From Chrysophaeum taylorii (taxonomy: Eukaryota > Sar > Pelagophyceae > Pelagomonadales > Pelagomonadaceae), in NCBI GenBank assembly GCA_029834535.1, contig JAQMWT010000343.1, positions 1-64,000 of the forward strand: a stretch of 64,000 bases of DNA, in the 5' to 3' direction. The notes beneath the pieces were generated by a model. That model did not search any database. It worked only from the letters and a program-made list of their open reading frames with translations, and had not been told where the DNA came from. The translations under genes and the position numbers were made by a program. Positions 1 to 64,000 of this stretch are shown piece after piece. Positions within the stretch are counted from its first letter, which is position 1. Every line of letters starts with the position of its first letter.

Positions 1-670
1 AAACCACGGCATGACGCGCGAGCTTAAAGTCTTCGCAACCTCGACCGTCGCACGGCCACTGCAACGGTACAGATACATGATCGTCGTGTCGTTGTCACCG
101 AGGCTCTCCAACCTGTATCCCGTAAGGCCCGCCGACGCCAAACGATCACCAAGAGCCAGGGTCAGACGCCCTTGAGGTCGGCGTCCTCTTGCCCACAAGC
201 CCGTCTTCTGTCACGTCCAGCTCTACGTGGCTCTCTGTCGATCGGCAACCCCTAGGATATGCTCTTCTGAGTCGACGACTCCCACACTACCCACACGTGC
301 TCCGCAATACCGATAAGCCCCTCCCGGCGTCTACACGCGCACTGTAGGTGAAACTTACTGGGACCAGGTGAACTAACTGGGGGTTTGAGATTGGGGTAGG
401 TGAATATAGTGACCAGGTGAACTTACTGGGACCAGGTGAACATACTGGGGTTTTAGAGCAAAGGGTTTTAGAGTAAAACTCAAAGGTAGGCGGCGCGTGC
501 GGGATCGAAGCAGCTTAGATTGGCGGAGGCGAGAGCGACGAGCTCAAAGGAGTTGGTGTGAGCTAGGTGAACTTACTGACCAGGTGAACTTATATGAAAC
601 TTACTGGGAACCAGGTGAACTTACTGGGGTTAGAGATTGGGACTAGGTGAACTTACTGGCCTGCACTTGT
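1..670 (+). mobile_element. Helitron-derived repeat copy 1 (5' part outside window)
   Basis: Member of a ~1 kb repeat family present eight times in the window. This copy begins inside the helicase-derived part and ends at the family's shared 3' terminus CCTGCACTTGT. The second half is a non-coding array of imperfect AGGTGAACTTACTGGGACC units, followed by a GC-rich block (near 483-560) also found in every other copy. The helicase match is read from the better-preserved copies, and this one is decayed. Helitrons are rolling-circle DNA transposons whose replicative protein ends in a PIF1-type helicase. Confidence 0.7.
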
Positions 671-736
671 CCTAACTACTAATCGACAGATGTTTGTCTG
701 TCTGTCTGTCTGTTTGTTTGTTTGTCTGTCTGTTTG

Positions 737-1702
737 TCCCTCGATTTAGGGTAAGGATCAGGTAGGCGCGAGAGTAAGGATCAGGTAGGCGCGAGAGCCA
801 GACAGTGATCCTCCAAGCCGTCTACGGCGACCTCGCAGACTATTTCCACGACCCGCGGCGGCTCTTTCAGCGCGCCATTCTCACGCCCCGTTGAAACGAT
901 GTTGTCGATGCTGACAACGCGCGCATGACTGCGGCCTTTTATTCCCGGAGACGAGGCGTCGGAGTTCTTTTCGGCCGACTAGGTTGGGTCGGAAGACGAC
1001 GCCTCGCTCTTTACAGTAGAGTTTTCAACTCCCTGACAACCAACGGCATGCTGACTTTGATCGCGAGCTTAATGTCTTCGCAACCTCGACCCGTCGCACG
1101 GCCACTGCAACGGTACCAGATACATGATCGATCGTGTCGTTGTCACCGAGGCTCCTCCAACCTGTATCCCTTAAGGCCCGCCGACGCCAAACGATCAACA
1201 AGAGCCAGGGGCAGACAGACGCCCCGCGAAGTTGGCGTCCTATTGCCCGTCTTCTGCCACGTCCAGCTCTACGTGGCTCTCTGTCGATCGGCAACCCCGA
1301 GGATATGCTCTTCTGGGTCGACGACTCCACCCTACCCCACACGTGCTGCGCAATACCGATAAGCCCCCTCCCGGCGTCTACACGCGCACTTAGGTGAACT
1401 TACTGGGACCACGTGAACTTACTGGGGTTGAGCTTGGGACTAGGTGGGCTGAGTGACCAGGTGAAACTGGGACCAGGTGAACATACTGGGGTTTTCAGAG
1501 TAAAGCTTTTTAGAGTAAACTCAAAGGTTGGCGGCGCGTGCGGATCAAAGCAGCTTAGATTGGCGGAGGCGAGAGCGACGAGCTCAAAGGAGTTGGTGTG
1601 AGCTAGGTGAACTTACTGACCAGGTGAACTTATATGAAACTTACTGGGACCAGGTGAACTTACTGGGGTTAGAGATAGGTGAACTTACTGGCCTGCACTT
1701 GT
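737..1702 (+). mobile_element. Helitron-derived repeat copy 2
   Basis: Unit opens with TCCCTCGATTTAGGGTAAGG and ends GGCCTGCACTTGT. The coding remnant at about 810-1290 shows pieces of a PIF1/Helitron helicase: VILQAVYGDLADYFHDP and AILTPRRNDV (the latter reads cleanly in other copies), then LRNLDPSHGHCNGTRY. The pieces lie in different frames and no continuous gene survives. It sits head-to-tail with copies 1 and 3, joined by a CTAACTACTAATCGACAG linker and a TTTGTCTG-rich microsatellite. Confidence 0.75.
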
Positions 1703-1756
1703 CCTAACTACTAATCGACAGATGTTTGTCTGTCTGTCTGTTTGTCTCTTTGTTTG

Positions 1757-2735
1757 TCCCTCGATTTAGGGTAAGGATCAGTTAGGCGCGAGAGTAAGGA
1801 TCAGGTAGGCGCGAGAGCCAGACAGTGATCCTCCAAGCCGTCTACGGCGACCTCGCAGACTATTTCCACGACCCGCGGCGGCTCTTTCAGCGCGCCATTC
1901 TCACGCCCCGTCGAAACGATGTTGTCGATGCTGACAACGCGCGCATGACCGCGGCCTTTTTTTCCCGGAGACGAGGCGTCGGAGTTCTTTTCGGCTGACT
2001 AGGCTGGGTCGGAAGACGACGCCTCGCTCTTTACAGTAGAGTTTTCAACTCCCTGACAACCAACGGCATGCTGACTTTGATCGCGAGCTTAAAGTCTTCG
2101 CAACCTCGACCCGTCGCACGGCCACTGCAACGGTACCAGATACATGATCGATCGTGTCGTTGTCACCGAGGCTCCTCCAACCTGTATCCCTTAAGGCCCG
2201 CCTACGCCAAACGATCAACAAGAGCCAGGGCCAGACGCCCCGCGAGGTCGGCGTCCTCTTTCCCAAGCCCGTCTTCTGCCACGTCCAGCTCTACGTGGCT
2301 CTCTGTCGATCTGCAACCCCGAGGATATCTTCTGGGTCGACGACTCCACCCTACCCCACACGTGCTGCGCAATACCGATAAGCCCCCTCCCGGCGTCTAC
2401 ACGCGCACTGTAGGTGAACTTACTGGGACCAGGTGAACTTACTGGGGTTGGAGATTGGGACTAGGTGAGCTGAGTGACCAGGTGAAACTGGGACCAGGTG
2501 AACATACTGGGGGTTTTAGAGTAAACTCAAAGGTTAGCGGCGCGTGCGGATCAAAGCAGCTTAGATTGGCGGAGGCGAGAGCGACGAGCTCGAAGGAGAG
2601 TGGGGTGAGTGGGTGTGAGCACGAGTGGGCTTACGCCGAACTTACTGGGGTTAGAGATTGGGACTAGGTGAGCTTACTGGGACCAGGTGAACTTACTGGG
2701 GTTAGAGATATGTGAACTTACTGGCCTGCACTTGT
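1757..2735 (+). mobile_element. Helitron-derived repeat copy 3
   Basis: Same structure as copy 2: the TCCCTCGATTTAGGG start, a helicase remnant with TINKSQGQT and PKPVFCHVQLYVALC (translation near 2215-2305), the tandem AGGTGAACTTACTGGG array and the CCTGCACTTGT end. Linked head-to-tail to copy 2. Helicase motifs are split over frames, so the unit is non-autonomous. Confidence 0.75.
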
Positions 2736-2785
2736 CCTAACTACTAATCGACAGATGTTTGTCTGTTTGTTTGTCTGTTTTTAAA

Positions 2786-3529
2786 TGTCGACTGCTAAGA
2801 GGGGGGGGTGTGTGTGGGGAGCATGAAGGATGTGGGTGGGTTTGTGGGGTATGAGGGATGTGCCTGACGGGCGGAGATAAGTACGCGGGACCTAGTCGGG
2901 GTCATCGCCGAGGCGTGGGGCAGGCGAAGAAAGGACGGGCCCCGCCCGTAGGTCGTACGCATGCTGCCGCCGGACGTATGTGCGACGAAGGGTGACGTCC
3001 TGCTGGGATCGGGCGGCCTGGGCGGGGTTCCCCGAGGCGGCGACATGGGTGAGGGCGGTGAGGGCACAGCGAGCCCGGCCTAATGCGTTGGCGATCCCCC
3101 ACTCACGGTAGATGCGGCGAGTTTGGGCCGCCTTTGTTTGTCTATTTGTCTGTTTGTTTGTCTGTCTTTATATGTCGACTGCTAAGAGGGGGGGGTGTGT
3201 GTGGGGAGCATGAAGGATGTGGGTGGGTTTGTGGGGTATGAGGGATGTGCCTGACGGGCGGAGATAAGTACGCGGGACCTAGTCGGGGTCATCGCCGAGG
3301 CGTGAGGCAGGCGAAGAGAGGACGGGCCCCGCCCGTAGGTCGTACGCATGCTGCCGCCGGACGTATGTGCGACGAAGGGTGACGTCCTGCTGGGATCGGG
3401 CGGCCTGGGCGGGGTTCCCCGAGGCGGCGACATGGGTGAGGGCGGTGAGGGCACAGCGAGCCCGGCCTAATGCGTTGGCGATCCCCACTCACGGTAGATG
3501 CGGCGAGTTTGGGCCGCCTTTGCCTCTGT
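2786..3529 (+). repeat. Two-copy tandem duplication, period 387 bp
   Basis: The segment from 2786 recurs at 3173 with only scattered differences, so the period is 387 bp. Each unit starts TGTCGACTGCTAAGAG followed by a G run, then a GC-rich stretch that on the minus strand encodes the carboxy end of the nuclease-like mobile ORF next door. The second unit continues into that ORF; the first ends in a TTTGTCTG-rich stretch. It looks like a partial tandem copy of the 3' end of a mobile element. The TCGACTGCTAAGAG end also occurs near 27980, 43540 (as TGCTGAGAG), 21798 and 54961. Confidence 0.8.
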
Positions 3530-4212
3530 GAAGTTGGCGCAGCCGCTTGTCACCCAGGTTCGCGCAGCGATGCGCTCTGCGCATGTTTGGCGAGAGCGTG
3601 GCACGCCGCGCTGGCCTCACCGAAGGCACCGAAGACGAGGCCGGCGACGGTGCCGTAGCTACGTAGCCGCTGTTCGACAGGGCCCAAGAAGCCAGGCGGT
3701 GGTGCTGTACCCGGCTGGGGGATGATGGCGTCGATGCCGCGGGCGTGAGCGAGGTATTCGGAGTGGACTTGCACTGCGCGCCGATCGACAGGCGACGGGT
3801 GGGAGGGATGGAGGGCGTGGGCGGTGTACAACGAACCCCAAGCGAGGGTTTTGATGTCGTAGAGTTGCTCCTTGTTGTCCAGCGTGGTGAGGATGTCTGG
3901 GACGACTTGACGTCGGGCGAGATTGCCTCGGTACCGGCCGTAGAGGCGCGTGCGAATGGTAGGGGCGACGACGTCAGCAAAGATGCCGAAAACCTCGGAC
4001 AGGGCTGGGATGCCGGCCTCTTTGACGCTGCCGTGGACGCAGTCGAGCTGGCCGTCATGCCAGGTGGTCCGCGCTCCTCCGCGGTTGACAAGGTTGGCCT
4101 GCGTGAGAAGCACCTTGCCGTGAGCGTCGAGAACGACGTCAGTGCCCAGAATGCGAGTACCCACGAGGCCCAAACAAGCTGGAGAGGGGTAGCCAAAGTA
4201 CTGGGCACACAT
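3279..4212 (-). mobile_element. Fossil mobile-element ORF with a PD-(D/E)XK-like motif
   Basis: Minus-strand coding remnant lying between Helitron copies 3 and 4. The best part (about 3550-4212) contains VVPDILTTLDNKEQLYDIKT, that is, a P-D followed by D-I-K after a short spacer. This resembles a PD-(D/E)XK nuclease core. GTVAGLVFGAFGEAS follows, then a tail with AAQTRRIYREWG. A related remnant at 53275-53880 shares the FGPVQGFVV-like and AAQTTRIYRR segments, so this is a dispersed family. I do not recognise the family by name and cannot say whether the parent is a retroelement or a DNA transposon. It is broken. Confidence 0.45.
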
Positions 4213-4407
4213 CTCAGCCCAGCAGCGGTTGGGGATTTGAAGGCCAGAGCTGGGCCACGAGCTGATGAACGTGGTCGAGAAGCGATCCCATGAGGACGCC
4301 GCTACTCGAAGTGCTTCGGTGATGGGAAGGGTGGCCGCAAGGCGCTGGAGTGCAGTGGCCCGAGCTGTCTCGCGCTGGGAGGTTAGAGCACGCTGGAGTT
4401 GGTGCTG

Positions 4408-5363
4408 TCCCTCGATTTAGGGTAAGGATCAGGTAGGCGCGAGAGTAAGGATCAGGTACGTGCAGAGCCAGACAGTGATCCTCCAAGCCGTCTACGGCGA
4501 CCTCGCAGACTATTTCCACGACCCGCGGCGGCTCTTTCAGCGCGCCATTCTCACGCCCCGTCGAAACGATGTTGTCGATGCTGACAACGCGCGCATGACC
4601 GCGGCCTTTTTTTCCCGGAGACGAGGCGTCGGAGTTCTTTTCGGCTGACTAGGCTGGGTCGGAAGACGACGCCTCGCTCCTTACAGTAGAGTTTTCAACT
4701 CCCTGACAACCAACGGCATGCTGACTTTGATCGCGAGCTTAATGTCTTCGCAATCTCGACCCGTCGCACGGCCACTGCAACGGTACCAGATACATGATCG
4801 ATCGTGTCGTTGTCACCGAGGCTCCTCCAACCTGTATCGCTTAAGGCCCGCCTACGCCAAACGATCAACAAGAGCCAGGGCCAGACGCCCCGCGAGGTCG
4901 GCGTCCTCTTTCCCAAGCCCGTCTTCTGCCACGTCCAGCTCTACGTGGCTCTCTGTCGATCGGCATCCCCGAGGATATACTCATCTGGGTCGACGACTCC
5001 ACCCTACCCCACACGTGCTGCGCGATACCGGTAAGCCCCCTCCCGGCGTCTACACGCGCACTGTAGGTGAACTTACTGGGACCACGTGAACTTACTGGGG
5101 TTTGAGATTGGGACTAGGTGAACATACTGGGGTTTTTAGAGTAAAGGGTTTTTAGAGTAAACTCAAAGGTTGGCGGCGCGTGCGGATCAAAGCAGCTTAG
5201 ATTGGCGGATGCGGGAGCGACGAGCTCGAAGGAGTGGGTGTGAGCTAGGTGGACTTACTGACCAGGTGAACTTATATGAAACTTACTGGGACCAGGTGAA
5301 CTTACTGGGGTTAGAGATTGGGACTAGGTGAACTTACGGGCGAACTTACTGCCCTGCACTTGT
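4408..5363 (+). mobile_element. Helitron-derived repeat copy 4
   Basis: One of the clearest copies. Helicase pieces: VILQAVYGDLADYFHDP (about 4480-4530), AILTPRRNDVVDADN, LRNLDPSHGHCNGTRY (about 4746-4795) and TINKSQGQT with PKPVFCHVQLYVALCR (about 4860-4960). These match the order of the late motifs of PIF1-like Helitron helicases, but they sit in more than one frame. The 3' end CCTGCACTTGT at 5363 is followed by TATTATTACAAC, a flank unlike the linker after most copies, which helps fix the element boundary. It lies 162 bp upstream of the CFAP61 start. Confidence 0.75.
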
Positions 5364-5524
5364 TATTATTACAACAGGGGAGAAAGGTAGGTTCCTTAAG
5401 TCTTCCGGTTCAAGTTGCTGCAGCGTTTCCTTCCGTTGGGACGGACTCGCGAAGAGGAAGGATAAGAAACCGTTGTTTTTTTGAAAAGGCGAAAAACCCT
5501 CGTTCGTGATGATTTAACGCCGCG

Positions 5525-8500
5525 ATGGCGTTCTCGACGCGGCGCGCGCGGCCCGAGGACCACGCGGCCATCAGCAAACTGGTGGCGGCGGGGGGCACCA
5601 CCAGGTACCGGAAGCAGTTCGGGGCGTTCAACCTCGCGGCCCTCCTCGAGACAGGGTTCCTGCCGCTCGTGGTGGTCAAGGAGGACACCACCCCCGCGGC
5701 CGGCGTGAGATGCTTTGTCGTGTTTTCCGACGGACCGCGCAACGAGACCCATAAGGCCGAGGAGAAACTCTTGGAACTTAAAGAACTGGGCGACCTCGCG
5801 GTCGGGAACACGCTTTGGGTTGACTTCTGCGCGGCCGAGAGCGGCGCCGGCCGCGACCTCTTCGAGCACGCGCTCCGGACGGCGCTCACCACGCTCCCCG
5901 CAATCGATCACGTGCTTCTCCTCACAACCGAGTCCGTCCCGCCAGAGTGCGCCGCCTTCTTTAAGGCGGTCGAAGAGAAACGCGTGGCCTACCGCGCTCG
6001 CGAATCGATCGTTCCGACGCTCAAAGTGCGCGACGCCAAGGTCGAAGACAGCGACGACTTGCTGCCAATTTTCGAGGAGCAGTCGCAAAACCTCTCGCAG
6101 CACTTTGGGGAGTTTTTCATCGCAGAAATGATCGAGGCGCAGGACGAGCAGAACCGCGCGATCGTGGCGACGCGGGACGGCCGCGCCGTCGGAATGTTGA
6201 CCGCGTCGGCCGACCTCGACGTCCCGACGCTCCAGCAGTGTTTCGAGCTTGACGTCTACGACGGCTTTGAAAAAAGCAATGTCCGCCTCCCGAACGCGTT
6301 TGCGATCACTTTGTTCTGCTTGGACCGAGAACACGAGTCTCGCGCCTCGGACTTCTTGGCGCCGATGTTCGCGTTGTATCCGGAGCGCGACTACTGCATA
6401 TTCACGGCGCCGCCGAGCGTGAGATCCGACTCGCACCTGCTTCGGAACTTCACGCCGGTCCCACCGCGCTTTGGCTCTACCTTCACCCATGCGCTCTACG
6501 TGCTCCACCGACGCGCGCTCCTCGCTCCGAGGGTCTCGCGATTCGATCGCGCGACTCACCTCCAAGGCGTTTCGAGACTTGTTCCCGAGCGTGTATCTGA
6601 GGTGCTGGACCGCTGCGACGCCGAAGCAGCGACGTCGCTCAGCGACAACCCCAACGAGGCCGCGTTTGCGGCCGTCGTTGGCGATCGGGTCGTCGGCTTC
6701 GTCGCCCTCGGCCGCCGAGCCGCGTCGACGAACGCGGTGAGTTGGCTCAAGGCCAACTACCAAGTCGAGGACTACGTGCCGTTCGAGCGCCATCGCGCGC
6801 GAGCGCAGGCGGTGCTCACCTACTGCGTCGTCGACCCAATCTTCGCCGTGCACGCCCGATTCGTGCTCAAGGAGGCCATGCGCCTCTACGACAAGACGGT
6901 CGTCTACCACGAGACCACCACCACCGACGTCTCTACCCCGCCCTCGCCCGTTGTTCTCGCCGAGCTCGCACCAATCCGCGCAAGGTGGCGGCCCACGCCT
7001 GGCCCCACCGAGCAACGCGACCCACGCGCCCGCAATTTTGACGACGACGATTTTGACGACGACGTCAAACCGGAGTGCGTCTCGTCGCCGCCCAATAAAA
7101 AAAAGGAAGAGGTCGGCGGCAGGCTGCTGCACCACATTACCCGGCGGCTCGTTGTCGCCCCCAAATTGCGCGTGACTGCGCGCATTGTGGTCTCCGGCGC
7201 GACGACTTGTGCAATCGGGTTTCTCGAGACGCTGCTGTTCCAGGGCGACCTCCACTTCGTGCACGTCACGGTGCTGAGCCCAGACGGCTTCTTGCAGCGC
7301 AATCAGCGTCGCCCGTTGCAGCCCGTCGACGAGGACGCCCCCGAGCAGTTTGTGTTCGACGCGCTCGGGCTCTCGCACCGCGTGCGCGCGATTCACTCCG
7401 CCATCAAGAACATCGACCGCGAGAACCGCGCAGTCGTGCTCGGCGACGGCACGCTAGTACCGTACGACCTCCTGGTCCTGGCGGACGGCGTCGAGGAATC
7501 GACAAAAAAACGTCTCTTGCGCCAGGACGCGCCGGCCGACATCCTCGCGAGCTCGCTCGCGCGCGTCGAGGCGATGACACGCGCAGCGTTCTCCGGCGTT
7601 GCCGACGACGACGACGTCGGAGCCGCGTCGCCGGAGGACTCGCGCGTCTCGCCCGAAAACAAAGAGGATGTCGCGCGGGCGCTCCGCGGCTTGGTCTCGC
7701 TGTCGTCCCAAAAGGACGTCGACGCGTTCATAGCCGACGACGTCGTCTTCTCGAGACGACGACGACGATTGAAACACGAGGGTATTACTATCGAGCCGCC
7801 GGTCGTCCTCGTCTACGGCGGCACGCTCCGGGCACTCGCGGCCGTCCACGGCCTGTCGACCTTCCCGGTAGTAGCAAAACTCGTAATACCAAGCGACGAC
7901 CTCGACTCGCTCGGCGACGCCGTCATCGATCGCCTCGTCAAGGAGCAACTCGAGGCGGGCGGAGCAACCGTCCTCTTTGGCCGTTCGCTCAAATCCCTCG
8001 TCCACGACGACGACGGCACGCTTGTCGGCGCGCGATTTTCGTCTCGAGACGAGGAAATCATCATCGAGTGCGACGTGGTTCTCGGGGCCGACGCCGCCGA
8101 CACGTCGATCGAGCTGTTCCGCGCGATCAACGAGGCGGGCCTCGTTTACGACGGGCGACTCGTCGTCGACTCTACGTTCCGGACGACAGACCCGGCAATC
8201 TACGCGGCGGGACCGCACACAAAATTTTCCAAAGTTGAAAAAGGGCTCGCGAAGAAGCACGGCGGCGGTCCGCGCGCCCTGTACCACGAGCGCAACAACG
8301 AGCTCGAGCTCGGGACCCGCTTGGCTGGTCGCGTCTTGGCCGCCCTCCTCGACGAGGACGACGACCACACCTTTCCGACGTTTTGCAAGCCGCACACCGT
8401 CTCGGCCGTTCTTCCGGGTGGCCTTTTCTATTGTCGGTCGTCGCTGCCTCTCGTCCCGAACGACTGCGAGCTGCTCCCTACGGGCTCGCTCGACGACCCG

Positions 8501-9124
8501 ACGCTAAAACGACGAGATGGCGACGACGCGGTCCCCAACAACAACGATGTCGACGCCGCCCGCACTGGCGTGCGGTCGCACGGCGACGTCGCCAGAGCAC
8601 GCGGTCGATATACCGTTCTCAAGGTCGACGGCGGCGGACGCGTCTCTGAGATTCTTTACTTGGGTCGCGACCCCGTCGAGCCCAGGAACCTCGCGGCCCT
8701 CGTCGGCCTCCAAGAAGCCTGGCTCAACTCAGCATGGGCGAGCTACGATCGCGGCATTGTCGACGACTGGATTGAGTTCTTTCGCCAGGACTGGTGTTCT
8801 TCTCTCCGCTTCGACCGCTTTGCCGACCTCCAGACCCAAATACGCGACATCCTCGTCCACGACGCCGCCGCCGGCGAGATCGTCGAGACGCTCCGCAAGG
8901 AATTCAAGGCCGGCAAGGATCCGGCGACCCTCCGTCTCCTCCGGTCAGAGCTCCTCGGCGTCGCGGGCTCAGCCCTCCCGCCGCAAACCAAGGATCTCCT
9001 CGAAAACGCCGTCCTTGGCTACCTCCGCAAAAACCGAGTCTTGCTGCCGCGCTTCCACCTACCCGATCGACGATCGCGACCACCGGTGGTCGCGGGGGCT
9101 TCCGCCGCCGCCACCCTAACCTAA
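5525..9124 (+). CDS. CFAP61: Cilia- and flagella-associated protein 61
   Basis: Single open frame of 1199 residues, close to the ~1200-1240 of animal and algal CFAP61. This axonemal protein belongs to the calmodulin- and radial-spoke-associated complex at the base of spokes 2/3 and is needed for ciliary beating. The N-terminal ~480 residues are GNAT-like; FGEFFIAEMIEAQDEQN at about residue 195 corresponds to the conserved YGEYFLAELIEAQDEEN of vertebrate CFAP61. From about residue 550 a Rossmann-type FAD/NAD-binding region follows (ARIVVSGATTCAIGFLE; later AADTSIELF and IYAAG). An acidic linker (DDDDFDDDVK) at about 510 separates the two halves. No intron is needed. The gene is convergent with DENR (73 bp between stops). 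It implies a motile cilium in this organism. Confidence 0.92.
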   Translation: MAFSTRRARPEDHAAISKLVAAGGTTRYRKQFGAFNLAALLETGFLPLVVVKEDTTPAAGVRCFVVFSDGPRNETHKAEEKLLELKELGDLAVGNTLWVDFCAAESGAGRDLFEHALRTALTTLPAIDHVLLLTTESVPPECAAFFKAVEEKRVAYRARESIVPTLKVRDAKVEDSDDLLPIFEEQSQNLSQHFGEFFIAEMIEAQDEQNRAIVATRDGRAVGMLTASADLDVPTLQQCFELDVYDGFEKSNVRLPNAFAITLFCLDREHESRASDFLAPMFALYPERDYCIFTAPPSVRSDSHLLRNFTPVPPRFGSTFTHALYVLHRRALLAPRVSRFDRATHLQGVSRLVPERVSEVLDRCDAEAATSLSDNPNEAAFAAVVGDRVVGFVALGRRAASTNAVSWLKANYQVEDYVPFERHRARAQAVLTYCVVDPIFAVHARFVLKEAMRLYDKTVVYHETTTTDVSTPPSPVVLAELAPIRARWRPTPGPTEQRDPRARNFDDDDFDDDVKPECVSSPPNKKKEEVGGRLLHHITRRLVVAPKLRVTARIVVSGATTCAIGFLETLLFQGDLHFVHVTVLSPDGFLQRNQRRPLQPVDEDAPEQFVFDALGLSHRVRAIHSAIKNIDRENRAVVLGDGTLVPYDLLVLADGVEESTKKRLLRQDAPADILASSLARVEAMTRAAFSGVADDDDVGAASPEDSRVSPENKEDVARALRGLVSLSSQKDVDAFIADDVVFSRRRRRLKHEGITIEPPVVLVYGGTLRALAAVHGLSTFPVVAKLVIPSDDLDSLGDAVIDRLVKEQLEAGGATVLFGRSLKSLVHDDDGTLVGARFSSRDEEIIIECDVVLGADAADTSIELFRAINEAGLVYDGRLVVDSTFRTTDPAIYAAGPHTKFSKVEKGLAKKHGGGPRALYHERNNELELGTRLAGRVLAALLDEDDDHTFPTFCKPHTVSAVLPGGLFYCRSSLPLVPNDCELLPTGSLDDPTLKRRDGDDAVPNNNDVDAARTGVRSHGDVARARGRYTVLKVDGGGRVSEILYLGRDPVEPRNLAALVGLQEAWLNSAWASYDRGIVDDWIEFFRQDWCSSLRFDRFADLQTQIRDILVHDAAAGEIVETLRKEFKAGKDPATLRLLRSELLGVAGSALPPQTKDLLENAVLGYLRKNRVLLPRFHLPDRRSRPPVVAGASAAATLT

Positions 9125-9197
9125 CAATAATAATCCGGGTGTCCACGGTACTCCTAAAGAAGACGACGACGACGACGAGGCGGCACGCAAGATTTTT

Positions 9198-10010
9198 TTA
9201 AGGGAGCGGGACAAGCTTGCCACCGTCCTTGGTGTACATTTTGGCGCGCGCGATGCCGTACTCCGAAACGAGGAGGCCGGGAAGGTCGTAGATGATATCA
9301 CCCTGAACAACGATTTCGTTGCCCCCCGTGTCCTTCTCCTTGACGCTCGAGGAACACGCGAATTTGCGACCAAATAATTTTGAGGCGTCCTTGAGCTTGA
9401 CGCCTACGGTCTCGAGACCCTCCACCACGGTCACCGTCTTCTTGCGAGACCGGACTTCGGTGTATATGACCAGCTTCTGCTTTTCCTCCGCGATTTCCTT
9501 CTTCTTGATGACGCCGCCCCCCCGTTTACTCTTCTTCTTCTTGTCGCCGCCCCCGCCCTCCGAGCTCTCGTCCTTGAGGTACTGCGGGCAGTGCTTCTTG
9601 AGCCACGGCACGCACTTTTCATAATTTTCGGCGTACTCGCAGTACTCGGGCGGCAAGCCGCACGCGTCGCAGTACGCGAGTCTCTGGTCGTCGCGGCGAC
9701 CGATCGCGTCTTCCTCTTCCTCGTCCTCGCCGATCGCGTCCTTTGTCGCCGACGCCGGTTCCTTCGCGCTCGCGGTCGTCTCATCCTCCTCCTCCTCCTC
9801 CTCCGCATCATCGTCGTCTTCTTGCAACTCCTCGGGCTCGGGCTCGGGTCCATACTTTTGCACCATTGCGCGAATCAACTTTTCCTCGTTACCCTTGTAT
9901 TTCGACAGCAAAGCGGGGACGCTCGCGAGCTTGCTGGGGTCGTACTTGGTATAAAAGTTCTTTAATCGCTCTTCAAACATCTTCGCGAGGGCGTCGTCGT
10001 AGCTCGCCAT
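9198..10010 (-). CDS. DENR: Density-regulated protein DENR with an extra N-terminal module
   Basis: 270 residues from ATG at 10010 (MASYDDALAKMF). DENR pairs with MCT1 to recycle 40S subunits and to help reinitiation after short upstream ORFs. The DENR zinc-binding motif AYCDACGLPPEYCEYAE lies at about 125-142, a Lys-rich linker follows, and a C-terminal SUI1/eIF1 domain ends with KFACSSSVKEK and NEIVVQGDI. Unlike the 198-residue human protein it begins with a ~55-residue module (YDPSKLASVPALLSKYKGNE, then LIRAMVQKYGPEPE) of a kind common in protist proteins, followed by an acidic stretch. Earlier in-frame codons exist, but the ATG chosen has the best family-like start. It is divergent from the LRR gene, 89 bp between start codons. 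Confidence 0.9.
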   Translation of the reverse strand: MASYDDALAKMFEERLKNFYTKYDPSKLASVPALLSKYKGNEEKLIRAMVQKYGPEPEPEELQEDDDDAEEEEEEDETTASAKEPASATKDAIGEDEEEEDAIGRRDDQRLAYCDACGLPPEYCEYAENYEKCVPWLKKHCPQYLKDESSEGGGGDKKKKSKRGGGVIKKKEIAEEKQKLVIYTEVRSRKKTVTVVEGLETVGVKLKDASKLFGRKFACSSSVKEKDTGGNEIVVQGDIIYDLPGLLVSEYGIARAKMYTKDGGKLVPLP

Positions 10011-10099
10011 CTCCTTCTTCTTCGAGAGAGATGAAATGTGACGCGAACCTAAACCACCTCGCAAATGACCGTTTCCGTTGGGAAGAAAGAAAACCCATC

Positions 10100-11122
10100 A
10101 TGGCGAATCGGCTTCTGATCTTCTGGCTCGAGACGATCGCTGCGGACGTCCCGGCCGACGTACTCCTGGGCCTCGTGGCGACGTGCCGGAGCTTCAAGCT
10201 CGCGTGCGAGACCCTCGCAGGCGAAGCTCGGCTCGCTCGGACCTCTTACCGCCACCGACACCTCGCCCCAGCGCCGCGCTATTTGGTGCTGACGCAACTC
10301 GCGGTGCTCGAGAGATTCCTCTCGACGCGGCGCTCGTCGCCGACCGCGCTGACGGTGCGAAACGGAACGACGGCGGCCGCCTTCTCTCGCTGCTCGCTGC
10401 TCGGTCCGGCGAAAACCGCTCTCGCGCGCGCCGTCGCCGAGAACGTGGTCCCGGGACTCTCGACGGTCACGATCGACGGCAGTTACGTCGGGGATGCGGG
10501 GGGGCTCGAGTTCGCGGCCGCGCTCAGGACGACAAGCGTCACGAGTCTCTCGCTCACCGCCAACGACATCGGCAACGAGGGCGCCGTCGCCATCGCCGCC
10601 GCTCTCGAAACAAACACCCTTCTCCGCGTCCTCGACCTTTCCGACAACAATTTGCGGGCGCGTGCCGCCGCGAGCTTCGCCCGTATGCTTTCCGTCAACT
10701 CGACGCTCCGGGCACTCCACCTGTCCCAAAACCCGTTCGGGGGCGCCCCCAGGCTCCTCGACGCCGCCGGATCCTGCCGTCTGAGTGCGCTCAGTCTCGC
10801 AGTCACGGGGATCGCCGACGTGGGTGCCGCAAAGATCGCGGCAGCGCTCCGCGTGACCTCCTCCCTCGAGTGGCTCAACGTCTCGGGCAACAACATCACG
10901 AACCACGGGGCCCTCGAAATCGCTAAGGCATTGGCCGAAAACACCACGCTCCGCCACCTCGCCCTCCAAGGCAACGTCCTCACCATGCGCGGGGGTCGTG
11001 CTCTGGCCGCTGCCCGCACGAGGCACAACGAACTCTACTCGGACGCGCGACCCCCCATAACGATCGACGTCCTCGATTCCTCCAGACACCGCCTGCGCGC
11101 TAAAAAAACCTCGCGCCTTTAG
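10100..11122 (+). CDS. Leucine-rich repeat protein (ribonuclease-inhibitor type)
   Basis: 340 residues from ATG at 10100 (MANRLLIFWLE). The frame stays open upstream, but that part is antisense to DENR. The first ~45 residues (IAADVPADVLLGLVATCRSF) look like an F-box-type helix pair, though this is weak. From about residue 110 there are roughly six repeats of the NLRC3/ribonuclease-inhibitor type, for example VTSLSLTANDIGNEGAVAIA, LLRVLDLSDNN and LEWLNVSGNNITNHGALEIA. Such proteins are interaction scaffolds; partner and role cannot be read from the sequence. No signal peptide or membrane segment. Confidence 0.8.
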   Translation: MANRLLIFWLETIAADVPADVLLGLVATCRSFKLACETLAGEARLARTSYRHRHLAPAPRYLVLTQLAVLERFLSTRRSSPTALTVRNGTTAAAFSRCSLLGPAKTALARAVAENVVPGLSTVTIDGSYVGDAGGLEFAAALRTTSVTSLSLTANDIGNEGAVAIAAALETNTLLRVLDLSDNNLRARAAASFARMLSVNSTLRALHLSQNPFGGAPRLLDAAGSCRLSALSLAVTGIADVGAAKIAAALRVTSSLEWLNVSGNNITNHGALEIAKALAENTTLRHLALQGNVLTMRGGRALAAARTRHNELYSDARPPITIDVLDSSRHRLRAKKTSRL

Positions 11123-11471
11123 AGAAGCGTCGAGACGACTCCTCGAGAGTATGGTCGAGTCGTCGTCGAAGGGACCCACGAACGAACACGACCAAACGAA
11201 GACCCCTCCCCGATGGTGTCGCGAGATCGCACTTCAAGTTCGCCGAAAGTATAAAAAGTGTCTTGTTTACATTCTTTTATTACTTTTGGCGCCTGCGGTT
11301 GAAGCCGAAGATCACAGTCTATAAAATATTAAGAGCAAAAGAGAGCAGCGCGACGATTAAATTTTGCTGCTGCTGCTGCTCCGCGCGTCTCTCTCTTGAT
11401 GGCAATGATGATGATGATGATGATGTTGATGCTGCTGATGTGAGCAGAAGAGACACGTTTGATAGAGCGCG
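11123..11471 (+). promoter_or_regulatory. Intergenic region with TATA-like boxes upstream of the dehydrogenase fusion
   Basis: 349 bp between the LRR stop and the fusion-gene start. Two A/T-rich boxes stand out in GC-rich surroundings: TATAAAAAG at about 11250 and TATAAAATATT at about 11320, roughly 220 and 150 bp before the ATG at 11472. Just before the ATG there are GCT and GAT trinucleotide runs (11364-11440). Assignment as core promoter is inference. Confidence 0.35.
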
Positions 11472-14400
11472 ATGATGATGAGCTCGCAAAAGAAAGAGTA
11501 CGACTTGGTGGTTTTTGGCGCGACAGGGTTCACGGGGAAGCTCGTCGTGAAGCACTTGGCGATGCACGCGCCGTCGTCCTTAAAATGGGCGATTGGTGGT
11601 CGGCGCGAGGCAGCACTGAAAAGTGTGCACGATTTTCTGGTTGCTGGGTTGTTTCCTTCGCCGTGCTCCGGCATCGTGGTCGGCGACGCGTTGGATAAAG
11701 ACGCGTGTCGGCGGATCGCGTCGTCGTGTAAGTGCGTGCTGACAACGAGCGGCCCGTTCGCCAAGATGGGCGTCGATCTCGTCGCTGCCTGCGCCGAGCT
11801 CGGAACGTCGTACGTCGACATCACCGGCGAAGCTGTTCCGTTCGTGCGAGACTCGATCCAGAGCAACGAGGAGCTGGCCAAGGCGACGGGCGCGAAGATC
11901 GTCCACTGCTGCGGCTACGACAGCGTTCCGTCGGACCTGCTCGCGGCGCTGGCGATCAAGGTGTTGCGCGAGCGACACGGCCAGGTCGCGACAAAATGCG
12001 TCGTCAGCAGCGATCCCTACGCGTCGTCCGGCGGCGTGAGCGGGGGGACGATTGCCTCGGCGGTGGGTATCTTGTCTTACTTGTGGGCGAACAAGCGCGA
12101 GGTGAAGGCCGCCGTCGACTCGGGCGCCCTGTGCGCGAATCCCGCACCCACGTGGCGCTCGGTTGCGAAAGACGTGTTGTGGCTCTTCCTTCCTGGCTAC
12201 GACGCCGACCTCGGGGGGTTTCACTGCGGCTTTGTCATGGCGACCGTCAACGCGAAAATCGTCCGCAGAAGCCGCGAGCTGCTCCGGGACGCCCCGGAGA
12301 TGACCTACAAGGAAGTCATGACTACTGGCGGCTCGATCGGTGGTCTGGTGGTGGCCCTCGTGATCAGCGGAGCGTTGGGCCTTGGATCGCTCGCACTCGC
12401 GTGCGCTCCTCGGCGCCTGCTCGCGGCCGTAGCCCCGCGAGGCGAGGGACCGTCGGCCGCGTCGCGAAACTCGGGCAAGTGGCGGGCCGAGGTCGTCGCG
12501 AGAGGGACCGGCGGCGCTGTCGTGCGCGGCGAGGCCGTCGCACTCCACCAAGATCCGGGATACAAGAGTACCTCGATAATGGCCGCCGAGACGGCCCTCG
12601 CCGTCCTCTCGTCGGATAAGTCGCTCGGCGGCGGCATCTTGACGCCCGCGTGTTTCTCGAGCGCCCTGATGGACCGCCTCGAGAGGCACGGGATTCGTTT
12701 CTCCATCTTTAAAATGTCCTTAGGAGGGACGCAGAGACGCCGTGCCTTTCGTCGGAAAATTATGTTCGTCGTCCTCGCGACCCTCCTCGTCGTCCGCGCG
12801 AGCGAAATCGTCGCGCTGGCGCGGCTCGCGCCCGCGACGATGTTTCTGGCGTGCGCCTTTTGTGTGTTCGCGGTGCGTTCGACCAGAGCGATGGTTGCCG
12901 TTGCGGTCGCCTTGATCTTGGCGTTGGATGTCGTCGGGCCGTCGTCGGTGTGGCGCGTGCCCGCCGCGACGAACTTGAGCGGACAAGTCTGGCTCGTGAC
13001 GGGCATCGACTCGGACCGCGCGGGGATCGTCGAGCTTACCAAGCATTTGGTACGCGCAAACGCCTCGGTTTCTATCGCCTGCCGATCTGTCGTGGCGTGC
13101 GAAACTGCCGTAGCAACTCTTGGGTTGCCGCTCGTCGAGGTCGTCCCAGCACCCCTCGACCTCGCGGATTTGGACTCGGTCGCGTCGTTTTCGCGCGTTT
13201 TCTCGGGGTCCCGCAAGGCCGCCTTGCACGCGCTCGTCCTCAACGCCGATTATCCTTTTGGTGATGGCGCGACCACCAAGCAGGGTCTGGAGATCTCCTT
13301 TGGCGCGACGCACCTGGGAAACGCCTATCTTTATCGACAACTCGAGCCGAGATTGCGGGACCGCGGTCGGGTCGTCGTCGTCGGCTCGGCCGCGCACGCG
13401 CTGGCGATCGATTTCGACCTTTCTGATCTCTACGGGAAGGCGCACGGCGGCGGCTTCTATGGAAGTTTCAAGGCGTATACGACGGCCAAGCTCGCGAATC
13501 TGTACTTCGCCTGGGCAGCAACAACCTCGCCGTCTGCTTGGTCTTCTTCTTCTTCGAAGAAGAAGAGCGACGGCAACCAGAAGAGCAGCCAAGTCGTTGT
13601 CGCGGTCGCTTCGGGATTCGTTCGTGCTTCTTCGTCTTCGAGCGACACGCTGCCGTTGCGGCTCCTCGGGCCCTTCGCGCGCGGCGTGGCCGCCGGGGCC
13701 CGGCCGCTCGTGCGAGCAGCCCTAGACGACGCGGAAAACGTTCGCGGCAAGGTTATCGACGCGATGTCCGTGCCGCGGGACCTCTTCTTCGAAAGGGGGG
13801 TTTGCATGCTCCGACGATGCGACGTCGACGACGCGCTGCGCTTGCAACGCGTCACCGACCGGCTGATCTCCGACTTTCGACGTGGCCTGACGACGACCCA
13901 ACCTAAGAGTGGTGACGTCGACGACGAGGACTCGACCGGGTATTATTATTACGTCGTGTTGACCTGTAGCGTCCTCCTCTTGGCGGGCGGCGCCGCCGCG
14001 CTCGCGAGCATCGTAAAGCGGGAATCGATGACCGGCCCCCCGCCCTGGCTCGAATTCGTCAACTGGGCGTGCCACCTGCCCCTCGTTCACCCCCTCGTCG
14101 ACGGCGGCGCGTGGTGTCTCGGCCTCCTCGCGTGCGCCGCGTGCGCGCCCGTGGCTCTCGTCGCGGGGTTCGTTCGGTGGTTGATGGTCGTCTTTGACTA
14201 CGGAACGCGAGTCGTCGCGCGAAAGCCGACGACGACGGCAGCGGTCGTGATCACGGGATGCGATAGCGGTTTCGGAAAGTTGCTCGCCGTCGAGTTAAGC
14301 GCGCGAGGCTACGCCGTCTTCGCGGGGTGTTATGGCGATCCAAAATTGTTCATCGAAGCCGCGCGCGAAGACGCGACCTCCGTCGACAATCTCCCCAAGG

Positions 14401-15191
14401 CCTTCAAGATGGACGTGACCTCGGATGCGGACGTTTCCGGAGCAGTCGCGCGCGTCAAGGCGTGGCTCGCGCAGGACGACTCGCGCGAGCTGCTGGCCGT
14501 CGTCAACAACGCGGGCGCGGGCGTTTCGGGGCTGCTCGAGTGCCACTCCATCTCAGACCTCGCGCGCAATATCAGCGTCAACTACTTGGGCGTGGCGCGC
14601 GTCACTTGTGCCTTCCTTCCGCTGATCCGGGAGCGCGGATCCGCCAAGCCCCGGATCGTCGTCGTCTCTTCGATGGCCGGCAAGATGGCGTGCCCGACGG
14701 CAGGAGCGTATTGCGCCTCGAAGCATGCTGTCCTCGCGTATGCTGCCGCCTTGCGCATCGAGCTGGAGGCTTTTGGTATTGGTGTCACCACTGTTCTCCC
14801 TACCTTCCATCGCACGCCTATGATCGAGAATACTTACGAGTCCTTCGACCGCACGTGGGCCAAGGCGCCGCCGAGCGTTCGAGAAGCCTACGGCGGCGAG
14901 CCTTTCATCAAAAAGTTGAAGGAAGCGTCCAAGTTGCACGTCGGTCTGCTGATGTGGGATCCGGCGCGCGTCACCGAGACTCTCGTGCGCGTCGTAACCT
15001 CCCGAACCGCGCCGCCTTCCCAAGTCCCAGTCGGAATCGACGCGAGGTACGTTAATCAACTCCTCATTCGCCTCCCCTCCGTGATCTACGAGACTGCCAT
15101 GGCCATCATCAACAGTCGCCTGCGCCGTCAAGTAAAAAAAGCACCTGTGACACCTGTCGCGAGAGAGCTCGACGCCCCCGCCCCTTCTTGA
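11472..15191 (+). CDS. Triple dehydrogenase fusion: saccharopine-dehydrogenase-like + SDR + SDR
   Basis: One uninterrupted 1239-residue frame holding three NAD(P) enzymes. (1) Residues 1-420: SCCPDH-like oxidoreductase, with FGATGFTGKLVVKHL at the nucleotide site and HCCGYDSVPSDLLA; a hydrophobic helix near 295-320 matches this family. (2) After two or three membrane spans (about 430-490), a short-chain dehydrogenase at about 505-800, with a degenerate glycine loop (VTGIDSDRAG) but an intact YTTAK catalytic pair at about 669. (3) After further hydrophobic segments (about 825-920), a classical SDR at about 922-1200, with VVITGCDSGFGK, VNNAGAG and YCASK, closest in style to retinol/hydroxysteroid dehydrogenases. 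Likely a membrane-bound lipid, sterol or retinoid redox enzyme; substrates unknown. The start MMMSSQKKEYDLVV directly precedes the first beta strand, as is normal for SCCPDH. Confidence 0.85.
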   Translation: MMMSSQKKEYDLVVFGATGFTGKLVVKHLAMHAPSSLKWAIGGRREAALKSVHDFLVAGLFPSPCSGIVVGDALDKDACRRIASSCKCVLTTSGPFAKMGVDLVAACAELGTSYVDITGEAVPFVRDSIQSNEELAKATGAKIVHCCGYDSVPSDLLAALAIKVLRERHGQVATKCVVSSDPYASSGGVSGGTIASAVGILSYLWANKREVKAAVDSGALCANPAPTWRSVAKDVLWLFLPGYDADLGGFHCGFVMATVNAKIVRRSRELLRDAPEMTYKEVMTTGGSIGGLVVALVISGALGLGSLALACAPRRLLAAVAPRGEGPSAASRNSGKWRAEVVARGTGGAVVRGEAVALHQDPGYKSTSIMAAETALAVLSSDKSLGGGILTPACFSSALMDRLERHGIRFSIFKMSLGGTQRRRAFRRKIMFVVLATLLVVRASEIVALARLAPATMFLACAFCVFAVRSTRAMVAVAVALILALDVVGPSSVWRVPAATNLSGQVWLVTGIDSDRAGIVELTKHLVRANASVSIACRSVVACETAVATLGLPLVEVVPAPLDLADLDSVASFSRVFSGSRKAALHALVLNADYPFGDGATTKQGLEISFGATHLGNAYLYRQLEPRLRDRGRVVVVGSAAHALAIDFDLSDLYGKAHGGGFYGSFKAYTTAKLANLYFAWAATTSPSAWSSSSSKKKSDGNQKSSQVVVAVASGFVRASSSSSDTLPLRLLGPFARGVAAGARPLVRAALDDAENVRGKVIDAMSVPRDLFFERGVCMLRRCDVDDALRLQRVTDRLISDFRRGLTTTQPKSGDVDDEDSTGYYYYVVLTCSVLLLAGGAAALASIVKRESMTGPPPWLEFVNWACHLPLVHPLVDGGAWCLGLLACAACAPVALVAGFVRWLMVVFDYGTRVVARKPTTTAAVVITGCDSGFGKLLAVELSARGYAVFAGCYGDPKLFIEAAREDATSVDNLPKAFKMDVTSDADVSGAVARVKAWLAQDDSRELLAVVNNAGAGVSGLLECHSISDLARNISVNYLGVARVTCAFLPLIRERGSAKPRIVVVSSMAGKMACPTAGAYCASKHAVLAYAAALRIELEAFGIGVTTVLPTFHRTPMIENTYESFDRTWAKAPPSVREAYGGEPFIKKLKEASKLHVGLLMWDPARVTETLVRVVTSRTAPPSQVPVGIDARYVNQLLIRLPSVIYETAMAIINSRLRRQVKKAPVTPVARELDAPAPS

Positions 15192-15357
15192 AGAAAAATC
15201 GAGAGTGAGTGAGTGAGTGAGTGAGTTCCAACCCATTTCCTCCTGCTGCTGCTGCTGCTGCTTTATGTCGGATCGTCGTCTGGTGATTGACTTATAATTT
15301 GAGAGTTTAATTAAAGATACATACGACGACCGACCGACCCGACCACCATCACCGTCA

Positions 15358-16795
15358 TTAGCCGTAACGCCGCTTGTCGGCGTGAAACACCTGCGGCGGC
15401 GGCGGCGGGCGGCGGTGAAGAGGACGCGGAAGCATCAGGAGCACAAGCGAACGAACCTGGTCGATGGGCGCGGACTCCTGGCGCTTGCGCTCGTTGGCTT
15501 CGAGCTTCTCGCGCTTGCGGGGGCCCATGGCGTCGACGCGCTCGTCGTAGGTCTTTCCGCCTTGACGCCGCAGGAGCGGCGCGTAGGCCGCGTCTAGCTT
15601 GGCGCGGAGAGCAGGTCGGATTTCAACCTAAAAATCATCACGTGTTTCTACGGGAAATAAAATCTCTCACGATCGCGTCGCCCCACGAGAGCATCGTATC
15701 TTGCTGGTGGTCATCATCGGCTTTGATGACGCGGCCGAGGTAGACGTCGAGGTCGACGCGGCGAACGCGCATTCGGAAGAGCTCGTCGCGAGCGTTCGTC
15801 CGCCTTGCCGCGAGCGTGAGGGCGTCGTGGAGAGCTTTTTCGTAGTGGTCGGTGAGACGCGCGAGGGCGTCGGGGGTTGGCGTGGGCGTGAGGGTGTCGA
15901 AGGAGCACGCGTTGAGAACGAGCGGAGCCTCGGACGCCGGAAGGTACTGGGGTCGTCGCGGCGTGTTCCGGACGTCCAACAACGCATCCACGACGTCGGG
16001 CGGCTCGCGTCCCTCGCCGACCAAAAACAGGACGGCGACGACGCAGCGGACCATGTGCCACAAAAAGGCCTGGCCGGTGATCTCAAAGTAGTACGAGCCG
16101 CCGTAGTCGACGATTCGCGCGTCGTATACCACCCGGCGATAATTCTTGACGTGCTCGACGTCCATCTTGCACAAGTTGCGAAAGTCGTGGTCCCCAACCA
16201 GGCGCCGCGCCGCATCGCGCATCGCGTCGACGTCGTAATTGCGCGCCGTTTTCGGGGCCGCGGGGCGAAAGAAGTACCGGTACGTCCTCGCGGCCGCCGA
16301 AAATCGCGCCGAGAATTCGGGCGCGACCGAACGCCAGGCGATTGCTCGGACGTCGGGCGGGAGCACACGGTTTAGGATTTCGCAATAGCTGAGCTCGGCG
16401 ACCCCCGGCTTGACGTGCGCGCCGGGATGTGCGAGGCGCGGCGCGAGCCCGTCCTCGGCCTCCTCTGCTTTCAGCACCGACCGCACGCGCAGGCCTACAA
16501 CCTGTCCCTGCGCCGACACACCGCGGTCGGTCCGGCCGCATCGCGAGTACCGGCACGACTCGCGTCCCTCGATCAGGCAGCACTTCTCGAGCGCGGCGAA
16601 CAGCTGCTTCTCAACCGTCTCCACGCCCCCGACCTCGCGCTGCTCTGCAAACCCGGAATACGCGTCCCCCTCGTACGCAATCCATAGCGCGATGTCGCGC
16701 GCAGCCCACCGACACATCTCGAACTCCTTCTTCATCTTCTTCTTCTTCTTGACTTTGCTGCTGCTGCGAGGGGCGAGGGCTTGCAGCGCGGCCAT
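15358..16795 (-). CDS. PUS3: tRNA pseudouridine(38/39) synthase, three exons
   Basis: Exons (minus): 16795-15671, 15627-15457, 15390-15358; product 442 residues. Introns are 43 nt (GTGAGA...TTTTAG) and 66 nt, both phase 0. Reading straight through the first intron would give an early stop at 15638; splicing instead adds PLLRRQGGKTYDERV and the end VFHADKRRYG, which suits the family's C-terminus. The catalytic motif YSRCGRTDRGVSAQGQV lies at about residues 83-100, with Asp of GRTD as nucleophile. LWIAYEGDAYSGFA is the start of the TruA fold and FLWHMVRC the later core motif. Cys before GRTD and GVSA are typical of PUS3/Deg1, which modifies positions 38/39 of the anticodon arm. A possible upstream coding exon lies at 16818-16958. 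Confidence 0.88.
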
Positions 16796-16817
16796 CTAGT
16801 AAAACGACGTGAGTCAG

Positions 16818-16958
16818 TCACCGCAGGGCCACACCTGCAAAGGGTTGCGTCCCGGTCTCCTTCTTCGCGACCTCGAGGCACACTCCCACCAGCGTTTCCA
16901 GGTCGCCCACGCCACGCAGCGACCTCCCAAGCGCCTCGACATCGCTCTCCTCCACCAT
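16818..16958 (-). CDS. Small ORF, possible upstream exon of PUS3
   Basis: 46-codon minus-strand frame (MVEESDVEALGRSLRG...) directly upstream of the PUS3 ATG and on the same strand. Its composition (acidic/leucine-rich helix) looks coding. A phase-0 GT at 16859 or so and the TTTTACTAG just before the PUS3 ATG could join it to PUS3 through a ~39-nt intron, giving an N-terminal helix as in yeast and human PUS3. It could equally be an upstream ORF or chance. It lies in the 229-bp gap shared with the divergent sulfatase gene. Confidence 0.25.
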   Translation of the reverse strand: MVEESDVEALGRSLRGVGDLETLVGVCLEVAKKETGTQPFAGVALR

Positions 16959-17024
16959 GAGAAGACGATACCCCCCTCGTAGCAGTAGAATACCCTGGTA
17001 GTAGTAGTAGTAGTAGTAGTAAAT

Positions 17025-18581
17025 GTGATCGAAAAAACGATGGTCCAGCTCAAGAACATAGTCGTCGTGTTCGCCGATGACCAGGATTGGGCGCTGGGCG
17101 GGTGGACGCCAATGAACAAGACGGCCAAGCTCGTGGCGGAGTCTGGGGCCATTTTCGCTCACCACTTCGTCAACACTCCGGTTTGTTGTCCGAGTCGCGC
17201 CACCTTGTTGAGCGGCAAGCATTTCCACAACGTCCGCGTGGCCAACCTGAGCGACGGCGGCTGCATGCACGTCGACGAGGGCAAGGTCAACAACTACACG
17301 TTCGCCGCGCTCCTCACGGCGACCTACAACTACGCGATGGCCTACTTTGGCAAACACCTCAACCAGTGTCCGTCGAGACCCCCAAAGGGTTTCGACTGCG
17401 CGACGGGCTGTCGGTGGTTCGCGTACGGCGGCGGCCCCGACAACGATCCTGGCTCGTACGTGAACGCGTCGTTTCATGATTGGGTCGACGGCGCCGAGCA
17501 CCCGATAGACCGGTACCACGCCGCGCCCGGCCTCTACGAGGCAGACCCAAACGGCGAGTTTTCGGGATACACGACATCGATCCTCTTCAACAAGTCGCTC
17601 GCATGGCTCGAGACAACAGCGTCCCAGCCGTTCGGGTTGGTCGTCGGCTCGCGCGCGCCGCACCTTCCCGCGACTCCCGCGCCGTGGTACGCGACGGGCA
17701 CCTGGATCGACGACCTCGAGGCCCCTCGGACCGTCTCGTACAACGCGTCCAAGGCGGACCTCGCCGACCACCACTGGCTCATTGCTCAGCAACCGCCCAT
17801 CACGGATGACCAGGCTGACACGATCGACGACCTTTTCAGGAACCGCTGGAAAACGCTGCTGTCGGTCGACGACGGGATTGACGAGCTCTGGCGACATCTC
17901 GACGACAACACCTACCTCTTCATCACGTCGGACAACGGCTACAACCTGGGTCAGCACCGCTTGCCGTCGTGCAAGATGAACGTTTACGACCACGACATCC
18001 GCGTCCCCCTCGCCGTCCTGGGGCCCGACCTGCGCCGAGGCGTCTTGGCTGACTTCGCATCCGCTCACGTCGACTTGGCGCCCACTATTCTCTCGCTCGC
18101 CGTCGGATCCTCCGCGACGTGCGACTGGTGCGACGGACGCGATCTCTCGGCATCGTTGCTCGTCGCCGGCGACACGTCTTCGAGCGACGACGACCACCCG
18201 GTCCTCGTCGAGTATTACTCCCTCGGTAACATCACGCGCACCGAGCACCTCGTCGACGACACCATGTCCAACACGTATCGGGGCCTCCGCTTCGTTCACT
18301 CGATGACTTACGGCAATTTTCTGTACGCCGAATTCACGAGCCTCGCTGACTGGGATAATTTTCAGGCCGTCACGTTTTTCGAGGCCTTCAACCTCTCGAC
18401 CGACGTCGAGCAGCTTGAGAACATCTATTTTGACCTCCCAGACACCACCAAGCAAGCGCTCGCCGCCCAGCTCGCGAACCTCTCAACACCCTCGGTTAGG
18501 GTATTACAAGTGCAGGCCAGTAAGTTCACCTACTCCCAATCTCTAACCCCAGTAACTTCACCTGGTCCCAGTAAGTCTTAA
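17025..18581 (+). CDS. Sulfatase (N-acetylglucosamine-6-sulfatase-like), 3' end running into a repeat
   Basis: 518-residue frame. Sulfatase signature at about residues 53-63, VCCPSRATLLSG; the first Cys of CxPSR is the one converted to formylglycine. Metal ligands in FADDQDW near the start, and SDNGYNLGQHRL with DIRVPLAVLGP near 305-335, match the GNS/choline-sulfatase branch. It hydrolyses sulfate esters, probably of polysaccharides. No signal peptide is seen before MIEKTMVQL, so an upstream exon may be missing from this model, or the enzyme starts at Met 17040. The last ~25 residues (from about 18506) are encoded by the end of Helitron-derived copy 5, so the native C-terminus has been replaced or the gene is truncated. 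Confidence 0.82.
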   Translation: MIEKTMVQLKNIVVVFADDQDWALGGWTPMNKTAKLVAESGAIFAHHFVNTPVCCPSRATLLSGKHFHNVRVANLSDGGCMHVDEGKVNNYTFAALLTATYNYAMAYFGKHLNQCPSRPPKGFDCATGCRWFAYGGGPDNDPGSYVNASFHDWVDGAEHPIDRYHAAPGLYEADPNGEFSGYTTSILFNKSLAWLETTASQPFGLVVGSRAPHLPATPAPWYATGTWIDDLEAPRTVSYNASKADLADHHWLIAQQPPITDDQADTIDDLFRNRWKTLLSVDDGIDELWRHLDDNTYLFITSDNGYNLGQHRLPSCKMNVYDHDIRVPLAVLGPDLRRGVLADFASAHVDLAPTILSLAVGSSATCDWCDGRDLSASLLVAGDTSSSDDDHPVLVEYYSLGNITRTEHLVDDTMSNTYRGLRFVHSMTYGNFLYAEFTSLADWDNFQAVTFFEAFNLSTDVEQLENIYFDLPDTTKQALAAQLANLSTPSVRVLQVQASKFTYSQSLTPVTSPGPSKS

Positions 18582-19559
18582 CTACTAATCGACAGATGTT
18601 TGTCTGTTTGTTTGTTTGTTTGTTTCATATAAGTTCGCCTGGTCAGTAAGTTCACCTAGCTCACACCAACTCCTTTGAGCTCGTCGCTCTCGCCTCCGCC
18701 AATCTAAGCTGCTTCGATCCGCACGCGCCGCCTACCTTTGAGTGAGTTTACTCAAAAAACCCTTTGCTCTAAAACCCCAGTATGTTCACCTGGTCCCAGT
18801 AAGTTCACCTGGTCACTATATTCACCTATCCCAATCTCAAACCCCAGTTAGTTCACCTGGTCTCAGTAAGTTCACCCACAGTGCGCGTGTAGACGCCGGG
18901 AGGGGGCTTATCGGTATTGCGGAGCACGTGTGAGGTAGGGTGGAGTCGCCGACTCAGAAGAGCATATTCTCGTGTCGTCGAGTCAGAAGAGCATATTCTC
19001 GTGGTTGCCGATCGACAGAGAGCCACGTAGAGCTGGACGTGACAGAAGACGGGCTTGGGCAAGAGGACGCCGACCTCGCGGGGCGTCTGGCCCTGGCTCT
19101 CATTGATCGTTTGGAGTAGGCGGGCCTTAAGGGATACAGGTTGGAGGAGCCTCGGTGACACGACACGATCGATCATGTATCTGGTACCGTTGCAGTGGCC
19201 GTGCGACGGGTCGAGGTTGCGAAGACTTTAAGCTCGCGATCAAAGTCAGCATGCCGTTGGTTGTCAGGGAGTTGAAAACTCGACTATAAAGAGCGAGGCG
19301 TCGTCTTCCGACCCAGCCTAGTCAGCCGAAAAGAACTCCGACGCCTCGTCTCCGGGAAAGGCCGCGGTCATGCGCGCGTTGTCAGCATCGACAACATCGT
19401 TTCGACGGGGCGTGAGAATGGCGCGCTGAAAGAGCCGCCGCGGGTCGTGGAAATAGTCTGCGAGGTCGTCGTAGACGGCTTGGAGGATCACTGTCTGGCT
19501 CTCACGCCTACCTGATCCTTACTCTCGCGCCTACCTGATCCTTACCCTAAATCGAGGGA
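18506..19559 (-). mobile_element. Helitron-derived repeat copy 5 (inverted)
   Basis: Minus-oriented copy. Its shared 3' terminus (ACAAGTGCAGG on the plus strand) begins at 18506 inside the sulfatase reading frame, and its start (ATCGAGGGA) is at 19559. Minus-strand translation shows RVVSPRLL-type and PKPVFCHVQLYVALCRSAT helicase pieces. A CTAACTACTAATCGACAG/TTTG-rich segment (about 18581-18626) is inserted within its tandem-motif region, and part of 18960-19010 is duplicated. Confidence 0.75.
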
Positions 19560-19621
19560 CAAACAGACAGAGAGACAGACAAACAAACAAACAGACAAAC
19601 ATCTGTCGATTAGTAGTTAGG

Positions 19622-20599
19622 ACAAGTGCAGGCCAGTAAGTTCACCTAGTCCCAATCTCTAACCCCAGTAAGTTCACCTGGTCCCAGTAAGTTTCATATA
19701 AGTTCACCTGGTCAGTAAGTTCACCTAGCTCACACCAACTCCTTTGAGCTCGTCGCTCTCGCCTCCGCCAATCTAAGCTGCTTTGATCCGCACGCGCCGC
19801 CAACCTTTGAGTTTACTCTAAAAACCCTTTACTCTAAAATCCCCAGTATGTTCACCTGGTCCCAGTTTCACCTGGTCACTCAGTTCACCTAGTCCCAATC
19901 TCAAACCCCAGTAAGTTCACCTGGTCCCAGTAAGTTCACCTACAGTGCGCGTGTAGACGCCGGGAGGGGGCTTATCGGTATTGCGCAGCACGTGTGGGGT
20001 AGGGTGGAGTCGTCGACCCAGATGAGTATATCCTCGGGGATGCCGATCGACAGAGAGCCACGTAGAGCTGGACGTGGCAGAAGACGGGCTTGGGAAAGAG
20101 GACGCCGACCTCGCGGGGCGTCTGGCCCTGGCTCTTGTTGATCGTTTGGCGTAGGCGGGCCTTAAGGGATACAGGTTGGAGGAGCCTCGGTGACAACGAC
20201 ACGATCGATCATGTATCTGGTACCATTGCAGTGGCCATGCGACGGGTCGAGGTTGCGAAGACATTAAGCTCGCGATCAAAGTCAGCATGCCGTTGGTTTT
20301 CAGGGAGTTGAAAACTCTACTGTAAAGAGCGAGGCGTCGTCTTCCGACCCAACCTAGTCGGCCGAAAAGAACTCCGACGCCTCGTCTCCGGGAAAAAAAG
20401 GCCGAAGTCATGCGCGCGTTGTCAGCATCGACAACATCGTTTCGACGGGGCGTGAGAATGGCGCGCCGAAAGAGCCGCCGCGGGTCGTGGAAATAGTCTG
20501 CGAGGTCGCCGTAGACGGCTTGGTGGATCACTGTCTCGCTCTCGCGCCTACTTGATCCTTACTCTCGCGCCTACCTTATCCTTACCCTAAATCGAGGGA
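19622..20599 (-). mobile_element. Helitron-derived repeat copy 6 (inverted)
   Basis: Minus-oriented, head-to-tail with copy 5 through the usual linker. It gives the longest helicase-derived frame of the family on the minus strand (20531 down to 19917), beginning with the AVYGDLADYFHDPRRLFRR and AILTPRRNDVVDADN segments, then drifting out of the helicase frame. TINKSQGQT and PKPVFCHVQLYVALC lie near 20060-20160. Confidence 0.75.
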
Positions 20600-20685
20600 C
20601 AAACCCCCCTCTTAGCAGTCCTAACTACTAATCGACAGATGTTTGTCTGTTTGTTTGTTTGTCTGTCTGTCTGTCTCTCTGTTTG

Positions 20686-21666
20686 TCCCTCGATTTAGGG
20701 TAAGGATCAGGTGGGCCCGCGAGCCACACATTGATCCTCCAAGCCGTCTACGGCGACCTCGCAGACTATTTCCACGACCCGCGGCGGCTCTTTCAGCGCG
20801 CCATTCTCACGCCCCGTCGAAACGATGTTGTCGATGCTGACAACGCGCGCATGACCGCGGCCTTTTTTTCCCGGAGACGAGGCTTCGGAGTTCTTTTCGA
20901 CTGACTAGGCTAGGTCGGAAGACGACGCCTCGCTCTTTACAGTAGAGTTTTCAACTCCCTGAAAACCAACGGCATGCTTTCTTTGATCGCGAGCTTAATG
21001 TCTTCGCAACCTCGACCCGTCGCACGGCCACTGCAACGGTACCAGATACATGATCGATCGTGTCGTTGTCACCGAGGCTCCTCCAACCTGTATCCCGTAA
21101 GGCCCGCCGACGCCAAACGATCACCAAGAGCCAGGGCCAGACGCCCCGCGAGGTCGGCGTCCTCTTGGCGAAGCCCGTCTTCTGCCACGTCCAGCTCTAC
21201 GTGGCTCTCTGTCGATCGGCAACCCCGAGGATATCCTCTTCTGAGTCGACGACTCCACCCTACCCCACACGTGCTGCGCAATACCGATAAGCCCCCTCCC
21301 GGCGTCTACACGCGCACTGTAGTTGAACTTACTGGGACCACGTGAACTTACTGGGGTTTGAGATTGGGACTAGGTGAACTTAGTGACCAGGTGAACTTAC
21401 TGGGACCAAGTGAACTTACTGGGGTTTTTAGAGTGAACGCAAAGGCTAGCGGCGTGTACGGATCAAAGCAGCTTAGATTGGCGGAGGTGAGAGCGACGAG
21501 CTCGAAGGAGAGTGGGGTGAGTGGATGTGAGCACGAGTGGGCTTACGCCGAACTTACTGGGGTTAGAGATTGGGACTAGGTGAACTTACTGGGACCAGGT
21601 GAACTTACTGGGGTTAGAGATTGGGACCAGGTGAACTTACTGGCGAACTTACTGGCCTGCACTTGT
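20686..21666 (+). mobile_element. Helitron-derived repeat copy 7
   Basis: Plus-oriented, facing copy 6 tail-to-tail around a CTAACTACTAATCGACAG/TTTGTCTG spacer (20618-20685). It carries the same helicase relics (here TITKSQGQT and AKPVFCHVQLYVALC) and the AGGTGAACTTACTGGG array, ending CCTGCACTTGT. The carboxy array shares private changes with copy 8 (GAGTGAACGCAAA, GGCGTGTACGG), so copies 7 and 8 are close relatives. Confidence 0.75.
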
Positions 21667-21670
21667 CCTA

Positions 21671-21738
21671 ATCCTAACTACTAATCGACAGATGTTTGTC
21701 TGTTTGTCTGTCTGTCCCTAGATTTAGGTTTAGGGTGG

Positions 21739-21770
<32 letters not shown>

Positions 21771-21795
21771 AACATCTGTCGATTAGTAGTTAGGA
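21671..21795. repeat. Long inverted repeat between copies 7 and 8
   Basis: TCCTAACTACTAATCGACAG, ATGTTTGTCTG and TGTCTGTCCC on the left are mirrored on the right by GGGACAGACAG, CAAACAT and CTGTCGATTAGTAGTTAGGA, around a ~20-bp centre with TTTAGG units. The arms are about 45-55 bp with some length difference in the CTGT runs. It probably arose by inverted duplication of the linker found between the other copies. It could form a hairpin. Confidence 0.75.
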
Positions 21796-21819
21796 TGTCG
21801 ACTGCTAAGAGTTTGTTTG

Positions 21820-22828
21820 TCCCTCGATTTAGGGTAAGGGTCAGGTAGGCGCGAGAGTAAGGATCAGGTAGGCGCGAGAGCCAGACAGTGATCCTCCAAG
21901 CCGTCTACGGCGACCTCGCAGACTATTTCCACGACCCGCGGCGGCGCTTTCAGCGCGCCATTCTCACGCCCCGTCGAAACGATGTTGTCGATGCTGACAA
22001 CGCGCGCATGACTTCGGCCTTTTTTTCCCGGAGACGAGGCGTCGGAGTTCTTTTCGGCCGACTAGGTTGGGTCGGAAGACGACGCCTCGCTCTTTACAGT
22101 AGAGTTTTCAACTCCCTGACAACCAACGGCATGCTGACTTTGATCGCGAGCTTAATGTCTTCGCAACCTCGACCCGTCGCACGGCCACTGCGACGGTACC
22201 AGATACATGATCGATCGTGTCGTTGTCACCGAGGCTCCTCCAACCTGTATCCCTTAAGGCCCGCCTACGCCAAACGATCAACAAGAGCCAGGGCCAGACG
22301 CCCCGCGAGGTCGGCGTCCTCTTTCCCAAGCCCGTCTTCTGCCACGTCCAGCTCGACGTGGCTCTCTGTCGATCGGCAACCCCGAGGATATCCTCTTCTG
22401 GGTCGACGACTCCGCCCTACCCCACACGTGCTGCGCAATATCGACCGATAAGCCCCCTCCCGGCGTCTACACGCGCACTATAGGTGAACTTACTGGGACC
22501 ACGTGAACTTACTGGGGTTTGAGATTGGGACTAGGTGAACTTAGTGACCAGGTGAACTTACTGGGACCAAGTGAACTTACTGGGGTTTTTAGAGTGAACG
22601 CAAATGCTAGCGGCGTGTACGGCTCAAAGCGGCTTAGATTGGCGGAGGTGAGAGCGACGAGCTCGAAGGAGAGTGGGGTGAGTGTGTGTGAGCACGAGTG
22701 GGCTTACGGTGTAAGTTACACCGAACTTACTGGGGTTAGAGATTGGGACTAGGTGAACTTACTGGGACCAGGTGAACTTACTAGGGTTAGAGATTGGGGA
22801 CTAGGTGAACTTACTGGCCTGCACTTGT
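21820..22828 (+). mobile_element. Helitron-derived repeat copy 8
   Basis: Plus-oriented, from TCCCTCGATTTAGGG to CCTGCACTTGT. The helicase frame AVYGDLADYFHDPRR continues from about 21890, and TINKSQGQT with PKPVFCHVQLDVALCRSAT lies near 22275-22370. The 3' terminus is followed by TTAAAGACAAACAAAC, a flank different from the standard linker. A duplicated ATCTGTCGATTAGTAGTTAG (about 22868-22911) and a 150-bp gap then lead to the WD40 gene. Confidence 0.75.
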
Positions 22829-23068
22829 TTAAAGACAAACAAACAGACAGACAGACAAACAAACAAACATCTGTCGATTAGTAGTTAGGATCTGTCGATT
22901 AGTAGTTAGGATCTCGCTAACCCCAGTTTCGGGGTCCGCGGTTCAATGTCGGTGCACCTCGTAGCATGCATACAGCAACCTTGGGCGTTACCACCAGACT
23001 TATCAAAGTTTTGTTCAGACAATTTGATCAATCAATCAAACAATCAATCAATCAACCAATCGGGAGAT

Positions 23069-24220
23069 ATGGCCACGTTCGGGGCGAAAGCGGTGAGTCC
23101 ACTGGAGGCCGTGTCGAGGGCCGAGGAGAAGAGTCGGGACGAACCGACCTACGCGGCGCCGTCGGCGAAAAAAAAGCTCGTCCCGAGCATGTCAATCTCG
23201 GGCCTTGCCGCAGAGGTGTTCAGCATTCGATTCTCGCCCGATGGACGGTACCTGGCCGCGGCCTGTGGCGACGGTGCCGTGCGAGTGTTCAACGCGAGCA
23301 ATGGCGCGCTGTCACACACGATGGTGACGCCCAACTCGACGGCGGGACTTCCGGCGACGATCGCTCGCTTCCGTCCCGTTGGCGCTGCCGACCGAACCAA
23401 GAATGTGCTACTGTCAGGCAACGCGAATGGTGCGATCCAGCACTGGCACGTGACATCCGGAAAGTGCCTCAACTCGCTTTTCGACGGCGACAACCAAATC
23501 TACGCTCTCGACTACGTTCCGAGCGGCGACAAGTTTGCCGCCGCGGGCAAGGAACCCGTCGTCAAGATCTTCGACGAAGATACAAGGAAGCTCGTGGTGA
23601 CGCTCCAAGGCGCGCTTGGGAGCTTTGGAATAGGCCTCAAGGGCGACGCGGGCCATTCGAACCGCATCTTTTCGCTCAAGTGGCATCACAGCGACCCCAA
23701 ACTCCTACTCAGCGGAGGCTGGGACAACACCGTCCAGCTCTGGGATGTGCGCGCCGCCGTCTCGGTGCGGACCATCTACGGCCCGCACTTATGTGGGGAC
23801 GCTCTCGATCTCGACGGCGACGCCCTTTTGACGGGTTCCTGGAAGCCCGTTGACCAACTCCAGATTTGGGACTTAGGCACCGGCAAACTCCGCAGAACGA
23901 TCGACTGGGCGTCTTCGTACATCCAACAACGCGAGCCCTGCATGGTCTACGCCGCCCAGTTCTCCAAGATGAACAATAACGCCGACTACTTGGCAGCGGG
24001 GGGTTCGGGCGCCAACGAGGCACGCGTCTTCGACATGGGCGACGGTTTCAACCTCATCGGCACGGTTACCGGACTCGCGAGGGGCGTCTTCACGCTCGAT
24101 TTTGCGCCCAACGCCCAACGGTTGGCCGTCGCGGGCGGCGATGCGACCATCCGCATCATCGACATCGTCGGCAGCGACGCCTGGGAACTCGAACGACCGG
24201 GCACCGCAGAGAAGCTCTGA
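23069..24220 (+). CDS. WD40-repeat beta-propeller protein
   Basis: 383 residues from ATG at 23069; a longer in-frame Met at 22946 would read through an AATC-rich stretch and is less likely. About seven WD repeats fill the protein: VFSIRFSPDGRYLAAACGDG, IFSLKWHHSDPKLLLSGGWD with NTVQLWDV, DQLQIWDLGTGKLRRT, VFTLDFAPNAQRLAVAGGDA. The N-terminal ~40 residues are charged and probably disordered. No other domain or targeting signal. Exact role not recognised; WD propellers are platforms for protein complexes, and ciliary and trafficking homologues are common in protists. Confidence 0.8.
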   Translation: MATFGAKAVSPLEAVSRAEEKSRDEPTYAAPSAKKKLVPSMSISGLAAEVFSIRFSPDGRYLAAACGDGAVRVFNASNGALSHTMVTPNSTAGLPATIARFRPVGAADRTKNVLLSGNANGAIQHWHVTSGKCLNSLFDGDNQIYALDYVPSGDKFAAAGKEPVVKIFDEDTRKLVVTLQGALGSFGIGLKGDAGHSNRIFSLKWHHSDPKLLLSGGWDNTVQLWDVRAAVSVRTIYGPHLCGDALDLDGDALLTGSWKPVDQLQIWDLGTGKLRRTIDWASSYIQQREPCMVYAAQFSKMNNNADYLAAGGSGANEARVFDMGDGFNLIGTVTGLARGVFTLDFAPNAQRLAVAGGDATIRIIDIVGSDAWELERPGTAEKL

Positions 24221-24693
24221 CTCCTCGATATCTCTCGTAGCACGCTCCATTACGCTCGGCTGCGTATGGCACCCTCCCACTTGGCCTTGTTGTTCTTGAC
24301 GTGGCCTGGCTTTCGACACGCCTCCACCGCCACTTCGGATATATACCACCCGCCAAAATAACGCACGCGACGAGCGCGTTGTTGGGTGAGTTGGCACTTG
24401 GTGGTCTCATAAAAGTCCAGAAAACGGTCTACGGGAGAGTCTCTACACGCACAAGTGGAAGAAGAAGAAGAAGAAGAAGAAGAAAAAGAAGATGATGATG
24501 AAGAAGTGGAGGCGGATCTGGTTTGTGCGAGCGCACCCGCTCTGCGGTGTCCGTTCGTAGCACATGTAGTAGGTTGGGCACTCTCTCTATCGACGCACAG
24601 CCGACGGGGTGTCAGGTGTTGTTGTGTGTCCAAGGGCGTCGAGAGATGAGCTTGTATGCTGCTGGCGCGCGGAGAGAGAGAGAGCGAAGACGA
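24221..24693. other. Gap between convergent WD40 and dynamin genes
   Basis: Contains a GAA-rich run (24457-24500) and a minus-strand frame (about 24250-24440) whose translation includes GGWYISEVAVEACRKPGHVK, which looks protein-like but has no ATG of its own. It could be a stray exon or a relic. Nothing else recognisable. Both neighbouring 3' UTRs must lie here. Confidence 0.3.
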
Positions 24694-27541
24694 CTAATCG
24701 AAAAGGCCCTTGGCATCAATCTTCGATGACGACGAGGACGGCGCGTCGAAGAGGCTGCGCACAAGCGTGATAAAAAAATTGGAAGACGACTCACCCGAAC
24801 TCGTCCGCGTTGCGCGTTCGCGTCGGATTCATTGAGCCCGTCTGCGCGCGCGTTATAGCAGAACCAACAACGAAACGCACGTCATCATCGAACAAGCCTC
24901 CCCCCGAATTGCCGAAGATGCCAGGGTTGTTGCGCGAAGCTGCCGACGCCGCACTGAGGGCGGCCGGGGCGGCGGCCAGGGCCGCGGGAGCGGCAGCCAG
25001 GGCCGCGGGCGCGGCGGCCAGCGCCGCGGGCGCGGCGGCTCGGACTTCCGGCGAGCTGGCGAACTTTATGGCGGCGGGACCCGCAGCGAGAATGTCGTCC
25101 GGGTTCGTGGCTGCGGCGGCGGCAAAGAGATCATCGCGACCACCACCTCGTTGCGAGGAGGAAGGCTCGTACGACGGCTCGTACGACGGCTCGTACGACG
25201 GCTCGTACGACGGATCGGCGCCGCCAAAGAGGTCATCGTCTTCCTGGCGGCCCTTTTGTTGGGGGGGCGGCGGGGGGGCGGTTCTCTTGGAAGCGTGGAG
25301 ATTATGCTCTTGTTGCGGGAAACCGGGGGCGGGGGGCGGCGGCGCGCGGCGCGGCGCGGGCGCCGGCACGGGCGCGCCGGTCGGGGTCGCGAGCGAGATC
25401 TTGGTCAATTCATCCTGGCCCTGGAAAAAGCCGGGGGTGAGCGCTTTTGGGGCCGCGGCGCCATTGGGCCTCGCGGCGACGACGTCTGGCGCGGCAAGGC
25501 GGAGGCTCTCGAGCGCGGCGGTGAGGCGCTTTTCCTTTGCCTTGGCGGCGCGGCGAAGCTCGACGACGGCGGGGTCTTCGCGGAAGAGTCGCGAGAGTTC
25601 GGTCTCGCGGTCGGGGTTGGCGTACTCGGCGGCAAATAAGAAGCATTCCGACTCCAATTCCTTGAGGATGGCGGCGGTGAAGTCGTGCTCGAGGGTCATG
25701 CACACGTTGTCGACGAGGCGCTTCGTCGCCACGTCCCAGTACGCCTGGAGGAGCGTGCACATGTCCTCGACCTTGGACGTGGTGTTGACGCCGTGGGTTT
25801 GCATGTACCACCGGCCTAGCTGGCGCTTGATGTGGGCCTTGGCCGAGTTTCGCGCCTTTTCGTTGGAGGACATGAGGGAGCCGGGCGGCGCGGTCGAGAG
25901 GACGGTCTGGAGCGCGACGTCAAAGTTCTTCAAGCGGATCTGGTTGATGAGCTCGAGCATCGACTCGTTGGTGGTGTAGGGGTCCGACTCTTTTGCAAAC
26001 ACGTCATCCAACTTTTCCTGGACCACGTCCCCGAATTTGTCCATGAGCTGGTGCGCGCGCGTCCTGATCTCCACGGCGAGCGCCGGGTAGTTTGGCGCGA
26101 GCGCTTGCGCGAGGTTGTCCGAAACGCTGCGCGCAGCGGCGACGTACTGCTGGCGGCAGTGCTCGACCCAGGGCCGCCACTGCTCGATATTTTGGACCAT
26201 GAACCCATAAAACACCTGGGAGTTCGTGAACCCGGGGAGTTCGCGGCCCCGAAAGGCCGACATTTCGGCCGTCAGCCGCTCGACAAAGCTGGCCTCCTCG
26301 AACCGCGGTTGCGTCGCCGACACCTCGGCCTTGAGATCGCGGAAGATCGTCTGGGTTTCCCCGAACAACCGCAGCTCGGCGCGCCGCGCCAACATCGCGT
26401 TCCCATAATTCCCGCGGGCCGACTGCCGCAGCAACGTGGTGTACTCGGCGACGACGCGGACGATCTCGGCGCGCATGGCGTTCGCGTCCACCGCCGCCGT
26501 GTGCCCGCCGAGGCGCTCGAAGTCGCGCGCCGCCGCTTCGCGCTGCAGCTGCAGCTCGTACTTGATCGACGGCAGCGCGACCTTGATGCGGTCCACGAGC
26601 AGCGTCGACAAACGCATCGTCAGCGCTCGGACCCCCAGCTTCTTGGGGTCCTCGTTCGACCAGTGGGGATGCCGCCGGAAAAAGTCCGCCTCGGACCGGA
26701 GCGCGTCGGCGAGCGTCGACTTGGCGTCGAGCTCCCGCTGGCTCCGGCACTTGACCATCGCGAATCCCAATCGCAGGGGCTTGCGCTTGTTGGCGAGCAC
26801 CGCCTTGACTTCCTCCTCGGCCCCCGCGTCGACGAGGTCCGGCTTTGTGAGCACGGCGAGCGTGCGCTCGCCCGCCGGATCTGCCCGCGCGGCACGTTCG
26901 AGAATGTCGATCGTCGCGATGTCCTGGTTCGCCGGCATCACGGCCAACACGATAGTCCGCTCCTGACTCAAGTATGCCTCGATCAGCCCGTTCACGTCTT
27001 CCACGACGCTCGCCGACTGACCGCTCACGGCCGTCCGGACGATCCCCGGCAAGTCGAGCAACGTGAGGTCGGGCACGTCGGGCGAGCTCAGCTGGATGAC
27101 GATGCTGTCGCGCGAAAACCCGTTCATCGTGCTCGAGCACAGCACCTGCGTCAGCTGCTCGATGGCCGCGCACAACGACGCCTGGTCCTTCACGTTCCCC
27201 GCCGCCTTGGGCTGCGGGCCCTGCCAGCTCACGCTCGCCCGCGCCGTCCACTCGCTTCCCGGCGGCGTCCGTTTCATGATCAGCTGGGTCGCGCATCGCG
27301 TCACAAGCCCGGACCCACGCGGAAACGGCACCCCGGAGATCATCTCTAGCACGCTCGACTTTCCGGACGACTGGTCGCCTGATACGCACGCTTCATTCAC
27401 GCGCAACAATCTAATCTTCCACGCACCCATGACAGCGATCTGAGGAAGCGGCAAGTCCTGGTGCACCCCATGGGCACGCAACGTGTCGATAAGATCGATG
27501 AACGGCCGCGCCGCAGAAGACAAACTCGCCGCCTCGTCCAT
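24694..27541 (-). CDS. Dynamin-superfamily GTPase, four exons
   Basis: Exons (minus): 27541-27427, 27378-24881, 24841-24795, 24754-24694; 906 residues. The first intron (48 nt, GTGCGT...TATCAG) interrupts the P-loop; removing it restores IAVMGDQSSGKSSVLE. It is a multiple of three without a stop, as is the second (39 nt), so both can be read through. The third (40 nt) leads to the end SSSKIDAKGLFD. GTPase motifs: GDQSSGKSS, T in LVTRCATQL, DLPG, TKPD. The stalk follows, and a GED-like helix lies near 680-720 (EDPAVVELRRAAKAKEKR). No PH domain is visible; the tail is Pro/Ala-rich with four PSYE units and an AAPAAL array. Predicted membrane-fission mechanoenzyme, Mx/dynamin-like. Confidence 0.88.
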
Positions 27542-27654
27542 CTCTCACACCACCACTCGCGCTTCCGAAACCGCGGCGAGGCTCTCCGCCGTTGTTAGGG
27601 TTCGTATAGGTTGTTCAAAGGACGAGGTTTTTTTTTTTTTTTTTTAATGCTGCT

Positions 27655-27990
27655 TGTTGTTGGAAGAGGAAGGGTTTAGGAGTAAACTCGACAAAGGTTA
27701 AAGTACGGAGCGTGCGCGGACAAAAGCAGCTTTTACTAGATTGGCGGGGGTCGATCGATCTGAAAGGGGGTGAGGAGGAGGAGGGACGTTGACGAGGCAA
27801 GCCGATTAGAAGAAGGGTGAGGGAGTAAACTCAACGGAAAGGGGTAGGGGCGCCGCAGATCAGCTGAGGGTAGCCTTGGCCGTTGATTATCTACGCGTCA
27901 AGAAGCGGACACACAATAATCCTACCCCACAAACCCACCCACATCCTTCATGCTCCCCACACACACACCCCTCTTAGCAGTCGACATTTA
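27655..27990 (+). mobile_element. Old, diverged repeat remnant
   Basis: In the 710-bp gap between dynamin and the first K+ channel gene. Positions 27670-27755 match the GC-rich block of the Helitron-derived copies (GTAAACTC...AAAGCAGC...AGATTGGCGG), at clearly lower identity than the eight main copies. The right edge, 27930-27990, is the reverse complement of the TGTCGACTGCTAAGAG end seen at 2786, so two mobile families are fused here. A poly-T run (27629-27646) flanks the left side. Confidence 0.55.
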
Positions 27991-28251
27991 AAGACACACA
28001 ATAATGAGTGACGATGACCGTTGTAGCAAAAATGCTCCAAAAAATTGGGGTAAGGATGAGATGGCGAAGCCCGAAACCGCATCATTTCTGCATAGTTTTG
28101 CCGCAGGGCGTGTCTGTCAGGTCTATATCCTGACGCACAGATGTTATCACTTTATTCCCCCATGGTTTGCGTTCTGTTGAGAGCCAGCCTGCGCGGAAAG
28201 AAAGTGTAGAGGTGTAGGGGGCTTGGGTTCGTCGACAGTTTGGTGAGAACG

Positions 28252-31200
28252 ATGGCAAACGTCGCAGTCGCCGAAGCGATCGCAAAGGGGATAGAGTCGT
28301 CGGTGACTGCGCTAGAGAGCGCGCTTGTGGGGTGCGACGAGGGGGACACGAGCGCACTCGTCGGCGCGTTGAAGTCGCTAAGCGCGCGCCTGAAGAATGC
28401 GGCGGCACGCCTGGACCATGATACTGATCCTTTGCAAGACCGCAGTCCTCCTACGCGGCGGAGGTCAGCGAGTCATCCTCTGCGGAGGGAATCATTGACT
28501 CCTCCTCCGCGGTTGGGTTCTCAGGCCGAAGCGGGTAATCTCATCCAGAGGCCCAAGTCGGCGTCGCCGACCAAATTTCTCGGCGATTTGCATTTGCGAA
28601 GACCGTCGTCCGAAACTCTCGGAGTCGACGACGACGACTTCATCCCACTCCCGCCTGCGCTTGCTCACAGATCTCGCCCCGACACACGCTCGGCATTGAG
28701 GTCGTCGGAAGTGCAAACGGGCGACAGAATGAGAGAGATTTCGCTCCGGCGCCGGACTCTCGCGCTCGGTACGGCTCGCGCGGCGGATTCCGATGTCCTG
28801 CCGGAGGCTCGGACGTACCCTCCAACCAAGAGCCTCGAGAAGAGCCTGCGCACCATGTTCGACCGGAATGTTGTCCTGGCGCCGCGGACCGAAGAGTGGA
28901 TGCAGTCGCTCTCGAGCAGCGACGACGCGTCGCTCTCGATCCGATCGCGTCGCCGCCGAAACGCGCTGCGGAAGCTCGCCATGTGGTGCGAGCTTGTGTT
29001 CGAGTGACTTTCTATGAGTCGGCCTCAGGTTGACATCGAGGCGCACGACCGGCTCGCAGCTCTCTCCCCAGCGCTCTCCGAAGCCACAACGGCCGTCGGG
29101 TCAGTTTGCGGCGTTCCTACCGGTGAAGACATCCCGAGGAGTCGAAACTCAAGAGACAAAAGACCCTTCGTCGTTCGAATCTAAAATCGAGGCGCCCGTG
29201 CCATTCTGGCCACCGACGACCGATGGAATCGCCCAAAACCATCGGCTCTCGAGTTCTGAACCGCGGAACGTCAACGGTTTCATCACTATCGAGCCCCGAC
29301 CCAGCGAAGATGACGACGACGACGACGACGACGCCGCCGCCGCCGAAACTTCCATGTCGCCATGGGCGTGGTGAGTGACGGCGATTGCTCGTGTTCCTTC
29401 CAAAGGAGGATCACGCTTCTCCTCCTAGGTCAGAGAAGCACGGTTCGGCTTCGTCTGGGGCATATCTAAGCATGAGCCGAGAGCGATCGCGCTCGCGCGC
29501 GCGATCTTTGCGCATCTCACCAGATATGGTGAGAAGACCACGCGTTCGCTCGACAACGTTCTTTTTTTTTTTTGTGCGCAGAGAAAGCAGATTAAGCGAT
29601 TCGAGGCGGCTTGCGACGACGATGTCGATTTGGGTTATTGGAACGGTTGGGGCCTCTACGCGCGCAGGCATCCGCACATGTTTGCATCCGGCGTCGTACA
29701 ATCATCACCCCCTTTTTGGAGGAGTCCCAGCGCTTTGCTTGGCTGCTGTTCAGGCTAAGCCCCCACGGTATGTATCGCATCGCCTGGGATTCGATGATGG
29801 CCCTATTGGTTATGTACATCGTTCGCGTTCGGAGTCCCTACCTACCGCGACGACTCTCGCTTGGAATAACTTTTCGCGGCGTCGCTTTAAGGTCATCTCG
29901 GTGCCGTTCCAACTTGGTTTTTCTCCATCCATACCAATCGAATTGCTGGTCTTTGAATACATTCTCGACTTTATTTTCATCATGGACGTCTTCGTCAACC
30001 TCCGCACCGGCTACACCAACGAACGCGGAAGAGTATGCGCGCCCGCGTCCCGTGACGCGCCCCGTATTTTTATGACTTTGTGCGTAGCTCGAGCTCGATC
30101 CCAAGAAAAGTGCAACGCACTATCTGGCGGAGTGGTTTGTCGTCGATGCCGTCAGCTCTTTGCCGCCGGTGATCGAGATTGCTATGGTGCGTCCACTATT
30201 ATAATAATGTGCTCGAATGCTCTCCGAGTCGGTACCACCCCATCAGGCGAGCATCAGCAGATACCGGCGCTGTTGTGATGTTCCACCCGTCGCGCGTTGT
30301 GCGATGAATTCCTTCTACGCCTAGGTCGCGGGGGCATGGCGCCGCACCAGTCTTCGACAACGGTCGGCACCAGGTTCCTGCGCGTCATGTGAGTTTTTGA
30401 GACTATCGATCGATCCGTACGATAAAGAAGAGTTCTTGTTGTTCCAGGCGATGTCTTCGAGGCGTCAAGCTCGTGCGCCTCGTCAAACTCATGTACACTG
30501 GCCCACACCAGTCGACAATGCGCGACGTGAGCGTGCTGCGAGTCCCGGATTATGCTCTGCTGCCATAGGTCCTCGACGACGTCATGGCGGCACCCACGAC
30601 CAGACTCATCTACAAGGTTCTTGCCATGATCACTTTCGCGCTGCTCGCCGCGCATCTTTACGCGTGTTTTTTCGCCGCTAGCGGCACGAGGGCGATTAAG
30701 ACCTACGTCGAAGCAATCGATGGCGAGGCAGCTTCAAACTGGAGCACGTGGGAAGAGTACGTCGCCTATCTGTACTGGGCCTTCTCGATGATGACGACCG
30801 TGGGCTTCGGCGACATTGTTGCGATATCAAATAATGAACGAATCTATGCCATCGCCGCCATGTTCTTGGGTTCCGCCTTCTACTCGTATGTTATCGCCAT
30901 AGCGGCCTCGATCGTACGGATTGCGCGCTTTGTTGTTCTTTAGTGATGACGACGACGATATGCCGTAGGTCGCCGGGCGGGATGCAAAACAGGCGACGTA
31001 CTTCCATCGAATGGAACAGCTCAACGCGTGGATGTCGCACCATCACTTCCCAGCGAACCTCCGCCGACATATCCGCCGCTACTTTCGCATGCGTTTCGAA
31101 AAACGAACGGTGCTCAACGCCACCACCGCGCTCCGCGTACTCGTCGTCGTGCTCGCAGGCTCTCGACGAGCGCGTCATCATGGACGAGCTCGAGCCCGAT

Positions 31201-32659
31201 CTGCTTGAGGCGGTTGCCGAAGAGCTGTTGCATGAGACGGTCAAACGGAACGAGCTTTTTGAGACGTGCTTTCTGAAGCGGCGTCGCACCATTATTTTAT
31301 TCGGGGAGTCGATTACGTTGTGCTCGTAGGTTGCCGAGGGCATCGCTCGCCAAGCTCGTTCCAATCGTGACCGAGATTCTAGTGGGCGAAGGTCAGACTA
31401 TCGTTGAGCGTGGCAAGAGGTTCGTACAGTGTGTTCTCACACCTCTCACACGCAACAACAAGCGCAGGACGAGCTCTTTTTTTATTCTCGGGCACGGCGA
31501 GGCCGAACTCCACGACCCGCTGCTCGAGAGCGTCACCACGTTGTATCCGGGAAACGCGTTTGGCGAGCTCGTATTGCTCGGGGTCCGCTCGACCAGCCAG
31601 GTAGTATCCACCGTCCAGCACCTCTGTGATCCTTTATCGTAGGCTACTGTTATTGCGCGAAGACCCTGTGTTTTCTTTGTCATCCAGCGCGACAAGTTCG
31701 TCGACGCGTTCCGGGCACGTCTCAATAGACTCGGCGATCGCGCCTGACGGCGGGCGTAGGCGTTGCCCGAGCACATCAATAGGATGCAGGCCAAGGCCGC
31801 GCTCCGGGCCATCGAAAGGCTCCAGAAGTACCACGAGCGCAAGCGGATCCCAGTCAATCCTCGGACGGCGAGGTGTGCTCGAGCTTAAAAAATTTTCGCG
31901 ATCACCGGACCGCAGGTCGATCGCCAAGCTGCGGGCATTGGCGCTTCAAGACTTGTTCACACACGTGCTCTTTGTGTCAAATCTTGTGCTTGGTGATAGA
32001 AGTCTCATGTGTTCTCGTCGCAGGACGATCACGCCCAAGAGCAGCAGACGGACGAGATGGTGCGCGAAGACAATTCTCTCGCGCGCGCGAGTTGCGAGGT
32101 AACTGCGCACGTCGCGATAAAATCAGATGATCTCAAATTCACCGCGATCACCTCGTCCGATTCTGATTTTGCTCAAAATGCGGGCGAGGAAGACGAAAAT
32201 TTGTCGGAGGAAGTGGCCGGTTTGGCTTTGGAAACCATCGATACGCGAAGTATTGACGAAGACATGCCCGAGATTAAGGCGATCAGAGCCGATACACCGA
32301 CTCCCCGGAGGTCACCGCGGACGTCGAGACCCGGGGCGGAGTCGTCGACGTACCAGCCTTTCTCGATCGATGCTTCGTCTCACCTTCCTCCTCCTCCTCC
32401 TCCTCCGAAACAACGTCGAAGCATCTCTCCGGAGGAGGAGTTCCTGAGATCACGCTCTGCTTCGCTCAGCGGCTTACAGAGACGACCTGTACGTGCCCAG
32501 ATTTTTTTACGTCGCAGTCTGAGTTTTCCTACTACGCAGGGACGCGAGTCGCCCTTCTCGATGGTCACCGACGACGCCGCGACTGATGGGAGTTGGCAGA
32601 CACCTCAAGCAAGGTGGCACAACTCGCAGCATCACAGTTCATATTTCTCGTACTGGTGA
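28252..32659 (+). CDS. Voltage-gated K+ channel with cyclic-nucleotide-binding domain, 19 exons
   Basis: Exons proposed from frame and GT-AG borders: 28252-28985, 29029-29370, 29429-29528, 29582-29623, 29668-29820, 29892-30032, 30088-30186, 30247-30298, 30325-30388, 30448-30526, 30569-30913, 30969-31109, 31159-31265, 31330-31419, 31468-31600, 31643-31699, 31760-31872, 31916-31964, 32024-32659. All phases agree; product 1158 residues. Introns are 26-71 nt; exon 8 and the 26-nt intron after it are least sure. S1 MYRIAWDSMMALLVMYI; S2 FIFIMDVFVNLRTGY; S3 AEWFVVDAVSSLP; S4 FLRVMRCLRGVKLVRLVKL; S5 LAMITFALLAAHLYACFF; pore MMTTVGFGD (K+ filter GFGD); S6 FYSYVIAIAASIV. C-linker FHRMEQLNAWM, then a cNMP domain with YPGNAFGELVLL. 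Long charged N- and C-terminal tails. EAG/HCN-like plasma-membrane channel; ligand response untested. Confidence 0.85.
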
Positions 32660-33092
32660 AAGATAGTGTTATTAATTGGAGTCTAACCGAAAGCACCCCG
32701 GGGCCCTTCTTCATGAGAACCAAGGCGACGACGACGGCCTCGTGTCCACCACGGTGAATGACGATGATGATGGTGATACTTTTGCGTCGTGCTTAAGCCC
32801 CGATCTGCACCGCCGACTCCAAGTCTGGAAATGCGCACGGAGGTTGCGCATGCGAAGCCGCCGGCCCCGGGCAGGAAAAAAAAAGATGGAAAGCCGTCGT
32901 AGAGTATTATCGCCCGTCCGCCCGCTACATCATCTTACTTCTAAATCGCTGGGGCGAAGGAGCACTACATTACAATAATAGAGCGTGTGAAATAACCCGA
33001 GTGTGCTTTCCCTTCCTCGGAGAAAAGACGCCAAGTGCACACTATCGAGTGTATAGCCATGGTGGATTCTAAGACAAGAGCCTTCTGGACAC
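32660..33092. other. Gap between convergent K+ channel and ZPR1 genes
   Basis: 433 bp; no credible gene on either strand. It contains short ORFs of biased composition only. Both 3' UTRs are expected here. Confidence 0.4.
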
Positions 33093-34727
33093 TCATCGAA
33101 GAATACTCCGAGGGGCGTCGTCGTCGCAGCCGCGAGCGTAATCAGGTCTCGGGTGATCGACCATGTCGGCGGTGGGCTTTTCGGCCTCCTCGTCGATGAC
33201 GGGGAGGTCGTTGACGCCGGCCGTATCGATGTCGTGCAGGCCGAGCTCCTCCTCCTCTTCCCAAGTGCGGTCGTACTCGCGAACCTCGAGACCGTCGTCG
33301 TCGTCGTCGTCGTCGTCGTCTTCTTCTCGCTGGCTCTCCTCTTCTTCGAACGTCGCGAGCGGGTCATGGCCGACGGCGTCGCTGCGTCGCGGGCCAATGA
33401 ACGAATTGGCGAGCGGGTCGGAGAGATGAAGTTCAAAGGGGAAGGTTGTGCCCTCGACGAGGGCGTCGAGGCGCGCGAGGAATTCCCGGAAGCGCTCCTT
33501 CGCGTCGGGATCGGCAGAGTCGCCGGCGGCGAACGGATTCCCTTCCGCGAGGCTCGCCCTGATTTTTTGGAGCGCGCCTTCGACCGTGGTGTAGATGCTG
33601 CCGAGGGTACCGCGCGTCAGTTGGAGGCCGAGGTCGGGAATCTCGAGGCTCGCCGTATCCGACTTGAGGATGTCGCGCCTCAAGTCGCGCGCGTCGCGGC
33701 ACGCGAGTTTGGCCCTGACGCCGCGCAACGGCACCGCGCCGCCGGCCTTGACCTCGGCGTTGCGGAACCCGCACTCCGCGCAAGAAAACGACATGATGAC
33801 ACACTCCTTGAAGTGAGGGATCTTCGTACAGCACATCCGCTCCTCGCCGTCGACGCCGCAGTGCGGACACTTGACCGCGAACGTCATGAGTTCGTGGTCT
33901 TCGTCGAGGCGCTCGACGCCCTCGATCGACTTGCCAGCCTTGGCGGTTCCTCCTCCCTCGCGGACGGGCGCGGCGCCGCCGGGGTGCAGCCCGAGGCTGA
34001 CGTTGTCGGCGTCGGATCTTTCGAACCGCGCGACGTCGAGGTCGGGGTCCTCCTCGGGGTCGAGCCCTGCTTTGGGCTGCACGAACGAGTTCCCGCTCGG
34101 GTCCTCGAGTCGAAGCTCAAAGGGCACCTCTTCGCCGGCGGCCATACGCCGGAGCGCGTCGACAACCACCTGGATTTGCCTGCGAAACAAGAAAGTACGT
34201 TTTTCGCGTCAGAAGAGACAGACTCGCCTCGCCCGGTCGGGCTGCGAGACGCGGCGCACGGGTTGCATGGCCTCGAGCTCGTTGGCGGCGCGCGTCAGGA
34301 TGCCCTCCACCGTCGAAATGACTCCGCGCTGCGTCGCCGCGGGGATCTCGACCTCGATCGACGGAAGCGCGACCCTCGCCGAGTCCGACTTTATTACCTG
34401 TCGGTCGAGGTCCGAAGCATCACGACAGTTGACAGCGTAGCGGCACCCGAGCTCTTGGATTTCGCCACCGAACTGAACCTCGGTGTTTCGCTCGCCGCAG
34501 TCATCGCACTCGAACGACGACACGATGAGCTCGCGGAAGTGAGGGATCTTCGTCAGCATCATGCGCGTCACGCCTGACCCACCGCACCTCATGCACAGGC
34601 TCCCGGGGATCACCGACGTCCCTTCGAGCGTCGTGCCCTCGTCGCACACCTCTTCATCGTCGAGGGACGTGCCCGCCACCTCACACGCCAAATCGCCTAT
34701 CGCTTTGGCTTCCCACGAGGAGGTCAT
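33093..34727 (-). CDS. ZPR1: Zinc-finger protein ZPR1, two exons with a GC-AG intron
   Basis: Exons (minus): 34727-34228 and 34179-33093; 528 residues. The 48-nt intron begins GCGAGT and ends TTTCGCAG; no GT donor gives the right phase, while AG|GCGAGT does. The protein has the family's duplicated layout: C4 zinc finger 1 (CMRCGGSGVTRMMLTKIPHF then CDDCG), an alpha/beta domain, C4 finger 2 (CPHCGVDGEERMCCTKIPHF then CAECG) and a second alpha/beta domain (FPFELHLSDPLANSFIG). ZPR1 binds and helps fold eEF1A and links proliferation signals to the nucleus. The start at 34727 (MTSSWEAKAIGDL) is about 50 residues before finger 1, typical of the family. An acidic tract (Asp run) lies near residue 460. 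Divergent from the C2 gene, 81 bp apart. Confidence 0.9.
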
Positions 34728-34808
34728 CGCCCGCGAGGGTTTGAGCGTGATGCCTAACGATGATGATGGGGTTTTTTGTTGCAGCAGCAGCAAAACTCCA
34801 ATAAATAA

Positions 34809-37800
34809 ATGCTCCACTGCACCGTCGTCGAAGCTCGGGAGGTACCGCCTTCTTCTTCTTCTTCTTCTTCGGGGGTCCTTTGCGTCCGGGTCCAGCTCGT
34901 CGGCGCGTCGGAGACCACCTCCACCACCACGACAACCACCAAAGGCGCTACCAAGACTCGTCGAGGTGCCAACTTCACTTGGAACGAAACCGTGTCGCTG
35001 CCCCTTGAACAACACCACCACAAAGCGCTGTTCGAGGTGCTTGAGGTGAGCAGCAAAGGGCAGACTCCTCCCGTCGGATGGGTGGAGGTCGACCTCGAGG
35101 AGTCGAGGTCGGCCTTTGTCCGGGACCAATGGCACGCGCTCGAGGGCGGCGGCAAGCTGCGCGTCAAGTGCGCGGTGCACAGCCACGAGGAAGACATGCC
35201 TATTCCGAGGGAGCTAGATATCTCGGCCGTCGACCCGTACGCGCGCCGCGCGCCGACAGAACTCCAGCTCGTTCTCGTGCGAGCAAAGTTGTTGTTGGCA
35301 TCGTCGTCGTCGTCGTCGCAACCAGGTGGTGATAGCAACAAGACGTCGTTCCAGCGGAGGAAAAAAAAGAAGCGAACGTGTTGTCCTTGCCATTTCGTTC
35401 TCGAGTGTGACGGCGAGGTCCGCAAGTCGAGCTCTAAAGCTGAAGACGAGCCCGTGTTTCTCGAGCGATTCGATTTTGCGACGAACGATAGAGACGCCGA
35501 ACTCGTCGTCGTCGCGTGCCGCGAGAAGGCGTCGGAGGTCGGCCGTGTCACAATTCCTTTGCGCGAACTCGAATCGAAAGCCCGACAACGACGCATTTTT
35601 CATCTGGGCGATGGATTTGTCGAGCTCGTCGTCGCTTGGCGCACAAACCCCAGAGAGGAACTCCCGTTGCCTCAAGGCGTACGAGAAGACGTCGAGGACG
35701 AGGTGCCCGAGGAGCTCGAACTCCGGCCAAACGAGCTCATCGTCGTAGTATTGCGCGCGAAGAATTTGCCAGCGATGGACACGACTTTGTTGGGGACAAA
35801 GACATCGTCAGACCCGTACGTGCGAGTCGCGTGCGATTACGAGGAATATAGAACGTCGATTAAGCGCAAATGCCTGCGACCAATCTGGAACGAGACGTTC
35901 CGAATCCATGTCGAAGATGCCTCCGAACACCTCTTTCTGGATGTCTACGACAAGGACGAACTGACAGCGGACGATCTAATTGGCTCTGTCGTGATTGATT
36001 TGAACGACGTCAAGCGCCCGGGCGGGAAGCGAGCGTGGTATCCTCTGAAGAACGACGACGGCAACGTACCTCCTCCTCCTCCTCGAGGCGCACTCGAAGT
36101 CTTCGCCATGTGGCGACACTCCACAGTCCTCGATCGTAAAATTCCACCAAAGTTGCTCTTTGATCCCTATGCTTTCGAGAGATTCGCGCCAAACGAGCTC
36201 GTCTTACACGTCGTTCGCGCCAAGGGCCTCGCCGCAAAGGATTTTTTGATCGACGCGACGAAGAAGGCGTCTTCCGATCCCTACGTCTGCCTGAGCGCCG
36301 ACGGCCAGTCAGCGCAAACCACCGTCAAATGGAAGAACCTCGATCCCAAGTGGGAAGAAAGCTTCGTCTTGCCAATGGTCGACGACGTCGAAGCTTCGCT
36401 CGTCGTCGAGGTCTTCGACCGCGACGTCTTATCGGGCGATGACCTCATCGGGAGCTTTGAGATTCCATTGTCGCAGCTTTCCGAGAAGCGGCTGATCCGA
36501 GATTGGTTCCCTCTGAGTAGAGATAAGAAGAGTGGGGCACTCGACCTTTTCGTCCTCTGGCGACACAACCCGGACTACCACTACGACATCCCGCAAAACG
36601 CTCTCGCGCTCGTCGACGAATTTCTCCCGCCAGAAAAAAACGGCACCGCGAAACCGCCCAACGAGCTCGTAGCGTTCGTCGTGCGCGCGAAGCATCTGCC
36701 ACCTAAAAAGGATCACACCACGCATTTTGGGCGGCGGCAGAAGCCGAGTAGTTTTCGTGATTCCTTCGTCGGCCTCGCCCTCGCGACGGCCGATGATTTT
36801 GAGCGACGACGAGCGTCGTCGCGTCGAGACGTGGTAGAAAAGACGGTTGTCGTGCCCGACACCCTGCATCCCGTCTTTTGTGAGCTCAAGCGACTGCCAC
36901 TCGAAGACGAATCGAAAGTTGTCCTCGAGTGTTCCGTTTGGGACTATCGAGAGCAGTCTTCTTCGTCTCGTATCGGATCTTGCCGTATTCCGCTCGCGGA
37001 TATTCCAGAAACTGGCGCGACGAGAAAATGGTACGCGCTCGAACAAACCAAAGGGGCTCGACTCGAGCTTTGGATCGCGCGACGATACGACCCGGAACTG
37101 GCCTTGGTCAAGTTGCCGCAAGAGGACCAGGTCGACCCGTACCCGGAGGAAGCCGCGACTCGGCTCCAGGTTGTCCTCGTTCGGGGTCGAGGCTTCGAGA
37201 GACCACCCGCTCGTGGTCGCCACAGCTTCGTGAAAACTGGGCACGTCCACGAGGGTAGTTTAGATCCCTACGTTGTTTTTCGCGTAGCGAACGAGAAACG
37301 CGAGTCTCAAGTTCGAAGGAACACGCCGACTCCTGTATGGAAAGAAACGTTCGAGATTGACGACGTCGACGACCCTGACGACGTCCTGGAAATCGACGTG
37401 CGCTCCTCGAAAAAAACCGGCGGCGACCTTTCGAACGACGACCACCACGTTGGTCACGTTCAGATCCGACTCAACCAGACCTACAGACGACCTCAACGCG
37501 CCTGGCATCGAATCGTCGACGGGAAGAAACTGAAGAAGGAAAAAGCGTGCGGTGGTGGTGGTGGTGGTGGTGGTGGTGGTGGTGAACTCGAGCTCATTCT
37601 CTTTTGGTTTTGTGGTCGCCACAAGAAGGACCAAGGGCGGCCGCCCTCGGCAGTGATCGACGTACCGGACCCAGCGTGCCACAAACCGGCGAACCGTCTG
37701 GTGGTCTCAGTTCTAAGAGGCCGCCGGTTGCCCGCGGCGAAGGGCGACAAGGCGTCGTGCAAGGTCCGGCTCAAGGTGGGCCGTGCTCGCGAATGCGTGA

Positions 37801-40800
37801 CGACCGCACAGCCGACTCGACACCCGTCATTTCATGACAGTGACGGCTCGTTAGTCTTCTTCGATGATATTCAGGATGAGACTCTTGACTTGGAAATCAA
37901 GGTTGAAGCGGACGGCCAGCTGATTGCGGTTGGCTCGCTTCCGCTCGTGGTCTTGGCAAATCGCAGAACGAGGCGCAGCTGGGTGCTGTTGCGACCAGCG
38001 CCGGGAACGCCCGACGTCATCAAGCCCAAAGTCGAGCTCGCTTTGCGGTGGATCCACGCACCAGATCTCGCTGTTCAAATCCCCGAAGAGCAGGAAGCTA
38101 CGACGACGACGACGGCGGAGACGACTGGAGAGAAAAACGAACTTCGGGTCGTCGTCATCCGCTGTCGCCATCTGACGTTCGAAGAAAAAGGGTTCGCGAC
38201 GCGCACAAAGGGACTCATGTTCAAGAAGCGCAAGTTTCATGTCACGCTCGCCTGCGCCGAACAAACTGCCAAAACAAGCAAGGTTCACGCGGAACGCTGG
38301 ATCGAACGCTTCAATTTCGAGGCCGACGACGCGACCGACGAATTGGATTTGTCGGTCTTCGCTGGCGACACGTTTGTCGGACGTGTTACCATACCCTTTC
38401 AGCAGTTGCAATGCGGCCGAGGTTGGTATCTTCTTGCCGATAGGCTTGGCGATGTGTCACAAAAGTACCGTGGCGAAATTGAACTCTGGCTCGACTGGGT
38501 TCACAACGAGGTCATCAAGGGTCCGCCCCTGCCCGAGGAGACCGAATGCGAAACGCATCCCTTGGTACCCGCGAATTCAGTAAAGCTCGTCGTTACTCGT
38601 GCCCGTAAGCTCGGCGGGTTGCTCCAAAGGCAACGAGCGGGACGACTCATGCCGTCGTTCGCGAGTGCTCCGGCATTTCTCGTCAGTTTTGAGTCGACGT
38701 CGACGAACTACAGCTTTAAAACGAGTGCGGCGCCATCCGCCGTGTGGAATGAACGGTTTTCGATCGCCGACATCGAAGACGCAAACAATGTCGTCGTCAC
38801 AGGCCGTGTTGAATGCACGAAGCCCGTCGGGGCGAACGACGTCTTGGGGTCGTTCGTCGTCGCCGTAAAGGATCTTCGATCTCGCGAGCCACTGAGAAAG
38901 TGGTACCACTTAATAGTCGACGGCGAAACGACCGAGGCAAAAGTTGAGATTTGCGCTCGGTGGCTCCACGATCCGCAAGTCTCCATGGTTGATATCCCTG
39001 AAATGGGCGATCGCGACGACGAGCGCAACAACGAACCTAATGAACTGAGGGTGACTGTGGTCCGCGCACGCCGCCTGAAAGCGATGGACCGGCCCCTCTT
39101 CGGCGGTGGAGGTCCAACATCGAGCGATCCCTACGTAACCGTGTCTTACTGTGGCGATACGCGACGGACGCAGGTCATCAAACGTTGCCTTAACCCAGTC
39201 TTCATGGAGAGTTTTGCATTCGAAGCGTACGATCTTCGCGAAAGTATCCGAATAGAAGTCTTGGATCGCGACGTAGCGTCTCGCGACGACATCATTGGTC
39301 GTTTCGGGTTTCCTTTGTCCGACCTCGCGAGCCGACAGCCGCAGCGTCGGTGGTACGATCTCGATAACGACGGCGGGCAAGTTGACGTGGTCGGCTGGTG
39401 GCATCACAATCCTGATCGCCTTGTCCCACTTCCAGGTATCGAGCCCGATGCCTGGCCCGACGGCCCGCCAAACCTCCTCGTCGTCTCAGTCATCCGCGCC
39501 CGCAACCTCATCGCTGGCGATTTCAAGCTCGCCGCGTCGCCCTCTTCTGACCCGTTTGTCGTCTTGGAGCTCGCCGAGCAGACCCACAAGACCCGCGTTA
39601 TAAATACGAATTTGTGGCCTGTTTGGAACGAAACTTTTCGCTTTCATATTGAGCCGTCATCTGACACACTTTGGCAACGGACAGACAATTGTGAGGACAG
39701 CGACGACGACGACGACGACGATGATTTCGACTCGCGGGCAGATCCTCAGCATGTTCTGAAGGTCACAGTTCGGGACTACGACCTCTTGACAAAGAGCGAC
39801 TTGCTTGGCTCGGCACTCGTCCCGCTGCGCCCCATGCTGCTGAAACGACGCCGAATTCGCGCGTGGTACCCGTTGGCCAACGACAGCGGACAACAGAAGA
39901 ACCTGGGCGCTATCGAACTAGCTCTCACATGGCAAACCTCTGCCAAGACGGATCGGCATGTCCACGGCACCGTGACCACTATTGACGACACGGCCGCGAG
40001 CCCCCGAAGTGCGTGCCCGCCGCCAGAGACGCGTGTGCGTCGGCCGAATGAACTTGTTGTTGAGCTCGTGCGGATTCGCGGTAGTATTTTCAAGTTAGGA
40101 TCGATGACAATCCGCGTCGTCCTCGGCTTCGACGACGCTTTGCGTCACGCCTCGCCACGTCGCAGCCGCTCGCAACATGTTCTCATCTGGCAAGAGCGCT
40201 TCTTGTTCTCGTTGAATGACTGCGACGAAGAAGACTGCCACCAGCTTGCGGTACGCGTCATTGGCGATGTCATGGACGACTGTGCCGTGGTTCCCATCGA
40301 TGTGACTACTCTTTGGCATAAGCGCCAATGGGTTGCGGTCGCCGGCGTCGAGGTCGACGTGTACGTTGCTGCGAGGCACGTCAACCTCCCCGTAGAAGAA
40401 CTCGAAGAGCAGATCGTCCTTGGTCCGCCCGAAAGTACACAAACAGTGGAAGTCCAAGCCTACCGCATCGCACACGTCAAGACGCAGGAGGCTGTCCGCA
40501 TCAGCGTCGATGTTGAACCCGCTGCGACGAACGGCAGCGCTTGCCGCGAAGAAACGATGGCGAGTCCCGACGGCCGAATCGTCCTGCATCGCTCCTTCGT
40601 CTGTAGTCGGGAGGCGGTCGTCCGCTTCAACGTCGCCGCGTGCCACCAGGGCTGCTGGCAGGCGCTTGGATTTGCCACATACTGGCTCGCGCGCCACTCG
40701 ATTCCCGAGCGTCGTCTGTGGCTCCCGCTTGCAGGTGGCACGATTTCCGACGAGGACTACGGAGCCACAGACCGTGGAGGAATTGAGGTGAGTTTCCGGC

Positions 40801-41282
40801 GGCTGCCGTGCCCACAGATATCCGCGAGTCACAGTTCTACGGAACGGACGCAGCCCATCGGATGTCAGTCCGAAATTGCCACCATAGCTGCGGACCTCCG
40901 GTTGCTCCCAGACCAGCGGCCCATCGTATTCCCTTCGACCTTCGTCGTCGGCTCCTTGTCGAAAACCGCGCAGCGATACCGGGAATATCTGGCGAATCTC
41001 CCCCTCGCGACTACCCCTCACGCCGTTGACGAGGTTCCTCACCTCGCGACGTGGCGTTTCGAACAAGACTTGATCAGGCGGGCGGCATGCCAAGTAGGTC
41101 GCCGGCATTGGTCCCGCGCGTCGCGTCCTCCGCCTTTGAATCTGGACCGTCACCGACCAGCGTCCAACCGCGATGTACTTCGACGGAGGGAGCAGGGGTC
41201 GAAGGGGCGTATGTCGCGCGCCGCGCGCGAGCTGGCGATGCATCGAGAACGCGAGATCCACATCAAGCGACAGGCGCATTGA
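34809..41282 (+). CDS. Giant multi-C2-domain protein (about 12-13 C2 domains)
   Basis: 2157 residues in one open frame from ATG 34809. Tandem C2 domains repeat every ~150-190 residues, most starting with a PNELxVxVxRA(K/R)xL strand: near residues 1, 155, 310, 460, 620, 785, 960, 1115, 1255, 1410, 1555, 1740, and possibly one near 1880. Several keep calcium-loop patterns (SDPYVRVACDYEEYRTS; then DVYDKDELTADDLIGS), others (domains 1, 7, 9, 12) lack them. Most repeats end with a W-Y/F-x-L strand and a basic LxxxWRH-type linker. There is no transmembrane tail, so it is not a classical ferlin or synaptotagmin. Likely a membrane-tethering or Ca2+-dependent scaffold. Ser/Thr/Gly homopolymers (GGGGGG near 917) interrupt loops. 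Short introns near the 3' end (for example from 40788) are possible, so the last ~170 residues are less sure. Confidence 0.82.
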   Translation: MLHCTVVEAREVPPSSSSSSSGVLCVRVQLVGASETTSTTTTTTKGATKTRRGANFTWNETVSLPLEQHHHKALFEVLEVSSKGQTPPVGWVEVDLEESRSAFVRDQWHALEGGGKLRVKCAVHSHEEDMPIPRELDISAVDPYARRAPTELQLVLVRAKLLLASSSSSSQPGGDSNKTSFQRRKKKKRTCCPCHFVLECDGEVRKSSSKAEDEPVFLERFDFATNDRDAELVVVACREKASEVGRVTIPLRELESKARQRRIFHLGDGFVELVVAWRTNPREELPLPQGVREDVEDEVPEELELRPNELIVVVLRAKNLPAMDTTLLGTKTSSDPYVRVACDYEEYRTSIKRKCLRPIWNETFRIHVEDASEHLFLDVYDKDELTADDLIGSVVIDLNDVKRPGGKRAWYPLKNDDGNVPPPPPRGALEVFAMWRHSTVLDRKIPPKLLFDPYAFERFAPNELVLHVVRAKGLAAKDFLIDATKKASSDPYVCLSADGQSAQTTVKWKNLDPKWEESFVLPMVDDVEASLVVEVFDRDVLSGDDLIGSFEIPLSQLSEKRLIRDWFPLSRDKKSGALDLFVLWRHNPDYHYDIPQNALALVDEFLPPEKNGTAKPPNELVAFVVRAKHLPPKKDHTTHFGRRQKPSSFRDSFVGLALATADDFERRRASSRRDVVEKTVVVPDTLHPVFCELKRLPLEDESKVVLECSVWDYREQSSSSRIGSCRIPLADIPETGATRKWYALEQTKGARLELWIARRYDPELALVKLPQEDQVDPYPEEAATRLQVVLVRGRGFERPPARGRHSFVKTGHVHEGSLDPYVVFRVANEKRESQVRRNTPTPVWKETFEIDDVDDPDDVLEIDVRSSKKTGGDLSNDDHHVGHVQIRLNQTYRRPQRAWHRIVDGKKLKKEKACGGGGGGGGGGGELELILFWFCGRHKKDQGRPPSAVIDVPDPACHKPANRLVVSVLRGRRLPAAKGDKASCKVRLKVGRARECVTTAQPTRHPSFHDSDGSLVFFDDIQDETLDLEIKVEADGQLIAVGSLPLVVLANRRTRRSWVLLRPAPGTPDVIKPKVELALRWIHAPDLAVQIPEEQEATTTTTAETTGEKNELRVVVIRCRHLTFEEKGFATRTKGLMFKKRKFHVTLACAEQTAKTSKVHAERWIERFNFEADDATDELDLSVFAGDTFVGRVTIPFQQLQCGRGWYLLADRLGDVSQKYRGEIELWLDWVHNEVIKGPPLPEETECETHPLVPANSVKLVVTRARKLGGLLQRQRAGRLMPSFASAPAFLVSFESTSTNYSFKTSAAPSAVWNERFSIADIEDANNVVVTGRVECTKPVGANDVLGSFVVAVKDLRSREPLRKWYHLIVDGETTEAKVEICARWLHDPQVSMVDIPEMGDRDDERNNEPNELRVTVVRARRLKAMDRPLFGGGGPTSSDPYVTVSYCGDTRRTQVIKRCLNPVFMESFAFEAYDLRESIRIEVLDRDVASRDDIIGRFGFPLSDLASRQPQRRWYDLDNDGGQVDVVGWWHHNPDRLVPLPGIEPDAWPDGPPNLLVVSVIRARNLIAGDFKLAASPSSDPFVVLELAEQTHKTRVINTNLWPVWNETFRFHIEPSSDTLWQRTDNCEDSDDDDDDDDFDSRADPQHVLKVTVRDYDLLTKSDLLGSALVPLRPMLLKRRRIRAWYPLANDSGQQKNLGAIELALTWQTSAKTDRHVHGTVTTIDDTAASPRSACPPPETRVRRPNELVVELVRIRGSIFKLGSMTIRVVLGFDDALRHASPRRSRSQHVLIWQERFLFSLNDCDEEDCHQLAVRVIGDVMDDCAVVPIDVTTLWHKRQWVAVAGVEVDVYVAARHVNLPVEELEEQIVLGPPESTQTVEVQAYRIAHVKTQEAVRISVDVEPAATNGSACREETMASPDGRIVLHRSFVCSREAVVRFNVAACHQGCWQALGFATYWLARHSIPERRLWLPLAGGTISDEDYGATDRGGIEVSFRRLPCPQISASHSSTERTQPIGCQSEIATIAADLRLLPDQRPIVFPSTFVVGSLSKTAQRYREYLANLPLATTPHAVDEVPHLATWRFEQDLIRRAACQVGRRHWSRASRPPPLNLDRHRPASNRDVLRRREQGSKGRMSRAARELAMHREREIHIKRQAH

Positions 41283-41399
41283 AACGAAGAGTGCGCCGCA
41301 TATGGGCCCATATAATAAACAACAGACAAGCGTTTACGAAGCGCAAGGCGCCGCAGCGTCGTGCTGGGCTTCCATATTGGAGCTCCAGCTGCGACAAAG

Positions 41400-41400
41400 G

Positions 41401-41441
<41 letters not shown>
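41400..41441 (+). repeat. GGCT tetranucleotide microsatellite
   Basis: About ten GGCT units in the 158-bp gap between the convergent C2 and AAA_28 genes, followed by a GGA run that encodes the poly-Ser end of the AAA_28 protein on the minus strand. Confidence 0.85.
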
Positions 41442-42487
41442 TATCCCGCGGAGGAGGAGGAGGAGGAGGAGGAGAAGCGGCCCGCGAGGTAGACCCACCA
41501 CGACGAGTCGGCCCGGTTGTCGCCGCAGCGTTGTTTGTTCTTCTTATGTGCGCGCGTCCACTCTTGGGGATGAGATTCGTGCGCAATGTCCAGCACGGCG
41601 TCGGTGGCTCGTCGGAGCTTGTCCACAAACGAGCCTTGGTTGTCGATGACGACGTGTCTCGTATGGGGTGCCCAGGCGGCCTGCATTTTGTTGTCGAGGT
41701 CGACAGCCTGCTCGGGTGTTTCGTTGCGGTAGACCACCTTGCCCGAGTCGTCGTGGACAATACCGAACTTGTAGAACTCGCTGGCCCCGTTGGCCGCGGT
41801 GACCAGGTGAATCACGCCGTCGTATCGTCGCAGGACGTAGTGTTCGCTGCGCGACAAAGCTCGAGATTCGGTCTTGGGTGTCAAGGGCGCACCTGATATT
41901 GTGGGCGTCCAAAACGGCATTCCACATGTCCTCCTCCATGTAGCCTTTTGCGTCCATCAAGCCGCGATCGAAGACAATGATCGTAGGACGACCAGTAGAG
42001 GCCGCGACCGCGGTGAGCGAACGTTCCATTTGCAGCTGCAGCGCCATGAGCGCCGCCTGAAAAGTGAGTAACCCCGTGTCGTTGGCGTCGTCAAACAGCA
42101 GGCCGCTGTTGAACATCAAGGTCGCGCTCTCGGGGGCTGTCACCACGTCAAAGCCCTCTGCCGTCGCGACCTTGTTCAATTGCTCGAGGCTCGAACTCTT
42201 GCCGGCGCAAGGACCGCCGGTCAGAGCGATGCGAACCACGTGGGTCTGCCCTGGCTTGTGCCGCTTGCCTACGACACCCGGCTTGTCGCTCGTGCCCCGG
42301 GCCTACAAACCATGTCATCAACATCATCCATTGTCGCGTCGTCGTCGACAGCGCGCACCGCAAGGTACGGATCTATGTTGTGCAACGCATTCTTGTACCG
42401 TGTTTTACCTTCCTCGCTCGATGAAGCGTGTCCAACGGCGTAGCTCGCGAAACAAGCACCGGCGAGTCGAGCGCCGACGGAGCGCAT
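41441..42487 (-). CDS. Ttd14-like AAA_28 ATPase, three exons
   Basis: Exons (minus): 42487-42307, 42268-41893, 41846-41441; 320 residues. Introns are 38 nt (GTAGGC...CGTAG) and 46 nt (GTGCGC...CGCAG), and phases match. P-loop IALTGGPCAGKSSSLEQL at about residue 72, Walker-B-like IIVFDRGLMDAKGYM at about 145, then after the second splice HYVLRRYDGVIHLVTAANG and HTRHVVIDNQGSF. This is the NadR/Ttd14-type kinase-like fold (Pfam AAA_28) found in fly TRPL translocation defect 14, here without a visible CYTH domain. The first exon (MRSVGARLAGACFASYAVG) resembles a targeting presequence. The C-terminus is a poly-Ser tail. Divergent from RbfA, 127 bp apart. Biochemical role unknown; nucleotide/phosphoinositide binding has been proposed for the fly protein. 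Confidence 0.78.
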
Positions 42488-42614
42488 CGAATGAATGGCT
42501 AGCCTGCGAAGGATGGCCCCATTTGAGGAGGGCACTCCCGACGGTTGTAGCTAACCCCCCCCCCCTTTGAACTTGAACTTTGGGAGTTTAGGGCAAGGGA
42601 TTGAGAACGTTGTG

Positions 42615-43220
42615 ATGTGCTGGGTTGTCGTCGTCTTCGCCGCTTGGAGCTACGCCCTGTCGACCCTCCACGTCGTCCGGCCTCGGCGGCTCGGACCTCG
42701 ACGAATCGAAATGATGGGGCGGGGTGTGTCGCCGATGTTGGGACGACATCCCGACGAGTCGCGGCGACAGGCCCGGTTCGCCCAGCTTGTACGCGTGGAG
42801 CTGGCGAGCCTCGTCCGGGACGGCACGCGGAAGATCAAGACGAACGACCGCGTGTCGCCCGAGATCCTCCAGAGCACCTCAGTGATCGACGTTCAGATCT
42901 CCTCCGACCTTCAGACGGCGATCGCGACGGTCACGACGCGGGGGAATGTTGCTGCGAAACGAGAGGCCTACGTCTGGCTTGTCAATAACGCCAAGTCGAT
43001 CCGGTACGCCCTCGCGCGACGCCTCAGTCACACCAAGCGCATTCCCGACATTACCTTCCGCAAGGCCGACGTCTCAGCTGCGACGCAGCTTATGAACCTC
43101 ATAGACGGCGTCAATGGAAGCGAAGACGATGCCCCCTCGGGTCTGATTGACGGCCTCGACTTTGACTTCGAGGATCTCGAAGACGACGTCCTGGACGACT
43201 ACGACGCCGACCTCGATTAG
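42615..43220 (+). CDS. rbfA: Ribosome-binding factor A, probably organellar
   Basis: 201 residues from ATG 42615. The RbfA KH-like core runs from about residue 43 to 150: RFAQLVRVELASLVRDGTRK, VSPEILQSTSVIDVQISSDL, and a C-terminal IPDITFRKADVSA. RbfA helps mature the 5' end of small-subunit rRNA in bacteria-type ribosomes. The N-terminus MCWVVVVFAAWSYALSTLHV is hydrophobic and signal-peptide-like, followed by an Arg-rich stretch. That layout would fit the two-part targeting of proteins to a secondary plastid; a mitochondrial role cannot be excluded. The tail is strongly acidic (FEDLEDDVLDDYDADLD). The frame extends upstream to 42567, but without a better start. Confidence 0.82.
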   Translation: MCWVVVVFAAWSYALSTLHVVRPRRLGPRRIEMMGRGVSPMLGRHPDESRRQARFAQLVRVELASLVRDGTRKIKTNDRVSPEILQSTSVIDVQISSDLQTAIATVTTRGNVAAKREAYVWLVNNAKSIRYALARRLSHTKRIPDITFRKADVSAATQLMNLIDGVNGSEDDAPSGLIDGLDFDFEDLEDDVLDDYDADLD

Positions 43221-43299
43221 AAGGAGGAGGCCACACATGCTGCTCGATAAACATGTAACGAAAACATAATACGACGACATCCGGTAAATTGGGGACCCA

Positions 43300-43331
43300 G
43301 GAATGAATGAATGAATGAATGAATGAATGAC
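43300..43331 (+). repeat. AATG tetranucleotide microsatellite
   Basis: Seven or so GAAT/AATG units in the gap between rbfA and the second channel gene. Confidence 0.85.
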
Positions 43332-43429
43332 TCGGTCGCAGTGGTCGGTAAATGAAAATAGATTGCGGGCTGGAAGGAGGACGCCCGCGGGTTCGTCTCT
43401 TGTTTCGCGCGATGTCGACACGTACTTTA

Positions 43430-43570
43430 GTGAGGTGTGCAGACGTAGTTGGTATGTCTGTCTGAAGGGCATAAGGATCTCGAGTCTACCTAGTGGGGGT
43501 CATCGCCGAGCCGCGGGGCTTGTGTGAACGAACGGTCGACTGCTGAGAGAGGGTGGCTTGAGGGTGAGGG
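43430..43570 (+). mobile_element. Short diverged repeat remnant
   Basis: CTAGTGGGGGTCATCGCCGAG (shortened to CTAGT..GGTCATCGCCGAG in the 2786-3529 repeat) and a GGTCGACTGCTGAGAG end match the nuclease-ORF family terminus seen at 2786 and 3173. The frame of the channel gene is open through this stretch, so its apparent N-terminal 46 residues are most likely repeat-derived rather than real. Confidence 0.5.
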
Positions 43571-43661
43571 CTGTGCCTCGACACACACGACGCGGAAAGG
43601 TGTTGAGGGTTATGAACGAGAGAACTTGCCATATTATTATTGTGGCAAAAGTAGTAGACCG

Positions 43662-45989
43662 ATGTTTTGGTGGTGGACCGAGCCGCGCGAGAAGCGGGTC
43701 TCGAGGGGGTTCAAGTCGCGCGGGAGCAGCAACAGCAGCGTCGGGATCGAGTTTTCGGTCGGGTCGTCGGGCGAAGGCGTGGTGACCGAATCATCATCAT
43801 CGTCATCATCATCATCATCATCATCCGATAATAATAATGATGATGATAATTCGGCGGCGGCGTTGGCTTCGGCGTTGGAGAACAGGGCGACGTTGTCGGA
43901 AAATAAATCGGCGGGAGTGAAATGGCTGCCGTCGTTCCACAATCGGCATTCGATCCGGCGGATCGGTCGTAAGTTTACCAAGGTAACGTCGGCGGAGATG
44001 CAATTGGCCAAGGCGGCAGCGAGCCGGCTGAAGAAACGCCACCTCTCGAGCAAGTGGACGATCGACCCGCAGGAGTCGGTGTGTGCCAAGACGATCGAGT
44101 TTTTGCTGTTCGTGTCGCTGATCTACACGGCGATCGTGACGCCCGTCGAGGTGACGTTTCTGACGCGCGTCCGCTTCGACGCCCTCTTCTTTTCCAACCA
44201 GCTGGTGAACTTGGTCTTTATTTCGGACATGATTCTCCAGTTTTTTCTGCATTTTGAAGATCCGACGACGCACGAATGGGTGCGCGACGGGCGCGAGATC
44301 GCCGGGCAGTACTTCCGGACCTATTTTTTGTTCGATCTCGTCTCGTCTTTCCCGTTCGAAATCCTCGTGCTCTTCGTGCAGAGTCCGGTCATCGGAAAGG
44401 TGTCGTCGGTACGGCTGTTGCGGTTGATGCGGCTGCTCCGGTTGTTTCGCATCACGGGCTCGCTGCGCCTCGTGAAGCGGTATCGCGCCGACATGACGAC
44501 GAGCTACGCGTTTTTGAATTTGATCAGCCACGTAATCGCGATGATCTTCACCGCGCACTGGTTCGCCTGCCTCTGGGGATTCGTGGGGAACCTATCGTCC
44601 AAGGATAACTCGTGGCGCGGTAACTTCGTAGAACCCGACGTCGCATGGAGTATCAACCACGCCAAAAACCAGTACATGATCTCGCTCTATTTTTCGGTTA
44701 TGACGCTCACGACGGTCGGCTACGGCGACGTGAACCCCGTCAACCTCGGCGAGTACGCCGTCGTAACCATCGGAATGTTCGCCGGCGGCTTTTTGTGGGC
44801 CTACATTATTGGAAGCGTCTGCGGCACGGTCGCGACGATGGACCGCGTCAAGATCCTCCACCAGCAGCGCTACGACCAGATCAACGGCATGCTCCTCGAG
44901 GTTGGCGTATCGCCGCCCCTCGCGCGCCGCGTCCGATCCTACCTCTTCCGCACCGAGAGCGTCAGCCGCCACGTCGAGTATCCGAATCTTGTGAAAAAGT
45001 TGTCGCTCGGGCTCCAAATGTCGCTCTGCGACGAGCTCGCCGCGGGATCGGTCGGCGCCGTCCACTACCTCCGAAACCGAAGCACGGCCTTCCGCCTCGA
45101 CGTCTTTAAGCGCTTCAAGAGCGCCCTCTTCTGCCCGGACGAGCAGATCGAGACGATCGACCTCGTCGTCATCGGGAACAACGGCATCATCAAGGGGTTC
45201 GAACCCATGGGCTTCCTCAAGCTCTATGTCCGGGGCATGGCCATCAACCTCGACTTTCTTCTCCGCAACTCGAGGCTCCGCGTCAAGACGTCCATGAAGG
45301 CCTTCACCTTCGTCGAGGTCAACACGCTCTCGCGCTGGGCCCTCGAAGAGGTCTGCGAGATCCACGCGACCGAGCGTTGGGTCATCCTCGCGATGCGCGC
45401 ACTCTACGCCATGCGAAACACCGTTCGCCTCAACGCCGGCCGCGGCCGCCGCCGCAAAGCCGCCTCCAGACTCCCCTTCTTTCCGCCCGCCGCTCCTCCG
45501 GACGACGACCGAGCAACATCCCAACCAAAGAAGATCGACGACATCGTCAAGGCCGTCGAGTTGTGCCACGACGGACGCCTCGACATCCTCTCCGACGATC
45601 TCCAAGACTGCGCCCGCCTCGTCCACGTCGCCATCGCCGACGACCCCGGATCTTTTGCCTTTGCCTCGCCCAGGCTCCGGGCCGACCCCACCACCATCCT
45701 CAAGGCCATCGAGGCCTGTGGTGTCGATCAGGACTGGAAGCTCGTCGTCCTTCCCCACGTCCTTCCGCCATCACTTCGCACCCTCCTCGACTCGGTCGGC
45801 GTCGAATCTAGTTCTGGCGACCGCGCGACCAGGCAGACCGCGATCCTCGTCCACGCCCACGAGGTCGAGTCGGGCGACTGCGAACGCGACCCCCATCCGC
45901 GAGACTCCGAATATGTCTGGGACTCAAACAATACAAGCTCGCTCTGCTTAGACATCGATGCGAGGCCATCCTGCTCCTTCGTCATTTGA
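43662..45989 (+). CDS. Voltage-gated K+ channel with degenerate cNMP domain and DUF4116-like tail
   Basis: 775 residues from ATG 43662 (MFWWWTEPREK), no introns. Acidic/Ser-rich N-tail; S1 EFLLFVSLIYTAIVTPVEV at about 146; S2 LVFISDMILQFFLHF; S3 YFLFDLVSSFPFEILVLF; S4 RLLRLMRLLRLFRITGSLRL with regular Arg spacing; S5 HVIAMIFTAHWFACLWGF; pore LTTVGYGD at about 350 (K+ filter GYGD); S6 GMFAGGFLWAYIIGSVCG. C-linker ILHQQRYDQINGMLLE. The following beta-roll (about 480-600) resembles a cyclic-nucleotide domain (KAFTFVEVNTLSRWALEEV) but lacks the PGE..GE phosphate cassette, so it probably does not bind cNMP. Residues about 625-690 (LVHVAIADDPGSFAFASPRL) match the DUF4116 repeat. EAG-like family. 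A longer frame from 43524 runs through a repeat remnant. Confidence 0.88.
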   Translation: MFWWWTEPREKRVSRGFKSRGSSNSSVGIEFSVGSSGEGVVTESSSSSSSSSSSSDNNNDDDNSAAALASALENRATLSENKSAGVKWLPSFHNRHSIRRIGRKFTKVTSAEMQLAKAAASRLKKRHLSSKWTIDPQESVCAKTIEFLLFVSLIYTAIVTPVEVTFLTRVRFDALFFSNQLVNLVFISDMILQFFLHFEDPTTHEWVRDGREIAGQYFRTYFLFDLVSSFPFEILVLFVQSPVIGKVSSVRLLRLMRLLRLFRITGSLRLVKRYRADMTTSYAFLNLISHVIAMIFTAHWFACLWGFVGNLSSKDNSWRGNFVEPDVAWSINHAKNQYMISLYFSVMTLTTVGYGDVNPVNLGEYAVVTIGMFAGGFLWAYIIGSVCGTVATMDRVKILHQQRYDQINGMLLEVGVSPPLARRVRSYLFRTESVSRHVEYPNLVKKLSLGLQMSLCDELAAGSVGAVHYLRNRSTAFRLDVFKRFKSALFCPDEQIETIDLVVIGNNGIIKGFEPMGFLKLYVRGMAINLDFLLRNSRLRVKTSMKAFTFVEVNTLSRWALEEVCEIHATERWVILAMRALYAMRNTVRLNAGRGRRRKAASRLPFFPPAAPPDDDRATSQPKKIDDIVKAVELCHDGRLDILSDDLQDCARLVHVAIADDPGSFAFASPRLRADPTTILKAIEACGVDQDWKLVVLPHVLPPSLRTLLDSVGVESSSGDRATRQTAILVHAHEVESGDCERDPHPRDSEYVWDSNNTSSLCLDIDARPSCSFVI

Positions 45990-46191
45990 TGACCTCCATT
46001 CTTTATCATCGTTTACAGCGGCGGTAATGCCGCTGTGCTACTGCTGCTGCTGCGAGCGGACCTTCTGTTGCGTCCTGTTGCGCCCAATTGGCAATGAACT
46101 GAATAACTAAACTGAACGAAACTATTCTTATCTTATCAACTACCCCGGACGACGACACCTTATATAATTTATACCGGCGTCGAGTTTCGTG

Positions 46192-46223
<32 letters not shown>

Positions 46224-46804
46224 TATGACGAGGTGGATGTCGTAACGTCTACTTGGCAAGTCTCATCGGCAGCGGCGGCGGCGGCGCATTTCTGTCTGTC
46301 GCCAGGGTGGCGGCGGGAGGAGTCAGGGTGTATACGGTGGTGGCAGGGACAACTTGTGAGCTGGAGGTAGAAGCGTCAGTGTGGGGCGAGCGTGCGTGAA
46401 CCACAAGCGAGGAATGCAGCGAGGGAGACGTCGTTCAACGCCCAAAAGAAAGGCGTAGCAAACAACCAACCGAGGAGGAATCAACGGCGAGTGGTGGCCC
46501 ACTAGATCGGTCCCCCGCGTTTCAGACACCGAGATCATATGACGCTTCTTGATCTTCGTCTTCTTCTTCGTCTTGATGTGGTTGCTGTGCTCGAGAGCAT
46601 CATCGACCGACGGTTGTCAGCATCGGGGATCACGAAAAGGAGAGGAGGAAGAAAAAATGTCGCAGAGACGCTCTCTTCACGAGCACATGGAAAATAGGAA
46701 AACATTCTCGCCGTCGTCGTCGTCGTCGTCTTTTCGGGGAAGAGGGCGTAGGCCGCGCACCACAGTCGGTGCGCGGCGACAAAAATGGTTAGTGAGAATG
46801 GTGG
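45990..46804. other. Gap between convergent channel and DHHC genes
   Basis: 815 bp without a convincing gene. It holds a GTC/GTCGTC trinucleotide microsatellite (46193-46224), a TATATAATTTATA stretch (46162-46174) and a plus-strand frame at 46549-46821 of low-complexity Ser/Arg composition that I do not trust. Function not evident. Confidence 0.4.
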
Positions 46805-47833
46805 TCAACGAGAGCGATTGATGAGCGAGGTGGCGGCCTCGTCTTGCAAGACGGAAAACGTCTCCTCGTTACGCTTGATATCGTCCAAGGAACCGTTACC
46901 GTCGTTTTCTGCCGGGTTCTCGATGTCGTGCGAGGCGCCGTCGGCGTTTTTGGTTTCCTCGACGCTTTCGTGGACGAGGAGCTCGGCTTTGGTGGCTTCT
47001 GGAACCCGAAATCCCATGACGTCGTCGTGGACTGATTTCGGATATTGGACGTTTAATGGGAGGAGCCAATGCATGTGAAAGCCGCGCGTGCGTCCGCCGA
47101 AGACCTCGTTGACCTCGCTCGAGACGGCGAGCTCCTCACCTTTGAGGCGGTCGATTTTGGCGACGTTGGTCGACAGGACGCTCCACTGGTCGCACAGCAT
47201 GCACGACGTGAAAAGACCAAACAGAACACCGCACATGCCCACCACGAGAACCGAGATTCCAAACGTCTCGGGGCCGCCCTCCTCGGTCTTGATCGAGGTG
47301 TAGCCCGTGTGGACGAGGATGGCGAGCGCGTAGACGCAGAACACAAACGTGTACCAGATGAAGAGAAGGAAAAACTTGTGGTTGCGGACGCCAATGGCGT
47401 TGTTCGTCCACGGACAGTAATGGTCGAGCTTGACGACGCAACGTCCCGTCACGTTGCAGTGGTGGGCTCGGGGCGGCTTGTACGCGCCGCAGCGATGGCA
47501 CCATCCCTTGGTTCGCTTTCGGTGCGACGCGCCCTGCGCTTTCGCTTCCCTTAGCCTTTGCGAGTCGCAGGGGAGCGGCTCGGCGTTTTTGGGGACCGCT
47601 CCCGGGTCGCTCAGCATTGCCCGGAGGTGCGAGAACAACGCGAGGGCCCCAACCAAATTAAAGACGACGAGGTGCAACCACGGCCACGCGTGGATGGTCG
47701 TAATAATCTGTTTCGAGACCGTCCATTGCGAGAACATGATGAGCGTAATTGTCAATCCGGCGCAGAACAAACCGCAGCTGTCGGTACAAAGCCAGCATCG
47801 CGCGTTATGAGACGTCCCGCAGATTGGGGCCAT
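46805..47833 (-). CDS. DHHC-family protein S-acyltransferase with variant zinc motif (DHYC)
   Basis: 342 residues from the only in-frame ATG (47833, MAPICGTSHNARCWLC); the frame stays open upstream, so an extra exon is possible. Four membrane spans: GLFCAGLTITLIMFSQW, LHLVVFNLVGALALF, FFLLFIWYTFVFCVYALAIL, FGISVLVVGMCGVLFGLF. The cysteine-rich domain lies between spans 2 and 3: CHRCGAYKPPRAHHC, then NVTGRCVVKLDHYCPWTNNA. DHYC replaces DHHC (also seen in yeast Akr1), the Cys expected in CxxC after HHC is Thr, and the usual NNC is NNA. The transferase Cys itself is kept. A TTxE-like region (FTSCMLCDQWSVLSTNVA) follows. The enzyme would attach palmitate to membrane proteins. C-tail acidic. Confidence 0.82.
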   Translation of the reverse strand: MAPICGTSHNARCWLCTDSCGLFCAGLTITLIMFSQWTVSKQIITTIHAWPWLHLVVFNLVGALALFSHLRAMLSDPGAVPKNAEPLPCDSQRLREAKAQGASHRKRTKGWCHRCGAYKPPRAHHCNVTGRCVVKLDHYCPWTNNAIGVRNHKFFLLFIWYTFVFCVYALAILVHTGYTSIKTEEGGPETFGISVLVVGMCGVLFGLFTSCMLCDQWSVLSTNVAKIDRLKGEELAVSSEVNEVFGGRTRGFHMHWLLPLNVQYPKSVHDDVMGFRVPEATKAELLVHESVEETKNADGASHDIENPAENDGNGSLDDIKRNEETFSVLQDEAATSLINRSR

Positions 47834-48131
47834 CGTCGAGAATCCCGAGCCCCCCTCGGGTTCGGCGTGCCCACCAGCCCTCCGCCGTCGTCGGGCGAGC
47901 GACGACTGCTCAGGGTCCGTCGTTCCGCGATCAATCTTGCCACTCTCCCTCCTTTTCGCCTCGCCGCTGCTCACCCGCGCCTTGACCGATGGCGTTCTAG
48001 CCGCGGCAACACCATGCGCGAGAGTGCCATCCCCAAGGAACCCCTTCGTGACGTCACTTAGCCTTATTAGCCTCACCACAGACGGAAGTTCAACATAGGA
48101 TTGTGAACCGTTCCCTGCTCTTCTTATTAGT

Positions 48132-49709
48132 ATGTTCTCCAAGCAGCGTTCTTTCGTGGTGCTCGTATTAACATTATGCCCGAGAGGTTTATGCTACGAG
48201 ATCGAGATCACGGTCGGAGGGGTCCCGCGCAAGCTCCACTTTGATGCGGAGGATGCCTTTGACGACATCGCAACGCGGTTTGTCGAAGAGCACGAGCTTC
48301 GCGGTGGTGAGGGGTGCTCGACAGGCTCGTGCGTTGCGAGCATGCTGGTCACGGCGATGCGCCAGCACGTTGGCGACTGTGCTGGATCTATCGCCGTTGA
48401 CGGCAGTCCGTGCTTCAACCGCGTCTCTATTGCCGGCACCGTGTATCGCAAGCAGGGCGCCGCGGAGGTTAAGAGGCAAAAACTCTTGCTGCAAAGGAGC
48501 GAGGACGTTGCGACGCGCGGACGCCGTCGTGAGCGAACAGCGCGCGCGCCCTGTGTGCCGCCGTACTGCGAGGTCGAGTGCGCGACGGTGAATGCGGATG
48601 AGGAAGCGCAACTCGCGGCCGACTTCATCGCCGACGACCCGGAGCTCTCGGCGTTGACGGCGTCCGATCCCGAGCCTCGGCGCTGCCCCGGCGGACGGAT
48701 ATTCCCTATTTTCATTGGAATTCCGGCGACAGAGGTTGTCTCCTGTGTGCCTCGAAAATATCGCGGATTGCACGACAGCGTGCGCGACCTCGCGACTCCG
48801 GGCGAGTACGTATTCGGTCCGAGCGAAGAGGCCGAGTACAAGCGAGCGTATCGCGAGGCTTATTTCGGCATTACCAAGCGTAAAGCTGGTTGGGACTGCT
48901 TGCGCCATTACGAAATTGTTGCCTCGGGCTCGCTTCCGTTATTCGACGGCAACCTCGACGATTGTCCGTCGAAAACGCTCGCGCATTGGCCCAAGCAACT
49001 GCTGAAGCGGCTCTCGCAGCTTCACGGCGTCGTCGCCGTCGAAACCGGCCGTATTTCAGTGGACGCGACGATCCTCGACGCTGGCGGCGAGTATGCGGCG
49101 GCTGCCGCTGGCTTGCTCGCGTTTGCGCGCGCGCGACTCACGACCGATGCCCTCGCCGACTACGTGCTGCGCGCGACGGGCCACGTCAACGCGACGAACG
49201 TCCTCTTTCTTTCATCGCATCCTAGTCCAGACTATATGCGTGACATGCTGTTGCATGGACTGCGGATGCGGCTTGGACGAGGCCTCGTAGACTTTATTCG
49301 TCCGGCGTACATGTATGCTCCCGCGTCCGGCGCCGACCCCGCGCCGCGCAACGTCTCCGCTCATGCCACGCTCTACGGGCACGGCTTCACGTACGCGCAT
49401 CGTTTGCGTGACGACGCTCACCACTTCGTCGATCGTTCGCGAATCGAACACCGCATTCGAGATCATGAATTCGACGTGGTCGTCTACGGTTCTGTCCACC
49501 GTGGCATGCCCTTCTGGCCTGAGGTACAAGCCACCTACTCGCCGAACGACCTCATCTTCGTCGACGGCGAGGACGAGCACGGCTGGTGTCCTTGGAGCGT
49601 GCACCTTCGAAGCCGCGGCTTCTACTTCATGCGGGAGTTGCCGGACGGCTGCCCGCCAGAAGCGCCGGCTCACGCTTTTTTCAACGAGCTCGAGACGGGC
49701 TTCGAGTGA
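48132..49709 (+). CDS. Secreted or luminal glycosyltransferase-like protein
   Basis: 525 residues with a cleavable signal peptide (MFSKQRSFVVLVLTLC, cleavage near LCYE). Residues 20-110 form a small domain (ITVGGVPRKLHFDAEDAFDD, Cys pair near GCSTGSC). Further on, YFGITKRKAGWDCLRHYEIV and ASGSLPLFDGNLDDCP (about 240-280) follow a pattern seen in exostosin/CgeB-type glycosyltransferases (an invariant HYE..A.G..P segment). The C-terminal half (NVLFLSSHPSPDYMRDML; FDVVVYGSVHRGMPFW) looks like an alpha/beta nucleotide-sugar fold. I infer an ER/Golgi enzyme acting on surface glycans, but the family is not certain. No introns needed. It faces away from the DHHC gene, 298 bp apart. Confidence 0.55.
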   Translation: MFSKQRSFVVLVLTLCPRGLCYEIEITVGGVPRKLHFDAEDAFDDIATRFVEEHELRGGEGCSTGSCVASMLVTAMRQHVGDCAGSIAVDGSPCFNRVSIAGTVYRKQGAAEVKRQKLLLQRSEDVATRGRRRERTARAPCVPPYCEVECATVNADEEAQLAADFIADDPELSALTASDPEPRRCPGGRIFPIFIGIPATEVVSCVPRKYRGLHDSVRDLATPGEYVFGPSEEAEYKRAYREAYFGITKRKAGWDCLRHYEIVASGSLPLFDGNLDDCPSKTLAHWPKQLLKRLSQLHGVVAVETGRISVDATILDAGGEYAAAAAGLLAFARARLTTDALADYVLRATGHVNATNVLFLSSHPSPDYMRDMLLHGLRMRLGRGLVDFIRPAYMYAPASGADPAPRNVSAHATLYGHGFTYAHRLRDDAHHFVDRSRIEHRIRDHEFDVVVYGSVHRGMPFWPEVQATYSPNDLIFVDGEDEHGWCPWSVHLRSRGFYFMRELPDGCPPEAPAHAFFNELETGFE

Positions 49710-49734
49710 GGGCGGCAGACGTACCCCGGAGGTC

Positions 49735-50030
49735 ATCTATCGTGGGCGGAGACTAGTAAAGGGCGGCCATAGGCGGGGGGGCACGCGGGCAAGTGGGGAG
49801 GCGAAGACTGCCCCGACGACGTACGCGTCCTGCTGCTGGACACACAAACAACGGAGGGTGACGTCCTGCAGTGCGCTACCGGCCTGGGTTGGGCTACCCG
49901 GGACGGCGACGCGGCTGAGGGAGTGGGAGTAAACTCGGAGGGTAAGGGCAGGGCGAGGCGCGGAAAGGGGAGCAGATCATATCGCGTCGAGAGTGTACGG
50001 GATGAATCGGAACGAGGGTAATTAAGGGTA
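49735..50030 (-). mobile_element. Diverged remnant of the nuclease-ORF mobile family
   Basis: Fills most of the 344-bp gap after the glycosyltransferase-like gene. GGAGGGTGACGTCCTGC, the GCCTGGG..GGG..CC pattern and GGCGACG..G.TGAGGG (49850-49935) align with 2990-3065 and 3377-3450 of the tandem repeat; GGGAGTAAACTC follows. Clearly older than those copies. Confidence 0.45.
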
Positions 50031-50053
50031 AGGTTAAGGACCTAAGGTGAACG

Positions 50054-51120
50054 ATGGTGCACGAAACGACGCGGCAGGTCGGCGTGGTCGTTGCTCGCTC
50101 GAGGGATGATATTCCCTTGCGTAGGCGTTCGACGAGTTCATGGAGGCGTGGGGCGAATGGCGCGAGTCGCACGAGGGACGCATGGACAAGTTCCGATTGA
50201 TGCTGCGTGTGTGTGGTGCGTAGAGCAAAGAGAGACGAAGTTTGCAGGGGAGGTCGAGAGGCAGCTTCGGCTCCGGCTGGCGCACGTCCAAGAGGTCCGC
50301 CCCAAGGGTCCGCGCGTGGTGACAGACGTCGCGAGGCCAGGGGCGTCGATCAGCAAATGGATCCCAGGTTTACCGCGCGGCAAAGCCAACTACCAGGGCA
50401 ACGAGGAAGCTCGATCGAGCGCGGACCTCGAGAGCGCGTCGGCGTGCTTGAACGAAGCGATGGATTTCGCGACGGAGGCGCGGAAGAAACTGGAAGGCGC
50501 TTTGGGGCGTGGTCGCGAGACTTGCGAATCCGACGACGACCGCGAATCGCGCGGCCCGCTCGGCTTCGAGGTCTCCGCCGCCGACTACGTGTGCTACATG
50601 GTGCAAATGCTGGGTATGGTCGACGCCGAGTTCGACGCGCAGCGCAACCTCGCCGACGAGCTCGCGGAGAGGCGCGATAACGCGAGCAGGGCGGGTTTCC
50701 GGCGACTCGAGGGCCTCGTACGTCTGCGTAGACGGATAGGAATCACCTGCGTGGCGCAGCTCTCCATTGTCGAGGTGCAGCCGCATGTCATCACCGAGAC
50801 GGTAAGCAAGCGTGTTGTTGTTTCGACCACGGCGATATCGTCGCCTTTTTTAGGTCGACGAGATCGCTCGGATCGTCGCGACGTCCGACGTGCGATGCCC
50901 TTGTTTTTTCGTGTCCATGCCGTGAAAGCTGCGCGCGCAGGCGATCGCGGCAGATCGCGCGACCCAACAACAGCAAGGGACTTCTCCAACACCGTCGCAG
51001 AAGAAGAAACCGAGACGACGGCGCAAGAAGAAGTCCTCATCTGGGACGCCGCAGGCCGACGTCGCCGCGGACGAGGAGGAGGAGGAGCCCCCCCCAGCAG
51101 ACTCCCTCCCTAGGAGCTAG
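50054..51120 (+). CDS. Unknown helical protein with basic C-tail, five exons
   Basis: Exons: 50054-50077, 50125-50206, 50248-50801, 50854-50889, 50941-51120; 291 residues; introns 47, 41, 52 and 51 nt, all GT-AG with matching phases. Start MVHETTRQ then AFDEFMEAWGEWRESHEGRM. Mostly charged helix; a more ordered core near 150-220 (AADYVCYMVQMLGMVDAEFD and QLSIVEVQPHVITET). The tail is Gln/Ser-rich, then strongly basic (KKKPRRRRKKK, a probable nuclear-localisation signal) and ends with a Glu run. No family recognised. Head-to-tail with the next multi-exon gene; both are intron-rich, unlike most of the window. Confidence 0.6.
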
Positions 51121-51316
51121 TATTATTGGCTACAAGTAAGTAATCCTTTCTGGTTCTCCTCTTTCCGCTCCTCCCTTTAATAATAACCTTTGAGTAAGTT
51201 TATTCCTAATAAACCCTTTCTGGCGGTTGTGGTAAGAACTGAGAACATCCATCACCCAGTCGTCGTCACGAAGTCAACGGTCGCGCCCGTTATTGTTACC
51301 CGAAGCAGAAGGCGCG

Positions 51317-53046
51317 ATGGGCCAAGCAGAGTCGACGACGCTCTCGAAGCGGTCGGTGCAGTCCACCGCGCGCATCGCGAGCCAAGTGGAGCTTGAGGTA
51401 GTAACGTGGTGGTATGTGTCGGCTGACCGGAGGCGTTCTCTCGTAGGACGAAGAGCGCGTCGAATCATACTTTTCGGCCGCGATGGTCGTTGGCGAGGGC
51501 GAGGAGGCCGAAGTGCTGATGCGAGTCCCCGTGTGGTGGTGGTTGTCACCAAGCTCGGTCGCAGGCCGATTACCTCCTACACCGAGGAGGGCGAGGACGG
51601 CGAGTCGTATGGCGGGGTGAGCAACGCGTACTACTGCGCCGAGAAAGGGCAACGGTTCTCGATCAAGTGCTCGCTGCTCCGACCGCCGCCGGAAGGCGTA
51701 TCGTTCGGGGCGCGCGTCTACGTCGACTCGGGCGCGACAAATGTCGCGTACAGTCGTGCCGGTTTAGTCGATGATCCGACTGTTGTCGTCGACACCGCCG
51801 AATTCGACGTGCGTCCTCGAGTTGACTTGTGGTGATGGCATCGCAGCACTATTTTTGGTTCGGTCCCAACGAGACGGAGTACGTTGTGCGCGGCTTCTAC
51901 CGCGATAGCGAGACGTCCTTTCCGTTCATCTTCGGCTCGCCCGACGAGACGGCGCCGGGAGTCTGCTTGGGGGGGGTCCATTTCGGCGAGTCCACAACAA
52001 CGAAAACAACACCGACGCCGACGCCGAGTGAGCGCCTTGAGGTCGCTCGGAGCTTGGGGGCCGTGCGCATCCAGTTCACCAAGGTCAAGAAGTGGCTCAA
52101 GAAGAAGAAGCAGCGCCCGCAGCAACGCGAGCACGACGTCAAGAAGAAGCGACGCATCGGCGGAGCAGCCTCCGAATGGGCCGACGCCAAGGGCGCGCAC
52201 GTGGCAGCGATCCCCGCCAAAATCACGAGGTCGACGGCTCCGAACCGCAACCCGACCACGAGGCGGTCCTCTCGCCCGACGTTCTCTTCGAGTGCCGCCT
52301 CTTCTACAACGACTTCGCCGGCTACCGCAAGCAAGCCTCCGTCGGCAGCGCCATGTGAGAGAGATGTTCGAGTACGTCCCGGTGACTGCATGGTAGGCTC
52401 GACCCCGCAGCCTTCAGGGGCCTTCCGTTCCAAGCACTCGGTGCGTCGTAGAACCCGCAGTCTGCCGTGTCATCCCGCTCGCGCAGCGCAAATTGACGTG
52501 CGACGGCGTTGCGTCGACACCTTCATCCGCGCGCTCCAGCGAGGTCAACTCATGATCGAAACAGATCAAAGGCTCGTGGCCATCTCCCAGTCCGAAAATG
52601 TGGCGCCATCGCTCGCAGACGCGACCAACAGCGCAGTACCCGTACCGAGCGTCGCCGACGCCATCTCCCGCACCCTGTCGCCCGCGGCCGCCTACCTCGT
52701 CTGCGTCGGTAAGCGCAAGGAGGGCAACTACGGCGAGCGCGAGGTCCAGAGCTCTCGCGCCCACCCGGACCCAGCCCTCGACCGCGACGCCAAAATCGAC
52801 GAGCTCCAGGCGTTCTTCACCGATCGCCCGGACCACTACGATCTCCGAGCGCTCGTTGACGACAATAAGGAGAACAATGACCCTGGCGATCCCGCCGTCA
52901 ACCATCTCCTCAGCGGCTACTGGTTCCCGACCATGCGCCAGCGCAACAAAAAAAAGAAAAGCTCCTCCACCAAACCAAAGGTCCGAGCTTATGCCGTCTC
53001 TTTCGCCGCCATCGTCGTCCTCGACGATGACGACGACGAGGACTGA
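51317..53046 (+). CDS. DUF7918-like protein with potential N-myristoylation site, seven exons
   Basis: Exons: 51317-51397, 51447-51532, 51565-51808, 51847-52200, 52230-52354, 52397-52440, 52487-53046; 497 residues; introns 49, 32, 38, 29, 42 and 46 nt. The 29- and 32-nt introns are unusually short, but frame and phase require them. Starts MGQAESTTLS, so Gly2 could be myristoylated. A beta-rich domain spans about 60-190 (ITSYTEEGEDGESYGG, NAYYCAEKGQRFSIKCSLL, FWFGPNETEYVVRGFYRD, then LGAVRIQFTKV). This matches the layout of DUF7918 proteins of fungi and protists by eye only. C-terminal half is charged, with Lys runs and an Asp-rich end. Role unknown. Confidence 0.55.
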
Positions 53047-53270
53047 GCTTTTGCCCCTCTTCTTCTTCTTCTTCTTCTTCTTCTACAGATTTTGTGGGTG
53101 AGGTCCATAGGAGCGTGTGTTTTCGACGTATGCACTCCAACCTCCTAAGAACGCGACCTCTCCAATCGTGTAGAACCACATCTCCAATAGTCGCACTAAG
53201 AAGACATGCCTCCCTCAACTCCAAACATCTCAACACCATGACGCACGCGTCGGAGGTCGTTACATTAAAA

Positions 53271-53960
53271 ACAAGTGCAGGCCACTAAGTTTGCCCAGAT
53301 CTTTAACGACATCCAACGCGAATACGTTGCGTATGCTGCGTACGCCGAAAGGAAATTCTGCGGGGTTGACCCGGCAGCCTCGCGGGGTCCGTTCCGGGAC
53401 AGCCTCGCGGAGTTCGGGCCCGTGCAGGGGTTTGTAGTTGCTCAGAGAGTTGGTAATTTCGCGGAGGGTAGTGACAATCTACATGGTCTTCCCCACCGTG
53501 TTGCCCGTCGAATTGGCATCAACACTTGCCTTAAGGAGGGTGCTCCTTCCATCGCGGCAGCCACGGCGGCTCAGACAACACGCATCTACCGGCGTCTCTC
53601 CATCACGGCGCGCCGTGAGCGTGCTCGTCTCCATCTAGCAAGCCTCCAGTATGTCGAAGGCGGTGCAGCCACCGCCCACCTCCGGCACCGGCATTACGCA
53701 CAGGCAGGCGCACTTCAGGGAGCGCCAAGACGCTTACGGAAACGCCAACGGCCCCTACGTCTCTCGGCCGCCGGGTCCCTGGCGGCGCCCGGACGGTCAG
53801 GCTAACGCCTTGCCGTCCCCCTTACACCCACTCACCCCACTCTCATTTCAGCTCGACGCTCTTCTCGCCCCGCCAATCTAAGCTGCTTTGATCAGCGCAC
53901 GTTCGCTAACCTTTGAGTCTACTCCTAAACCCCACATTCACTTAGTTCTCAAACCTCCAA
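53271..53960 (+). mobile_element. Old mobile-element remnant with nuclease-family ORF piece
   Basis: The left edge ACAAGTGCAGGCCACTAAG is the shared terminus of the Helitron-derived copies in reverse orientation; the right part (53870-53935, CCGCCAATCTAAGCTGCTTT and ACCTTTGAGT) is their GC-rich block. Between them lies a plus-strand relic (about 53330-53800) related to the ORF at 3279-4212: FGPVQGFVVAQRVGNFAEGS and AAQTTRIYRRL. So here the two families share one pair of ends, suggesting that the nuclease-like ORF was carried by, or inserted into, the Helitron-type unit. Confidence 0.5.
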
Positions 53961-55028
53961 AGTTTCGCTTTGCGCTGACTTCGACCCGGTCCCTCAATTC
54001 GAACTCAACCACATCAACCGTGGTGTGATGAGTACACTTGGCCGAGCCGATCTAACCTGGTTTGACCCCCCCAAAAAAAAAAAAAGGATAAGTTTGGTTT
54101 TTGTTGCCAATGTTGGATATTTCGATACATTTTCTTCGCAGAGGCAGTTGGTTGGGTTGGATTATCATCTTGACGCGACGCGTCTCCAGGTTGGTTTTGT
54201 GAGATTCATTTCTTCGCCGACGTACGCATTTTTGATTGGTTTGGTTTGATTCATTCTCTTCGCCGACGCACGCCTTTTTTCTTTTTTTTCTTTGCCTCTT
54301 CGCCTAGGCATTCCTGAACCATGGACGACCTCGAGCTGCGCGCCGGGCTGAGTTGAAAGATTTGAAGGACCTGTTCGACGAGAAGTTGCGGACCCAGGAG
54401 ATGTACGACGCTGGCGTCGAGGAAATCCTTAAGAAATACGCTGCAGAGCCTGCGCCGCCGCAAGCGCCATGGCACCAGCCCCTGCACCTGCTCCGGCACC
54501 ACCACCGGCACCAGCGACGACAACGGCGGCGGCGGCTCCGGCTGAAGCCGCTGCACCGTTTACAACGAAGCGACATGCAATACCTCTATTGGATCTTTCT
54601 TTATGGTCCCAGGGCGGGTGTTAGAGCGCCGGCCGTCGCCAGAGGAGAGCAAATCCGAACGTGTTCGTCATCTCCATGCCAAGAGTTTTGGCCACAATGA
54701 TGCGCGTTGCTCGGAAGGAACGGCGCGCGTGTCTTGCGGGCCCCAGAAGACGACGCGACCGAGAACGCTGGATGTTGGCATTGGCTGGTTTGGCGGTTGG
54801 TTTGGTTGGATTGCTCGGGTTGATTCCGTTCGCCTGGTTGGTTGGGTTTGATTTTCTAGGGTCAAAGTATTTCGCCTGGTTGGTCGAGTTTGATTTTCTG
54901 GGATCGCATTTTTTCAAGGAACGGCCACCTAGTTGGAACGGCTCGGCCAATGACGGTGAGGTCGACTGCTAAAGAGGGGGGATGTGTGTATGGTGCATAA
55001 AGATGTATAGTTGTCTTTAAATGTCGAC
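53961..55028. other. AT-richer spacer with small tandem repeats
   Basis: No complete gene. Two 2-copy tandem repeats: GATTCATT.TCTTCGCCGACG at about 54210-54270, and a ~41-bp unit GCCTGGTTGGT..GTTTGATT at about 54829-54910. A SHOCT-like coding fragment lies in the middle (54310-54600). 54958-55026 matches the TCGACTGCTAAGAG terminus family twice, abutting the LTR retrotransposon. Base composition is less GC-rich than the gene block. Confidence 0.4.
54310..54600 (+). pseudogene. Coding fragment with SHOCT-like helix and Pro/Ala linker
   Basis: Translation gives LKDLKDLFDEKLRTQEMYDA followed by GVEEILKKYA, resembling the short SHOCT oligomerisation motif (LxxLxxxGLITxEEY). In the next frame comes an Ala/Pro-rich run (APAPAPAPAPPPAPATTTAA). 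No start, stop or neighbouring exon is convincing, so this is probably a relic of a gene or of a mobile element. Confidence 0.25.
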
Positions 55029-55118
55029 TGTGGCGGCAACTCCCGCCTCCTAAGGCTTACCCCTCTTCTAGGGCCCCCCCTTATCAGGGGCACCCTACTC
55101 CGTTCCGATGAGGTCAGA

Positions 55119-55251
55119 GTTTTCTCTGACATCATCTTCCTTTTCCGTGACATGTGTCACCGAGTTTTCTCTGACATCATCTTCCTTTTCCGTGACATGT
55201 GTCACCGAGTTTTCTCTGACATCATCTTCCTTTTCCGTGACATGTGTCACC
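55119..55251 (+). repeat. Three tandem 45-bp units
   Basis: Three near-identical 45-bp units starting at 55119, 55164 and 55209 (each GTTTTCTCTGACATCATCTT then CCTTTTCCGTGACATGTGTC). CTGACATCA and GTGACATGTGTCAC contain TGACA/TGTCA palindromes. The position near the 5' end of the retrotransposon suggests an LTR or leader enhancer-like array (inference). Because 45 is a multiple of three, it also makes a spurious repetitive peptide. Confidence 0.85.
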
Positions 55252-55899
55252 CTGATTTCTGATTTCGATTATCTTTGATCATAAAGCAACAGCCGATCCT
55301 CAAGTTGAGAGGACCAGGCGCAGGAGTTGTTTGTGGTCGCGTGGCGGGAGAACGGCCATCCTCGTCCAGTGATCCCACCAAGGGCACGGACGCGATCGGC
55401 GAGCCAGGATTCGAAGGCACGCCAGGTAGCCCCTAAAATTCTCCTTACGCCACAGGTGGTGGAGGAATACGAGATTCGAGCGACTATATCGGTCGCAACG
55501 AACTAGTGCATCTTGCATTCTCTACACGGTCCGGACAAGCCGTGCGCGCCCTGATCAAGCGCGCCGACAAGGAATTCCAGAAGGACCATTGCCGTGGGAA
55601 AGTTCCCCGGCCGGATACGTTTGTCGTCGGAAGTGACGACGCGCGATTTGGTGCTAACCGACGCGCAACCCGGGTACCGCTGCCGCAGGCGAGCGGAGTG
55701 AGATCGCAACTCACGGATAAGGCATTGTTTGCCGGGCAGAGACGAGTTCTGCCGCCCACCGTACGGATAGATTTGTCGGTGGAAGACGCACGCAACGACG
55801 ATATTACGCGTGTCGTGGACGATTAGAAGTTCCGGAGCCGAAGGAGCACGAGAACGACGACGACTCAACCATTTTGGACCCGCTCTGATCTCGGCCGAT

Positions 55900-58200
55900 T
55901 AGAACGAGCCAGAGCCGATATGGAAGACGATGATGCTGCCGTCGAGCAGCTACGATATGAAGAACCGCCAAGCCGTCAGGATGAGACGAACGAGCGGAAT
56001 GATGATGATGATGATGATGACGATGAAGAAGAGCACGATACAGAAGTTGACGAGGAAGAAGAGCTAAACTACAACTACAAGCCCACGGAGAGACCGGCGG
56101 GAGGACGATCGACAGCTCCGTCAACGCGTGCAGAACCCCCGGATGCAACGAAAATGAATGAGTTCTACGAAGCTCACTTGCGGGCATTACGCGAAGAGAA
56201 CGAACGCGCGCAAGAACGACTTTTAAAACTCTTAGGGGAAGAGAACGAACGAAAAGAACGGCTACACCGGAAGGAGATAAAAATAATGCGAGAGCAACTG
56301 CGTATGGCCAATGCTCGAGCAGACGCCCTCCAAGATCAAGCAAGCGCGTTGACACGGGAAATAGATGAATTGCGTATGCCGAATCGCCCGAGGCGAGCGA
56401 ACGGTCTCGAGGAGAATTCCGAACTTCGAAGGTACCGCCGCCCACGCGAACGCGAGCGAAAGTCAGGAAGCCGCGCGACGACGACGACGAGTCGTCCGAG
56501 ATGACCGAAACGTCGTTAAACTACGATCAAGAGCAATCCAAGTCGAAGGAGCTCACCCAAACCAAAATCCCCACAGAATCGAAGAATTTGACCGAAACGT
56601 CGTTAAACTACGGGTCGAAGCCGTCTACCGCTTCTAACCCGGTGTCACCGTTGGTGGCACGATATGATTTGTCGTCAGCTGACACAACCCTCGGTCTTGA
56701 CGACGCGCCGGAGTTATGTGTGAATCCGATTTACGAGCCCCGTGCAGCCGATGACGCCCAAAGTAAAGGACCCGCCGCTGCTACGCTCGATGCTATGAGT
56801 TTACCTCCGAACATTCAAGTGGATGGCACGTCGCCTCCACGATCGATCGACGATGCGTCGCAGAGGATTATCTCGAATGATAAGCGCGCACCTGAGTACA
56901 CACCATCGAACGTCACGTGCCCTTTGGTGGCCAGTTTTTGACAGATATGACGTCGGGGACGACGCCTTCTTCTTTGCAGCCCCCCGACGAACCGACTGCA
57001 GACGTTTTTGCAGATTTTTTCCCTTTGACGATGGCAGACAATTCGTGTGCCGACATTTTTAGTGACGAGGCGATTGCCGATATTCGAAGCGATGGAGTGG
57101 ATGAGAGGCCGAGTGAAACGGCCGAGAAAATGAATACGAAAGCGGAAGAGATGAAGAATCTTATAACGCATGAACTGCCTTTGGAGCTCAGTGAAAGCCC
57201 TGGCGTATTACTCACGAACGAAGAGTTCAAAGATTTTCAGCCTGCATATGATGATGGCTACGTGATAAAGAAAGATCCCGAACATACTATGAGGGATGAG
57301 TATAGCTGCCGCCCGGAACCGAATTTGGATGGGACGATCAGCATGGATAATAGGAAGATGAGCGTACCGACGATAAGGATACGAGCTCAATGTTTCCTGA
57401 AGAAGAAAGCGCCAGAGCGGAAAGAAGTACAATTCCGACCCCGAGGCACGGAGTTATTGGCCAACCGAGATTTAATTTACGTTTGGTCGGAGGTTTGGCA
57501 AAAAGACGACGAAGGCGTCGATGTTTGGATAGACGAGACGATTGAGCCAGTTCGGATAGACTTGGGAGCACCAGTCGCCTACAGGGACGATCCAGAGGTA
57601 CTAGGACCTGCCGAACTGACGCCAGAGAGAGACAAAGATAACAAGAGCCCCAGTCGAAGTTCGCGCCGGCACAGACGACGCCGATCGCGCGACGACGAAT
57701 ACGACGGAGGCCGACACCAATATAATTCGAGTTTTTCGAGCGCAACGCTCGCATTTACGACCCCTTGCGGTCAACAGTTACCATTAGGAGTGACGGTGTA
57801 CCCGAACACGGACACCCGCACCGACGACGCAGCCGACGCCCTTGCCGCGGCCGCATTCGAAGATCTTGCTCGCCCACCGATGGACGAGCCACCCAACGAC
57901 GTGCTGACCAATCGTCGGTCTTTGGCACAGATTTATGAGCAGATGTCGAGCGATGAGCTCGAAGATTCGAGCGAGGAACTTGAAGCTCGATACTGGGAAG
58001 GCGATTCAGATTCGGAAGATGAAGAAGCTACACTCTGTGAACCAGTGTCTGCGTTAACGTTATTTGACGAGTCGTCCATGGACGACCCACCGTTTATTTT
58101 TGATGAGGAAGCCCTCGATGCCATCGGCTTATCTTTGGACCCTCCAGAGACGACCGCTGGCGACCGAACTGGCTGTGAGCCAGACATGAATTTCTGCAGT
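55900..58200 (+). mobile_element. Gag-like region of the LTR retrotransposon
   Basis: Part of the fossil element. It begins with an acidic segment and a strong coiled coil (MNEFYEAHLRALREENERAQ and on to about 56400), as expected of a particle-forming protein, followed by Pro/Ser-rich disordered stretches. The segment LTSGTTPS with nearby FLKKKAPE near 56945-57420 recurs in altered form just downstream (LTSGTTPS near 58273, FLLKKPPE near 58470), so part of the region is internally duplicated. No CCHC knuckle was seen. Confidence 0.55.
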
Positions 58201-61200
58201 GATATCGTGCGCGCATTCGACTGACGAGACGATGACCAGCGCGAGTATTGCAGACGACGATTTTACGACAGAGTTGACGTCGGGGACGACGCCATCTTTT
58301 CCTGCGGACCCCCCCGAAACGGTTTCGATTACTACGGATCGAGACACGGATACGCCGCCGGAAGAAAAGGATAGATTTATGAAGAAGATTAGCAGCGTTC
58401 TCGAGTGTGACGAAGACGAGCAGACGTGGAACCTGCAGGATTGGTGGACGAAAGCTCAGAATTTCTTGCTGAAGAAGCCACCAGAACAACCGCGCAGCTG
58501 CAGACTCAAAGCCGCAGCTGACACGGAACCGATCGCCGATGCTGATGAGGATCAGCAGGCGACGAATGAATTTACAGATGCATTCTGGAAAGACGAAATG
58601 AATGATTTATGGAAGGGGTCCTTTGCTTCTGTGAACTACGAAGACCAGGATCCCCTAACAGCACGGATTCCCTCTGAGATTGTCTTGGAGGAAGAGCGAA
58701 AGCCGCCAGATAAAGAGGCTGCCGCGACCGTTATGGCGAAGACACCAACAACAGATAATCCTAGAGCTCAAGCCGCGGTATCGATGCCCAACCCCGGAGA
58801 CGAGCGATTCAGAGCCCGATGTGCTCACACTTCGTTGACGCCGCGAGATGGCAAGACGATCGAAGATGATTTGATTACCCTCAGTTGTTTAGATACGGGT
58901 TCTCTAACGTTTATGGCCTGTCACATCTACAAGAATCGTGACGGTCCGAAATTCTCGACGACCATCGGTGTCGATGGAATGGCAGATGTTTCTTATATTT
59001 GCCGAGAAATGGTCAAAAAGTTGACCAAAGATCAGTTGATTTTCGATGAAGGCGAACTTCCGATTAAGCGCAAGCTGTACGGATCAGGGTTGAATACGAC
59101 GACGATCCATCGTTGGATCGCCCTTCGGGTCGCTTTCGCCGATGACTTTGCCGCTCCCATTGTTGCTATTGTAGCAGATACGAATTATCTGTTCCTGTTG
59201 GGAGGGCGCGATATACGAGTTTTAGGAGCCATCGTGGATTTTCCCCATGATCGGATCTGTTTTTGTCGAACCCAAGTCGTCTACGGGCGCAAGAAGATTA
59301 AAGTTAAGGATGAACGAGTCGATGCACCAATCGTGACCTTTCGGTCGATTTACGATCGAAATCCGATAACCGTACCGATTTACAATCATCAACACGATGC
59401 CTTTCGGCAGAGTCTCGACCTGGTCAAGACTCGAGTTTATGCTCGTTTGAGCACGATTAAAGATCTCCGAAGCCCGCCGCCGGAACGTAAGGTAGCCATG
59501 GCTACGCGGGGACATGCTACGACCAAATTCTCCCCAGCTCCGGGAGAAGACGCGCGAGAAGTAATCGCTTATGCCGCGCGCACGCTTCAAATCGAGCCCG
59601 GTCGAACGTACAATCTACCGGTTATTTTGTCGAAGCCTATGGAAAAAGGACAGGTTTTCGTCGCTACGTTTGCTGAGAACGAGCAGTTGGGAGTTGTCGA
59701 AGGAATGTGTTCTTCTTGCGAAGAGCGCGACCGGTCCGCTGCTCGGGTGGCAGTTACTGCCACGGAAGAAGTGCCGACGATCGTCACTCAAGGCGAAGCC
59801 CTTGCGATTGGTGATATCGTTAGGTACGAAGATGAGTTGAACGTCTCTACGATCAACGAACTTACGAAAGAATGTGAAGAAGGATACGACAAGGGGAACC
59901 TTTCTTTCACCGTTTCTGTCGCTAGTCATTTGACGCGATGCGACGAATCTCCCCCGCCGATGCTGCTGAGCACGGTGCAGAAGGACGCTATGACCGCTAT
60001 GACGGACAAGTCCACCCTCAAACGACCTGAAGGCAGCGACGATTTCGCTCGAAGGTCAGAAAAAGATGAAAAGAAATGCCGCGAGATCACCGAAGCGGAG
60101 ATCCGCCGCCGATATGAAAAGGTTCAATGGCTTCCAATCACTTATCGCAAGGTGGTGATGCTGTTCAGTGGAGCCGGAGGCAGTACTTTAGGTCTCCAAC
60201 GAGCCAACGAAACGTGTGGGACGTCGTTTCGAGTCGTGCTAGCACTCGATGCGTCGGACACCGCCAACCAGATCCACCACAAGAACTTTCCGAATATTCC
60301 TGTGGTGCAGCACACATTGTGTGGTCGCTATGTTACAACCTTACGGTTGATCGAATCTTATTTACCCTACGCGGAATGGTCGTCGTCGATGTGTGTCGCG
60401 TCGCCACCCTGCGTACACTCCGCTCTGTGCAACTTGACTTCCAGAGATGTTGGGAAGGGAGTCACCGCTACCCACTGGACGATGAAATTATGCAAGATGG
60501 CTGGTTTCTTCATGTGGCTGATAGAGCAGGAGGCTTCGATTATTTCTTACGTTGCACGTTTGCACCCGTACGTATACGTCGTCAATTTTTACGACATAAC
60601 TCCTAGTTTGATGAGCTGTCGCGTGCGATTGTTGGTTTCCAGCCATCCGCTCCATTTGCGCGCAGTTCCAAAGACTTGCAAGAATATGCAGCAAAAGTTC
60701 GCCGCAGCACTTGGCTACGCCGACGAACGACATTTACTTCAGATGAACAATTTAGGATCATCACGAGCCGCGACAGACGCAGCTTATACTGTTACGCGTG
60801 TCCCGCTTCGCGTAGGACCGCACCGTTCCGATTACAGATCTCTGAATCTGGAAATGACTTCGGAGTTGCTGACGATGCCCCCTGGTTTTGATTGGGCCGG
60901 CTTCTCCAGGACGACCTCGTTGAAACACTTGGCGTCCGTCGTGCCACCTGACACGATAGCCTTATTAATGCTCGATCTGCACAACTCTGTGACCAAGGAA
61001 TTTCACCTGAGCGGCGAAGCTTTGCCGTCAGCGTTGAGTCCTGCAGACCGACCGTTTGATTATTATTTACAAATTGATGAAACCACCCTTCGTCACGTAC
61101 AAGTTCCGCTGTTAAACACGCGCACACGTGTCATAAGATGGGTGTCGACTGATGATCTTCAAGATCGCACCAAATGGAAACCTCCAGAGGTACCGTTGAT

Positions 61201-61480
61201 TCCGCCTGCAACAGATGAGGGGACGTCTCATGCTTCTTCTGCTGCCCCCCGACAACCAAATTTAGACGTTCCGCCAGATCCTGAGCGAGATCGGGAACCG
61301 AAGATTAAGAGCGAGCCGAGTGTTCGTGTCAAAGGCGAGAGGATCAACAAAAGCCACCCGGAAGTGAAACTAAAATACGAGAAGAAGTTCGATGTGCCAT
61401 GGAAAGATGCGCCGCGCGATGCCGAGGGTGCACCACTGCCGCAGACTCCTGAGCATGTCAAGGACAACGAAGATGAAAGT
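58200..61480 (+). mobile_element. Protease and cytosine-C5 DNA methyltransferase region of the LTR retrotransposon
   Basis: Part of the fossil element; the longest open stretch in it. A retropepsin-like segment lies at about 58880-59270 (LSCLDTGSLTF, with a later LFLLGGRDI). A cytosine-C5 methyltransferase domain lies at about 60140-60960: AdoMet-binding motif I VVMLFSGAGGSTLGLQRA and motif IV SMCVASPPCVHSALCN, with the catalytic Cys of the PPC motif, plus further segments spaced as in DNA_methylase (PF00145). Retrotransposons with captured cytosine methyltransferases have been reported in the dinoflagellate Symbiodinium and the charophyte Klebsormidium; this would be another case. Activity cannot be judged. 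Confidence 0.8.
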
Positions 61481-61499
61481 TAAATTCCTACGAAGGAAG

Positions 61500-64000
61500 A
61501 AGTTGACAAGGTTGTGCAGGAGCTGGGAATTCCTGACAATCCGCACTTAGATGACGAGGCGAAACTGATGCTCCGTCACTGTGTGCAATATTCTTGGGCC
61601 TTTTTCGACCCGATTATGAGACCTGTGGACTCGCCTCCTGTGTCTCTACGATTCAAAGACGCGAATCCGCGACCGATAAAGATGACGCCCTACCGATTGA
61701 CGCCTGCGAAGCTCGATTGTCTCCGCAAGCAGATCAGCGAGTGGTGCCGGATGGGAGTCATTCGTCCGGCCAACTCACCTTGGGGCTTTCCTGTGTTGAT
61801 GCTTCCGAAGAAAGGAGCTGAGATTGGAACGTCCGTGCTGCAGTTGACTTACGTCAGCTCAACGATCAATTGGCCAATGACAGTTGGCCAAACATTCGAC
61901 AAGATGATGCTTTAGCCTTTCTCGCGATGAGACGATGGCGGACATGCATTGATATTAGATGGGGATACCACAACCTTCGTCTGGATCCGGCAGCGCAGGA
62001 CGCTGTCACGATGGTTAGCCCACTTGGCGCTCACAGTTTCTTGCGATTACCTCTAGGTGTGAAGACGGCCGGAGCTCTTTTCAAGCAAATGGCGAGCGAC
62101 CTTTCGAAATGGATGTATCAAGACTTGGTTGCGTTTGTTGACGATATTATGATGGGATCCGACGATCTTCATCGACATTTACAAGTTTTGATCGAAGTGA
62201 TGTGTCATTTGGCACAGAGAGGGTACAGCGGTCGAACCGCGAAGTTCCACCTCAATGATGATATAGAATTTCTGGGACACATCTCGACCCCAGAAGGCTT
62301 GAAGCCGAATCCGAAGACGCTGGAAGCACTGCAGAAGATGCCGATTCCAGGTACTTTACCGAATACTTCCCGAAGACCCAGATACGCTCTTTCATCGGCA
62401 TGAGTAATTACTGCCGGCGATATGTGAAGGGCTACTCGAAGATTGTAACCGTTGAGACGATTATGCCTCGAAGGTGTAAAGTTCGAGTGGACGCCCGAGT
62501 GTCAGAAAGCTTGGGATACGATTGAAGCTTTGGTTGATTCCCGTGGAGTCTACCACGCCGATTATGATCTGCCTTTTCAGATCCGATCCGATGCTTCCAA
62601 GGATGGACTTGGAGCATATCTCTTCCAGATTGTCGAAGTCAAGGACGATGCCGGAAGAGTGACTCGAGAAGAACGAGTAATTGAATACTGGAGCCGAGCT
62701 GTGCCGAAGGAGATGCGGAATTATGAGCCCCGTCGGCTAGAGCTGCTGGCATATACTTTCTCTAGAGCACTTTCGAGCCTACATCGAAGGGCACCGTACT
62801 GTTTTGGAGACCGATCACCGAAATTTGACGTTTTTACGTAAGGCGACGCACTCGTCTGGGCAGCTTGCTCGTTGGGCGATGCGCCTCGCCAATTTTGACC
62901 CTGAACTTGGTTACAAGCCGGGAAAGTCACCGGGAATGAGTATCCCTGACTGTCTCTCCCGCAACCCGATAGATCATGTCATCGAGACTGACGAGTTTGG
63001 AGAACCTTTGAACCACGCGTATTTAGTGTTCCAAGAGCTTCCCCGACCTGTTGATGACCGAGGAGTTCCCGTCTCCGGCTGCCACTTCATAATGTCGTTT
63101 ATTACGACCGAACTGCCGGAAGACGAGGAAGAAGATCCTGAAAAGGATCCGATGAAATTGGCTACGTCTCACGCTACGAGACAACGTCGGAAGAACCGTG
63201 CGCGATGAGCCACAGATCTTCAAGGACGCAGCCGCTTACAAAGATTATATCGATAAGATACCCGATAATATGACGCTCGCTGAGATCGCACGTGAGCAAG
63301 AATCTGATGCTACGTGCGAGGATATTCGCTACCGAATGGCCCAAGGTCAGACGCCGCGACGTTCCCGAGCGAACGAACGATTCGAAGTCGTTAAAGATGT
63401 TCTTTACCGCATTTCTGCTGATTTGCACCCGATGATTGTTGCACCTGCTACGTTGCGCAAGCGCATTATTCGACTCTATCATGACACTCCGGTTAACGGT
63501 GGTCATATGGGACGTCACAGTACCGTCCAGGCTATCCAAGAACGATTTTGGTGGCCTCACATGTCGAACGAAGTTGGAGTCTTCATTGCTGAATGTTTAG
63601 TTTGCCAGAAAGCTCGTACGCCTGAGCCGAAACGAGCTGGACTTGCAGCAGCCCGTCTACGATGGTGATGGTGCTGTTCTTTGCATGGATTTATTTGGAC
63701 CCTTGCCCAGCGCTGGTCCCGAGACGTCTTCTAGTATTTTTGATCCGTTCTCGCATTTCTTGATTCTGGATGTTTTGAACGATAAGACTGCTGAGTCTGT
63801 CCTCGAGTCTTTTGTCATTAACATTCTCCTCAAGGGCTACTTGCCCCAGATGATTCGTACCGACAACGGTAAAGAGTTCGTGAACAAGTTGATGCGCGAG
63901 TTTTGCCATCTCTAACACACGATACCAAACTACGATTCCTTATCATGCCCAGTCGAACCCGGCTGAGCGTGTCAACCGATTTATCAAGGCCTTCCTCCGT
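61500..64000 (+). mobile_element. Pol region: reverse transcriptase, RNase H, integrase (continues past window)
   Basis: Part of the fossil element. Reverse transcriptase in the first ~900 bases (YRLTPAKLDCLRKQISEWC; SPWGFPVLMLPKKG; HSFLRLPLGVKTAGALFKQM; LVAFVDDIMMG with the catalytic DD). RNase H of the Ty3 type follows (FQIRSDASKDGLGAYLFQ). Then the integrase zinc-binding H2C2 motif (LYHDTPVNGGHMGRHS; ECLVCQKAR) and the start of the integrase catalytic core (AVLCMDLFGPLP; MIRTDNGKEFVN). The region is broken in several places. The rest of the integrase and the 3' LTR lie beyond the window. Confidence 0.85.

Follow-up and report, generated by a model that had tools for sequence, protein, structure and literature searches.

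Cytosine methyltransferases (MTases) carried by retrotransposons have been described in Symbiodinium and Klebsormidium, with recurrent capture of the domain (PMC5890265), and PMC12344493 mentions MTase-bearing retroelements, citing that work. According to PMC5890265, KnitGypsy-Dnmt3 of Klebsormidium nitens is an LTR/Gypsy-type element with intronless copies, a DIRS-like repeat arrangement and, in its Pol ORF, a DNMT3-related MTase that retains its key residues under purifying selection. The same source describes very many MTase retroelements per genome in Symbiodinium, also under purifying selection and belonging to more than one class, since SymbioDIRS-Dnmt3 is a DIRS element with a tyrosine recombinase and SymbioLINE-Dnmt is a LINE. 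In yeast, SymbioDIRS MTases carried out de novo CG methylation, and the paper proposes methylation of cDNA; the KnitGypsy and SymbioLINE MTases were inactive in yeast, a result that its authors deem inconclusive (PMC5890265). In Phalaenopsis, a Ty3/Gypsy lineage captured another nucleic-acid-mark enzyme, an AlkB RNA demethylase located in an additional ORF (PMC9289625). A search of titles and abstract openings, largely of open-access journal papers, pointed to no retrotransposon-borne cytosine MTases beyond those of PMC5890265.

Here we analyzed a window of 64,000 nucleotides from the alga Chrysophaeum taylorii, which contains a Ty3-type LTR element hosting a C5-cytosine MTase domain. Like KnitGypsy-Dnmt3, the element is of the LTR/Gypsy type, with intronless copies and a cytosine MTase in Pol that is under purifying selection and keeps its key residues. 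It differs in having ordinary flanking LTRs in the two copies read, in the position of the MTase between a protease-like region and the reverse transcriptase (RT), and in loci that number in the hundreds. The enzyme also appears to differ from DNMT3, showing PPC(V/I) and EQE in place of DNMT3-like motif spellings. As in Symbiodinium, MTase retroelements are very numerous and of more than one class, but the classes are Ty3 type (H2C2/rve) and Ty1/copia type; and, in contrast to the orchid case, the captured enzyme is a cytosine MTase within Pol. What appears to be new is thus the host, a red-lineage alga and the third host lineage beside Symbiodinium and Klebsormidium, apparently the type of enzyme, and the pairing of two element superfamilies, retroelement MTases as such being already known. 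Cytosine methylation is best known as a host defense against transposons, which makes it puzzling that an element should keep an MTase of its own under strong selection. Why a genome parasite carries a tool usually used for its silencing is a question now open to study in this host, whose genome is small and offers older and younger copies, four MTase-bearing subfamilies and naturally MTase-deleted loci with which the benefit of the MTase to the element can be tested.

Anatomy of the element and its methyltransferase domain

The element spans C343:55029-65374, as delimited by blastn against L040 and a sister copy, C5; all features given below lie on the + strand. Its 5' LTR (55029-55454; blastn, with the termini TGTGGCG...CGCCACA taken from the sequence) contains three copies of a 45-bp tandem repeat and is directly followed by a putative primer-binding site that starts with TGG (55457-55473), whereas blastn placed the 3' LTR past the end of the window (C343:65007-65374). 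Both the window copy and the C5 copy have direct flanking LTRs with inverted TG..CA ends. In the C5 copy, the LTRs are identical at 336/336 positions and the polyprotein is a single frame of 3,067 codons, stop to stop. No target-site duplication was found at these two A1 insertions.

A Gag-like N-terminal region, located by tblastn with the C5 polyprotein (55920-58783; three frames in the window copy), gave no Pfam match above cut-off; a coiled-coil-like stretch was seen in it by eye. It is followed by a protease-like region (58805-59278) with 97% amino acid identity between the window and C5 copies (tblastn). Retropepsins are expected to show D[ST]GA, but this region has DGMA, together with LLGGRDIRVLG, and no Pfam protease match; only its pattern and position mark it as protease-like. 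Downstream of the MTase domain (301 amino acids, 60086-60988) come a Ty3-type RT (61484-62301; RVT_1, 3.5e-12), an RNase H (62479-62908, located with the C5 polyprotein in tblastn; the sister copy matches PF17917 at 3.7e-25) and an integrase with an H2C2 zinc domain and the start of the catalytic core (63432-64000, extending beyond the window; PF17921, 3e-19; rve, 4e-11 in the sister copy). The corresponding Pfam order in P0002 is RVT_1, RT_RNaseH, Integrase_H2C2 and rve. The element thus has H2C2 and rve domains instead of a tyrosine recombinase or a LINE ORF2 with endonuclease. RT and RNase H each occupy two frames in the window copy, where a stop at 61481-61483 and several frame changes interrupt RT, RNase H and integrase, whereas in the C5 copy all three domains lie within one frame.

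The first-pass annotation had read this region as an LTR retrotransposon in which one frame joins a retropepsin-like protease to a C5-MTase, directly upstream of a Ty3-type RT. The frame is open as described (58199-61483; 1,094 amino acids), and the LTRs, the Ty3-type Pol and PF00145 scores above threshold in relatives bear out the general picture. The frame does hold the MTase of about 300 amino acids, but it also includes Gag-like and protease-like parts; the protease claim stands in position and pattern, not in motif or Pfam match; and RT does lie directly downstream, although split in this copy.

Profile and motif evidence confirms the predicted identity of the domain as a compact, divergent C5-cytosine MTase inside the Pol polyprotein. 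PF00145, whose curated cut-off is 22 bits, matched the window frame just below that value (19.8 bits, E=5.9e-4) and exceeded it in an A2 copy (L051, 26.8 bits) and in an A3 copy (L069, 38.5 bits, E=1.2e-9), so the profile search proposed at first pass succeeded in relatives but not at threshold in the window copy itself. At E<=0.01, the profile matched 15/15 MTase copies of one alignment (best 9.2e-10), and two PHROGs annotated as DNA methyltransferase, phrog_116 (E=9.9e-7) and phrog_363 (E=1.1e-6), gave independent support; the A4 copy L079, searched singly, had no Pfam match. Because the window subfamily falls under the cut-off, similar elements may be missed by surveys of PF00145 genes, and surveys that use this domain only can overlook divergent MTases.

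Both signature motifs noted at first pass were located: motif I, FSGAGG (60164-60181), whose GAGG core is conserved with few exceptions, and motif IV, SPPC (60401-60412), whose presumed catalytic Cys is present in 37/37 A1/A2 copies and invariant in alignments of 13 and 5 rows. We also found a motif VI-like LIEQE at the ENV position (60518-60532; EQE invariant across A1-A4 in the 5-row alignment), a motif VIII-like SCRVR at the QxRxR position (60614-60628; both Arg in 37/37 copies and across A1-A4) and a motif IX/X-like segment, RSLNLEM ... HLASVVPP (60836-60949), the A3 counterpart of which aligns with positions 257-321 of PF00145. The Cys, the first Glu of LIEQE, both motif VIII Arg and the motif II Asp are invariant in the 37 copies and unchanged in five A1-A4 sequences with 41 to 84% identity to the window; at 41% identity, motifs I, IV, VI, VIII, IX and X are still present. 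In the usual MTase motif numbering, the canonical forms are ENV (VI) and PCQ (IV); here the presumed catalytic Cys, Glu and Arg occur in motif order, but ENV has lost its N and PCQ its Q. PF00145 comprises bacterial Dcm-like, phage and DNMT1-6 enzymes, with which the domain shares the order I-II-IV-VI-VIII-IX-X, PC at motif IV and a QxRxR-like pair, but from which it is very divergent. No relatives at E<=1e-3 were found among the candidates scored from a set of 5.8 billion proteins (one query was a cut piece, blind to full-length polyproteins, and one search was limited to the 7,999 candidates with the most words in common), nor in viral contigs searched with two peptide patterns per query.

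Copy number, selection and a second family

The host genome gave 84 matches to the chlorophyll-binding family; for one of these, the nearest solved antenna structures were some long LHCI chains (9vfj), followed by haptophyte PSI antenna chains. A psaA gene on a 103.6-kb contig was nearest to 9m4f and next to cryptophyte and diatom chains. These matches indicate a red-lineage alga, probably one with chlorophyll c. The 70.8-Mb genome contains hundreds of element copies of graded age. MTase-bearing Ty3 elements form four subfamilies, A1 to A4, the window and C5 copies belonging to A1, and the matches listed include at least 170 A1/A2, at least 124 A3 and at least 23 A4 loci. The order protease-MTase-RT was on one strand in 36 of the 39 loci examined. 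Among 70 Ty3-type RT rows picked by eye from the matches listed, 46 lay at the distance expected from a listed MTase; five of the other 24 were examined, four showing a deletion junction and one a frame-broken MTase. Contamination or a one-off insertion is ruled out by the hundreds of loci on many contigs. The possibility of a chance insertion in one copy, raised at first pass, fails on the same ground, as the domain persists in hundreds of loci, some with stops or frame breaks, although four loci share its deletion.

The MTase is under strong purifying selection. Between A1 and A2, the MTase had an omega of 0.050 (measured over nearly saturated dS). The corresponding value was 0.029 for an RT part of 116 amino acids and 0.091 for the protease-like region, and the two linkers that flank the MTase gave 0.159 and 0.157. 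For the A3 copy L069 against six sister copies, dN was 0.09-0.15 and dS 1.3-1.8. This selection, together with the PF00145 matches in all 15 relatives, rules out a chance motif match.

The same genome holds a Ty1/copia-type family (B) whose Pol carries a different MTase, likewise after the protease. In the B element P0003, a protease-like LIDGGAS (by eye) is followed by the MTase (PF00145, 1.1e-7), rve (weak at 0.0061, under cut-off) and RVT_2 (1.6e-38); RNase H was recognized by eye in a piece without Pfam match, and the LTRs of about 208 bp are 89% identical, with a 5-bp CTCAC duplication. By its domain order, family B fits the Ty1/copia arrangement PR-INT-RT-RNase H with RVT_2. Profile-profile comparison of A and B showed no similarity (probability 0.3%), both profiles being shallow. 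Since only 1 of the best 150 copia-type RT matches lay at the position predicted by a listed B MTase, copia-type elements thrive without it. A different MTase in a copia-type family points to a host in which carrying such a domain pays off. Neither this family nor the strength of selection on the MTase had been foreseen at first pass; the interpretation offered there is otherwise supported, its capture reading, independent or related, is consistent with the recurrent capture described in PMC5890265, and its function for the enzyme, by inference, could be to mark or silence copies or to escape silencing.

Possible roles of the methyltransferase

The structure of the element, its abundance, the retained motifs and the purifying selection are established directly; from them we infer how the enzyme might serve the element. 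A Ty3-type lineage of this small-genome alga would have acquired a C5-MTase in Pol, between the protease-like region and RT, probably before A1-A4 split, and retained it as a predicted working catalytic domain. Freed from Gag-Pol alongside RT and integrase, the MTase would remain with the reverse-transcription complex and act on nucleic acid of the element itself. Its most likely target would be cytosines in freshly made cDNA, methylated no later than integration, which would make an arriving copy resemble host DNA or quiet it early. We favor this explanation as a whole with moderate confidence. Its parts differ in standing: it is likely that the domain has been kept because its catalysis serves the element's cycle, DNA is a rather more probable substrate than RNA, and self-methylation of cDNA specifically has a little less than an even chance. 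In weighing the explanation, we counted for it the shared place in Pol, the open 3,067-codon frame of the C5 copy, the low omega, the invariant residues, PF00145 in 15/15 copies, the second MTase family and the activity of SymbioDIRS MTases in yeast, and against it the lack of a CpG scar, the MTase-deleted loci, the copia elements without MTase, the lack of a significant match to a solved structure, the low-pLDDT models, L079 without Pfam match and the inactivity of the KnitGypsy and SymbioLINE MTases in yeast (PMC5890265). A more elaborate version, which we regard as tentative and somewhat less likely than not, is that Ty3 and Ty1/copia lineages made two convergent captures, both sited just behind the protease in Pol and neither enzyme appearing DNMT3-like. 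New cDNA would then have to bear methylated cytosines to pass as self, the elements would provide this mark, and deletion derivatives would persist by being marked in trans.

A CpG-deamination scar was sought in A1 as support for self-methylation, and none was found: the observed/expected CpG ratio was 1.32 in the window element and 1.34 in host sequence, and C/T differences among 28 A1 loci amounted to 4.54% in CpG and 4.61% outside it. Rates by trinucleotide context varied from 0.017 to 0.084, figures that include codon constraint.

Four loci, C209, C248, C335 and C394, share one exact junction that deletes the MTase, which is therefore dispensable in cis for some copies. To either side of the junction, C248 and C335 match MTase-bearing A3 at 97-99% identity, and in C248 the reading frame is uninterrupted across it. 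The MTase might thus be a trait of the lineage, supplied in trans by full copies to shorter derivatives or beneficial only in the long term. We consider this somewhat unlikely, as segmental duplication could also yield four loci, and C209 and C394 are known by the junction and adjoining Ty3-type RT rows only.

The enzyme might instead act, like Dnmt2, on RNA and never on DNA. Its target would then be the primer tRNA or the genomic RNA of the element, and methylation would help in packaging, in priming or in escaping RNA surveillance. Two AlphaFold2 models of the MTases had mean pLDDT of 30.3 and 35.7, too low to reveal a class I MTase fold, and Foldseek gave no match at E<=0.001; no solved C5-MTase structure matched significantly, and the tRNA MTase DNMT2 was among the best matches below significance. 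The missing CpG scar also fits an RNA substrate, for which precedents are the RNA role proposed for SymbioLINE (PMC5890265) and the RNA demethylase of the orchid Gypsy element (PMC9289625). However, 8yf3 and 3g7u, chains named cytosine-specific methyltransferase, ranked equal to or higher than DNMT2, the similarity to DNMT2 is confined to motifs I-II, and the phage DNA methyltransferase profiles were significant while no DNMT2 chain was. An RNA role is unlikely. Still less probable is a non-catalytic module that binds SAM or nucleic acid and has a structural role in the polyprotein: EQE in place of ENV and PPC(V/I) in place of PCQ would suit it, but the Cys, the Glu, two Arg and the SAM-site Gly and acidic residue are among the unchanging positions. 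That a host or bacterial MTase sequence is carried along unused, a reading to which the common junction of the four MTase-less loci lends something, is contradicted and very improbable, since it would require omega near 1 between subfamilies, whereas omega is 0.05 over nearly saturated dS and the motifs are retained across hundreds of loci in subfamilies down to 41% identity.

Separately from the A1 comparison, and with composition uncontrolled, the CpG ratio was about 1.02-1.10 in B and 1.16-1.20 in A2, compared with 1.34 in the host. These lower ratios are only a lead; TpG/CpA was above the host level.

A Ty3-type element with a methyltransferase in Pol

The first-pass annotation had described the window element as an LTR retrotransposon, with a C5-cytosine methyltransferase (MTase) signature of motifs I and IV in one open frame, and both descriptions held. 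Blast comparison of the window with its contig of origin (C343) and with a sister copy on contig C5 placed a 5′ LTR at 55029-55454 and a 3′ LTR at C343:65007-65374, with the ends TGTGGCG...CGCCACA. The element is 10.3 kb long, extends 1.4 kb beyond the window end, and has a putative primer-binding site starting with TGG and the Pol order of Ty3-type elements. The sister copy (C5:520043-530330) carries an LTR pair identical at 336/336 positions and a single frame of 3,067 codons from stop to stop, which encodes, in order, a Gag-like coiled-coil region and a protease-like (PR) region, both recognized by eye, the MTase, RVT_1, RNase H, H2C2, and rve. Decay is evident in the window copy: its Gag-like part is spread across three frames, a stop lies at 61481-61483, and the reverse transcriptase (RT), RNase H, and integrase are split. 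Its MTase is intact and 98% identical to that of the C5 copy.

A 45-bp unit occurs in three tandem copies in the 5′ LTR (window 55117-55260) and in fewer in the 3′ LTR and the C5 LTRs, all of which are shorter. We found no target-site duplication at the two insertions read, those of the window and C5 copies (window 54990-55029, L040 375-420, L041 8981-9000). Twenty bases flanking the window copy on its 3′ side recur as the reverse complement in the 5′ flank of the C5 copy; hence, the two may sit in opposite orientations in one other repeat.

The MTase occupies residues 630-930 (window 60086-60988) of the frame 58199-61483, whose presence in the window we confirmed. It contains motif I (FSGAGG) and motif IV (SPPC), VI-like (LIEQE) and VIII-like (SCRVR) segments, and a IX/X-like end, in the conventional motif numbering. 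By Pfam alone, the window MTase is a weak match to PF00145 (E=5.9e-4, 19.8 bits, with a cut-off of 22), and two PHROG DNA-methyltransferase families match it at ∼1e-6. The profile was matched clearly above threshold by a divergent subfamily, A3 (E=1.2e-9, with the best stretch at profile positions 257-321, motifs IX-X). In an alignment of MTase copies, 15/15 members matched it at E≤0.01. The MTase of the A4 example (L079) searched by itself gave no PF00145 match.

As to the retropepsin-like protease of the first-pass annotation, a PR-like region does precede the MTase, and it reads DGMA at the position where retropepsins have D[ST]GA. This variant was seen in two subfamilies that are only 35% identical there (window 58805-59278 and L069:174-560), and a Pfam search of these two regions returned no match.

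Copies, subfamilies, and natural deletions of the methyltransferase

We searched the host genome (70.8 Mb, 697 contigs) by scoring the best candidates alone, so the locus counts are lower bounds, and many of the copies counted contain stops or frame breaks. The window MTase (subfamily A1) retrieved at least 131 loci and an A2 query at least 39 more, giving at least 170 A1/A2 loci with 79-100% identity to whichever query was used. The A3 MTase (C225, L069), 41% identical to that of the window, gave 140 listed matches, or at least 124 loci after merging pieces ≤1.5 kb apart, and the A4 MTase (C95), 46% identical to that of the window, at least 23 loci at 76% or more. Together, at least 317 loci carry an A1-A4 MTase, which excludes a one-off insertion. 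Matches lie at nearly equal coordinates on the contig pairs C25/C521, C10/C297, and C6/C268, which are probably uncollapsed haplotypes, so the copy counts may be slightly inflated.

PR, MTase, and RT were found in this order and on the same strand at 36 of the 39 loci fetched; at the other three, one part was undetectable in the flanks available. With RT as the anchor, a listed MTase lay at the expected distance for 46 of 70 Ty3-type RT rows picked by eye. The A4 example (C95:9373-11672) shares 82% identity with the window lineage in RT (106 residues covered) and 46% in the MTase, suggesting a mosaic in which the upstream half was either exchanged or evolved much faster. Separately, a single contig, C696, held eight reverse-transcriptase matches and may be an organelle genome with many group II introns.

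We examined four Ty3-type RT loci outside the initial MTase lists. The C9 locus contains an A1 MTase with a broken frame, and the C95 locus turned out to be A4. The remaining two, on C248 and C335, are A3 copies with 97-99% identity on both sides of a ∼370-residue gap that covers the MTase, and at C248 the stretch read remains open across the junction. A search for this junction with ≤2 mismatches returned four sites, all exact (C209:18565, C248:16362, C335:27349, and C394:33373; those on C209 and C394 are known from the junction pattern), and a reversed control pattern had no match in the same search. From the shared junction, some copies appear able to do without an MTase in cis, at least after they have been made.

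Selection, CpG content, and a possible role

Selection was estimated from Nei-Gojobori counts between A1 and A2, with 38 loci as the pool for every segment. The MTase had a dN of 0.110, a dS of ∼2.25, and a median omega of 0.050 (30 x 8 copies), compared with 0.029 for 116 residues of RT (28 x 5), 0.091 for the PR-like region (23 x 4), and 0.159 and 0.157 for the PR-MTase (24 x 7) and MTase-RT (17 x 2) linkers. As dS is near saturation, and undefined in 7/240 MTase, 38/92 PR, and 9/140 RT pairs, these values are rough, and it is the ranking of segments that counts. Within the A1 set, omega was 0.161 for MTase, 0.225 for RT, 0.255 for PR, and 0.42 and 0.56 for the linkers, values biased by the choice of the set on MTase similarity, a bias that is smaller between sets. 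In A3, L069 differed from six sister copies, one of which (L075) begins out of frame, by a dN of 0.09-0.15 and a dS of 1.3-1.8. Among 37 full-length A1/A2 copies, of which one is interrupted by a stop, no variation occurred at Cys109, Glu147, Arg179, Arg181, Asp55, or the motif I GG, and F27, A30, P108, and E149 had single exceptions. The constraint on the MTase is like that on the neighboring enzymes, and the residues for its predicted chemistry are kept.

Together with the position beside RT in Pol, this constraint and the retained residues are most simply read as those of an MTase that would be packaged and would act on the element's own nucleic acid. Its substrate may be RNA, yet the significant matches of family A MTases to DNA-methyltransferase profiles (PF00145 in A3, PHROGs) favor DNA. 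We looked for a methylation scar and found neither CpG depletion in the window element (observed/expected of 1.32, versus 1.34 for host sequence at window 1-53000) nor CpG-biased C/T change across 28 A1 loci (4.54% in CpG versus 4.61% outside). This is evidence against heavy CpG methylation of A1 copies over evolutionary time and would be compatible with transient methylation, methylation in other contexts, or efficient repair.

A copia-type family and comparison with known systems

Scanning the genome with PF00145 yielded 57 matches. The two best, C634:8824-9801 (E=4e-19) and C621:16962-17498 (8e-18), look like ordinary host genes, probably Dnmt2-like and Dnmt5-like, respectively. The six further loci examined (L003-L008), as well as L052-L057, all belong to a second element family, B, of the Ty1/copia type. 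Its reference copy (C96 60459-70083; L043 spans C96:59610-69609) has LTRs of ∼208 bp with 89% identity and a 5-bp duplication, CTCAC. Its Pol runs from a protease-like LIDGGAS through an MTase and a weak integrase core to RVT_2 (1.6e-38), followed by a copia-type RNase H seen by eye. The B MTase has the motifs TLPCQ, IVENV, and a IX/X-like ALANAVP, with an insert of ∼400 residues between motifs VIII and IX (by eye). PF00145 was matched by 5/7 B rows. The best 150 of 152 genome matches to the B MTase merge into at least 142 loci, and the median omega of its core against the C96 copy was 0.117 (14 of 17 comparisons, those with dS >0.1), inflated by two rows partly out of frame. Profile comparison detected no similarity between the A and B MTases, which fits two captures, short of proof since both profiles are shallow. 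Copia elements other than B are common in the genome, and a single one of the best 150 RVT_2 matches, on C58, has a listed B MTase 2.5-6 kb upstream of it; since the RT of the B copy scores 133 bits, below the floor of that list (142.5), the list is uninformative on the number of B elements.

Retrotransposon-borne cytosine MTases have precedents, as the first-pass annotation noted for Symbiodinium and Klebsormidium: LINE and DIRS elements carry them in dinoflagellates, and a Gypsy element with DIRS-like repeats carries a DNMT3-related one in Klebsormidium (PMC5890265). There, action on its own nucleic acid is likewise proposed for SymbioDIRS, which showed CG activity in yeast, whereas no signal was obtained with those of SymbioLINE and KnitGypsy, a result that the authors called inconclusive. 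A 2025 survey (PMC12344493) mentions DNMT3 members inside LTR Copia and DIRS structures, with PMC5890265 as its source, and the part covered of a microeukaryote DNMT survey (PMC9998398) describes no retrotransposon-borne MTase element. In contrast to the LINE and DIRS carriers of dinoflagellates, the C. taylorii elements are Ty3 and copia, together in one genome, and unlike KnitGypsy, with its DNMT3-related MTase and DIRS-like repeats, they apparently carry another type of enzyme. What sets them apart from known cases is the host group, apparently also the type of enzyme, and the presence of Ty3 and copia carriers side by side in one host. As to the host genome itself, it contains 84 matches to the chlorophyll-binding family, and psaA adjoins psaB on a 103.6-kb contig. 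The nearest match of this psaA is 9m4f, followed by cryptophyte and diatom chains, which rank before green and cyanobacterial ones. These observations point to a red-lineage alga, as opposed to a charophyte or a dinoflagellate with minicircles, when taken with the genes of the window, which are long frames without interruption.
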